A DNA stretch of 39,074 nucleotides, taken from positions 1-39,074 of the IMG/VR virus record IMGVR_UViG_3300032241_000804; one strand, written 5' to 3'. The translations under genes were made by a program, and so were the position numbers. The DNA comes from a virus. The notes below the pieces were generated by a model. That model made no database searches, was not told the DNA's origin, and saw nothing but the letters and a program-made list of their open reading frames with translations. Numbering within the stretch: position 1 is the stretch's first letter; every line of letters starts with the position of its first letter. Positions 1-39,074 of this stretch are shown piece after piece.

Positions 1-273
1 TAAATCGCCCACACGCAACTGATTCAGTCTTGTCCATTCCAGCACTCCTTCGTTCATTACAAGAAACGGATGTCTCTCGTTTGCACGAAGCATTATGCCA
101 GATTGTGTTTGTATCTTGTATATGGAATCAATACCACTTGACCGCCAATTATTGACCTTGCTTTTTGACAATTTTCCGTTATCAAAGGTGGCAACATGAT
201 CTCCAACCTTGATATCTTTAAGTTGTTGTGTTGTCCCGTCCGCCATCAATACATTCGTATCTCCGGTCATGCA
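1..273 (-). other. Intein N-terminal splicing (Hint) region inside TerL, partial
   Basis: Translation from 273 leftward gives 91 residues with intein hallmarks. Block A is CMTGDTNVLM beginning at Cys1. A strand LKDIKVGDHVATF follows. Block B is GIMLRANERHPFLV with the catalytic-type His at residue 68 and Asn65 where Thr is usual (NxxH). LRVGDL at the edge is also typical of Hint folds. The upstream flank VVVM is the terminase ATPase motif, so the predicted +1 extein residue is the Thr of TRWH, which is compatible with splicing. Blocks F and G and any homing endonuclease domain lie beyond the window, so splicing competence cannot be judged here. Confidence 0.88.
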
Positions 274-936
274 CATCACCACAACAATCGCCCCACCAGG
301 CTGCAGACGCTGCCGAGGACCCGATGTATACCACTCATACACCTTGTCAAATACCTCAGGATTCCCCGACGCCATCGCCGCTTCCTGCTCAGAATGCGGG
401 TCATCAATAATCAAAAGATCCGCACCCTTACCGGTAACAGTACCACCCACACCAATAGCAAAGTACTCACCATTCTTACTCGTCGCCCACCGCCCCGCAC
501 TCTTACTATCCTGTCTCAAATTCACATCAGGAAACACCCGCGAATACTGCTCACTCCCCACCAAGTTCCGAACCTTACGCCCAAAGTTAACAGCCAAATC
601 ACTCGTATTTGAACTTTGAATCACCTTCTTATTCGGATACTTCCCCAAAAACCAAGAGGGAAGCAAGAATGATGCAAACTCTGACTTCGTATGCCGAGGC
701 GGCATGTTAATGATCAGCCTCTTCAATTTCCCACTAGCTATATCCTCAAACTTCTTAGCCATCAGGGCATGGTGTCTACCATGAACAAAGCTCGGCCACA
801 TCAGTTTCACATACGACATAAAACTACCCTGCGCTATCTCCCGCTCCCTAGCCAATCGGTAATCCTCCACCGATTGATAAAAAGCCTCCCTCTCAACTTC
901 AGGCAGGGCAGAAATCAACTTCTCAATTTCACTCAA
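1..936 (-). CDS. terL: Terminase large subunit, N-terminal part, interrupted by an intein; partial at the left edge
   Basis: This is the DNA-packaging ATPase/nuclease of the phage motor; 312 codons are visible and the frame is open at base 1. The first 221 residues are extein. They contain a Walker A-like MPPRHTKSE, a Walker B LIIDDPHSE and the run GPRQRLQPGGAIVVVM, as in Terminase_6-type proteins. In that family the last motif normally continues as TRWH, but here it continues with CMTGDT, the start of an intein. I chose the TTG start at 936 because AGGGAG lies 7 bases upstream and it overlaps the stop of the preceding gene. The nuclease domain must lie outside the window. The TerL identity is firm; the TTG start is probable. 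Confidence 0.92.
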   Translation of the reverse strand, partial: MSEIEKLISALPEVEREAFYQSVEDYRLAREREIAQGSFMSYVKLMWPSFVHGRHHALMAKKFEDIASGKLKRLIINMPPRHTKSEFASFLLPSWFLGKYPNKKVIQSSNTSDLAVNFGRKVRNLVGSEQYSRVFPDVNLRQDSKSAGRWATSKNGEYFAIGVGGTVTGKGADLLIIDDPHSEQEAAMASGNPEVFDKVYEWYTSGPRQRLQPGGAIVVVMCMTGDTNVLMADGTTQQLKDIKVGDHVATFDNGKLSKSKVNNWRSSGIDSIYKIQTQSGIMLRANERHPFLVMNEGVLEWTRLNQLRVGDL

Positions 937-1237
937 CGTCCAACTCCCTAAAATTGATATACACCGGCCTCACCGACCGAGCAGCCCCATCTACCCTCTT
1001 AACCACACCAAGGCGCACAAGACGGTCCACAATCTCCTTCGTATTCCCCAACCCCATCTTCCCACGGGCAACAGCAATATTTCGGAGAGACGGCCCATAC
1101 CCATACCTCTTCCAAAACTCATCTATAACAATAAACACTTCCGTCTGCATCGGCGTCATACCACTCTCCATACACTCCTCATACGTCTTCTCCCGACGCT
1201 TCCTAACCATCGCCCTGTTAATCAAAACTTTTTTCAT
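929..1237 (-). CDS. LexA-N-terminal-like winged-helix DNA-binding protein
   Basis: About 102 residues from the ATG at 1237. A TTG at 1267 would add ten residues, but no better ribosome site supports it. Residues about 28-92 follow the winged helix of LexA: TPMQTEVFIVIDEF, YGPSLRNIAVARG, then a wing ending RVDGAARSVRPVYI. The LexA autoprotease domain (Ala-Gly cleavage site, Ser/Lys dyad) is absent, so this is a stand-alone DNA binder and probably not RecA-cleavable. It lies between the two terminase genes and its stop overlaps the TTG start of TerL. A role as late-gene regulator or packaging-site binder is inference. Confidence 0.8.
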   Translation of the reverse strand: MKKVLINRAMVRKRREKTYEECMESGMTPMQTEVFIVIDEFWKRYGYGPSLRNIAVARGKMGLGNTKEIVDRLVRLGVVKRVDGAARSVRPVYINFRELDVE

Positions 1238-1239
1238 GC

Positions 1240-1253
1240 TGGTAATATTAACA
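1240..1253 (+). repeat. Degenerate copy of the dispersed 14-bp motif
   Basis: TGGTAATATTAACA differs from the palindromic form by one base (C to A at position 12) and ends just before the ATG of the LexA-like gene at 1237. It pairs with a second degenerate copy at 1285-1298. Confidence 0.45.
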
Positions 1254-1284
1254 CCTTGCTTATCCAATCATTGCTTAGTCAAGC

Positions 1285-1298
1285 TGTTAATAATTCCA
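1285..1298 (+). repeat. Degenerate copy of the dispersed 14-bp motif
   Basis: TGTTAATAATTCCA differs by one base from TGGTAATAATTCCA. It lies in the 148-base gap between the terminase small-subunit gene and the LexA-like gene, 45 bases from the copy at 1240. Confidence 0.45.
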
Positions 1299-1385
1299 CT
1301 TGGGATACCCCCCAGGGGTCTGCTGTTCGGCAAGCATGGGGGTGGGTTCTGTAAAAAGGTCATGATCATTTGAGTGAAACAATGT

Positions 1386-2072
1386 TCATGGCCGATCGCC
1401 CGTGGCGCCGGTCGAAAGAGGGGGGTGGGGGGTGGGTGGGGTCGGCTCATCGGCGGATTCCACGACTGGCGGCTCTGGCATGGCAGCGGCGTTGAGCTCG
1501 TCCATCAGCGAATCGGCCGAGCGGATCACGTCAACGTCAACGGCTTGGGCGTTGGATAGGCGGCGAAGCTCTTCGAATATCTTGGCCTTCGCATCTTCGC
1601 TGCTGCTGATTGTTCGCACTTCGGTGCGCTCGGTGAAGGCAGACACTTCGGTTATCTGGCCAGCAACTTTGGCAGCGTTGATCTTCACGGCTGGCGGCGT
1701 CTCTGGATTGATCATTACGTCAACGAGCGTTTTTATTACCAGAGCACGCAGAGCGGCAGGTGTGCGCTGTTTTTCCCCCTCTAATGCTTGTCTGTAGGCT
1801 TCTGCTTCGGTCATTATTCGGGCGTCCTTCTTAAATCGGCTCGCATGGTTTCCGGCTGTAGTGGGTTTCGCTGTCTTGGAGTAAACGAGGCGGTAGGCCT
1901 GAGCGCCTGTCTCTCCCCTGGCGATATGGTGAGCGAATTCTTTTTGTTTGTGTGTCAATCCCCTGGTAACTGAGGGACCCAGGACTTCAGACAATGGCAA
2001 TTGATCCATCGCTTGGGCTGCCTGCCTTCGGCTAATCGGGCGCGGTGTTTTATCGGTCGTCGTCGTTTTCAT
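1386..2072 (-). CDS. terS: Terminase small subunit
   Basis: About 228 residues from the ATG at 2072. The frame stays open to a GTG at 2216, but that extension (Phe/Cys-rich, no family signal) is probably not translated. Residues about 40-90 (LTHKQKEFAHHIARGETG, then AYRLVYSKTAKPTTAG and SRFKKDARIM) resemble the helix-turn-helix region of Terminase_2-type small subunits, which recognise the packaging site. The middle is helical and probably oligomerising. The last 35 residues are Pro-rich and encoded by a C-rich tract that is a G-quadruplex candidate on the other strand. No clear Shine-Dalgarno precedes the ATG, so the exact start is uncertain. Proximity to TerL supports the call. Confidence 0.78.
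   Translation of the reverse strand: MKTTTTDKTPRPISRRQAAQAMDQLPLSEVLGPSVTRGLTHKQKEFAHHIARGETGAQAYRLVYSKTAKPTTAGNHASRFKKDARIMTEAEAYRQALEGEKQRTPAALRALVIKTLVDVMINPETPPAVKINAAKVAGQITEVSAFTERTEVRTISSSEDAKAKIFEELRRLSNAQAVDVDVIRSADSLMDELNAAAMPEPPVVESADEPTPPTPHPPLSTGATGDRP
1420..1441 (+). other. G-quadruplex-forming candidate tract
   Basis: Four G-runs of 6, 6, 3 and 4 bases are separated by single T residues, the tight one-base-loop pattern expected of a very stable quadruplex. The tract is on the strand opposite the terminase small-subunit mRNA, within its Pro-rich 3' end. Confidence 0.6.
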
Positions 2073-2156
2073 GCCCGCGAGACTACCAGAACAAAAACAG
2101 AAAAAAAACCTAGGACGCCTGGCTGGGTTTATCTCTGGTCCCTGCAGCCGGTCCCC

Positions 2157-2170
2157 TGGTAACGTTTCCA
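2157..2170 (+). repeat. Dispersed 14-bp motif, copy 1
   Basis: TGGTAACGTTTCCA, in the leader region upstream of the terminase small-subunit gene, 34 bases from copy 2. Confidence 0.75.
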
Positions 2171-2190
2171 CCCGGTCGGATCCCTCTCCC

Positions 2191-2204
2191 TGGTAATAAT
2201 TCCA
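2191..2204 (+). repeat. Dispersed 14-bp motif, copy 2
   Basis: TGGTAATAATTCCA, upstream of the terminase small-subunit gene and in the same orientation as copy 1. Confidence 0.75.
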
Positions 2205-2333
2205 CCTTGGCCACACCCAGGCCGCACGGCTTCGCCTGAGCCGCTCGAATCGCGCCGCGATCCTTCGGGCCTGGTCTATACAGTGGTTTTACTGTATGCC
2301 ATGTAAAGAATTGTAAAGAACCTATATCAGCTG

Positions 2334-2361
2334 TTGACACTTGCAATATAGCTGCTACATT
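2334..2361 (+). promoter_or_regulatory. Sigma70-type early promoter
   Basis: TTGACA at 2334-2339 is followed by a 16-base spacer and TACATT at 2356-2361. Predicted transcription starts about 2368 and would read the small-gene cluster beginning at 2415. A perfect -35 suggests recognition by host RNA polymerase. Confidence 0.65.
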
Positions 2362-2368
2362 AACACCC

Positions 2369-2385
2369 GTGCTAACTGATAGCAC
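2369..2385. promoter_or_regulatory. Operator-like inverted repeat at the early promoter start site
   Basis: GTGCTA and TAGCAC form perfect 6-base arms around ACTGA. Placement on the predicted +1 is where a repressor would block initiation. The 9-mer CTGATAGCA recurs in the other rightward control region at 11563. Confidence 0.5.
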
Positions 2386-2397
2386 ACATTAACCAAC

Positions 2398-2418
2398 CAA
2401 CCGAAAGGCAAACCATGA
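2398..2418 (+). repeat. Early-gene leader repeat, copy 1
   Basis: A 21-base stretch containing the ribosome-binding core CCGAAAGGCAAACC and the ATG of the 2415 gene is repeated exactly at 3653-3673 before another gene, so the translation-initiation region has been duplicated. Confidence 0.7.
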
Positions 2419-2603
2419 CCAAAGCAGAGACCCGCGAAATTAACAAAGCCCTGAAATTTGCAGCTGCCGGACTCGGCGCCGATTACCTGGCCCGCGCATT
2501 GTCAGCCCTCTATCGCGCTTCACGCAGCCAGGCAACCAAGCTTGAAATTTTGGTCCTGGCCACCGAGCACAACATCACCAACAACCCGGAATTTATTGTT
2601 TAA
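2415..2603 (+). CDS. Small early protein, unknown function
   Basis: 62 residues, the first gene behind the early promoter, preceded by GAAAGG. The sequence is Ala-rich and predicted helical, with mixed charge and no membrane segment or metal motif. I do not recognise the family. Its place at the head of the operon fits a host-takeover protein, but nothing in the sequence proves that. Confidence 0.65.
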   Translation: MTKAETREINKALKFAAAGLGADYLARALSALYRASRSQATKLEILVLATEHNITNNPEFIV

Positions 2604-2646
2604 ACCCCTGGGGCCACGGCCCCACACCTGGAGCACATCATGACAC
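2590..2646 (+). repeat. Duplicated intergenic leader block, copy A
   Basis: The block spans the stop of the 2415 gene through the first codons of the 2640 gene. It matches 2827-2883 closely: AATTTATTG, then TAAACC, then a GC-rich palindrome, then CCTGGA, CACA and CATGACAC. The palindrome here is GGGGCCACGGCCCC (2610-2623). Confidence 0.65.
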
Positions 2647-2828
2647 GCAAAGCAGACACCTACCGTTTCACCAACACAGAGATGCACCGCGCCTACGACC
2701 AGCTGCGCCACCTTCTGCGCAATGAATGGGAATTCCCCGACGCATGCTTTAAAGCCGCCAGCCGCGAAGGCGTGCCCTATGAGGCGCTCGCGGATTTCTA
2801 CGACGAGATGCAAGCAAGCAGCCTGTAA
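2640..2828 (+). CDS. Small early protein, unknown function
   Basis: 62 residues, soluble, rich in aromatic and acidic residues (EWEFPDACFKAA, YEALADFYDEMQ) and probably all-helical. Translation starts at the ATG after CCTGGAG inside the duplicated leader. Not recognised. It stands second in the rightward early cluster. Confidence 0.65.
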   Translation: MTRKADTYRFTNTEMHRAYDQLRHLLRNEWEFPDACFKAASREGVPYEALADFYDEMQASSL

Positions 2829-2883
2829 TTTATTGCCTAAACCAACGGGGCCCCGGCCCCTTACCTGGACCACACCATGACAC
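2827..2883 (+). repeat. Duplicated intergenic leader block, copy B
   Basis: Second copy of the leader block of 2590-2646, with the palindrome GGGGCCCCGGCCCC at 2847-2860. In copy A the stop codon lies inside the block. Here the upstream gene has already stopped, so the block moved independently of reading frame. Confidence 0.65.
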
Positions 2884-3098
2884 AAACCGAAACCGAAATT
2901 TTGAACGCTATCGGCAGCCGCCCGCAATGCGCCGTTTCCACTAATGGCCACTCAGCCCAGATCGCCTACACCAAGCCCAACGGGGTAAAAATTTATTCAG
3001 TTTGGCTTGGCCGGTCCCGCACCGCCAACAACCTAATGGAAATCCTGGACACGATCGACGGCCGCCCGCTCCGCGTTAACGCAACCTGGAGCGCTTGA
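2877..3098 (+). CDS. Small early protein, unknown function
   Basis: 73 residues. A predicted alpha/beta fold with strands AQIAYTKP and VKIYSVWLGRS, then a helical stretch around NLMEILDTIDG. No catalytic or metal motif is visible. The start follows the duplicated leader and the gene ends two bases before the next ATG. Not recognised. Confidence 0.62.
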   Translation: MTQTETEILNAIGSRPQCAVSTNGHSAQIAYTKPNGVKIYSVWLGRSRTANNLMEILDTIDGRPLRVNATWSA

Positions 3099-3099
3099 A

Positions 3100-3243
3100 A
3101 TGTATCGCATAACCGACACCTACGGGACCGACCGCACCGCCTGGACCTGGGCCGAGGCCCTGGCCTGGCTTGCCGCCTGCAGCCCAACCGCCCGCATTCA
3201 CAACCGATTCACTGGCCGCCTGATAGCTGGCCGCAACCAATAA
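3100..3243 (+). CDS. 47-residue early protein, unknown function
   Basis: A short frame with early-cluster codon use, starting one base after the preceding stop. It is Trp- and Ala-rich (TAWTWAEALAWLAAC) with basic residues in the C-terminal third (RIHNRFTGR). Tight coupling to both neighbours is the main support. The motif looks like the small single-helix proteins common in phage early regions, but no function can be assigned. Confidence 0.5.
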   Translation: MYRITDTYGTDRTAWTWAEALAWLAACSPTARIHNRFTGRLIAGRNQ

Positions 3244-3255
3244 GGAAACAACACC

Positions 3256-3594
3256 ATGAGAACACCAAGCATTAAAACACTACGCGAGATTTTCGGAGAC
3301 CAAGCCGCCCAGGCTAAAAAGATTTTGAAGATGAGCCGCGAGGACCTACTAGAAACCCCGGAAGGACACGCCCGCTTTCAGGAATGCTACAACTCGCCAG
3401 GGACCGCCGACCTGCGCTTGACATGCCTAAACGCCCTGGGCAACTTTCACGGGGTGGAGAGTTTCCAAACTAGCCGGGGAACCTGCCTATATCTAAACGC
3501 CGGGGACACCTACGCGCCGACCCTGGTTTTATTTGGAGGCCGATACCGCGTGACCAGCTGGGGCGATATCGCCGAGCGCTACGCCACCGAATAA
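3256..3594 (+). CDS. Early protein, unknown function
   Basis: 112 residues preceded by AAGGAAAC. The N-terminal half is helical and charged (REIFGDQAAQAKKILKMS) and the C-terminal half is beta-like (APTLVLFGGRYRVTSW). No known domain recognised. It is followed by a strong hairpin at 3604-3628, so it may end a transcriptional subunit. Confidence 0.62.
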   Translation: MRTPSIKTLREIFGDQAAQAKKILKMSREDLLETPEGHARFQECYNSPGTADLRLTCLNALGNFHGVESFQTSRGTCLYLNAGDTYAPTLVLFGGRYRVTSWGDIAERYATE

Positions 3595-3603
3595 AGGCCC
3601 GCT

Positions 3604-3628
3604 GATAGCCCCGCGAGCCGGGGTTATC
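3604..3628 (+). terminator. Hairpin, terminator or attenuator
   Basis: GATAGCCCCG pairs with CGGGGTTATC (10 bp, one G-T pair) around a CGAGC loop. A short TTTT follows only ten bases later, so it is a weak intrinsic terminator or an attenuator that could reduce expression of the genes after 3670. Confidence 0.45.
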
Positions 3629-3652
3629 GGAGCGCTTTTGCTCAAACAGTAA

Positions 3653-3673
3653 CAACCGAAAGGCAAACCATGA
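3653..3673 (+). repeat. Early-gene leader repeat, copy 2
   Basis: Exact 21-base duplicate of 2398-2418, again ending at the ATG of a gene. Confidence 0.7.
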
Positions 3674-3966
3674 AACACGAGAATTTATTAACTGCAGCCG
3701 TTGACACCCTGGGAATGATCCAGGCACAAATAGCCGACCTGAAAAAACAAGAGGCCACCATACGCGCCGAGCTGGAAGCCGCCGGATTAAAACACATCGA
3801 CGGGAATTTATACCGCGTGACCATTACCACATGCGACGGAAAGGCTACTATTGATTGGCGCGCTATCGCTCAGAAATTCGAGCCCTCCCGCCAGCTGATC
3901 ACCGCCCACACGACGATCGGCAATGAATACACCCGCATGACCGTAACCGCACGCAAGGGGGCCTGA
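3670..3966 (+). CDS. Early protein, unknown function
   Basis: 98 residues. Residues 5-40 form a predicted helix or short coiled coil (LGMIQAQIADLKKQEATIR). Then comes a beta-rich part (KHIDGNLYRVTITTCDGKA) followed by IDWRAIAQKF. This layout resembles small phage proteins that begin with a dimerising helix, but I cannot name a family. It starts in the second copy of the leader repeat and ends two bases before the next ATG. Confidence 0.62.
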   Translation: MKHENLLTAAVDTLGMIQAQIADLKKQEATIRAELEAAGLKHIDGNLYRVTITTCDGKATIDWRAIAQKFEPSRQLITAHTTIGNEYTRMTVTARKGA

Positions 3967-3968
3967 TC

Positions 3969-4457
3969 ATGGGATGGACCTCATACACCGTAGACAACCT
4001 GGCCAAAACCGACGCGATACTTCGCCGGGAATTCACCCAGGACAGCGCCAACAACACCCGCAGCAGCTGGACCGTTGAGGACTCGGCCACCGTGGGCGCG
4101 CAATGGTATGCGCTAATGAAACACACCGACACCAACGGCCAGGCAACCTACTACGGCCTGGTTTGCCTTACTGAGCGCCGCAACGGATGGAAAAACACCG
4201 TCGAATTTTGCTTTAAGGACATGGATGAAACCTGCCACCCGTATTACTACGACTGCCCGGCCCGGATCCTGGACAAACTGGACCGCCTGGCGCCCAACCC
4301 CAGCCCCAACGCTGCAGCATGGCGCGCCAAATGCCGCGAGCGCCTGGCCACCAAGAGCGCCAAGGCCAAAGCCCGACGCCAGGAAAAACAAGCCGCCCGC
4401 GAGCGCCTGGCCCGTTTCATTAGCGACCATTTTCAAGTTATTCACACTGGAGCCTAA
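3969..4457 (+). CDS. Early protein with MGWTSY N-terminus, unknown function
   Basis: 162 residues. The opening MGWTSY and a compact beta-rich first 110 residues (WYALMKHTDTNGQATYYGLV, then NTVEFCFKDMDETCHPYYYDCP) look like a family of small phage proteins starting MGW (possibly DUF6927; recalled, not checked). Residues 115-150 are very basic and helical (KSAKAKARRQEKQAARERLA), suggesting nucleic-acid contact. It sits three bases before the gp37-like gene, so they are probably co-translated. Confidence 0.6.
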   Translation: MGWTSYTVDNLAKTDAILRREFTQDSANNTRSSWTVEDSATVGAQWYALMKHTDTNGQATYYGLVCLTERRNGWKNTVEFCFKDMDETCHPYYYDCPARILDKLDRLAPNPSPNAAAWRAKCRERLATKSAKAKARRQEKQAARERLARFISDHFQVIHTGA

Positions 4458-4460
4458 GCA

Positions 4461-5141
4461 ATGCGATACCACTTTATCCAAGCCAGCAGCAACCGAAAAA
4501 CCGGACCGATACCGACCACCTACAGCGAACGCCGGACCTGCCCGCCTAGTTGCGCGCACTACGGCCAGGACTGTTACGCCGAAGACTATTACACCCGACT
4601 CAATTGGGACAAGGTCCCGAAAAGGGGCGCGCTATTGCCCGACCTGGCCGCCAGTATTGCAGCACTAAAGCCGGGTCAATTGTGGAGGCACAACGTCGCC
4701 GGAGACCTGCCAGGAGAAGGGGAATCGGTGGACGCTGCAGCCCTGGGGGAAATCGTGAAGGCCAACCAAGGCCGCCGGGGGTTTACATACACCCACAAAC
4801 ATAGCGCCGACGCTATCTATTGGGCCAAACAGGCCACCGCCTGGGGGTTTACCGTAAACCTGAGCGCCGACGATGCCGGACACGCCGACACCCTGGCCGC
4901 GCATGGCCTGCCCGTCGTTTGCATTGTCCCGGAAGACACCCCGCAAAACACCACCACCCCGGAAGGCCGCCCGATCACGATATGCCCGGCCCAGGTTAAA
5001 AATTACATGACATGCGCGGTATGCGAGCTCTGCCAGAAGGCCGACCGAAAATCTATTATCGGATTCAGAGCGCACGGAACCAAGGCCCGCATTACCGATT
5101 TAAAAGCCCGCCGAGTAATCCCAATTCAGAAAGCCGCCTAA
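4461..5141 (+). CDS. Cysteine-rich phage protein, gp37/DUF5131-like
   Basis: 226 residues with two cysteine clusters: C27-x3-C31-x6-C38 followed by YAED (as CPPSCAHYGQDCYAE), and C175, C185, C188 and C191 near the C-terminus. The first cluster resembles the start of phage gp37-like proteins (DUF5131/DUF7227 types, recalled), which are suspected metalloproteins, sometimes compared with radical-SAM enzymes. The middle (WRHNVAGDLPGEGE, FTYTHKHSADAIYWAKQA) fits an alpha/beta barrel fragment. The reaction is unknown. The stop overlaps the next ATG (TAATG). Confidence 0.62.
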   Translation: MRYHFIQASSNRKTGPIPTTYSERRTCPPSCAHYGQDCYAEDYYTRLNWDKVPKRGALLPDLAASIAALKPGQLWRHNVAGDLPGEGESVDAAALGEIVKANQGRRGFTYTHKHSADAIYWAKQATAWGFTVNLSADDAGHADTLAAHGLPVVCIVPEDTPQNTTTPEGRPITICPAQVKNYMTCAVCELCQKADRKSIIGFRAHGTKARITDLKARRVIPIQKAA

Positions 5142-5329
5142 TGAAACACACCGAACACGCCTACATTGACGCCGGATACAGATTCGAACGGGGGAAAACC
5201 CCGGCCGAGATCCTGCGACTAATGATCCAGGCCGAACAAATCAACGACCGGACCGAAGCCCGGCGCCTAATCGATATCGGCCGCCACGAAGCCCGCAAGG
5301 CCACCCAATGGCAAAGGGACCGACAATGA
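5141..5329 (+). CDS. Small early protein, unknown function
   Basis: 62 residues from the ATG that overlaps the previous stop. Soluble, charged and helical (AEILRLMIQAEQINDRTEARRLIDIGRHEARKA is the central character, shown only as an impression of alternating Arg/Glu). Not recognised. Both ends overlap neighbours, which argues for genuine translational coupling. Confidence 0.58.
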   Translation: MKHTEHAYIDAGYRFERGKTPAEILRLMIQAEQINDRTEARRLIDIGRHEARKATQWQRDRQ

Positions 5330-5499
5330 CCCTCGAAGGACTGGACCGCTCTATTTATTGGCAGCGTTACGTTATCAAGAACAGCACCGACCCCGCCCAG
5401 GTGGACCGATGCCGCCGAGCCCTGGCCGCCCTGGAATCACAACGCGCCCAACTATTAACAAAGGACCCCACCCCATGCCCTGGACCAAATTTAAAATAA
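5326..5499 (+). CDS. Small early protein, unknown function
   Basis: 57 residues from the ATG at 5326, overlapping the preceding stop as ATGA. A longer start at 5308 is possible but not coupled. A predicted helical hairpin with RSIYWQRYVIKN and RCRRALAALESQRAQL. Not recognised. Confidence 0.55.
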   Translation: MTLEGLDRSIYWQRYVIKNSTDPAQVDRCRRALAALESQRAQLLTKDPTPCPGPNLK

Positions 5500-5567
5500 T
5501 TCTCGCGCTCGTTTACCTGGCCGCGCTCATTGTGGCCGCCTGCGACCTTACGATCTGGCGCCCATGA
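5475..5567 (+). CDS. 30-residue single-span membrane peptide
   Basis: MPWTKFK is followed by a hydrophobic segment of about 18 residues (IILALVYLAALIVAACDL) and a short polar end. It overlaps the end of the previous gene and its stop overlaps the next start as ATGA. Phage micro-membrane proteins of this type are often host-takeover or lysis-timing factors; no specific role can be given. Confidence 0.5.
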   Translation: MPWTKFKIILALVYLAALIVAACDLTIWRP

Positions 5568-5734
5568 TCTGGCGCGCCGACCTGCAGCAAGGCCCGCACA
5601 AATTCACCCTCGAAATGGAAGCCCCGTCGCGGGCTTTCATTGTGCGCGCTATCCACAAAACCGCGATGCTCTATGACCGACCAGGCGCGCAAACCGTTAT
5701 CATCCGAATTTATGAAGCCCCGCTCAATATTTAG
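5564..5734 (+). CDS. Small early protein, unknown function
   Basis: 56 residues, start coupled by ATGA to the membrane peptide. A predicted beta-alpha-beta layout (KFTLEMEAPSRAFIVRAI, then TVIIRIYEAP). Not recognised. Its last 23 bases overlap the next gene in another frame. Confidence 0.5.
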   Translation: MIWRADLQQGPHKFTLEMEAPSRAFIVRAIHKTAMLYDRPGAQTVIIRIYEAPLNI

Positions 5735-5915
5735 TATCACCCTGGCCGAAGACGACACCGGCTTTGTATACGCTATGGCCGACCATGCGGGCGAAGGCCA
5801 AATGGCCCTCGAAGTGGGCATGGAAATAATGCACCATCTCGCTATGGCCGAAAAGGAAAACCCCCTAATTCTGGCCGTTCAACCGTTCATTGTGGCCAAC
5901 CAGAAGGTGCAATGA
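5712..5915 (+). CDS. Small early protein, last gene of the rightward cluster
   Basis: 67 residues from ATG 5712; starts at 5640 or 5673 are also possible. Acidic in the first half (FSITLAEDDTGFVYAMADHAGEG), with a helix rich in Met and His. The last 51 bases overlap the convergent primase gene, so the two transcription units collide here without a visible terminator. Not recognised. Confidence 0.52.
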   Translation: MKPRSIFSITLAEDDTGFVYAMADHAGEGQMALEVGMEIMHHLAMAEKENPLILAVQPFIVANQKVQ

Positions 5916-6734
5916 CCTGACCAGGCCCTGAGAGAATTTATAGATTCCCTGAGCCTGCATATCGTCGTTTGCGTCATTTCCTATGACCGACGACATCCAA
6001 TATGGCCAACCAATCTGCTTGGCCGCCCTCTCACCTGTGGCCGATGAATCGTTGTCCGCAATTACCAGCCCCGATGGCAGACCAGCCGCGACCTTGATCA
6101 TGTTGGACGCACTAAAGCAAACATGAATCGTATACCGCCGCTTCATGGCGCGTAAGGCAGCCCGAACGCTCAACGCCGTGGCATATCCCTCGCACAATAT
6201 GTTGGGGCCTTTGTTGTCGAACACGAAGGACGCGTTGCTTGTCCGTTGGCCAAACAGAAATTTCTTCTGCCCCTGCTCGTCAATCATCTGGCATCCGACC
6301 AGCCTCGCACCGAGCCGCATTGGAATTATTAACAGTGACCGACCATCCTGATTCCAAACATTACCCTCCTCGTCTGGGAATCCTTTGTTGATCAGATACT
6401 TATGGCGGCCAAAGCGAGACTGCTTTAGTATCCATGCCGCCTTCTGCGCCGCCTCTCGGTTCAATTCCTGTGTTCGTAACTCAGCTTCACGCGCCTGTCT
6501 GGCCAGCTCGGCTTGCTTGGCAGCGTCCATGACATAAGAACTGTCGGGCCGCCAGGTGTCCGCACTCGTGTCCATTGCATGGTTGACCACGAAACCATGT
6601 GTGCCCATGTATTTGGCAGAGCCGTTGCGCTTAGATGGATGGTCTTCTGTTGCGTATCTTTTCCACACCCCGATCGGTGGTAACGTTTCCATCAAGAGCC
6701 CTTTGGCCCTTGCGAACTGCAGGAAATCCATCAC
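5865..6734 (-). CDS. Toprim-domain primase
   Basis: 289 residues. The C-terminal half carries the Toprim signature of DnaG/P4-type primases: LLIIPMRLGARLVGCQMID, the glutamate motif ILCEGYATALS (E182) and the metal motif GLVIADND (225-229). The first 70 residues do not show a four-Cys zinc ribbon, so template recognition is either degenerate or supplied elsewhere. The start overlaps the helicase stop as ATGA, so the two are a translationally coupled pair that probably primes and opens DNA for replication. The 14-bp motif lies in codons 14-19 (ETLP). Confidence 0.82.
   Translation of the reverse strand: MMDFLQFARAKGLLMETLPPIGVWKRYATEDHPSKRNGSAKYMGTHGFVVNHAMDTSADTWRPDSSYVMDAAKQAELARQAREAELRTQELNREAAQKAAWILKQSRFGRHKYLINKGFPDEEGNVWNQDGRSLLIIPMRLGARLVGCQMIDEQGQKKFLFGQRTSNASFVFDNKGPNILCEGYATALSVRAALRAMKRRYTIHVCFSASNMIKVAAGLPSGLVIADNDSSATGERAAKQIGWPYWMSSVIGNDANDDMQAQGIYKFSQGLVRSLHLLVGHNERLNGQN
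6678..6691 (+). repeat. Dispersed 14-bp motif, copy 3
   Basis: TGGTAACGTTTCCA within the primase gene. In coding sense it reads TGGAAACGTTACCA and is translated as part of METLPP. Confidence 0.75.
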
Positions 6735-8200
6735 TTCTTCCCTTTCATGTAAGCAATAATTCTAGACTTAATGAACCGCTCTGTGGCCAAACTTGGCACT
6801 CGAACGTTATCGTGTAAACCCCTAGGCCAGACCCCGAACTTGTCCCTGTAGGTGTGCGCCGCTCGACCTGGGTTCCACCCTTCAACCTTCACTTTGTATT
6901 GCAATTCAGACCAAAATTCCTGCTTCTCGTCTCGGTTTGCATTGGCTGTTAATTCTTCCATCTCACCTGGAACACTTGCCAACTTCTTCTTGGTCTCCTT
7001 GATGTAGCCACAATGGGCGCAGGTATCACTACTGCTCCGCCACAACGCGCCGCACTTCGGACACTTGGCCGCCTCCTTTTCCTTGTCTGTCTTCTCCTTC
7101 TTGGCCTTCTCCTTGCCATCATCCAGCTCAGATACGCCGTTCGCAAACACGTCGTCCCAATCCTCTCGGAAACGTAGGTAGTTACCCGAATGGTCAAGCC
7201 AGACCGCAAACTCTTTACCCGGATATGGCCGCATCACCCGACCCATCTGCTGGATGTGCGACGACAACGACTTGCTAAACGGCCTCGCAGACACGCCAAT
7301 TAGCACGTCAGGCACGTCGAATCCCTTGGTCAATATGTCTGTGGCTATGAGCCCATGAATCTCTGTATCGGGCTTGGAAAAGTCTTCAACCACATCACGC
7401 TTGAAGTCATCGGCATCCTTGTAACTAATGCTGATGAAGTTGTATCCCTGCTCCGCAAACTTGCGTGACAAGTCCTCTGCGTGCTTGACCCCAGAGGCAA
7501 ACACCACGGTCTTGACCGGACGCTTGAATATCTCATGGGTCTTCTTGATCCACTCGGCCACCACGTCACCCGTGATCTTGAGCCCGCGCTCTGTGGATTC
7601 CTTCTGAGACCACTCGCCAGCGACCTTCTTGGCCCCCGTCATGTCGATCTCTTTGGCAATGAATACACGAAGCGGAACCAGACTGCCCTGCTCCACCAGC
7701 TGCTTGGTCGTGATGGGCGAGACCACATGCTCGTAAATGTTTCCAAGACCCTTGGTAAAGGGCGTGGCTGTCAGGCCGATCACCTTGATGCTCGGGTTAT
7801 TCCTAATGAACTCCACCGTGGCCGCTCTGGTTTGGTGGCACTCATCTACGATCATGAGCTTGAGGTCAGGGAAATCCCCGCGACTCTCCAGCGTCTGGGC
7901 CGAGCAGACCTGTATCTTTTCATACGGTCGGTATCGCCAATGCCCAGCCTGCAGGACACCGTGATCGATCTTGTATTTCTCCAGCCGCTTACTGGTCTGG
8001 TCACACAAGACAATGCGGTCCAAGATCATCGAGCTGTTACTGCCCTTGTTCATGGCCGCCTCCAGCAGGGCAATGGCCATCTCGGTCTTGCCTGCTCCTG
8101 TGGGCGCAACCAGGATCTGTGTCCTGTATCCCGCCGCAAAGCCCCTTCGCAGAGACTCTATCGCCTGCGCTTGGTAGTCGCGCAAATTTAAGCTACTCAT
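6731..8200 (-). CDS. Superfamily 2 DNA helicase with zinc ribbon
   Basis: 489 residues. Helicase motifs are in order: APTGAGKT (32-39, Walker A), VDECH (118-122, DEAH-type box), GLTATPF (142-148), GFDVPDV and the arginine-finger motif QMGRVMRPY (318-326). A zinc ribbon follows with C380-x2-C383 and C394-x2-C397. This is the type III restriction-subunit/RecG-like branch seen in phage replication or recombination helicases. AGAGGG precedes the ATG. Coupling to the primase gene supports a replication role. A defence or restriction function is unlikely because no partner gene is present. Confidence 0.88.
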   Translation of the reverse strand: MSSLNLRDYQAQAIESLRRGFAAGYRTQILVAPTGAGKTEMAIALLEAAMNKGSNSSMILDRIVLCDQTSKRLEKYKIDHGVLQAGHWRYRPYEKIQVCSAQTLESRGDFPDLKLMIVDECHQTRAATVEFIRNNPSIKVIGLTATPFTKGLGNIYEHVVSPITTKQLVEQGSLVPLRVFIAKEIDMTGAKKVAGEWSQKESTERGLKITGDVVAEWIKKTHEIFKRPVKTVVFASGVKHAEDLSRKFAEQGYNFISISYKDADDFKRDVVEDFSKPDTEIHGLIATDILTKGFDVPDVLIGVSARPFSKSLSSHIQQMGRVMRPYPGKEFAVWLDHSGNYLRFREDWDDVFANGVSELDDGKEKAKKEKTDKEKEAAKCPKCGALWRSSSDTCAHCGYIKETKKKLASVPGEMEELTANANRDEKQEFWSELQYKVKVEGWNPGRAAHTYRDKFGVWPRGLHDNVRVPSLATERFIKSRIIAYMKGKK

Positions 8201-8214
8201 ACAATCCCTCTACT

Positions 8215-8234
8215 GCTGGCACTAGCCCGCCAGC
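8215..8234 (-). other. Intergenic hairpin upstream of the helicase gene
   Basis: GCTGGC and GCCAGC flank an eight-base loop in the 44-base gap between ParB-like and helicase genes. No T-run follows, so it is more likely an mRNA-processing or stability element than a terminator. Confidence 0.4.
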
Positions 8235-8244
8235 TTGGGCTACC

Positions 8245-9045
8245 TTACGCTGCTTTTTTTAGTTGTCGCTGAAGCATACCCACCTGCTTGATGAGCTGGG
8301 CATTCTCTGCTTGGTAAGTATCACGGCTGATCTTGAGGGACTGGTTCTCAATGCGGAGCATCTTGACCTCCTCTTGCAGCTCTTCGATCATGGTCTTGGC
8401 TAGTTCTTTCTCTTCGGGCGTGGCTTCCATAGCTACCACGGCCAACTGCTTCTCAAGACGCTGGTTCTCTTCCTGCAAATACGTCATGGCTTCGGCGTCC
8501 ATGTCGTTGGCTGCTGGTAATAATTCCACTTTCTCGGGTGGTAATAATTCCAGCTTGGGCTCGACCACGTTCTTTAGCTTGGCAGGTTTGGCCTCCTTGG
8601 GCGTCATGCGTTCCTTACGCATACGGCTCACCAGCACATGGCTCACGTCCACCATTCGGGCGATCTCGCGGTCGGCAAGGTCTTGGTATTCCAAGTCATC
8701 CAAGCACCAGTTCACACAGCGGCGCTTGTCGGCATGGCTACGGGGCAGGCTCTTTTGGAATTTGTTTGCCTCTTGGAAGGCGTAGATCTGGGCGTCACGC
8801 AGGGTTCCCAGCTTGCGGATGCAGGGCATGGTGGCTTGGCCTTGCTTCTTGTGGGCGTGGTAGCGGTGGAAGCCGTCTGCCAAATAAAAGTATTGGCCGT
8901 CGTCAAAGATAACTGCTGGGTCGATCTCTTCGCCGTTGTTAATGGCCTCAGCGATGTTGTCTATCTGCTCTTGACTTTCCTTCTCGCGTGATTGAGTGCC
9001 GCGATCGATGCGAATGTGTTCTAGTTTGATGTTTTCAATTTTCAT
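8245..9045 (-). CDS. ParB-like DNA-binding protein with long coiled coil
   Basis: 266 residues. Residues 1-80 form a ParB/Srx N-terminal fold with ADGFHRYHAH (56-65), the phosphate-binding box of ParB CTPases. Residues 122-145 are a helix-turn-helix (DREIARMVDVSHVLVSRMRK). Residues 185-262 are a heptad-like coiled coil. It may act as a sequence-specific binder in phage partition, replication or transcription. AAAGGAACA precedes the start. No ParA neighbour is seen. Two copies of the 14-bp motif lie within the gene itself, which recalls parS sites near parB; this link is inference. Confidence 0.85.
   Translation of the reverse strand: MKIENIKLEHIRIDRGTQSREKESQEQIDNIAEAINNGEEIDPAVIFDDGQYFYLADGFHRYHAHKKQGQATMPCIRKLGTLRDAQIYAFQEANKFQKSLPRSHADKRRCVNWCLDDLEYQDLADREIARMVDVSHVLVSRMRKERMTPKEAKPAKLKNVVEPKLELLPPEKVELLPAANDMDAEAMTYLQEENQRLEKQLAVVAMEATPEEKELAKTMIEELQEEVKMLRIENQSLKISRDTYQAENAQLIKQVGMLQRQLKKAA
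8515..8528 (+). repeat. Dispersed 14-bp motif, copy 4
   Basis: TGGTAATAATTCCA inside the ParB-like gene, read as ELLPA on the coding strand and 24 bases from copy 5. Confidence 0.75.
8539..8552 (+). repeat. Dispersed 14-bp motif, copy 5
   Basis: TGGTAATAATTCCA inside the ParB-like gene, read as ELLPP. With copy 4 it makes a direct pair centred 24 bases apart. Confidence 0.75.
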
Positions 9046-9075
9046 TATTGTTCCTTTGGGGTTGTCAATTTTGCA

Positions 9076-9162
9076 TTAGTTTCCAAACAATTCACAGGCC
9101 ATGAAATACAGACCAGTGAAAAACAGCGCCGCCCAGAAGACGGCTACTGTTACTTTTACCAA
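9076..9162 (-). CDS. 28-residue membrane micro-protein with TTG start
   Basis: Starts at TTG 9162, where GAGGAAG lies four bases upstream, and overlaps the end of the 9156-9248 gene. The peptide is mostly one hydrophobic helix (VTVAVFWAALFFTGLYFMA) with a polar tail ELFGN. Size, hydrophobicity and coupling are the only evidence. Function unknown. Confidence 0.45.
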   Translation of the reverse strand: MVKVTVAVFWAALFFTGLYFMACELFGN

Positions 9163-9248
9163 GGCGCTTCCTCGTGGTTGTCCGGATTGAATGGCGGTAG
9201 CCCTGCCTTGTCGGGCAGCGGCGCAAGGGGAAAGGGCCAGTTACTCAT
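9156..9248 (-). CDS. 30-residue Pro-rich micro-protein
   Basis: MSNWPFPLAPLPDKAGLPPF followed by an acidic end. It starts just before the stop of the upstream 9241-9402 gene and ends inside the next micro-gene, so three small genes are chained by overlaps. No family recognised. Confidence 0.42.
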   Translation of the reverse strand: MSNWPFPLAPLPDKAGLPPFNPDNHEEAPW

Positions 9249-9402
9249 GATTGGCCTTCCTAAGTTCTTCTAATTGCTTTCTTAAACGTGAGTAACCTGC
9301 GTAGTGCAGAGCCATCTCGTAAGAGCCATCCTGTGCGCTCTGCCAATGTGCCTGTGCCTCTTTAATCTTTTCCATCTCAGCGAGTATTTGTTCTTCAGTC
9401 AT
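9241..9402 (-). CDS. 53-residue helical protein, unknown function
   Basis: Starts MTEEQILAEMEKIKEAQAHW and continues as a charged helical hairpin ending LRKQLEELRKANHE. The ATG overlaps the upstream stop as ATGA. No membrane segment or metal motif. Not recognised. Confidence 0.55.
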   Translation of the reverse strand: MTEEQILAEMEKIKEAQAHWQSAQDGSYEMALHYAGYSRLRKQLEELRKANHE

Positions 9403-9665
9403 GCTTCACCTCTTGCTCGGATTAGTTGGGCCGCTACTTTTGGCGTAAAGCCGCAGATCAAACACCCGCCCTTATCGTTTCTTGCAAAATCAACCAAGTG
9501 GGAGTCAGCATCAAAAATTTGCGCTATCTCCTCACGCTCATGCTGTGCTACCAGTTTGGCAAAGGCTTTAAGGTCATCCACTTTTTCAAATGAATGGTAA
9601 CTACCATCAGCAGGGAACACCGCTCCCGCCCGCCTTGCCATCTCAATAATTTGTTCGTTAGTCAT
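9399..9665 (-). CDS. Small phage protein, MTNEQIIEMARRAG family type
   Basis: 88 residues. The opening MTNEQIIEMARRAG with a following DGSYHSFEKVDDLKAFAKLVAQHE is a layout I have seen often in small uncharacterised phage proteins. A late CLIC motif might bind metal weakly. The start overlaps the previous stop (ATGA). Function unknown. Confidence 0.6.
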   Translation of the reverse strand: MTNEQIIEMARRAGAVFPADGSYHSFEKVDDLKAFAKLVAQHEREEIAQIFDADSHLVDFARNDKGGCLICGFTPKVAAQLIRARGEA

Positions 9666-9862
9666 ACTTTCATCTCCTGCACGACTTTGGTGTTATCCCA
9701 CCGCTCATCCGATACCCACATCACGCGAGCCATCGTCTCGCCCTTGTTGGCTAGGGCGGTGGTCTTCTTGGCGACCTCCATAGGGTCGTCCCCCTTGGCG
9801 ACCAAGCGCCACTCCTTCGCAAGCGGTGCCTTGGTCTGGCCGATGTATTGACTGTATGACAT
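9662..9862 (-). CDS. 66-residue protein, unknown function
   Basis: Chosen start is ATG 9862 (MSYSQYIGQTKAPLAKEW), one base after the upstream stop; an alternative start at 9889 lies inside that gene. Basic and soluble, with a central helix DPMEVAKKTTALANKG. Not recognised. Confidence 0.55.
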   Translation of the reverse strand: MSYSQYIGQTKAPLAKEWRLVAKGDDPMEVAKKTTALANKGETMARVMWVSDERWDNTKVVQEMKV

Positions 9863-9863
9863 G

Positions 9864-10211
9864 TCAGAACTCCGCAGGCGTGTGTTCAATAGCAGTCAGC
9901 TTACCGATCTGCTCCTCGATCTCTTTGAGCCGCTTTGTGTATTCATTGATCACGTCCATCTTCTTGCGCCGCAAAGCCGACACCTCCAGCGCCACAGGAT
10001 CAAACGCCTCGGGAATTAAATACACCAGCTCGGTCGTGCCGATGTGGATGTAGTCCGATGTGTATTTACTCTGGTCAAAAGATGCCACAGAAAAAGCATC
10101 CTTGCCGGAATAGTCCTTGTAGTAGTGAACATGAACCGTCAGCGTTTTGAGCCGCTGGTCGTGATCGATCTGTTTACAAGCCGCCACGTTATCGTTAATT
10201 TCGTCAATCAT
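9864..10211 (-). CDS. 115-residue protein with C-terminal coiled coil, unknown function
   Basis: The first 75 residues look beta-rich (LKTLTVHVHYYKDYSG, ELVYLIPEAF). The rest is a charged helix (LRRKKMDVINEYTKRLKEI) likely to dimerise. AAAGGAG precedes the ATG. Not recognised; part of the leftward pre-replication cluster. Confidence 0.6.
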   Translation of the reverse strand: MIDEINDNVAACKQIDHDQRLKTLTVHVHYYKDYSGKDAFSVASFDQSKYTSDYIHIGTTELVYLIPEAFDPVALEVSALRRKKMDVINEYTKRLKEIEEQIGKLTAIEHTPAEF

Positions 10212-10222
10212 ACAAACTCCTT

Positions 10223-10678
10223 TTAGGTTAAATGAACTACATCCTGACCGCTCTTCAAAATGTCAGCGGTCTTCTTTATCCACCTCTCATACTCTGCTCT
10301 GCTGATAGATGTCCTCTGCAGATCATGGTATTCATACACCTCGCGGTAAGCCGTTAAGCCCGCCGCTGTCGTGCCCATCTTCCCGGTCTTCTCAAACCTG
10401 ACATGGTCATCCAGCAACTGAAGCTCCGCCTCTCGGCAAACCTCAATCGCCTCTGGCCCCACGCCCTTCTTAGCCATCACCTCAGCAATGTTTACCATCG
10501 CCGAAATAGACCGCCAATCCATCGGTGTCGCTGTGCCCGATCGGAACGCCTCCAAAGCCAGCAACTCCCTCGTCCTCAAATCCTCCAGCGGCTTACCGTC
10601 TACCAGCGCCGCTCCCTCTATGGCGTGCCGTATCGGGTTCACCAATGCATACACTTTGCGTCTCGTCCGTTTTCTCAT
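10223..10678 (-). CDS. 151-residue basic phage protein, unknown function
   Basis: Starts MRKRTRRKVYALVNPIRHA after AGGAAAG; the frame extends further up but without a better start. The body is helical with LRTRELLALEAFRSG, TPMDWRSISAMVNIAEVMA and a Tyr-rich C-terminus (LTAYREVYEYHDLQR). Similar proteins starting with a basic MRKR stretch occur in phages of Burkholderiales, by recollection. It may contact DNA through its N-terminus. It is the first gene of the leftward cluster 5865-10678. Confidence 0.6.
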   Translation of the reverse strand: MRKRTRRKVYALVNPIRHAIEGAALVDGKPLEDLRTRELLALEAFRSGTATPMDWRSISAMVNIAEVMAKKGVGPEAIEVCREAELQLLDDHVRFEKTGKMGTTAAGLTAYREVYEYHDLQRTSISRAEYERWIKKTADILKSGQDVVHLT

Positions 10679-11022
10679 TGTGCCTACTTTCCTACAAATG
10701 TCAACTGGTTGTTCCCGTGTCATCCTACCACATAGCATCCCGATTCCAGCTACGCCGGGTGACTGGGTGTCCCCGTTTTAAGGGGAGGAACCGTTTACCC
10801 GCCGCCACGTCCCGATCTGGTCGTTCACGCTACGCTGCCCTGAGGGGGAGTATTCATCGCAGGGGAAGCGCTGGCTGTCACTTTCCTTCCCTGTGCTGTG
10901 CTGATACCTACTGCCAAGTCCAGCACCCATCGGTGGGTGGTTCCGATAGGGTAGTCTTTTCTTCCACGCCGCCGATTTCAAGCGCTTACTATCGTGTGGA
11001 GCACGGTTGTCGAGTAGGCAAC
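10679..11022. other. 344-base region without a convincing gene
   Basis: The only leftward frame (10778-10981, TTG start) lacks a ribosome site and has random-looking composition. Several hairpins are visible, such as CACCCA-TCGG-TGGGTG at 10924-10939 and CCCC/GGGG around 10779-10793. TTGACA is present on the minus strand at about 10700 without a good -10. I see no clear function beyond a leader for the 10678 gene. Confidence 0.45.
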
Positions 11023-11123
11023 AAAAAAGCCGTTTACAACTGCCCTCGGTCGAAACCCTACGGATAAACCAAGGGCGAGAGCATGTGTAAACGGCTTAAA
11101 TGATTGTTGTTTTCGACGACAAC
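11023..11123 (-). ncRNA. Candidate structured small RNA with own promoter and terminator
   Basis: From a predicted start near 11123 the minus strand has a 5' hairpin with GTTGT and ACAAC arms. It is followed by a 71-base element closed by a perfect 12-bp stem (AAGCCGTTTACA with TGTAAACGGCTT, 11086-11097 with 11027-11038) and an inner 8-bp stem (GCCCTTGG with CCGAGGGC, one wobble). The outer stem runs into six T, giving an intrinsic terminator. The 5' loop GTCGAAA is complementary to TTTCGAC in the inner loop, so a kissing contact is possible. No open frame fits. No known RNA family recognised. Confidence 0.55.
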
Positions 11124-11129
11124 GAGCGA

Positions 11130-11157
11130 ATAGTATCACACGTTGACGGCATTGCAA
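11130..11157 (-). promoter_or_regulatory. Extended -10 promoter for the candidate small RNA
   Basis: On the minus strand TTGCAA (11157-11152) is followed by 16 bases and TGATACTAT, an extended -10 with TACTAT at 11135-11130. It lies between two terminators, which makes an isolated short transcript likely. Confidence 0.5.
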
Positions 11158-11168
11158 CAACTATTTGC

Positions 11169-11195
11169 AAAAAAAACGGCCTCCGAAGAAGCCGT
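11169..11195 (-). terminator. Intrinsic terminator after the VRR-NUC gene
   Basis: On the minus strand ACGGCTTC and GAGGCCGT pair around a TTCG tetraloop, followed by eight T. It lies 39 bases past the VRR-NUC stop and separates that gene from the candidate small RNA. Confidence 0.8.
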
Positions 11196-11233
11196 AAGTC
11201 CAATCAAGGAGAGAGAATGATAACAAGCGCAGT

Positions 11234-11524
11234 CTATACCATTGCCTCTATCATTGCAATAGCTTCTGCCGGACTGTTCACTATAAACAGCGGCCCACCC
11301 GTCCAGCCCGCAAAGAACTTTTCCTCCGGCTCCGTCAGCTTTCTCGCACTCGGCGGCTTGTCCCCATCCTTCACCTCCAGCAGCGCCGTCTTCCCCTTGT
11401 AGCCCACCAGCAAATCCGGTATCCCACCGCCCTGGCTGATCGTATGCACCGTAGCACCCATTGCCCGCAGAGCAGTCACCACCGCCCCGTGATTGTCGTC
11501 CTGTCTCATCGCCCTGCGTGCCAT
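11234..11524 (-). CDS. VRR-NUC domain nuclease
   Basis: 96 residues, the whole of a minimal VRR-NUC domain of the PD-(D/E)xK superfamily. The GIPDLLVG box gives D37 and ALLEVKDG gives E50-x-K52. The start of the protein (DDNHGAVVTALRAMGATV) is the usual first helix and strand, and LTEPEEKFFAGWTGGP is typical of the C-terminus. Stand-alone phage members act on branched DNA such as Holliday junctions, so it may debranch DNA before packaging. GAGGAAA precedes the ATG. It is transcribed alone and ends at a strong terminator. Confidence 0.87.
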   Translation of the reverse strand: MARRAMRQDDNHGAVVTALRAMGATVHTISQGGGIPDLLVGYKGKTALLEVKDGDKPPSARKLTEPEEKFFAGWTGGPLFIVNSPAEAIAMIEAMV

Positions 11525-11543
11525 AAAAATATTTCCTCATGTA

Positions 11544-11572
11544 TTGCATTGTCACAATATACCTGATAGCAT
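11544..11572 (+). promoter_or_regulatory. Possible promoter for the rightward recombination block
   Basis: TTGCAT and TAGCAT are spaced by 17 bases in the divergent gap 11525-11626. The -10 overlaps CTGATAGCA, which also occurs at the early promoter, and a GATA-TGC-TATC inverted repeat on the minus strand. Match quality is moderate. Confidence 0.35.
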
Positions 11573-11626
11573 ATCTACCAGAACAACCAGTAAGGATGTT
11601 CGTAACCCCAATTATAGGAGTATGAA

Positions 11627-11839
11627 ATGAGAAAAGTAAAAGCAAGTAATGTTGAAACACAAGAACAAATCATGAGCAGACTGCACAGAGACAACGCAGC
11701 ACTCAGAAATGATGTTCTGATTCTTAGGCAGCTAATCGACCACTACAAGATAGCCATCAACGGCTTATCCCTCATAGTGGCAAACAGCCATCCCACATAC
11801 CGTGCGGAACACAATCCGTTTTGGGGGAATCAGTCATGA
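11627..11839 (+). CDS. 70-residue helical protein, unknown function
   Basis: Preceded by TAGGAG. Residues 10-45 form a predicted coiled coil (QIMSRLHRDNAALRNDVLILR). The remainder is polar. The last codons overlap the next start as ATGA, so it heads the recombination operon. Not recognised. Confidence 0.6.
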   Translation: MRKVKASNVETQEQIMSRLHRDNAALRNDVLILRQLIDHYKIAINGLSLIVANSHPTYRAEHNPFWGNQS

Positions 11840-12699
11840 AAATCACAAACATTCACAACCTGCCTGAGACGTTCGTTAACGTCATTAAGCGGCCTCAGTA
11901 TTCCAAGGGCGCATCCCAGATATCTGCCACAGAGATTCTGAATTCGCCCCGCATCGTTCAGCTAAAGAACAAGCATTGGAATGAGCTGACCCAAGACGCC
12001 TCTGAAATGGTTTGGTCTATCTTTGGCTCCGCCGTCCACGGTATTTTGGAGCATGGCAAAGACAATCACCACATCGTTGAAGAGCGGCTGCACACCGAGT
12101 TCAATGGCTGGCATATCTCTGGCGCGATTGACCTGCAAGAAGTTGAAGAAGACGGCATCATCATCAGCGACTACAAAGTCACAGGTGCATGGTCTGTTAT
12201 GAATACCAAGGCCGACTGGGAGAACCAGTTGAACATTTACGGCTGGTTAGTTAACAAGGTCAAGGGCGTCAACGTCAAGAAGCTGCAGATCTGCGCCATC
12301 ATCCGCGACTGGTCTGCCCGAGAAGCAACTACCCGCGAGAACTACCCACAAGCCCCAGTGGTCATCATTGATATTCCGATCTGGGATTTTCAATACGCCG
12401 AGCAGTATGTAGCCAGACGCCTGAGCGCACACAACGATGCCGTGTTTGCTATCGCCGCCAACTTCGACCTGCCTGAATGCACGCCGGAAGAGATGTGGGA
12501 GAAACCCACGATGTACGCCGTGATGAAAGAGGGCGGCAAACGGGCCAAATCAGTCCACAAGACGCTGGCCGAGGCCGAGGCACAGCTCACCAAGGGATAC
12601 GCCATCGAAATCCGTCCAGGCGGTCGTACGCGGTGTGAGGGCTACTGCCAAGCAGCACCTTTTTGTGACCAGTGGAAACGTTACCAGGAGCAGCAATGA
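11836..12699 (+). CDS. Cas4/RecB-like PD-(D/E)xK exonuclease
   Basis: 287 residues from the coupled ATG 11836. The PD-(D/E)xK order is GSAVHGILE (H68), ISGAIDLQ (D99) and ISDYKVTG (D112, K114), followed by the QxxxY motif QLNIYGW. The C-terminal CEGYCQAAPFC (C267, C271, C277) resembles the iron-sulfur cysteines of Cas4/AddB-type nucleases, where a fourth Cys is expected. It probably resects double-stranded ends to feed the ERF annealing protein downstream. The last codons contain the 14-bp motif. Confidence 0.82.
   Translation: MKITNIHNLPETFVNVIKRPQYSKGASQISATEILNSPRIVQLKNKHWNELTQDASEMVWSIFGSAVHGILEHGKDNHHIVEERLHTEFNGWHISGAIDLQEVEEDGIIISDYKVTGAWSVMNTKADWENQLNIYGWLVNKVKGVNVKKLQICAIIRDWSAREATTRENYPQAPVVIIDIPIWDFQYAEQYVARRLSAHNDAVFAIAANFDLPECTPEEMWEKPTMYAVMKEGGKRAKSVHKTLAEAEAQLTKGYAIEIRPGGRTRCEGYCQAAPFCDQWKRYQEQQ
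12673..12686 (-). repeat. Dispersed 14-bp motif, copy 6
   Basis: Plus-strand TGGAAACGTTACCA at the end of the exonuclease gene, read as WKRYQ. It is inverted relative to the other asymmetric copies, as is the local direction of transcription. Confidence 0.72.
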
Positions 12700-13064
12700 A
12701 AAAAATAGAACTTGTATTTGACCGCCTCAGCGTTGACTGGACGCCGGAGGAAGACGAAGCCTTTAACGAGGTGGAGAGACAGTCCAACTTGGGCAAGCAG
12801 ATCCTGCAAGAGATCAACGATGAATGGCGCAAGAATGCCAGCGAATACGAGCGTGGCTTTATTGATGGTATGCAAAAGCAAATGCAGTCCAGCGTGGACA
12901 GGGCAGTCAACGCAATGGGCAAGCGTGAATGGGTTGGGCTGACGGATGAGGAAACTATGCAAACATGGGAGGGCATCATTAAATATGCAGCCGGTGAAAT
13001 GCGAGTAAAAGACTTTGCCCAAGCCATTGAAGCCAAACTCAAGGAGAAGAACCATGCCGGTTAA
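12696..13064 (+). CDS. 122-residue phage protein with REWVGLTDEE motif
   Basis: Start ATG 12696 overlaps the exonuclease stop (ATGA). The N-terminal part is acidic and helical. Residues about 76-85 are REWVGLTDEE, a short motif I recognise from many small proteins of aquatic proteobacterial phages, and FAQAIEAKLKEKN closes the protein. The same motif recurs in the next gene. Function unknown. Confidence 0.62.
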   Translation: MKKIELVFDRLSVDWTPEEDEAFNEVERQSNLGKQILQEINDEWRKNASEYERGFIDGMQKQMQSSVDRAVNAMGKREWVGLTDEETMQTWEGIIKYAAGEMRVKDFAQAIEAKLKEKNHAG

Positions 13065-13263
13065 ACCACACCCGACAGACCCCGACAAGGTTATCTATCA
13101 AAGCCGACACTACGACTTTCCACTGCAAGGTGCCACAACACTAAAGCGTGAATGGGTTGGTTTAACTGACGAAGAAATCGAACACGCATACATGCACACG
13201 GCAAATTTTGTTGACATGGCCCGAGTGTTAGAGGACATCTTGCAGGAGAAGAACAATGGATAA
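13054..13263 (+). CDS. 69-residue protein with REWVGLTDEE motif
   Basis: Start ATG 13054, overlapping the upstream gene by 11 bases. After a short N-terminal part (KVIYQSRHYDFPLQGATT) it has REWVGLTDEEIEHAYMHTA and ends DILQEKNNG, paralleling the previous protein. The two genes look like partial duplicates. Function unknown. Confidence 0.6.
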   Translation: MPVKPHPTDPDKVIYQSRHYDFPLQGATTLKREWVGLTDEEIEHAYMHTANFVDMARVLEDILQEKNNG

Positions 13264-13453
13264 ACCAACAACGTATCTAAAACGGTTGCAAGAAGAGCTG
13301 CGTTTGCTTGTAGACCACAATGAAAACACGCTTGGTTATGTTCGTTTGCTAAATGCACAAGTGGCTGGCAACACTCACCGAATCACAGAGTTGCAACACA
13401 AAATCGCCAAAGAGTTGGGGGTAGGGCCATACGACAAGGAGAAGAACACATGA
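13256..13453 (+). CDS. 65-residue coiled-coil protein, unknown function
   Basis: Overlaps both neighbours. Heptad-like pattern in KRLQEELRLLVDHNENTLGY and RITELQHKIAKELGV. No membrane segment. Not recognised. Confidence 0.58.
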   Translation: MDKPTTYLKRLQEELRLLVDHNENTLGYVRLLNAQVAGNTHRITELQHKIAKELGVGPYDKEKNT

Positions 13454-13620
13454 TCCCAAGTGAAAGCATAGTTCTGGCTCTAGGAATTTTTTTTGGCTGG
13501 TTATTGACTCGTATAGCAACCCAGCTATATCAGGAAATCAAAGAGGTCTTTGATCACTTGTACCGTTATGCAAGGGTCAAGGCCGAAATAAATCAGATTG
13601 TGAAGGACTTAAAGAAATGA
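13450..13620 (+). CDS. 56-residue single-span membrane protein
   Basis: Starts by ATGA overlap with the previous stop. Residues 6-24 (SIVLALGIFFGWLLTRIA) form a transmembrane segment. The rest is an amphipathic, basic helix (EVFDHLYRYARVKAEINQIV) facing presumably the cytoplasm. Function unknown. Confidence 0.55.
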   Translation: MIPSESIVLALGIFFGWLLTRIATQLYQEIKEVFDHLYRYARVKAEINQIVKDLKK

Positions 13621-13823
13621 ACATCAAACACATATTTTTTCCAGAGCTGATGAACCCTCAGCCTATCAGCGACAGCATATTCCACGGCCCCGTCACGCCA
13701 GAGCTTCTGCGTGTACTAGCCGAAACCAACGAAGCAAAACGTCAGCAGTCCATTAAACTGCTCGGCCCCAAATGGCTGCTCCATCCCCTCAACTCAGTAA
13801 GGAAATCAAATGTCAGTGTATAG
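13617..13823 (+). CDS. 68-residue protein, unknown function
   Basis: ATGA coupling upstream and a 14-base overlap with the ERF gene downstream. Composition is that of a small soluble protein (FHGPVTPELLRVLAETNEA). Not recognised. Confidence 0.55.
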   Translation: MNIKHIFFPELMNPQPISDSIFHGPVTPELLRVLAETNEAKRQQSIKLLGPKWLLHPLNSVRKSNVSV

Positions 13824-14505
13824 AAAATTACAGGTCGTTCGCATCGAAATGGCCCGAGCCAATCTAAAGAAGTCAGGGAAGAATAAATTCGCTGGGTTTG
13901 AATACTTTGAGCTGGGTGACTTCTTACCAAAAGCCCATGAGCTCATGGACGCCGTAGGCATCTGCGGTGTGTTTAGCATCGGCCCAGAATTCACCTCCCT
14001 GACCGTCTTTGACGTAGACCCCAGCGGCGGTGCAATTCAATTCACCAGCCCAACCGTCATGGCAGAGAACGCCAAAGGCCAGCCTATCCAGTCTCTGGGT
14101 AGCACGCATACCTACATGCGCCGATACATGTGGTTGATCGCCCTAGAGCTATCAGAGCACGACGAAGTAGATGCCGTTGCCGGTTCCACGCCACCAGCAA
14201 AGCCCAAGCCAGAAACCAAGACAGTAGTGGCAGAATTACCAAAGACCGCCCCAGCAGAAATGTCCGGCGTAGAAGGCCCTTGGATGCTCAAGATCACAAC
14301 CGATCCTGGCGCTGATATCGACAACTGGGTGGAACTACTACTGGAAGCAACCAAGCTCGCTCTGGAAATTGCCAAGAGCAAGTCGGACGTGATGTCCATC
14401 TTCAAGGTAAACCAAAACATCTTCAGCACACTCAAGTCTGTTAACCAGACCAAGTGGGACGAACTGATGGCAATCTTTAAACAACACAAGGAATCAAAAG
14501 CATGA
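13810..14505 (+). CDS. ERF-family single-strand annealing protein
   Basis: 231 residues. Residues 1-125 match the ERF superfamily: FAGFEYFELGDFLPKAHELM, then a beta meander, then the hallmark GSTHTYMRRYMWLIALEL with E117-x2-E119 acidic end. A Pro/Ala linker (127-150) leads to a helical C-terminal part likely to contact other proteins. ERF proteins anneal complementary single strands in phage recombination. Its neighbours (exonuclease upstream, SSB-like protein four bases overlapping downstream) complete the pathway. Confidence 0.87.
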   Translation: MSVYRKLQVVRIEMARANLKKSGKNKFAGFEYFELGDFLPKAHELMDAVGICGVFSIGPEFTSLTVFDVDPSGGAIQFTSPTVMAENAKGQPIQSLGSTHTYMRRYMWLIALELSEHDEVDAVAGSTPPAKPKPETKTVVAELPKTAPAEMSGVEGPWMLKITTDPGADIDNWVELLLEATKLALEIAKSKSDVMSIFKVNQNIFSTLKSVNQTKWDELMAIFKQHKESKA

Positions 14506-14786
14506 GCAACCAATACCCAAACTCCGGCGCACTGTTCGCAGCCAAACTGCCAAAGCGTAGCGAGAAAGCCCCCGACTACAACGGCAGCATCGACCTCGAC
14601 ATCAGCCTGCTCCAGCAACTGATCCAAGAATCCGAAGACGGCTTCTCAGTAAAGGTAAAGATCAGCGGATGGAAACGCCAAGGAACCAAAGGCACTTTCC
14701 TGAGCCTGAAGTATGACGACTACAAACCTCAGGCACCACGTCAGGCTCCACGCCCTGACATGCCCGAGGAAGACATGCCCTTCTGA
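14502..14786 (+). CDS. SSB-like small protein with single-strand-binding tail
   Basis: 94 residues. The beginning (NSGALFAAKLPKRSEKAPDYNGSI) and the strand WKRQGTKGTFLSLKY are shared with a widespread family of small beta-barrel phage proteins. The C-terminus MPEEDMPF mimics the acidic tail ending in Pro-Phe with which bacterial SSB recruits replication and repair proteins. It probably coats single strands for the ERF protein, to which it is coupled by ATGA. No classical full-length OB fold of SSB is evident, so identity is functional analogy. Confidence 0.65.
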   Translation: MSNQYPNSGALFAAKLPKRSEKAPDYNGSIDLDISLLQQLIQESEDGFSVKVKISGWKRQGTKGTFLSLKYDDYKPQAPRQAPRPDMPEEDMPF

Positions 14787-14788
14787 CC

Positions 14789-15211
14789 ATGACACATCCA
14801 CACTTTGAGGCCGTAAAGGTCGCCATCAAACAGGATAAGACGGGGTATATCCTTACCCTGAATATCCATCCTGACGAAGTGCCTGATGCCATCATGCGCG
14901 ACTATGTTGGCGCACGGTATCAGGTGGTTATGGTTCGCATCAATGAAAACGAGCGACCCATGAACCGCGAACAGGATCTGCCCCGCCCCAAGGACATCGT
15001 CCAACAGGCAGGAATGCTCTGCGCCGACCGCAAGTTCCAAGAGTGGTTACATGAGATCGGCCACACCTTCGAGGCATCCGAGGAGGAGGCTATCGAATGG
15101 CTACGTGAAGAACTGCACATTCAATCCCGCGCTGAGTTGAAAACCAACCCAGAAGCAGCACAACAATTTAAATACATTCTTCAGGAGTTCAAAGCATGGA
15201 TGACCGCTTAA
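14789..15211 (+). CDS. Conserved phage protein of the recombination block, unknown function
   Basis: 140 residues. Beta strands at the start (AVKVAIKQDKTGYILTLNIH, then ARYQVVMVRINE) are followed by helices (QQAGMLCADRKFQEWL) and a closing segment with ELHIQSRAELKTNPEA. I recall similar proteins next to SSB/ERF genes in proteobacterial phages, with no assigned function. It starts two bases after the SSB-like gene. Confidence 0.65.
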   Translation: MTHPHFEAVKVAIKQDKTGYILTLNIHPDEVPDAIMRDYVGARYQVVMVRINENERPMNREQDLPRPKDIVQQAGMLCADRKFQEWLHEIGHTFEASEEEAIEWLREELHIQSRAELKTNPEAAQQFKYILQEFKAWMTA

Positions 15212-15498
15212 TCCCTTACTCAGTCCACTTGCGACGAGACATCTACGACAAGCTGAAAGAAGCAGCCGGACAACGCAAAGCTTCGTCACTGGTCCGCGAT
15301 GCCATCACCATGATCGTTGAAGGCGATAGTCAGTACATGGCAGGCTACAAGAAAGCCATGCGCGACGCCGAGGAAGTGGTCAAACGCCACAAGCTGGTAT
15401 CGAGCATCGCCATCTCGGGCGTACCAATTACCGACATGATTGTGGAACAGTTAACACAACTGACCAACGAGGCAGGCTATGAGCAAGCCAAAGCTTGA
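15196..15498 (+). CDS. Ribbon-helix-helix (CopG-like) regulator
   Basis: 100 residues. The first 45 form an RHH motif: strand IPYSVHLRRD, then helices IYDKLKEAAG and ASSLVRDAITMIVEG. The C-terminal half is helical and may oligomerise. RHH dimers insert the strand in the DNA major groove, so it may control the block it lies in. It overlaps both neighbours by 16-20 bases. Confidence 0.65.
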   Translation: MDDRLIPYSVHLRRDIYDKLKEAAGQRKASSLVRDAITMIVEGDSQYMAGYKKAMRDAEEVVKRHKLVSSIAISGVPITDMIVEQLTQLTNEAGYEQAKA

Positions 15499-15673
15499 AG
15501 GCCTTGAGGCACTGGCGGCACCACCGCCGGTCCCCGGCATCGAGGAAATGACACTGCTGGACTTCTTCGCAGCGTTCGCCCTCATGGGCTACGACGATAG
15601 CTACACCTCAAAAGGGAAAGCTATCCGCGCCTATGAGACGGCCAGAGCGTGCCTTGAGGAACGGATTAAGTGA
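15479..15673 (+). CDS. 64-residue protein, unknown function
   Basis: Ala/Pro-rich start (LEALAAPPPVPGIEEMT), then LLDFFAAFALMGYDD, mildly hydrophobic but not membrane-like, and a helical end. Overlaps both neighbours. Not recognised. Confidence 0.55.
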   Translation: MSKPKLEGLEALAAPPPVPGIEEMTLLDFFAAFALMGYDDSYTSKGKAIRAYETARACLEERIK

Positions 15674-15951
15674 ATAACAAGCTAAGCGCAAAGGAGAGGC
15701 GTCATCTAAAAAGGGTGAAGCTTCTCCCGTGCTCAGTATGCAATGCACCTGGACCCAGCGCCGCCCACCACTTCCGGCAGCGCAGTCAGTACACGTGCAT
15801 CGCCCTCTGTTACGACTGCCACCAAGGGCCCAAGATGGGTATCCACGGCGAGAAGCGGGCATGGATCATCGCCAAAATGGACGAGCTCGACGCCCTAAAC
15901 GTTACCATCCAGCGGCTAATGGAAAACTATCCAGAATCCGCTGAGTGGTAA
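15670..15951 (+). CDS. Ref-like HNH endonuclease
   Basis: 93 residues from a GTG overlapping the previous stop. Zinc and HNH residues are C21-x2-C24, H33-H34, C43, C47-x2-C50-H51 and H59 (in GIHG). The pattern LPCSVCNAPGPSAAHH, YTCIALCYDCHQG and GIHGEKRAW fits the RecA-dependent nuclease Ref of P1 and its small relatives (Ref/Lambda-ORF146-like). These cut at RecA-invaded or nicked DNA. It ends the rightward recombination operon; its stop lies within a copy of the 14-bp motif. Confidence 0.75.
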   Translation: MNNKLSAKERRHLKRVKLLPCSVCNAPGPSAAHHFRQRSQYTCIALCYDCHQGPKMGIHGEKRAWIIAKMDELDALNVTIQRLMENYPESAEW

Positions 15952-15959
15952 TAATTCCA
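15946..15959 (+). repeat. Dispersed 14-bp motif, copy 7
   Basis: TGGTAATAATTCCA fills the 9-base gap between two convergent operons (stop of the HNH gene at 15951, stop of the 2088-residue gene at 15961). Confidence 0.75.
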
Positions 15960-15960
15960 G

Positions 15961-18900
15961 TTAGCTCACCCGAGCCAACATCTTCTCAGCAAAGTCGCGG
16001 CGCTGTTCCTTAATCTGGTCTATGCGTCGCTTCTTCTCTTCTCCGGTCATGTCTTTGTTGGCCACAACCATTTCAATCTGCTTGGTAAACTGACCAATTT
16101 GCTTCTGGGCAGACGTGGCTATCGCAGCCTTAGCATACTCTTCTTGGTGTTGACGCAAGAAAGCCATCGCCCGATCAGTCTGGCCAGCATTCTTCAAAGA
16201 CGTGAAAGTGTTCTTCACCTCTTCCAAGTCGTGGAACTTGCCCATAGCTTCCTGCAGAATAGCCCCGCCGTCCCGAGCGAACAGTGAACCAATCACAGGC
16301 GTCTGAGACAAGTCGCTGGCCACCGGAGCGCCCTGCATCTTGGAGCCAACGATGCCATCAGTAATGTGCATCAGAGCCATGCCCATCGAGCTGGTGTATC
16401 CACCAATGACGTGATCGATCATGATGGGCGACAGATTCAAAGCGCCACCAATCTCCTGAGCAACGCCAGAAGTGCCAGGACGGATACGTTCGCCGGGAAG
16501 CATCTTCAACTCACGCTCGCTCTGGATCGTCTCACCAGTCTGCAGGGATGTATTGGTGTAAGCCTCCAAGCCAGGGCGCACAGCTTGTGCCACAGCAGAA
16601 GTCTCAAGGCCAGGAATCATCCGCATGGCCGTCATCTTCAGGCCGTCGATCGCTGACTTGTCGTGCTTCATGAACAGCTCGACCATCGCCTCAGGCACCG
16701 ACTTGAACAGCATACCGGCTTCAAAAGGAATTGGAATCTTTACCGGCTCTTCCAAACCTGGGAAGGGCATGTACCAGTTGGAATACTTCTGATCCGGCAT
16801 GGCGTCACGGTAGTGCTTGTTGTCCTGCATAAGCGCAGAGTAAAGCATCGTCGCGCCAGCAATCATCGCACCGCGAGCAAGGATCTTCTGCTTGATACGC
16901 AGCTGCTCTTGCATAGGCATGTCGCCACGAATGGCCGCGATCAGCGTATTGACGCCTTGGATCTGAGAGTTGATGAACGGGTTCAGCGCATTCAAGATAT
17001 GGATACTGGGAGACAAACCGCGCTTGGTAAAGTTCATCGACTCCAGCGCCATCAGATTGGCGTCAAACTCATTCAGACCTTGATGAAGGTAGCTGTCATA
17101 GCGAATCTGGCGTGTCGTCGCATCGGCCTGGGCGTGCAGGGCGTGAGCCATAGCCAAGGCGCTGGAAGCGTTAACACCACCGGCTTGAGCCTGACGTAGC
17201 ACACGGGCAATCTCTTCTGGTTGGCCAGTAAACAACTGACCGCCCGACAGTCCACGCTTGACCATCAGGCCGTCTTTAACGCTCTGCAAGGAATCAACAA
17301 TCTTGCCAAAGTCAGAGCCCGCCACCAGAGCAGAAGACATCGTATCCTTGAAGACGATACGCGCTGCCGAGATAGGGTTGGCAACGAACATTTCTTTCAG
17401 GACGGTACTGGGAATGCTCATCACTTTGAGCCATGTGCTCATCTGTGTTGGAACGCCTTCCAAGCCCTTGATGAATAACTGAGTGGGAATGTTCAGCTTC
17501 TCAGTGGCGGCGTCGTCAAAGACGGCATACTTGCTCTTGCCTTGGACTTTGAACTCCACGGCCTTTTCCATGTTCTTCGGAGCCTTGTCTCGGATATCGA
17601 CCAAGCCGATCTTCTGCAGCTCAAACATGGAATTCTTAACAGCCTGGTTACGCATACCCATGCTCAGCAGCATGTTGGCATTACGCACAGAGCTCTCAGA
17701 AAAGTCCAAGATCCGCTGGTCGCCGCCGATCAGAGATTTCAACTCAGGCTGGGTCTTGATGTTGCCGACCTTAAAGATCGACTCACCGTTGGACATCATG
17801 GAAATAGTTCCATCAGGCTCTTCGCGGTAGTAAGGAACGTAGTCCCGACGCGCCAGCAGCTTGTCGGCAGTAGCCTTAGGGATAGCACCAGCATCCACCG
17901 CGAACTTCATCATGTTGGCGTTGAAGTTCTGATAGGTTTCGTTGGCCTTCTCGAACGTCTTGATCAGCTCAGGATGTTGCTTGATCTCATCCATTGCCGC
18001 CTTGAGCGACTTGGCATTGACGATGCTTGGGTCAAAGTTCAACTGTTCCAGCGTCGCACCGCCCTTACGCACCCGCTCGGCAATAGCCCACAGCGAATAC
18101 AAGGCATTGGTAGCTTCACGGCTGCCGGTAATCTTGTCGGCAGGACGCAGTTCAGTAAAGACCTGCTTCAGGCTTTCCTTGCCATCGGTCTCGTACAGCG
18201 AACGCTTAGCGCCATCCACGACGCCCTTCTTGAATGTCAAGGCACCGTTCTGGATGACGGCACCCAAGAAGTTCAGACGCTGCTGATAGAACCGCAGGTC
18301 GGACATCATCTGGTTACCAGCCGAGTCGCTGATCAACCGTTGGCCATTGGCATCCTTGAGCTGTGTCAGCTTCAAGAAAGGACGGTATTGATCTTGGACC
18401 TTCTGAATCCAGCCAAGCGACGCACGGCCAAAGGCAGTCTTATTAAACTGCTCCATGAATGGGCGTTCAGACGACAAGACTTTCTTGGTCAGGTCAGCAG
18501 CCTTCTCAAAGCCAGGGTTGTACTTGGTACGGTAAACGGCTTCACTGGTAATATTACCAGCGCCCTTCTCACCGCCCTCGACCACAAACTTGCGGGCATT
18601 AGCAACGATCTGCTTCACGTCATTGTCGGTCATCCCGCCAATACCGAACTTATCGTAGACCCAGCGACGAATGGTGTCATAGATCTGCTTCAAGGCACTG
18701 CGCTCAGCCGGTGTCGAGGTCTTCTCGCTCTCAGCCATTTCCGCCAAGACTTCTTCTGTGGCCACCTGACGCGACAGGTTAGAGCCCTTCATCTTCTCGT
18801 CGGCAGCTTCACGAACGGCCTTGTTACCTTCGTAGATCTTGTCCATCGTGCGGCCATACTGGTCACCCAGCATCTCGCGCAAACCAAAGTGGCCTGCTGC

Positions 18901-21900
18901 CTCGTGGGCCACGGTGGCAAACAGATCTTTAACATCCGCCAAGTTACTGCTGACGATGTGAACAATCTTGGAGTTGGGATCGTAGACACCAGGGATCTGG
19001 CCAGTCACTTTATCGCGCTCAGCTTGGGCACGAATGTGATCAGGCAAAGTAGATTCATCGGCGTGAACTTGTATCTCAGGGGCATTGGCCCAGCCTTCCC
19101 TGATCTGGTTAACCAGTCTTTGCACCAAGTTAACCGGCACACCTTTGGCTTCGCCCTGCACGCGATACAGATTATCTGTACGTACGGGTAAACCCTCAGG
19201 CGTTGTTTGGGGCGGCGGTAACTCTGCCACCGCTTTGTTAGCTGCCTGAGCTTGCTGATGGCTTTCTTCCAGCGGCTTCAATTGAGACTGGGCATAGGCA
19301 AGCTGTTGCTCCATCTTCTCTTGATTAAACGCAGCATCCCAAGTGCGGTAATCGCCATCTCGAATTTTCTGCTTAATAGCCTCTTCCGCCTCAAGCACTT
19401 TGCTCAAGTTGGCATCGGGATCGGCAGACTTATCCTCGCCAATTCTCAAAGCAGGACTCAAATACTCATCGAAATCACCGTTACCAATTCGAGCTGCTAG
19501 TGTCGCTGGCAAACGAGGACCTTTGGGTGCAGCCAAATCCTTGCGATCTGTCTCGATAGCGTCCTGAGGATGCAGGTTTCCTTTGCCGTCATCGAGCAAC
19601 AGCTTACGCATACTTACATAGTTGGAGGTCTTTTTGGATTCTGCCAAATCCTTCTCAGCTTCCGTCACTCTGTTTCTGGCATCAACCAGTTCAGGCGGCT
19701 CAGCTTCTGCCGTCAATCCACTACGGGCCTTGAACTGTTCGGGTTTACCCTTCTCAACCAGATCATTGAACTCTGGGTTTTCCAAGAACTTGCGCTCACC
19801 GGCTTCAGAGAACAACTGCAAGAAGGCATCCTTGGACTCAGCAGGCATGGAGCGGAACTGTTCCAAATGCTCGGGCTCATGGTCAGGGAAGAGGCTCTTG
19901 AACTCTTCGTCGTACTGACGGCTCAATACATTCTTACGAACGTCTGACATTTCGGGCGCAGCTTCCTTGATGGGTTGCGCTGTAATCTCGCCGGTCTTCG
20001 GATCTTGCGCCAACTCATGGCCAATCTCAGCCAGGGCGCTCTTCTTACGAGCAATGTCGATCGCCGGATCAGCGCTCATCGTGCTCTTGACAATGTTCTG
20101 AGCTTGGGCGGTAGTGTCGGCAGCCTTCTGTTTCTCAAGGGCGGCCAGTCGATCACGGGCAGCCTGCAACATGTTTTGGTTGGCTTCGTTACCAGCAGTG
20201 GCCAGACGTGCACGCAAGGCGTCAGCATTGCCAACAGGTGACGGGGCAGGGGCCGGTGTAGGCTCAGGAGCAAGCTCGGGTGGTAACGTTACCACAGGAC
20301 GAGCAACTTGCTTGCCGTTCTTATCCAGCACAGACTCATAACCCAACTGCTTCAAGGCGGCGTTCTGACGCAGCGTATTGATAGTCGGATCGGGGCTGAA
20401 CGTGGTGGATAGGACTTGGTTAGCCTGAGTTTGCTTAGCCTGCTCCTGCGCCTTCTGAGCAGCAGCATCACGTTGGGCAGTAGCCTCACGCGCCTCTCTG
20501 GCAGCTTGCATGAAGGCGGCATTGGCTTGGCCAGCAGGCGCTTCCAAGTTGGCACGCATGGTCTCAGGGTTGGCTTGCAGCGGAGCAGCTGGTGCTGGCG
20601 CTTCAACTGGTGCGGGCTCGGCGATAGGCTTGGCTACCAGGTTACCCTTCTTGTCCGGCACGGCCTCATAGCCCATCTGCTTCAGGGCCGAGGTCTGCTT
20701 CATGATGTTCATGGCAGGGTCGTTGCTGAACGTCGTGCTCAGGATCTGGTTGGCACGCTTATCGGCAGCAACGCGCATGGCATTCTGAGTGGCAACATCA
20801 CGCTGTTCTGCGCCTTCACGGCCAGCCTGCAACAAGTTCTGATTGAAGCCAACGTTACCAGTAAGCTGAGCAGCCATGTCCCGACCGGGCAAGGTAGCGC
20901 GTGTAATCGGAGGGGCATTGTTAATAGGAGCAGCAGCCGTCTCTTGAGGAATGGCCGTCTCCATAGCCGACTGGGCTTGAGCCGCAGCATTGATCTTGGC
21001 CGTTTGGTCAGCCAACACCACCGGCATGATGGCATCTTTGCGCTGGTCAAATTCCAATTTCAACGGCTTGAGAACGTCGTTCAAGTGCTGGTCGGCAGCA
21101 GTCTTTGCGTCGTTGTAAGCTTGGACCTCTTCCTCGGGCGCATCCTTCTTAGGCTTGCTTGGGATCTGGTTACGCAGATCAGCCTGCTCCGCCTTGGCAT
21201 TCTGGAAATCTTCGTGCAGTTTAAGCAGATTCTCAGGCAGGTTAGCCTCGGCTTCGGCGGCATCAGCAGCGGCTTTAGCGGCAGCGGCATCACGCTCGCC
21301 CACGGCCTTGGCAGCCTGACTCTTTTCGGACAAAGCACCGAGCACGCCCATAGGAGCCATCAGAGCGCCACTTAAAGCAGCGCTACCGTATTGGTGTAGG
21401 GCATCATCGTTGAACAGCTTATCGCCGTTGTATGCACGCTCCAAGGCCGTCTGCGCCACCATGATAGGCACGCCACTGACCAGACCAGTCTTGAGGCCGT
21501 CTTGAATGGATTCGCCAAAGCTCTTCTTAGCCAACTGCTCTTGAGCCAGCTTCTCGGCCTCGCTCATCGCACCCTTCTCAACAGCTTCCTCTACGCCTCT
21601 GCCAAAGATCTTGCCAATGACTTGCTTGCCAAGAGGAATGGAAATGTGTGCCACGTCCAGAGCAGCCTGAGGTACGGCATAACCCAGCGCCTTCAGAGAA
21701 TCCACATCCACGTCACGGCCTTGAGCCATCTGAGTAGCTGCAGTCTGGGCGACGTTCTGACCGTAGTGCTGAGCCAAGAACAAAGCAGCAGGACCCACCA
21801 CGGGCAGCAGCGCCTCAGCAGCACCATACTCGGCAACCGTAGGAGCAACTTGGCCAACCAAGGCAGGCAGGTCTTTCAAGCCAGCGCCAATAGAGCTAAG

Positions 21901-22227
21901 GATGCCCTTCTCTTGGTACGCCTTCTGGATATCACCAAGCACATCCACCGAGGGAGCGGCGGTCTTGTTGTATTCCTCTTCACGCTCTGCACCGGCCCGA
22001 GCAGCCACATCAGAGCCAACGAACGGGGCAGTGAGCGCCGTGCGGAGATTAGAGTAGATCTCATGACCACCACGCTCCAGCTCGCCCATCAAGCCGGGTT
22101 CGGGCTTAGGAGCCTCCGGCTTCGGAGCAGCTTTGGGAGTTAAATCGTCAAGGGTTCCATTGAACTCTTGCCACTTGGGAGCCATCGAAGGCGCATCCAA
22201 TTGCCCCGTAAATTCTTGAAACGGCAT
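15961..22227 (-). CDS. 2088-residue polyvalent virion protein
   Basis: The largest gene, with AGGATC before the ATG. Domains in order: short repeats in 1-30; hydrophobic helices around 100-180; a coiled-coil region with three tandem repeats of roughly 95 residues (about 455-760, each with NQxLxxxxxxA, an STTFS/STMSADPA core and GYE); a zincin-like segment VAHEAAGHFGLREMLG with H1108, E1109, H1113 (HExxxH spacing, not the usual HExxH); and an LPD38-like region near 1610-1650 (MFVANPISAARIVFKDTMSS). Such proteins are injected with DNA in short-tailed phages. Proteolytic activity is not proved. Function as an internal ejection protein is inference from position and size. Confidence 0.78.
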   Translation of the reverse strand: MPFQEFTGQLDAPSMAPKWQEFNGTLDDLTPKAAPKPEAPKPEPGLMGELERGGHEIYSNLRTALTAPFVGSDVAARAGAEREEEYNKTAAPSVDVLGDIQKAYQEKGILSSIGAGLKDLPALVGQVAPTVAEYGAAEALLPVVGPAALFLAQHYGQNVAQTAATQMAQGRDVDVDSLKALGYAVPQAALDVAHISIPLGKQVIGKIFGRGVEEAVEKGAMSEAEKLAQEQLAKKSFGESIQDGLKTGLVSGVPIMVAQTALERAYNGDKLFNDDALHQYGSAALSGALMAPMGVLGALSEKSQAAKAVGERDAAAAKAAADAAEAEANLPENLLKLHEDFQNAKAEQADLRNQIPSKPKKDAPEEEVQAYNDAKTAADQHLNDVLKPLKLEFDQRKDAIMPVVLADQTAKINAAAQAQSAMETAIPQETAAAPINNAPPITRATLPGRDMAAQLTGNVGFNQNLLQAGREGAEQRDVATQNAMRVAADKRANQILSTTFSNDPAMNIMKQTSALKQMGYEAVPDKKGNLVAKPIAEPAPVEAPAPAAPLQANPETMRANLEAPAGQANAAFMQAAREAREATAQRDAAAQKAQEQAKQTQANQVLSTTFSPDPTINTLRQNAALKQLGYESVLDKNGKQVARPVVTLPPELAPEPTPAPAPSPVGNADALRARLATAGNEANQNMLQAARDRLAALEKQKAADTTAQAQNIVKSTMSADPAIDIARKKSALAEIGHELAQDPKTGEITAQPIKEAAPEMSDVRKNVLSRQYDEEFKSLFPDHEPEHLEQFRSMPAESKDAFLQLFSEAGERKFLENPEFNDLVEKGKPEQFKARSGLTAEAEPPELVDARNRVTEAEKDLAESKKTSNYVSMRKLLLDDGKGNLHPQDAIETDRKDLAAPKGPRLPATLAARIGNGDFDEYLSPALRIGEDKSADPDANLSKVLEAEEAIKQKIRDGDYRTWDAAFNQEKMEQQLAYAQSQLKPLEESHQQAQAANKAVAELPPPQTTPEGLPVRTDNLYRVQGEAKGVPVNLVQRLVNQIREGWANAPEIQVHADESTLPDHIRAQAERDKVTGQIPGVYDPNSKIVHIVSSNLADVKDLFATVAHEAAGHFGLREMLGDQYGRTMDKIYEGNKAVREAADEKMKGSNLSRQVATEEVLAEMAESEKTSTPAERSALKQIYDTIRRWVYDKFGIGGMTDNDVKQIVANARKFVVEGGEKGAGNITSEAVYRTKYNPGFEKAADLTKKVLSSERPFMEQFNKTAFGRASLGWIQKVQDQYRPFLKLTQLKDANGQRLISDSAGNQMMSDLRFYQQRLNFLGAVIQNGALTFKKGVVDGAKRSLYETDGKESLKQVFTELRPADKITGSREATNALYSLWAIAERVRKGGATLEQLNFDPSIVNAKSLKAAMDEIKQHPELIKTFEKANETYQNFNANMMKFAVDAGAIPKATADKLLARRDYVPYYREEPDGTISMMSNGESIFKVGNIKTQPELKSLIGGDQRILDFSESSVRNANMLLSMGMRNQAVKNSMFELQKIGLVDIRDKAPKNMEKAVEFKVQGKSKYAVFDDAATEKLNIPTQLFIKGLEGVPTQMSTWLKVMSIPSTVLKEMFVANPISAARIVFKDTMSSALVAGSDFGKIVDSLQSVKDGLMVKRGLSGGQLFTGQPEEIARVLRQAQAGGVNASSALAMAHALHAQADATTRQIRYDSYLHQGLNEFDANLMALESMNFTKRGLSPSIHILNALNPFINSQIQGVNTLIAAIRGDMPMQEQLRIKQKILARGAMIAGATMLYSALMQDNKHYRDAMPDQKYSNWYMPFPGLEEPVKIPIPFEAGMLFKSVPEAMVELFMKHDKSAIDGLKMTAMRMIPGLETSAVAQAVRPGLEAYTNTSLQTGETIQSERELKMLPGERIRPGTSGVAQEIGGALNLSPIMIDHVIGGYTSSMGMALMHITDGIVGSKMQGAPVASDLSQTPVIGSLFARDGGAILQEAMGKFHDLEEVKNTFTSLKNAGQTDRAMAFLRQHQEEYAKAAIATSAQKQIGQFTKQIEMVVANKDMTGEEKKRRIDQIKEQRRDFAEKMLARVS
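18546..18559 (+). repeat. Dispersed 14-bp motif, copy 8 (perfect palindrome)
   Basis: TGGTAATATTACCA in the polyvalent protein gene, translated GNITS. Confidence 0.75.
20281..20294 (+). repeat. Dispersed 14-bp motif, copy 9 (perfect palindrome)
   Basis: TGGTAACGTTACCA in the polyvalent protein gene, translated VVTLP, a different frame from copy 8. Confidence 0.75.
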
Positions 22228-22238
22228 GACCGATCCTT

Positions 22239-24083
22239 TTATTGTTCAACCACTTGCTTACCGTTTGGCAATTCATATACGCGCTTGCCGCCGCTGGTGC
22301 CCACAAACTTTGCGCCAGTCGGCAGGCCAGCCGGTAATGGTGCATTTTGATTGAACATTGATTGAAGCTGGTTCTGATAGCCAACAATCTTCTTGCGAGC
22401 CTCTGCGCGGTCGTCTTCGCTGGCAGTCAAATCACCAAGCGTCTTTTGTGCGGTATTCATGGCGCTCACAATATCATTACGCAACTGGGCCTGATACTGA
22501 GGCGAGTTTTTGTATTGCTCTGCCAACTGCGGATTGTTTGCAAATGCCGATAAGGTTTTGATTTCTTGAGACGGAGCATTAGCACCAATTGCCGCTTGTT
22601 GCAAACCATACTGACCGCGAATATTTTCACCTGCCAAAGTAGTCATGCGTTGCTGCTCAGCATCAAAGGCATGAGAGCCCGCGCTCAAAGCAGCTTCAGC
22701 CGAGCGAACCTGCGCCGACTTGGCTTCCTTAACGCTGTCAGCAGCCATGCGGGTAAAGCCCATGTTGTTGGCCATAGCCGCAACATCCAAGTTTTGACGC
22801 ATCTTTTCATGCTCTTCTTGGGCTTTGTCAATCTTGTCCATGTCGTCTTTGTAACTCTTGAGGCCTGTGCCCGCGCCTTGTGCAATAGCTTCCCAAGGAT
22901 TACCAGACCTGATCATGCTCAAGCCAGCCAACAGGGTATTGATTCCAACAGAATCTTGCTTGTTTTTTTCCAGCTTGCTATCCAAGTTATCCAGTCGGTC
23001 AAGGTCTTTCTTGAACGCAGGGTCACCGCCCACAGCATCTTTAAACTTCTGTGTTTGGATAGCAAGATCCGCATCATCGGCACCATAAACCGTAGGCAAC
23101 ATTCCTTGGGCTTGAGCAACGTGATCTTTAAGAGTCATGCTGGCATCATCGCCCAAAGCCTTCTTGGCATCTGCAATCATCTTGCCGGTTGGCGATACGA
23201 ATGATCCCAAACCTTGGTTCATCGCTGAGTTGCTGCTGGTAATATTACCAGTTGCACCGGGCCCAGCTGGGGTCGCTGCGGGGGGCTGAGAAAGCGAAAG
23301 TGCTGGAGCAGGAGCTGCCACTGGGCCGCCAGGAGGCGTTTGAGTTCCAGCCGCCAAACGAGCATCAGTAGGATTTGGTCCTGCGGGAGCTAGATTCGTT
23401 GCAGTATTGGGCACAACAGACGGAGTGGAGGCCAATGTGCGCGGATCAATCGGATGCGGCTGCATCACGTTTTCGTAAAACGACGCGCCCAATCTACGCA
23501 AAATTGGAACCTGGTTATTTTCAGGAGCGCCTTGTTGAGGCAACAGCGGGGTGTCTGTATAAATAGGTACATCGCCTAACACAGACTGACTTTTTGGCAT
23601 AACAAAGCTGCCGTCAGTAATCCCAGCATAGCTTGGAACATGACCGCCGCCCGCATAACCCACAATACCGCCGCTAGCCATGTTCTCAATGTTCTTGGCC
23701 ATCAGCTGACCAATACCCTGATCTTCTGGCAAGGCAGGCGTTACTGGTCCTTGGGGAGGGCGTGCCTGAGGAGCCTGCATGGGCATACCTTGAGGCGCTT
23801 GCTGGGGAGCAATACCTTGCAAAGCCTGCTGGGCCACAGACGGCTGAGTAGCGTTGATCGGAGGGATCTGAGCAGCCTTCTTCATGTTGGCTACGTACGA
23901 CGCCATAGAGACGATTGTCGAGCCATAGACGGGATCATCCATGTGTTGCTGAGCATATTGCTGCAACTGGTCCAGCGGCATGCCCATCATGTCCTGCTGA
24001 AGCTGGGCAACAACAGATGGGGAAAGATTCGACGGCGTGCCAGGTGCCACCTGCCCCATCATCGCGTTAGGTGAAGTCGCCAT
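22239..24083 (-). CDS. 614-residue virion-associated protein, unknown function
   Basis: The N-terminal third is Gln/Pro/Met-rich (LQQDMMGMPLDQLQQYAQQH and a run of PQG repeats), followed by a Gly-rich hinge MASGGIVGYAGGG seen in several aquatic phage virion proteins. The middle is Pro/Ala linker and the C-terminal 300 residues are helical (LDNLDSKLEKNKQDSVGINT, IRGQYGLQQAAIGA). It sits 11 bases downstream of its left neighbour in an operon of ejection and tail genes. Likely structural; no enzyme motif. Confidence 0.7.
   Translation of the reverse strand: MATSPNAMMGQVAPGTPSNLSPSVVAQLQQDMMGMPLDQLQQYAQQHMDDPVYGSTIVSMASYVANMKKAAQIPPINATQPSVAQQALQGIAPQQAPQGMPMQAPQARPPQGPVTPALPEDQGIGQLMAKNIENMASGGIVGYAGGGHVPSYAGITDGSFVMPKSQSVLGDVPIYTDTPLLPQQGAPENNQVPILRRLGASFYENVMQPHPIDPRTLASTPSVVPNTATNLAPAGPNPTDARLAAGTQTPPGGPVAAPAPALSLSQPPAATPAGPGATGNITSSNSAMNQGLGSFVSPTGKMIADAKKALGDDASMTLKDHVAQAQGMLPTVYGADDADLAIQTQKFKDAVGGDPAFKKDLDRLDNLDSKLEKNKQDSVGINTLLAGLSMIRSGNPWEAIAQGAGTGLKSYKDDMDKIDKAQEEHEKMRQNLDVAAMANNMGFTRMAADSVKEAKSAQVRSAEAALSAGSHAFDAEQQRMTTLAGENIRGQYGLQQAAIGANAPSQEIKTLSAFANNPQLAEQYKNSPQYQAQLRNDIVSAMNTAQKTLGDLTASEDDRAEARKKIVGYQNQLQSMFNQNAPLPAGLPTGAKFVGTSGGKRVYELPNGKQVVEQ
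23237..23250 (+). repeat. Dispersed 14-bp motif, copy 10 (perfect palindrome)
   Basis: TGGTAATATTACCA in the 614-residue protein gene, translated GNITS. Confidence 0.75.
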
Positions 24084-24092
24084 GTTTAATCC

Positions 24093-26150
24093 TTATGCAA
24101 TTTTGGAAACGGCCAGTGCAACCAAACCACCAGTGGCCATACGTTTTTCTTTCAGCAGACCACCTTTCTTTGAGCCAGCCAACTTGCTAGCACCAATAGC
24201 CGCAGTACCCAAACCAGCCGCCACAGAAATTGGCGAAGGATTGGAGTAGATGCTGGTAGATGATCCGGATGTCGGCAAGCCCTGCAAAATACTGGCCATA
24301 AAGCTTTCTTGCTGGTATGGCAACTGCTGGGCATTGAGGAAGTTTTGGTACTGAGTCGTATCCAGATTTTGTTGGTACTGTTGCTGTTGAGCGCCAAGCT
24401 GGTTCTGCAAATTGGCAATACCCAACTGCTGCTGGTACTGAGTGTTACCCAAGTTACCTAGGTTAGCTGCCGCCGTATTGGCTGCTTGCTGACCCTGCAA
24501 GTAATAGTTGGCACCAAACTGCTGCTGGTTAGCATTAAGCGCATTAGCCTGCTGACCATAGTTGGCATAGTTAAGCGCGTTCTGCATTTGCTGTTGGTAA
24601 GCAAATTGGTTAGCCGCTTGCTGTGCTTGTTGCGTCGCCAGATTAGTGCTTTGATTGGCCAACTGACCTTGCATGTTTTGACCCGAACCCAACTGCTGAG
24701 TACCGAGCAATGCTTGCAAGTTAACGTTACCAACGTTGTAACCCATTTGCTGATTGGCAAGGTTAGCCTGCTGGATGTTGGCCAGATTAGCTAGGCCCAT
24801 TTGATTGCTCATTGTGCCTTGCTGTAAGCCATACTGACCAGCCAAAGCTTGGTTTGCCAAAGCAGCCTGCTGAGCAAACTGGGCATTTTGCAATCCCGTG
24901 TTGTAGCCCATTTGCTGGTTAGCCAAATTGGCCTGCATATTGGCAGATTGATTCAGCTGCTGAGCCTGCAAACCAGTCTGAGCCTGCAAACCTTGGGTCT
25001 GCAAGTTGGCCGACAGATTCTGCAAGTTGGCTTGCTGTTGATTAGCTTGGTTTGCCAGAGCGGCTTGCTGACCGAGCGTAGCGCCCAGATTCTGGGTCTG
25101 TAAGTTAGCGCCAAGGTTCTGTTGGCCCACGGTAAGACCAGCTTGTTGGTTGGCTTGCTGAGCTTGCAGGTTAGCCTGTTGCTGGGCGTTGAACTGCTGA
25201 GCAGCCTGGTTGTAGGCGGTGTTGTAACCCTGGCCGATCAGGTTCGACATGGCCAGCTGGTTGGATTGGTTTTGCAGAGCGTCTTCTACGGAGGCACGGC
25301 TACCACCAAAGGCACCAGCTTGGGTTTGTCGCGCTTGGTTGGAAGCCTGTTGTTGGGCTTGTTGCTGAGCCAACAATTGCTCCTGAGGAGCCAGCGATGC
25401 CTGCAGGTAAGGGTTCATGAACTGCTGAGCAGTACCAGGCGACGTGAAATTCTGGGTCTGCACTTGTTGAGCAGGGCCCATTTGATAGTTCTGCAAAGTA
25501 GGACCGCCCACACCCTGTGCAGCTTGCATCTGGAAGTAGTTAGGGTTCAGTGCGCTGACCTGTTGAGCGGAAACATTGGATGGCTGGTTGAAGCTTGCAG
25601 CGTCAACCGACGGTGCATTGCTCAACTGCGCAGCTTGACCTTGTGCGCCGGTAACGTTACCAGGCCCTTGCATCTGGTATTGATTCAGATTTGGGGCGTT
25701 AACATTCTGCTGGTTGTACTGACCGGCGTAATAGCCAGGTTGGCTCTGGTAGGCATTGCCGTAAATCTGTCCGTTGTACTGGGCGTTCAGTGCATTCTGT
25801 CCAGCCAAAGCAGACATCGTGCTCGCAGTAGACATCTGCGGAGCCACGTTCATGTTACCGGCAGCGTTAAAAGATTCATTCTGCAGCGGCGTAAAGCCCG
25901 CCACCAAGCTGTTAGCACCCGCCTGTTGGGGATAGTTGGACAGGTAGGAGACGAACGGATTGGAAGTCGTCTGAGCCACTTGGCCCAACAACTGACTACC
26001 GTACTGGGCAGCCTGAGGCGCAAAGACGCTGTTCGTGATCTGGGACTGAGTAGGCGTCGATGAGCTGCTTTTGCCGCTACCCAACCAATGCAAGGTTAGG
26101 TAATTTTCAACCAACCATAACGGGTTAAAGAATTTTAAAAAGCTAGTCAT
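24093..26150 (-). CDS. Gln/Asn/Ala-rich repeat virion protein
   Basis: 685 residues. After about 40 residues containing a hydrophobic stretch (LWLVENYLTLHWLG), the protein is overwhelmingly Q, N, A, G and L in loose 11-residue-like repeats such as LANQQMGYNTGLQNAQ and NLGANLQTQNLGA. Residues 640-685 contain SGSSTSIYSN and a short Gly/Ala/Lys-rich end. The composition is prion-like. Similar proteins in short-tailed phages are thought to be internal or ejected; here that is inference from its neighbours. The start overlaps the upstream stop (ATGA). Confidence 0.68.
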   Translation of the reverse strand: MTSFLKFFNPLWLVENYLTLHWLGSGKSSSSTPTQSQITNSVFAPQAAQYGSQLLGQVAQTTSNPFVSYLSNYPQQAGANSLVAGFTPLQNESFNAAGNMNVAPQMSTASTMSALAGQNALNAQYNGQIYGNAYQSQPGYYAGQYNQQNVNAPNLNQYQMQGPGNVTGAQGQAAQLSNAPSVDAASFNQPSNVSAQQVSALNPNYFQMQAAQGVGGPTLQNYQMGPAQQVQTQNFTSPGTAQQFMNPYLQASLAPQEQLLAQQQAQQQASNQARQTQAGAFGGSRASVEDALQNQSNQLAMSNLIGQGYNTAYNQAAQQFNAQQQANLQAQQANQQAGLTVGQQNLGANLQTQNLGATLGQQAALANQANQQQANLQNLSANLQTQGLQAQTGLQAQQLNQSANMQANLANQQMGYNTGLQNAQFAQQAALANQALAGQYGLQQGTMSNQMGLANLANIQQANLANQQMGYNVGNVNLQALLGTQQLGSGQNMQGQLANQSTNLATQQAQQAANQFAYQQQMQNALNYANYGQQANALNANQQQFGANYYLQGQQAANTAAANLGNLGNTQYQQQLGIANLQNQLGAQQQQYQQNLDTTQYQNFLNAQQLPYQQESFMASILQGLPTSGSSTSIYSNPSPISVAAGLGTAAIGASKLAGSKKGGLLKEKRMATGGLVALAVSKIA
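25649..25662 (+). repeat. Dispersed 14-bp motif, copy 11 (first base changed)
   Basis: CGGTAACGTTACCA in the Gln/Asn-rich gene, translated PGNVTG. It keeps the 12-base palindromic core. Confidence 0.65.
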
Positions 26151-26614
26151 GATTGCCCTTCATTTTGCATTTGGATGCTCTGTACATACGTCTCGTACGT
26201 CTCAACCTCACGCAGAGCCCGATGAGCCGCAATAGATACTTGAGCAGCCCACTCCGGTCCGCCTATGATGTTAGCACAAGCCGTTACCATGTTCACATAA
26301 GAATTACGTAAATCAAACGCTATATCCAACTGGTTATTTCCATTTTCCAATTTAACGGAAGCCAACCAATTGATAATCACATTTTCCATTATTGGACTTA
26401 ATATATTGAAATGCGTTTGATAAAAAGCATTCCTTGGTATATTGATAAACGCCAATATAAAAGCCTGATTTATTTGCTCGTCGGATACTGGTTTGTCCTT
26501 GTCAATCAAGTCATCCCAAATATGCCAGACGGCGAACAGATCATCGATGAGCTTTACAGCCCACTCGTTTCCCTTGAAGAACGGCCTAATGACTTCATTC
26601 AGCGTCATACTCAA
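26147..26614 (-). CDS. All-helical phage protein, unknown function
   Basis: 155 residues. The N-terminal part has VIRPFFKGNEWAVKLIDDLF and WHIWDDLIDKDKPVS, then helices (FINIPRNAFYQTHFNILSP, SYVNMVTACANIIGG). The DDLIDKD stretch recalls acidic clusters of prenyl-type helical folds, but no complete motif supports that. It overlaps the sulfotransferase-like gene by 20 bases. I recall such proteins in aquatic phage virion operons without a known role. Confidence 0.6.
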   Translation of the reverse strand: MSMTLNEVIRPFFKGNEWAVKLIDDLFAVWHIWDDLIDKDKPVSDEQINQAFILAFINIPRNAFYQTHFNILSPIMENVIINWLASVKLENGNNQLDIAFDLRNSYVNMVTACANIIGGPEWAAQVSIAAHRALREVETYETYVQSIQMQNEGQS

Positions 26615-27113
26615 TCCTACGACGGAAGTCTTTCAGCTTATCAAGATCAAACGTTACCTTGCCAAAGTTTGGCTGTATGTTCATCTCCACCAATTGCAGA
26701 TATCGTTCTTCATCAAACGGCAGCTGCAACAGCGTTTCGTATATCTCTTTAGCCCTATCCTTGTCAAAAATATCTTTAAAGTCGGCATGAATACCAAAGA
26801 TGTCTTTCAGTGACGCCGCATCTTCTTCGGAGATTGTATCTACCTGCATCTCATTGGCCAATGAATCGTTGACCTCTTTCAGATCCCGATGCACGATCAG
26901 CTTTCGAGCTTGGTGATCTTTCAGGTAATCAGGAAAGCGCCACAAGGCGGTGCATGAAACGCCCAGCTTCTTGCTGGTAATAATTCCATCTAGCTCATCA
27001 AGAGTGTACTTGTACAGGGGGTCGTGAATGCACAAAGTCTGATCTGTCGTCAGCCAGTTTGCAATCCATGTAGTGCCCGATCTGGGCAACCCTGTAACAA
27101 TAAAGTCCAGCAT
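26595..27113 (-). CDS. Sulfotransferase-like P-loop protein
   Basis: 172 residues. TGLPRSGTTWIANWL (7-21) is the 5'-phosphosulfate-binding loop of sulfotransferases, and LIVHRDLKEVNDSL (72-85) matches the 3'-phosphate site, with R76 and S84 in the usual spacing. The protein is short for the family, so the acceptor pocket is minimal. It may transfer sulfate to host surface sugars or phage components; substrate unknown. An enzyme embedded in the virion operon is unusual. It holds a copy of the 14-bp motif. Confidence 0.72.
   Translation of the reverse strand: MLDFIVTGLPRSGTTWIANWLTTDQTLCIHDPLYKYTLDELDGIITSKKLGVSCTALWRFPDYLKDHQARKLIVHRDLKEVNDSLANEMQVDTISEEDAASLKDIFGIHADFKDIFDKDRAKEIYETLLQLPFDEERYLQLVEMNIQPNFGKVTFDLDKLKDFRRRIEYDAE
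26975..26988 (+). repeat. Dispersed 14-bp motif, copy 12
   Basis: TGGTAATAATTCCA in the sulfotransferase-like gene, translated GIITS. Confidence 0.75.
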
Positions 27114-27122
27114 ACGCCCTCT

Positions 27123-28601
27123 TTATGCTGGCAAGTACCGAGCGGCATTGGTGTCGTTAGCGTAAGAATGCTTTGCGCCCATAGTCCTGTGACGGCCAGC
27201 TTGAATGCGGTCAATCATGGCATAGAGTTGTTTGGCACCTGCGTTAGTGGAACCATTACCAAGTTCAGACACAATGCGGGCAGGTACTACAAATTCACCT
27301 TCTGCCAAACGTGCAGGCTGATGCTGACCGATCTGGGCAGGGATGCTATCCGACACGCCGTCGCCAGGCCCGCGCAAAAGTTGGCCGCCATCAGAGTAGC
27401 CGCCCAAGTTGGAAATGCCGCCGCCAGAGTAGCGCATCAAATGCTCAACGCCACGCATCTGGCTGATAGTGCGGTGCATTCCTTCTCCGGGCGTAGAGCC
27501 AGGAGTCAGGCCGCCACCAGCTCGGTGAATCATGCCGCCCTTGGCGCGTTGCTGGGCAATCAGCGCCTGTTCCCAAGCGGACGGAGTAGTGTTGGCTTGG
27601 TATGCAGGTAAAGGCGTTTGAACAAACTTGATCGGATCCAATGGATTACCGGTAACAATTTCCTGGCCCGTGTATGGCGTCACTTGGTTTTGTACGCCAT
27701 TCGTAGCCGATGAAGGAGGAGCGCTACCAGAACCGCTCAGGGCGGGTATTACAGCTGCCGTACCAATGTTGAACATCTTGTTGTAGCCAGGAGTATCAAA
27801 TGGACCTGAGCTACCAAGAGCGGACATGAAGGCGCTACGGCCTTGTGCGTTTCCTAAATTAAGAATCCCTTGGGACATAGACCCTTTAGAAACTGCATTC
27901 GGAATACCGCCTTCGCCTGTTGGGATTTGCGTATCACTCACACCGCCGCGCAAAGCATTAAATCCGCCCGACTCTGAGATTGGGGGGGCAGAAGTAGGAG
28001 CTACGATATCAGAGATTCCGCCGCCGCCAGTTGGAATTTGTGTGTCACCGAAACCACTACGCAAAGTATTAAATCCACCAGTAGGATCTTCGCCTGTAAA
28101 AATTGAACTGCCAGAAAGCGAAGGACCACCAATAACTTCTGGTGTGGGGGCTACGTAGCCGACCGTAGGAGCGGCAGAGATAACTTGGGGCTGGGGTGTA
28201 ACCGCAGTAGTGCCGCCAGCAGTAGTTAACGCATCACCAATATTAGCACCACCATAAGCACCGAGACCAGCCATCAAACCTTTTTTCAAGCTACCAGTAG
28301 CCAAAGTATCAGCCGCACCCACAGCTAAACCAGCTGTTGCCGCATTACTCAAACCAAGGCCAGCCATCTCACCCAAGCCTGGAACAAAATAGTCCAGAGC
28401 AATACCAGCAAGGGCAGGAAGGATCTTGCTCAAGAATCCAGCTTCAAGCAAACCAGTCTGAGGGTTGCGAGTCAACCGACCACCGTGCTGAATGGCCAAG
28501 GCCTGCAAACCAGCCACTTCAGGGGCAGACATGTGGACAAGCTGCGTGTCGTCACCGCGCCCTTGTGCGGCCAATTGATGGGCTAAAAGTTGTAAGCTCA
28601 T
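27123..28601 (-). CDS. 492-residue virion protein with Gly-rich C-terminal signature
   Basis: The C-terminus (GPGDGVSDSIPAQIGQHQPA, LAEGEFVVPARIVSELGNGS, then GAKQLYAMIDRIQAGR) is a signature I know from structural proteins of short-tailed and related phages. The N-terminal 60 residues are helical (SLQLLAHQLAAQGRG). A Gly/Ala membrane-like stretch follows at 75-125, as in proteins that enter the cell envelope. The middle is low-complexity Pro/Gly/Ser. Two internal near-repeats share FNTLRSGFGDTQIPTGGGGI. Overlaps the downstream start by four bases. Confidence 0.72.
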   Translation of the reverse strand: MSLQLLAHQLAAQGRGDDTQLVHMSAPEVAGLQALAIQHGGRLTRNPQTGLLEAGFLSKILPALAGIALDYFVPGLGEMAGLGLSNAATAGLAVGAADTLATGSLKKGLMAGLGAYGGANIGDALTTAGGTTAVTPQPQVISAAPTVGYVAPTPEVIGGPSLSGSSIFTGEDPTGGFNTLRSGFGDTQIPTGGGGISDIVAPTSAPPISESGGFNALRGGVSDTQIPTGEGGIPNAVSKGSMSQGILNLGNAQGRSAFMSALGSSGPFDTPGYNKMFNIGTAAVIPALSGSGSAPPSSATNGVQNQVTPYTGQEIVTGNPLDPIKFVQTPLPAYQANTTPSAWEQALIAQQRAKGGMIHRAGGGLTPGSTPGEGMHRTISQMRGVEHLMRYSGGGISNLGGYSDGGQLLRGPGDGVSDSIPAQIGQHQPARLAEGEFVVPARIVSELGNGSTNAGAKQLYAMIDRIQAGRHRTMGAKHSYANDTNAARYLPA

Positions 28602-28912
28602 GGTTTGATCTTCAGTACGTTGTTGGCAGAAGTGTCGTAGTAAACGTCCCCACTGCGTAGGTTAGACAAATCCGCCTGTGTTGGCAAGCTGGAAACGAAT
28701 TTATTTGGATTGCTTGGATCGGGGTGAGAAAATGTTAGGCCCGACTTGACGCTGGTTGTTCCGATATTTGACGACGCCGCCACCATAGGACCAGCGTTAT
28801 CTATCTGCGTAAAGTACAAACGCAACTGACTGACCAAGTTGTTCATCCATATCTGGTCGTATTCTGTAGGGGCGCTTTGTAAGCGCGGCTGTACTACGTT
28901 TGCATTTGCCAT
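28598..28912 (-). CDS. 104-residue virion-operon protein, unknown function
   Basis: The first 45 residues are helical (YDQIWMNNLVSQLRLYFTQI); the second half is polar with GDVYYDTSANNVLKIKP, a strand-like end found in tail or fibre attachment proteins. The start overlaps the connector-like gene stop by one base. Not assigned. Confidence 0.6.
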   Translation of the reverse strand: MANANVVQPRLQSAPTEYDQIWMNNLVSQLRLYFTQIDNAGPMVAASSNIGTTSVKSGLTFSHPDPSNPNKFVSSLPTQADLSNLRSGDVYYDTSANNVLKIKP

Positions 28913-30909
28913 TACGCTCTCCGTCCATCAGGTCTAATGTCCATCCGAGGAATGCCAACCTGCCACTGCGTGCCCAGCGTGTTGGAGCCAAACACCGCTG
29001 CAATCTGACGGCCACGCACCCGAATATTGATCTGCTGGGTAAACTGCTGCGTGCCGTAAAAAGGCGTTGAAGAATAGTCTTGGGTGCTGGTAACAGCTGG
29101 ATAAATGGTCGTGCTGTAAGCAGCGCCAGGGTTTTGGCGAGGTAGCAACGTCATATACATAGACGGATCATTTACATTCGAGCCGTCAAACGATACGTCA
29201 GGAATCATCCGCCAAGCAAACCCGTAGCGGTCACCATCCCCAATATCAAAGTCGGATGATTGGATGTAAGCATTGATAGGAGAAGCTGGGTTAGTTGTGC
29301 CATCATCCACTCCAGATTCATGGTAAATCAAGTTACCACTGGTCGAACCACCGTTGCTATATCCCGTTGCCACTGGCAGACCGCGCAGAGGGCTATAGAC
29401 CCATGCCGTACGCGCCATAGAACCATACGCCCAAGTGTTATCCACATAGTTGTAGATCACATAGCTATCGATCGTGTTTGAGTTAGCCGAGCAGTAATAC
29501 CACCAGACTTCACTAAAGCCTTCATTCGACCCAGCAAAGATCTGGAATGCTTGCTGCAGGTTGATGTTTTCAAACACGTATTTCCGCAGGGTACTTGGAA
29601 TGGTCTGCACCGTACCGTTATACATGTAGAACTTATCAACACCCATCCAGTAGACGTTGTTGTTTGCCACCACCCGCGCATTAGGCGAGACAATGGATAC
29701 GTTCGAGCCCATGATCTGAAAGCCCCACACATACGGGGGGCCAAGGTACTGCATGGAATACAAAGACGTATCCGACCAAACCAAAATTTCTTGGCGAGTC
29801 TGTACGGCTGTAATAATGGAAGAACCTTGAGAAAGGCGGTAGTTACCTGCTTGGTTACCCGGCTGGGGGTTCCACGTCAGGATGTCAGACTGGTCTGACC
29901 AAGAGACCAGCATAGGATCTTGATTGCCGTCGCCGTTGTTATCTGTACCAAACGCAATTACAAACCGAGACTGGTCAGAAACAATAACGTAATTGGCGAC
30001 TGTCGGGCAAGCGGTATCCGTGTACCAATACTGCTTCGTTCCAGCGTCGCCGCTAAAAGAGTTGGTGTTGCTATGCGAAAGAACCTGCGCACGATAAAAG
30101 TTTGCTGGGGTAGATGAAGTTACCCAGTAGTACAGCGCCCCACCACGGGGGTTCATGACCAAGTTCTCACCGTAGTTAGACTGGCTCCACAGGCGCAGCT
30201 GATAGCCGCCCGTAGACTGACCCCAACCAGTAGACGCAAAGCCCGGAGTGTTACCGCCCCAACCACCAGCGCCCCAGCCCACACCAACCGAGTACTGAGT
30301 CGGTCCAGCGTTAAGCTGGAAAGCGCCTACCGTAGCAGTGCCGCCCGTACCTGTATCGCTGGAGTTGGCCGCCACAGAAGTTGTGACCTGGAACTGAGTG
30401 GTGCTAATCACCTTGGTGATCTGGAACTCAGCATTCAGGATCGTGCTGGTAATATTACCACCCAGACTGGTCGCTCCACTGAAAGTAACAAATGTGTTAG
30501 CCGTGATATTCAGCGCAGTGGAACTATTAACAGTCAGCGTTGTCGATCCATTCGAGGCGGAAAATGTAATCGCACCTGCCGCAGTGGTCGTCGTGATCGG
30601 CGTAATGTCGTAGAACATGCCGCCGTTACCATTTTGGATGTAGTACTTAACGTTAGTACCAACGCCCATCAGGTTAAAACCTATCAGGCTTGCCCAGCTA
30701 AAAAGAGACTTGGCAATACCCCAGTAGCTGCCCGTTGCGGGCTTTAGGGTAGAGGAAGTAGTGCCGATGTCGGCGGTCCAGCCACCGAGCTTTTCAGCCA
30801 CGCCAGAGCGAAAGCGCACATTGTTACAAGCAAACCAGCCCCCCTTACCACCGAGCGTCGTGATCTCTTTATTGATACCCGGCTGGAATTCGAGCTTGAT
30901 GAGTGGCAT
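28912..30909 (-). CDS. Tail/connector structural protein
   Basis: 665 residues. The opening MPLIKLEFQPGINKEITTLG followed by GGWFACNNVRFRSGVAEKLGG is a signature I associate with head-tail connector or tail tubular proteins of short-tailed phages. Residues about 110-190 are an inserted beta-sandwich-like region (ITFSASNGSTTLTVNSS). The rest is beta-rich and Trp/Tyr-rich, as in a propeller. It heads the proximal virion set after the endolysin. A copy of the 14-bp motif encodes GNITS within it. Confidence 0.72.
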   Translation of the reverse strand: MPLIKLEFQPGINKEITTLGGKGGWFACNNVRFRSGVAEKLGGWTADIGTTSSTLKPATGSYWGIAKSLFSWASLIGFNLMGVGTNVKYYIQNGNGGMFYDITPITTTTAAGAITFSASNGSTTLTVNSSTALNITANTFVTFSGATSLGGNITSTILNAEFQITKVISTTQFQVTTSVAANSSDTGTGGTATVGAFQLNAGPTQYSVGVGWGAGGWGGNTPGFASTGWGQSTGGYQLRLWSQSNYGENLVMNPRGGALYYWVTSSTPANFYRAQVLSHSNTNSFSGDAGTKQYWYTDTACPTVANYVIVSDQSRFVIAFGTDNNGDGNQDPMLVSWSDQSDILTWNPQPGNQAGNYRLSQGSSIITAVQTRQEILVWSDTSLYSMQYLGPPYVWGFQIMGSNVSIVSPNARVVANNNVYWMGVDKFYMYNGTVQTIPSTLRKYVFENINLQQAFQIFAGSNEGFSEVWWYYCSANSNTIDSYVIYNYVDNTWAYGSMARTAWVYSPLRGLPVATGYSNGGSTSGNLIYHESGVDDGTTNPASPINAYIQSSDFDIGDGDRYGFAWRMIPDVSFDGSNVNDPSMYMTLLPRQNPGAAYSTTIYPAVTSTQDYSSTPFYGTQQFTQQINIRVRGRQIAAVFGSNTLGTQWQVGIPRMDIRPDGRRA
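30447..30460 (+). repeat. Dispersed 14-bp motif, copy 13 (perfect palindrome)
   Basis: TGGTAATATTACCA in the connector-type gene, translated GNITS. No further copy was seen to the right of this point. Confidence 0.75.
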
Positions 30910-30911
30910 GT

Positions 30912-31505
30912 TTAACTTAATATTTCCAATGCCTGCTTGATTAGAGCAATGCGTTCTTTAAGGCCAATTGTGCCACCGTTAATGCGTCTTGTCAGCCCCT
31001 CCCAGTTCTGGGCTTCGGCAAGTTTATTGCACCCGTGTGTATCCCAAAACCACCCACCACTCATGGCAGCATATAACGGCTTGGAAACAGGACTTGGATC
31101 ACGAACAAAGTTCTGCCCTACAGCCTGGCCAAAGTGCCAGAAGTTGTCATGCCCGGTTAACTGGATAATTCCGCGCCCGTGGTACAGCCACCCATCCCCA
31201 GACACTTCATCACGGTTCCCCATACGATTGGCGTAAATCCGGTTGGCAATACGCTGAGGGCGCATAGCATATTCTGGTATTTCTTCCGGAGAAAACTTGT
31301 GGCCAAACAGGCGTTCCAGAGTAGCGGCACGGTAGTTCAGGTTCTCTTCCAGCTTGGTAAAGTGATCACACTCATGCGAGCACTGACCGATAAATGCAGC
31401 CTGCTTTTCAACGTCATCAATACCAAATCGGTCAAAAGTGGCGTTTAATGGATCGACCCAAACAACACTGATGTTCAGTTCTCGGAGCTGGTCACTGTTT
31501 ACCAT
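30912..31505 (-). CDS. GH19 chitinase-like endolysin
   Basis: 197 residues. It shows the GH19 lysozyme layout: AAFIGQCSHECDHFTKLEEN with the general acid E45 and second acid E54, then LNYRAATLERLF, YANRMGNRDEVSGDGWLYHG and RGIIQLTGHDN, a glycan-binding loop. No signal peptide or anchor is visible, so export depends on the holin. It cleaves the glycan strands of peptidoglycan. The start overlaps the Rz stop by 14 bases, placing it in the lysis cassette. Confidence 0.9.
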   Translation of the reverse strand: MVNSDQLRELNISVVWVDPLNATFDRFGIDDVEKQAAFIGQCSHECDHFTKLEENLNYRAATLERLFGHKFSPEEIPEYAMRPQRIANRIYANRMGNRDEVSGDGWLYHGRGIIQLTGHDNFWHFGQAVGQNFVRDPSPVSKPLYAAMSGGWFWDTHGCNKLAEAQNWEGLTRRINGGTIGLKERIALIKQALEILS

Positions 31506-32073
31506 TGACCTTATCCTTTACTGCTTGGTATTGGTCGATACAGGCGTTGAGGCGGGTGATGGCGAGGTCGCCGTCTGCGGCGATGGCTGCAATATCTTTA
31601 AGAGCCTGTCGCTCAGATTCGGCTCCATCTTTTGGATTTCCTCCGGCAGTTCCGGCATCTGCATCGGCTGATACACCACAGGCAGAGGGGAAGCGCAGCT
31701 CGCCAGAGTCAATGCGCTGCACAATAGTAACTTGCTTTTGCTTGATAGCATTTGTAGCCTTTCTGAGTGCTGCTGTCTTGTCTTTCAGCGTCTGTGCTAG
31801 CTCAGCTTCCTTTGCCCGAGCCTCTGCGTTTAACCGTTCAATCTCTTCCTTGTCTTCAGCTACCCTGCGCTCGTATCCCTTGTGATCCGCAACGTAGTAA
31901 CCCCCACCCAATGCCATCACCACCCCGCCAATCTGCATCAGCAAGGCATAGGTAGCGATCACCGGCAATAGCTTGGCAAAGTAACTAATACCGTACAAGG
32001 CTACACCACCCACCAAGGCGGCAACGGCCAGGACGTAGAACAGGTCACTAAAGAATGACAGTATCCACGTCAT
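31492..32073 (-). CDS. Rz: Inner-membrane spanin (Rz-like)
   Basis: 193 residues. Two hydrophobic segments (about 8-30 and 36-60) are followed by a charged coiled coil from about 65 to 115 (AEDKEEIERLNAEARAKEAE) and a periplasmic end with SGELRFPSACGVSADADAG, typical of Rz C-termini. A second span is more than most Rz proteins have, so it may carry an extra membrane hairpin. The Rz1 frame lies inside it. With Rz1 it joins inner and outer membranes in the last step of lysis. Confidence 0.8.
   Translation of the reverse strand: MTWILSFFSDLFYVLAVAALVGGVALYGISYFAKLLPVIATYALLMQIGGVVMALGGGYYVADHKGYERRVAEDKEEIERLNAEARAKEAELAQTLKDKTAALRKATNAIKQKQVTIVQRIDSGELRFPSACGVSADADAGTAGGNPKDGAESERQALKDIAAIAADGDLAITRLNACIDQYQAVKDKVNGKQ
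31518..31751 (-). CDS. Rz1: Outer-membrane spanin (Rz1-like lipoprotein), embedded in Rz
   Basis: 77 residues in a different frame, wholly within the Rz gene. MLSSKSKLLLCSALTLASC carries a lipobox LASC with lipid-modified Cys19, then a Pro-rich mature part (SPLPVVYQPMQMPELPEEIQ). Nested Rz1 genes are the classical lambda-type arrangement. Mature length about 58 is normal. Confidence 0.82.
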   Translation of the reverse strand: MLSSKSKLLLCSALTLASCASPLPVVYQPMQMPELPEEIQKMEPNLSDRLLKILQPSPQTATSPSPASTPVSTNTKQ

Positions 32074-32540
32074 TCGGCCTCCGCTCTGGCAGAAGACATG
32101 CGTTCGCGCTCATGGTCAGGCTCCAGCGTAGGAGGCGTAATAGGCGCAGGAGGGGGTGTCCAAGATGGTTCTGTTACCACCACTACGGGCGCAGGAGGCG
32201 GGGGCGGAGGAGGAGTATAGGCGGGCGTATTGTTCTTAGCCGCCGTGATCATGTTGGAAGCTTCTGTCGTGATGCCTTTGGTCAAGATACCACCGATGCC
32301 GCCGACGATCAGTAGCACAATGTCGTTCAACATCTTGGTGTAAGCCTGGTCGATTGGGGCCATCGCCTTCATAGGCTGGGTAACGAACGTCACCGAATAC
32401 AGCAAGGCAATGGTAATAAAACCAAAGATCAACGTCACCATGATGATGACAAACGCCCGAACACGGGTATCTATCTCCTCGGCAGTTAGTCGCTGCTGAT
32501 CCGGCTTGCTGGTTAGGAGGGCTAACAGAATTTCCTTCAA
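32070..32540 (-). CDS. Two-span membrane protein, holin candidate
   Basis: 156 residues. A polar start (LTSKPDQQRLTAEEIDTRVR) precedes spans at about 28-52 (FVIIMVTLIFGFITIALLYS) and 73-92 (DIVLLIVGGIGGILT). The tail is a run of Pro (YTPPPPPPPAPVVV), then acidic and basic residues. Position beside spanin and endolysin supports holin function, but no specific family is matched. The stop overlaps the Rz start (ATGA). Confidence 0.6.
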   Translation of the reverse strand: MKEILLALLTSKPDQQRLTAEEIDTRVRAFVIIMVTLIFGFITIALLYSVTFVTQPMKAMAPIDQAYTKMLNDIVLLIVGGIGGILTKGITTEASNMITAAKNNTPAYTPPPPPPPAPVVVVTEPSWTPPPAPITPPTLEPDHERERMSSARAEAE

Positions 32541-32718
32541 GTTTCTTCTCCAAAATAGGGGCTATCAGATACTCAGGGCAAGTCTGCGTAAACTCGCACG
32601 CAGGCTTTTGACACTGAGCATCACCAAAATGCTTGGGTTCTTGGCAATGGTAACGGTATTCGTCACCGCAGCCGCTAAGACTTATGGTGGTGAGCAGGAC
32701 GGCTATTAGTCTTCGCAT
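32236..32718 (-). CDS. Lipoprotein, frame extends across the holin gene
   Basis: MRRLIAVLLTTISLSGC is a signal peptide with lipobox LSGC (Cys17). The mature start GDEYRYHCQEPKHFGDAQCQ and KPACEFTQTCPEYLI is a cysteine-rich pattern I know from small phage lipoproteins of 60-80 residues. After about residue 60 the frame stays open for another 100 codons over the holin gene, with Arg/His/Cys-rich, unlikely composition. The real product may be short by some mechanism, or the overlap is truly coding. I treat only the first 60 residues as safe. Confidence 0.55.
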   Translation of the reverse strand: MRRLIAVLLTTISLSGCGDEYRYHCQEPKHFGDAQCQKPACEFTQTCPEYLIAPILEKKLEGNSVSPPNQQAGSAATNCRGDRYPCSGVCHHHGDVDLWFYYHCLAVFGDVRYPAYEGDGPNRPGLHQDVERHCATDRRRHRWYLDQRHHDRSFQHDHGG

Positions 32719-33193
32719 AGTCCACTGCCTCCTGAACAAAATAATACCCAACAACACCCAATACAACGACCAGTACGACGATGAGGGCGGCTAGGAAAAA
32801 CTCTTCTTGCTCTTTCTTTTGAGCCTTGGCGCGGTCTTCGGCAGCTTGGGCTGCGTACTTGTCGGCCTTGTCCATCTCGCCTGCGCGGGATTTGATCTTA
32901 TTCCAAACGTCGATCTTACCGGCTTGCATGAATAGCAACTGCAGCTCGGCTTCAAATTGGCGGGTCTGTTCAAGCGCCATCTCGATCTCAATGGCCGCAC
33001 CCATGTTGGAAGCATTACCGGATTTTTTGGCCTCGGTAACGGCCTTGACTGCAACGTCTTTGGCAGTGAAATATCGACCCAGTACCGGGCCTAGAGACGC
33101 GACATCATCTACAGTCTGACTGGCCTGTTTGACCATCTTGACTGCCTTCTGAATGCCCGAAAGGGCTAGGCCGATGCTTACTGGGTCGATCAT
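32675..33193 (-). CDS. Membrane-anchored helical virion-operon protein
   Basis: 172 residues. MIDPVSIGLALSGIQKAVKM, DDVASLGPVLGRYF and the helix GAAIEIEMALEQTRQFEAEL match a family common in phages of aquatic bacteria (recalled). A charged linker precedes one membrane span (about 132-155, LAALIVVLVVVLGVVGYYF), then a His-rich tail. Role unknown; orientation suggests a cytoplasmic domain tethered to the inner membrane. Confidence 0.68.
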   Translation of the reverse strand: MIDPVSIGLALSGIQKAVKMVKQASQTVDDVASLGPVLGRYFTAKDVAVKAVTEAKKSGNASNMGAAIEIEMALEQTRQFEAELQLLFMQAGKIDVWNKIKSRAGEMDKADKYAAQAAEDRAKAQKKEQEEFFLAALIVVLVVVLGVVGYYFVQEAVDYAKTNSRPAHHHKS

Positions 33194-33258
33194 ACTAATA
33201 CCATTGGTGAGTCATCATGTACAACAATGGCAGGCTCAGTAAGAGCCTAACCACTGGG

Positions 33259-33480
33259 TCAAGATGTAGCTTGAGCAGCGCCAGCATCGCCAGCGCCGGT
33301 ATCAGCACTGGTAGCAGCAGGTTCAGCAGGGGCCACATCTCCTTCAGGAGCAGCAGGTTGTTGAGCAACAGCGCCATTAACCAACTTGTCAATCAAACCA
33401 CGTGAAATCTTGTGTGGCAGTTCTTCGAGAGCAGCCAAGATGGTACGCAGTTCTTGTTCGGTGTGAGTAAAGTTAAACAT
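33259..33480 (-). CDS. 73-residue protein, unknown function
   Basis: Starts at 33480 after AGGAAAATT. MFNFTHTEQELRTILAALEE and LPHKISRGLIDKLVNG form a helical part, followed by an Ala/Pro-rich flexible tail. Similar small proteins occur in T4-like and aquatic phages, by recollection. Role unknown. Confidence 0.6.
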   Translation of the reverse strand: MFNFTHTEQELRTILAALEELPHKISRGLIDKLVNGAVAQQPAAPEGDVAPAEPAATSADTGAGDAGAAQATS

Positions 33481-33534
33481 AATTTTCCTAATCGCAGCGG
33501 CTGAGAAGGGGCAGCCGTGTAACCCCATATTTAT

Positions 33535-33554
33535 TGTAGCCCGAGTAGGCTACA
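33535..33554 (-). terminator. Hairpin after the 33558 gene
   Basis: TGTAGCC and GGCTACA form a 7-bp stem with a six-base loop right after the stop. No T-run follows, so it is at most a weak terminator or mRNA 3' end. Confidence 0.4.
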
Positions 33555-33557
33555 GAT

Positions 33558-33896
33558 TTACGACTGCGCCCAAGGAAGCGGATTAGTCACGGGCGAGATT
33601 GGAGGATTGGCAAGTGACGAAAGTTGACCCTGCACATTCGCCTCAAAGTTGGCGATACCTTGTGCGCCCAAAGACTCTTGCACCCAGCCAATGACTTGGG
33701 CTTGAGTCAGGCTTGCATAAGGTTCAAAACCAGCTTGTGCGTCAGTAACGGGGTACTGGGTGTTGCCACCGATAGATGCGGTGTTTGTGCCGTCATTACC
33801 AGTTAATTCCCAGTTGACGTTCACAACGTAGCCAGCGTTTGTGCCGCTAGGCCATTGTTGCATGGAGGTGATTTGCCAAGTGTAAACTGTTGACAT
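33558..33896 (-). CDS. Small beta-rich phage protein (DUF7936-like)
   Basis: 112 residues: VYTWQITSMQQWPSG, AGYVVNVNWELTGNDG and FEPYASLTQAQVIGWVQESL. The layout matches a family of phage proteins adjacent to tail-fibre genes (DUF7936, recalled). AGGAAATC precedes the ATG. Function unknown. Confidence 0.65.
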   Translation of the reverse strand: MSTVYTWQITSMQQWPSGTNAGYVVNVNWELTGNDGTNTASIGGNTQYPVTDAQAGFEPYASLTQAQVIGWVQESLGAQGIANFEANVQGQLSSLANPPISPVTNPLPWAQS

Positions 33897-33914
33897 GAGA
33901 TTTCCTTTCGGGGG

Positions 33915-36900
33915 TTAGAAGCCAGCTACGCCAGCGGATTTAAGTTTTGCTTGCAAGTCGGCGTTTTGAGCCGAAAGTTCTTGAATTGCGTTAACCATGT
34001 GCCAAATCAAGTTGCTTGAGTCCACAGACATGACGCCGGTAGATTCTGTCTTAACGCAGTCAGGCAAGACCTGCTGAAGTTCTTGCGCTATTGGGCCGAT
34101 TTGTACGCCCTTGATGTCAATAGCGTTTGACTTGTCCAACTCGGTAATTTCATCAGGCAAGCGGTATTCAAAGTTCCGCACTTTGATTTGGTTAACCGCA
34201 GACAGACCGACTGTGTTGTCAACAATGTTCTTTTTAAGGCGCTGGTCAGAAGTGACTGACCACAAAGTTGAGTTGTTGCCTTGGTAAACGCCGCCAGAAT
34301 TGGGGTTGATAAAACCTGTAGATGCACCTTTTCCTACACAAGCACCAGTACTTAATACAAGTTCATTGCTAACACTTGTAGAAGAAGCACCAGCCTGAGT
34401 TCCAATATAAGTGCCATTGTTTCCTGTTGCCCAAACATTGACGTTATAGCCAGCCTGATAACCCAGACAAATATTATTTGTTCCAGTTGTTACACCATAG
34501 CCAGCTTGATAACCTAAAGCCGTAATTGTTCCTGTTGTAACGCTGTAAGCTGTTTGATACCCAACCGCTGTGTTGTTGTTGGCTGTGGTGTTGGCATTTA
34601 ATGCGCCAAAACCAATACCAGTATTATTTCCACCAGTGGTATTGGCGGACAAATTTCCTTCTCCAACTGCTATGTTGTAAGAGCCGGTTGTGTTTACTTG
34701 AAGTGGAGCATTGGAGTTGTAATTTGAACCAACTGCGACGTTTGATTGACCAGTGGTGTTGTCTTGCAATGCATTGTTTCCAATTGCAACGATGCCAGCA
34801 CCAGTTGTTGTGTATTGCGCCGCCTGTATACCAATTGCAGTTATGTAACCACCAGTAGAACTATATGCGGCCTTGTATCCAAGTGCCGTTACAGATGTTG
34901 CTGTGGTGTTTGAGTAAGCCGCCTGATAACCTACTGCTGTGTTGTTAGAGGCTGTGGTGTTAGCGGCAAGCGCATAACGACCTAAAGCGGTGTTATATGA
35001 ACCACTTGTATTTAACTGAAGTGTGTTTGTTCCAAAAGCTGCATTGTCTGTCCCAGTACCGCTTGCATACATCGCAGCATCACCAACTGCCGTATTGTTT
35101 GCGCCTGTCTGTTGTTGCCCCGCATACGAACCTACATAGGTACAATAGTTTGCATTTGATGTGTAACCAGCAAGATAACCTATTGCAGTAAGGCGAGTAC
35201 CTGTGGAGTTGGTATACCCTGCCTGATACCCAACAGCGGTGTTGTTAGAGGCTGTGGTGTTGTTAAAAAGTGCATTTGTACCAATTGCTGTATTAGCTGT
35301 GCCGGTAGTGTTGTAATAAGCGGTGTTATAGCCAATTGCAACGTTATTATTTGCCGTTGTGTTTGAGTAAAGAGCGCTGTTACCCAAAGCAGTATTAGCC
35401 AACCCTGTGCTATTGCTGTAAATGGATTGGTAGCCCACAGCGGTGTTGTATGAGGCTGTGGTGTTAGCACCCAAAGCGTAATAGCCCAAAGCAACATTGT
35501 ATGCACCAGTGCTGTTTGCTACTAATGTGCGATAACCTATTGCGGTATTTTGGTCGCCAGTAGTATTAGATTGAAGTGCTTGGTATCCAAATGCTGATTG
35601 CGAATTTACTGTGTTTGAGTAAGCTGCTTGATACCCTACTGCTGTACTGTTAGAGGCTGTGGTGTTGGAGTAAAGGGCTTGATGACCAACTGCTGCGTTG
35701 TAATTCCCAGAAGTATTAGCTCCAAGGGCGCCATTACCAAGTCCGTTATTGTCACTTCCTGTGGTGTTATTAAACCCCGAAGGTAAAATTGAGGTATCTG
35801 TGCCGCCAATGTAATTGTTATTTGAGCCGCTGGTGTTGTAATAACCAGATTGCATACCCATAAAAATATTGGCGCTGCCAGTACTTGTACCGCCAGCATT
35901 TACACCCCAGCCAATACCAATGTTATAAGAGCCAGTGGTATTTGTATATCCAGCTTGATACCCAAAATAATTATTTCTGGTTCCTGAAGTATTACTATAC
36001 CCAGCTTGATACCCTACTGCGGTGTTGTTAGAGGCTGTGGTGTTGCTGTTAAGAGCGTTTACACCTAATGCAACATTGTATGAACCGCTTGTATTGCTAT
36101 ACATTGCGTCAGCACCCATAGAAACATTTAATGTTCCTGTGGTATTAAGATACATAGCCCTACGACCAACACCCGTGTTGTAATCTCCTGTGTTTGAATA
36201 CAGAGAACCTTGACCTAGAGCGGTGTTATATCCAACAGAACCATTGTATGAATATAACGATTGATACCCTACGGCTGTGTTGCTAGATGCTGTGGTGTTT
36301 GACTTGAGTGCGGTGTATCCTATGGCTACGTTGTTTGAGCCAGTGGTGTTATTGACCAATGCCCCAGTTGAAAACGCAGAATTGTAGCCACCTGTTGTAT
36401 TACTGTACAAAGCGGCATTAAACACGCCAGTCTCAAGACCACCAAACGCAGAGTTGGCTTGGCCCGTGGTGTTGCTGTACAAAGCCTGATAGCCGAAAGC
36501 ATTAACTGATACACCAGTCGTATTTGAGTAAGCCGCCTGATAACCTACAGCAGTGTTGTTAGAGGCTGTGGTGTTGGATTGCAGAGAAGAAACACCTATA
36601 GCGGTGTTAAAACCACCCGTGGTATTGTAATAAAGCGCATTCAAACCAATGCCGGTGTTTGTAATACCAGAAGTATTTGAAAACAATGCGTTTGAACCAA
36701 TCGCAGTATTTTGATAACCACTTGTATTAGCCGACAAAGCACTAGCACCCACAGCAGTATTTGTAGAAACACTACCAGCCCCTTGACCCACAGTCAGTCC
36801 GTGGATAGAGGCGTCAGATGTGCTTCTAATGCCACCTGATACATCCAACTTATAAGCTGGCGAACTTGTCCCAATACCTAGGTTGCCGGAGGTGTCGATA

Positions 36901-37943
36901 GTGGCTTTGACGGTGTTTCCTGTTGCAAATTGCAGGGCATGAGATGTATATGTTCCAATGTATGCAGCCGTTGATCCGATGCCACCAACAAAACCTATGG
37001 TTGCCCCGCGAAAACGTAGATATTCCGCGCTGTCAGTTCCATCAATATAAACCTGACCACCGCTAACATTTAGTTTTACAGAAGGTGAACTTGTCCCAAT
37101 ACCCAGACCTGTGCTGGTCAGGCGCATTTGTTCGGTGCCGCCAATCAAATAAGAAGTAAAAGTTCCAGCGTTAATATCCGTTTCAGTTGCGTTGTATGCA
37201 AAAACAAAATTTGACCCACTTGGAGTAACAGCGCCACTATAAATTGCACCATAACTACCACCTGTGTATGGACGAATTAAAGTTTGTGATGCCGCTATTG
37301 AACCTACACCAAGACTTGTTCCATCATACGTCAGCGTAGACCCCGTAGTCAGCACCTTAGAGCCGTTCAAATAGGCTACACCATTGGCCGTGCCGCCACC
37401 AAGCGTCAAGTTCGTGCCGTCAAATGTTAAATTAGCTGAGTCTGTTTCCAAACCGCCAGTAGTGCTGTACACCACACGACCCGAGGTCAGGCTAGTATTT
37501 GTGATCGAGCTAAACACACCCGCGCCGCTTTGAGTCGAGGTCTTAACCCATGCCGAGCTAGAGGTGTTGTAAGCAATCGTGCAGTATTCACCGACTGCAA
37601 TAGTCAAGCCGCCAACCGTCTGGGCGTAGCCGCCAGTGGTGCTGTTCATGACCGTGTAGGTCTTGCTCGATGCAGGCAGAGTAATCGTGCGTGTCGCAGT
37701 GCGTGCGCCAGACAGCAGGAGAATGGCGTATTGGGCCGAAGTGCTGGAGAGGTTAGTGCCCGAGCTGGTCGCCTGTGTGATGGTCAGCGTGACGTTGCCA
37801 TCGGTAGTAATGTTCTGTGTACCGGCAACAGCAACATCCAGAATAGACGAAACGCCGTTGTTTACATCATCGCCCCAAGTTCCCACTTCCGTGCCATCGA
37901 CGGGTTGAACAAGAGCCAACAGCGAGGTATATCCAATAGACAT
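33915..37943 (-). CDS. 1342-residue tail fibre with YadA-like repeats and S74 chaperone
   Basis: The N-terminus (SLLALVQPVDGTEVGTWGDD) is the usual virion-attachment part. Residues about 388-1190 are dozens of 14-16-residue units of the type NTAVGYQAxYSNTTG, as in trimeric adhesin heads, which stack into a beta-roll trimer. Residues 1232-1342 are an intramolecular chaperone of the S74 peptidase family: TSDQRLKKNI gives Ser1232 and the Lys of the cleavage dyad, then QIGPIAQELQQVLPD and a final coiled coil. The chaperone folds the trimer and cuts itself off. The fibre probably binds the host surface. Confidence 0.85.
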   Translation of the reverse strand: MSIGYTSLLALVQPVDGTEVGTWGDDVNNGVSSILDVAVAGTQNITTDGNVTLTITQATSSGTNLSSTSAQYAILLLSGARTATRTITLPASSKTYTVMNSTTGGYAQTVGGLTIAVGEYCTIAYNTSSSAWVKTSTQSGAGVFSSITNTSLTSGRVVYSTTGGLETDSANLTFDGTNLTLGGGTANGVAYLNGSKVLTTGSTLTYDGTSLGVGSIAASQTLIRPYTGGSYGAIYSGAVTPSGSNFVFAYNATETDINAGTFTSYLIGGTEQMRLTSTGLGIGTSSPSVKLNVSGGQVYIDGTDSAEYLRFRGATIGFVGGIGSTAAYIGTYTSHALQFATGNTVKATIDTSGNLGIGTSSPAYKLDVSGGIRSTSDASIHGLTVGQGAGSVSTNTAVGASALSANTSGYQNTAIGSNALFSNTSGITNTGIGLNALYYNTTGGFNTAIGVSSLQSNTTASNNTAVGYQAAYSNTTGVSVNAFGYQALYSNTTGQANSAFGGLETGVFNAALYSNTTGGYNSAFSTGALVNNTTGSNNVAIGYTALKSNTTASSNTAVGYQSLYSYNGSVGYNTALGQGSLYSNTGDYNTGVGRRAMYLNTTGTLNVSMGADAMYSNTSGSYNVALGVNALNSNTTASNNTAVGYQAGYSNTSGTRNNYFGYQAGYTNTTGSYNIGIGWGVNAGGTSTGSANIFMGMQSGYYNTSGSNNNYIGGTDTSILPSGFNNTTGSDNNGLGNGALGANTSGNYNAAVGHQALYSNTTASNSTAVGYQAAYSNTVNSQSAFGYQALQSNTTGDQNTAIGYRTLVANSTGAYNVALGYYALGANTTASYNTAVGYQSIYSNSTGLANTALGNSALYSNTTANNNVAIGYNTAYYNTTGTANTAIGTNALFNNTTASNNTAVGYQAGYTNSTGTRLTAIGYLAGYTSNANYCTYVGSYAGQQQTGANNTAVGDAAMYASGTGTDNAAFGTNTLQLNTSGSYNTALGRYALAANTTASNNTAVGYQAAYSNTTATSVTALGYKAAYSSTGGYITAIGIQAAQYTTTGAGIVAIGNNALQDNTTGQSNVAVGSNYNSNAPLQVNTTGSYNIAVGEGNLSANTTGGNNTGIGFGALNANTTANNNTAVGYQTAYSVTTGTITALGYQAGYGVTTGTNNICLGYQAGYNVNVWATGNNGTYIGTQAGASSTSVSNELVLSTGACVGKGASTGFINPNSGGVYQGNNSTLWSVTSDQRLKKNIVDNTVGLSAVNQIKVRNFEYRLPDEITELDKSNAIDIKGVQIGPIAQELQQVLPDCVKTESTGVMSVDSSNLIWHMVNAIQELSAQNADLQAKLKSAGVAGF
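34370..36790. repeat. DNA repeat tract of the tail fibre head
   Basis: The repeated units are close at DNA level. The 17-mer TTAGAGGCTGTGGTGTT occurs identically at 34945, 35245, 35650, 36028 and 36559 (plus strand), each within a longer similar unit. This favours slippage or unequal exchange that would change the number of units and so fibre length. Confidence 0.75.
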
Positions 37944-37952
37944 AGTATTTCC

Positions 37953-39041
37953 TTAATTCTTCACTTGCGTCCAAGTGGTAGTCTGCGTATCGTCAACTTG
38001 TGACCACGACACCGACTGAGCATCATTGATATTCTGCCAGTTTGCGGTTTGGTTGTCACTAATATTTGACCATGTTACCGTTTGAGAATCATTTATTTGT
38101 GACCAGTTCGGCGTCTGGTCGTCAGGGATCGGGTTCCACAACAGCGCCCCCAAGAAAGAGTCAGCCATCGTAGCCGTCTCAATCACGTTCGCCATCATAA
38201 CAATATAGTTTGTCCAAGCGTCCGTTACCGTTGCCGTCTCAGTCACCGAAACCTGCATCACATTTGAGGGTGTAACGCTATCCGTTACAGTCGCCATCTC
38301 AACCACAGAGGCAGGCAGGCTATTTACCCCATTCACGGTATCCGTAATTGTTGCAGTCTCAGTCAGCGTGTTGTTGTAAATCTGACCGCCAAAGGACGAT
38401 TCGGTAACCGTAGCCGTCTCGCTAACCGCCACATTAAAGTTGACCTGGACAGCCACAGTATCCGTTGCGGTCGCAACCTCAGACACCGAAACGCCCATGA
38501 CGTTGGAAACATTAACAGAATCTGTGACTACAGTGGTCTCATTGACCGCCATGTTCATCGTCAGGGTGTCGGAGTTAACGTCAGTAACCGTCGCCGTCTC
38601 AGAAACACTACTGGAATAAACCACTACCCCAGACTGAGAATCCGTCACCGTAGCAGTCTCAGACACCGACATATTCATCGTCAGCGTGTCGCTCACAGTA
38701 TCCGTAACAGTCGCCACCTCAGTGACGGCCATGTTCATCGTCAGGGTATCGGAAACAGTATCAGTAACAGTGGCAGTCTCGCTGACCGCAACACTCATTA
38801 CGTTGGAAACATTTACAGAATCAGTAACAGTGGATGTTTCACTGACGGCACTAGCGTAGACAATTTGGCTTGACTGGGAGTTGGTTACCGTAGCCGTTTC
38901 ACTTATTGCACTTGAAAAAGCCTGTGCCGAGGACTCGGAATCAGTAACGGCAGCTGTTTCAGCGGTCGAGTTATCAAAGACCGATCTACTCCAACCGGCC
39001 TGACCCCACCATCCTGATCCCCAGCCGCCCGTTGTTGACAT
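37953..39041 (-). CDS. Repeat-rich virion protein, probable tail fibre or tip
   Basis: 362 residues. A Gly/Trp start (STTGGWGSGWWGQAGW) is followed by about a dozen 20-22-residue repeats with SETATVTDSV at their head and a hydrophobic (NVMxV or TMNM) middle. Five Trp repeats of 11-12 residues (NWSQINDSQTVTW type) end the protein. This two-part structure is typical of phage adhesive appendage proteins. DNA repeats are also near identical. It lies just upstream of the fibre gene in the same operon. Confidence 0.65.
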   Translation of the reverse strand: MSTTGGWGSGWWGQAGWSRSVFDNSTAETAAVTDSESSAQAFSSAISETATVTNSQSSQIVYASAVSETSTVTDSVNVSNVMSVAVSETATVTDTVSDTLTMNMAVTEVATVTDTVSDTLTMNMSVSETATVTDSQSGVVVYSSSVSETATVTDVNSDTLTMNMAVNETTVVTDSVNVSNVMGVSVSEVATATDTVAVQVNFNVAVSETATVTESSFGGQIYNNTLTETATITDTVNGVNSLPASVVEMATVTDSVTPSNVMQVSVTETATVTDAWTNYIVMMANVIETATMADSFLGALLWNPIPDDQTPNWSQINDSQTVTWSNISDNQTANWQNINDAQSVSWSQVDDTQTTTWTQVKN

Positions 39042-39044
39042 GGG

Positions 39045-39074
39045 TTAAGCAGCTACTAAGTCTGCCTCTGGGAA
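39045..39074 (-). CDS. C-terminal fragment of a gene continuing to the right, unknown product
   Basis: Nine final codons (FPEADLVAA) and a stop, open at the right edge, just upstream of the repeat-protein start. Too short to identify. Confidence 0.4.
   Translation of the reverse strand, partial: FPEADLVAA

Follow-up and report, generated by a model that had tools for sequence, protein, structure and literature searches.

The locus and the parts of its leader RNA

The window, that is, the whole stretch of DNA that was analysed, covers the full 39,074 bases of an IMG/VR virus record. Among the virion proteins that it encodes, one shares less than 60% identity with its counterparts in environmental podoviruses, and a scan of the whole window returned neither a tRNA nor an Rfam hit. 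Between a nuclease-like gene and a gene of unknown function, a small RNA element lies on the minus strand (Table 1). An earlier note, made from the letters alone, had read this place as a candidate phage small RNA between two terminators. The parts that it named (an extended -10 promoter, a 5' hairpin, a 71-base nested stem closed by 12 perfect base pairs, a T-run and a strong upstream terminator) are all present at the positions listed, and the reading as a whole is supported by covariation and by a family of relatives, with the transcript itself still unshown.

Table 1. Features of the leader RNA locus and its surroundings in the window.
Feature	Positions	Strand	Support or remark
Nuclease-like gene, upstream neighbour of the element	11524-11234
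Intrinsic terminator that ends the nuclease-like gene upstream, ACGGCTTCTTCGGAGGCCGT (stem 11195-11176) and T-run	11168..11195	minus	Isolates the small RNA unit
-35-like hexamer TTGCAA, followed by a 16-nt spacer to the -10	11152..11157	minus
Extended -10, TG-A-TACTAT (TG 11138-11137, TACTAT 11135-11130)	11130..11138	minus
Predicted leader small RNA, about 102 nt	11023..11124	minus	Model score 93.1 bits and fold z -6.2
P1 hairpin, GTTGT-CGTCGAAA-ACAAC, 5 bp with 8-nt loop	11106..11123	minus	97.5% of cells paired, 40 members
Key GTCGAAA in the P1 loop, pseudoknot partner of the lock	11111..11117	minus	5/7 pairs with two-sided changes
A-rich linker joining P1 to P2, 8 nt here and 7-10 nt in most members	11098..11105	minus
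P2 5' strand, 12-bp terminator stem	11086..11097	minus	99.6% of cells paired
Internal loop, 5' side, CAU	11083..11085	minus	50/50 distinct sequences, interior-free search
P3 5' strand	11076..11082	minus	Two-sided changes in 4/6 scored pairs
P4 hairpin, differing in length and sequence among members	11056..11075	minus
Lock TTTCGAC, bulge complementary to the key	11049..11055	minus	Covariation and loop complement
P3 3' strand	11042..11048	minus	40-member alignment
Internal loop, 3' side, AGU	11039..11041	minus	AGU or AGC in 50/50
P2 3' strand, pairing with 11097-11086	11027..11038	minus	40-member alignment
Terminator T-run, T6, its first two T paired in P2	11023..11028	minus
Second block start, type A: hairpin, pseudoknot, variable hairpin	10945..11009	minus	36-sequence alignment
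Noncoding region holding the second RNA block	10745..11017	minus	3' end undefined
Gene of unknown function, downstream neighbour of the element	10738-10223

The predicted 102-nt transcript folds to -41.6 kcal/mol; its dinucleotide shuffles give -21.6 ± 3.2 (z -6.2, 0/200). All four helices form in this fold, while the P1 loop and the 7-nt bulge remain unpaired and are exact complements of each other. The element meets the definition of an intrinsic terminator, namely a GC-rich stem with a T-run on the same strand, and this is maintained across the family. Conservation extends past stem and T-run, since P1, the pseudoknot, P3 and the internal loop are also conserved or covarying. A generic scanner listed neither the leader's promoter (8/12 matches, below the threshold of 9) nor its terminator, the inner part of which exceeds the 8-nt loop limit. 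The earlier claim that there is no ORF holds only in part: mechanical ORFs do overlap the element, but the family is free of coding constraint, its core lengths being spread over all classes modulo 3 (76/58/46 among 180 members).

Covariation across a large family of phage RNAs

Relatives were collected by way of the neighbouring nuclease, which led to distant phages about 71-76% identical over the small-RNA region; there the region lies at a different distance from the nuclease gene. A pattern for IMG/VR was built from these matches; a second pattern left the interior free, and a third excluded the usual stem. Family 1, as we call these relatives, comprises at least 180 distinct RNAs in at least 243 loci, with one RNA per locus. 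These counts are lower bounds. One member found with the interior-free pattern has an A-U pair in place of the G-C pair next to the internal loop. More distant leaders (L431, L437, L443, L472 and L479) share P1 and the overall plan and have different internal loops, so CAU/AGU marks a subfamily. An RNA model built from 30 other members, with the window excluded, recovers the window with an E value of 1.5e-20.

At the sensitivities used, isolate phages and plasmids gave no match to family 1. GenBank holds one metagenomic podovirus with the RNA (MW202484.1, locus L382), and two Betaproteobacteria MAG contigs carry it. The contig of one locus, L241, is phage-like and has terminase-like ORFs; a short HTH-type gene precedes the RNA there and a replication protein follows it. 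A bacterial host origin was considered and rejected: the pattern occurs in only 2 contigs among 84,980 species genomes, and the model matches 2/300 genomes of L241's order, one being the query genome and the other a weak match (31.6 bits). An Rfam search, which the earlier note had suggested, gave no match. That is, in Rfam 15 no family other than tRNAs reached the gathering threshold in the window or the leader/block loci, and permissive searches returned chance-level matches only. No description was found in the open-access literature (subscription journals and bioRxiv were outside the scope). Family 1 is thus large, apparently undescribed, and found in uncultured phages. That a folded RNA recurs in many phages with little else in common, while Rfam lacks it and cultured phages and sequenced bacterial genomes hardly contain it, points to a widespread part of phage biology that has gone unnoticed. 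In passing, the annotation of MW202484.1 places a hypothetical protein, UOF77725.1, across the downstream block and the 3' portion of the small RNA (4000-4359); this is probably a spurious gene call.

The comparison of related phages that the earlier note had named as a check was strongly passed, and the kissing contact GTCGAAA/TTTCGAC, which it had offered as a possibility, turned out to covary across the family. In an alignment of 40 members, made with MAFFT from sequence only, 96.3% of cells are paired and 19/33 pairs show two-sided changes; the covariation score is 0.476, compared with 0.199 ± 0.009 for shuffled and at most 0.126 for slid alignments. The kissing helix is the most variable helix of all, and 96% of its cells are paired. 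Across 175 members the perfect internal complement of the P1 loop has a mean length of 7.02 nt, against 3.98 ± 0.08 when loops are swapped. The members show over 30 distinct 7-nt keys, most of them fitting GUNNNNN, and nearly all are matched by an internal complement. We conclude that the element is almost certainly a real structured RNA gene. As far as comparison of sequences alone can establish it, the gene encodes a leader RNA some 100 nt long that folds with a pseudoknot, as covariation shows. Neither the shuffles nor the automatic parser used below corrects for relatedness.

The key also turns over quickly. Between near-identical cassettes it diverges by 0.151 per site, compared with 0.105 in the flanks and 0.064 in P2, whose sequence is conserved well beyond the needs of pairing. 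Each change in the key requires a change in its partner, which hints at selection for new keys; P4 varies as fast as the key, so drift is not excluded and the turnover may be neutral. A variable yet matched key lends itself to a direct and cheap genetic test, in which the pairing is broken and restored. Two side observations belong here. In pairs of loci such as L121/L161 and L262/L283 the downstream 300 nt are 98-99% identical, and the keys are different yet still matched. To the eye, the stretch UUACACAUGC bears a short likeness to conserved 16S rRNA; this was set aside, since a variable base within it changes freely, with compensation.

The strand is settled by several features. G.U cells far outnumber A.C cells (107 versus 5), so the constrained molecule is RNA, read from this strand. 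A plus-strand reading was considered, as the palindromic stem folds there too (z -4.2) with a weaker model score (37.9 bits), and was rejected because of the promoter, the T-run and the G.U/A.C asymmetry. In 160/175 members, 6 or 7 nt separate the end of the -10 from P1, and most members have canonical TTGACA-like hexamers at the -35 place. Given this fixed distance, the start of transcription falls at the foot of P1. The position of a host-type promoter belonging to the leader is shown in this way, while its activity is inferred. Family members carry a T-run 3' of the outer stem, though the first collection pattern did not demand one.

In 135/164 cases the closest larger ORF on the upstream side runs in the leader's direction, and in 128/161 the downstream one does. 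The leader's neighbours are diverse and include genes for replication initiation, terminase, T7-like capsid assembly, RusA, a RecE-like exonuclease, HNH proteins, a methylase and a PAPS reductase. A tRNA island was rejected as the general context, with a tRNA within 800 nt in only 3/180 family-1 members. At some loci (L007/L185, L145 and L141, and L405 and L414 of the second family described below), a tRNA gene lies about 200 nt or less upstream of the leader.

A second structured RNA behind the leaders

The earlier note foresaw neither the very large family, nor the hypervariable key, nor the coupling of the leader to a second structured RNA just downstream. This second noncoding block begins 10-30 nt past the leader's T-run and extends over roughly 200-450 nt. 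In BLAST comparisons it joins 69/86 members in one similarity cluster, whereas the upstream flanks have at most 8 partners each. Several block types, A to F, occur among the relatives, and none of them matches Rfam. In the window's own type, A, the first 65 nt covary with a score of 0.360, against 0.164 ± 0.016, in 36 sequences. Simple folding of the window's single copy is not better than that of shuffles, so the case for the block rests on covariation in the alignment. In L003 (about 2230-2780) and in L296 (past the leader, from 12419 onwards), a tRNA-like T arm, GGTTCGACTCC or GGTTCGATTCC, closes the noncoding region; L296 also has a matching acceptor-like stem, CGGTGCG...CGCACCG. ARAGORN called no tRNA or tmRNA in L003.

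The block is not tied to leaders of one sequence. The window phage's two closest relatives, whose flanking proteins are 90-94% identical to its own, lack the family-1 RNA and carry a leader of a second family between the same two genes. Like family 1, this leader has a promoter, a key-lock pairing and a terminator. Family 2 consists of 38 stretches and has its own variable key (L002/L412, L003/L396, L383-L420), and 23/29 of its downstream regions match family-1 blocks at the same offset. Also in these closest relatives, L045 at 4340-4948 and the corresponding stretch of L003 hold an additional HNH endonuclease-like ORF; in the window the same gap is purely noncoding RNA.

Used as bait, block A alone brings in both leader families as well as others unrelated to them in sequence. 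An automatic parser placed a terminator stem just upstream of block A in 59/69 distinct regions; in the remaining 10/69 it found no leader, in some cases owing to an intervening insertion. Of the 59 stem-bearing regions, 52 have a key of at least 6 nt, with a mean key of 7.2 nt compared with 4.4 nt when swapped. The same block types therefore stand behind at least three sequence-unrelated leader RNAs of one architecture. Shared blocks behind unrelated leaders define a recurrent unit, made up of a promoter, a key-lock terminator leader, a short gap and a structured block, in which the leaders are, by the criterion of sequence, exchangeable in front of the block. Through this coupling, a group of unknown phage RNAs comes within reach of study; the coupling also suggests that leader and second folded RNA together form an RNA-based control device, uncharacterised so far. 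The leaders of unrelated sequence before block A were seen at L421-L424, L434, L441, L442, L451, L452, L454, L480, L482, L488 and L492, and, as a separate group, at L445, L478 and L485. One such leader family carries a 10-nt key (TGTGTCGGCA/TGCCGACACA; TGTGTGCGCA in L478).

Proposed termination and read-through, and rival explanations

We propose that the pseudoknotted leader acts as a conditional terminator for the downstream RNA module, an account that, taken whole, we regard as evenly poised between right and wrong. The key in the P1 loop would kiss the lock bulge inside the long hairpin, which doubles as an intrinsic terminator. Most transcription would end at the T-run, yielding a small RNA; in the absence of expression data, we infer that such a terminated RNA is very probably made. 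Since the gap of 10-30 nt leaves no room for a promoter, the second block is probably made by read-through, and the leader would thereby set how much short RNA is made relative to leader-plus-module RNA. Alternatively, the block could arise by processing of a transcript that starts further upstream. The kissing helix is inferred to be the switch because key and lock change fast yet stay complementary. In addition, the short RNA may act in trans, at the same site on other copies.

The points weighed for this mechanism are the covariation of the helices (the kissing helix foremost), the excess of G.U over A.C cells, the fixed promoter distance, the T-run, the shared structured block, its recurrence behind family 2 and in the search with block A as bait, and a precedent, the small RNA IsrK. 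We judge a functional link between the leader and the downstream RNA to be likely. That regulated read-through is the main function is a more tentative inference, for which doubt slightly outweighs belief, with no read-through data at hand. The perfect terminator stem speaks against it, and no conserved competing antiterminator pairing was seen by eye in the alignments (this was not computed systematically). Given the diversity of the downstream protein genes, any regulated product would have to be RNA itself. Pairing between the tail after the T-run and the P1 loop has a mean run of 5.08, against 4.77 ± 0.10, and is not used as evidence, because relatedness confounds it and family 2 lacks it.

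IsrK, from the Gifsy-1 prophage, offers the closest documented logic. Its terminator is partly read through, its short form acts on the long form, and it has been compared with the SeqA/CI RNAs of P4; read-through yields an mRNA and depends on the antQ/anrP genes (PMC4825925). Like the leader, IsrK is a phage RNA with its own promoter and intrinsic terminator, and its short and long forms share complementary segments. Unlike IsrK, read-through of the leader would give a second structured RNA, the gene neighbours vary, and key and lock sit in the same leader. IsrK shows a terminated small RNA with partial read-through to be a workable design, and the layout of leader and block is compatible with the short-plus-read-through scheme of IsrK and P4 CI, without RNA data.

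The strongest rival is that the leader is a free-standing small RNA acting in trans, whose surface of P1, P2 and internal loop binds a host or phage protein as decoy or cofactor, the second RNA merely sharing its noncoding island as an independent passenger. We find this unlikely, though it has real support: the RNA has its own promoter and terminator, often with a terminator on the upstream side as well (21/180 members, 0/180 in shuffled sequence), its gene neighbourhoods are diverse, and the sequence of P2 is conserved much above what pairing requires. It names no known protein partner, however, and leaves unexplained the constant, fixed-spacing coupling to a second structured RNA that several unrelated leaders share.

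A further development of the conditional-terminator proposal is that the hypervariable kissing helix serves as an identity key, gating its own terminator such that only matching copies are switched, with an interchangeable structured effector RNA under its control. The matching copies would be transcripts of the phage itself or of a similar, superinfecting phage, and leaders of unrelated sequence share the plan. We consider this speculative and would not expect it to hold.

The key might instead meet complementary sites in phage or host transcripts, as in an antisense or immunity-type RNA such as P4 CI or c4 RNA. A hypervariable key with an exact complement, its turnover between near-identical cassettes and a constitutive-looking promoter would all suit this idea; both pairing partners are nevertheless consumed inside the folded RNA. 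In far flanks of the same contig there is no clear enrichment (key 57 versus 47 ± 5, complement 35 versus 44). The key's complement occurs in 8 downstream regions, against 3.4 ± 1.7 when swapped, a weak excess, and in none upstream. We therefore rate the idea as improbable.

The packaging RNA of phi29 is a small phage RNA in which two complementary loops covary between phages and pair between molecules, in the service of the packaging motor. The leader shares the covarying loop-loop complementarity, its two complementary strands changing together between phages, which could mean intermolecular kissing into a dimer or ring. Unlike the phi29 RNA, the leader has an intrinsic terminator and no fixed link to packaging genes, which are not its main neighbours, and its linker of about 8 nt, nearly constant in length, fits an intramolecular contact (a geometric argument only). 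An oligomer is thus very improbable. An element acting as DNA, folded as a single strand for replication, recombination or packaging, is hardly credible: the outer stem is palindromic and DNA hairpins can covary, but G.U is tolerated where A.C is not, the promoter keeps a fixed distance, and the T-run is found on one strand only. A plain terminator whose stem happens to be unusually long, the remainder being chance, can practically be ruled out: a GC-rich stem with a T-run may be unremarkable by itself, but it does not account for a 96% paired alignment with two-sided changes in 19/33 pairs, nor for a pseudoknot present in nearly all 175 members.

Other structured phage RNAs invite comparison with the conditional-terminator layout. 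GOLLD and ROOL are noncoding RNAs of phages with kissing contacts, GOLLD often exceeding 800 nt (PMC12286853). They are comparable in spirit to the downstream block, whereas the leader has only about 100 nt, and their Rfam models match neither leader nor block. The putRNA of HK022, a structured phage RNA of about 70 nt near an early promoter, acts on transcription and suppresses termination; it has two stem-loops in a V shape and no terminator of its own (PMC9378689). In the leader, by contrast, the first hairpin and the terminator hairpin are joined by the pseudoknot.
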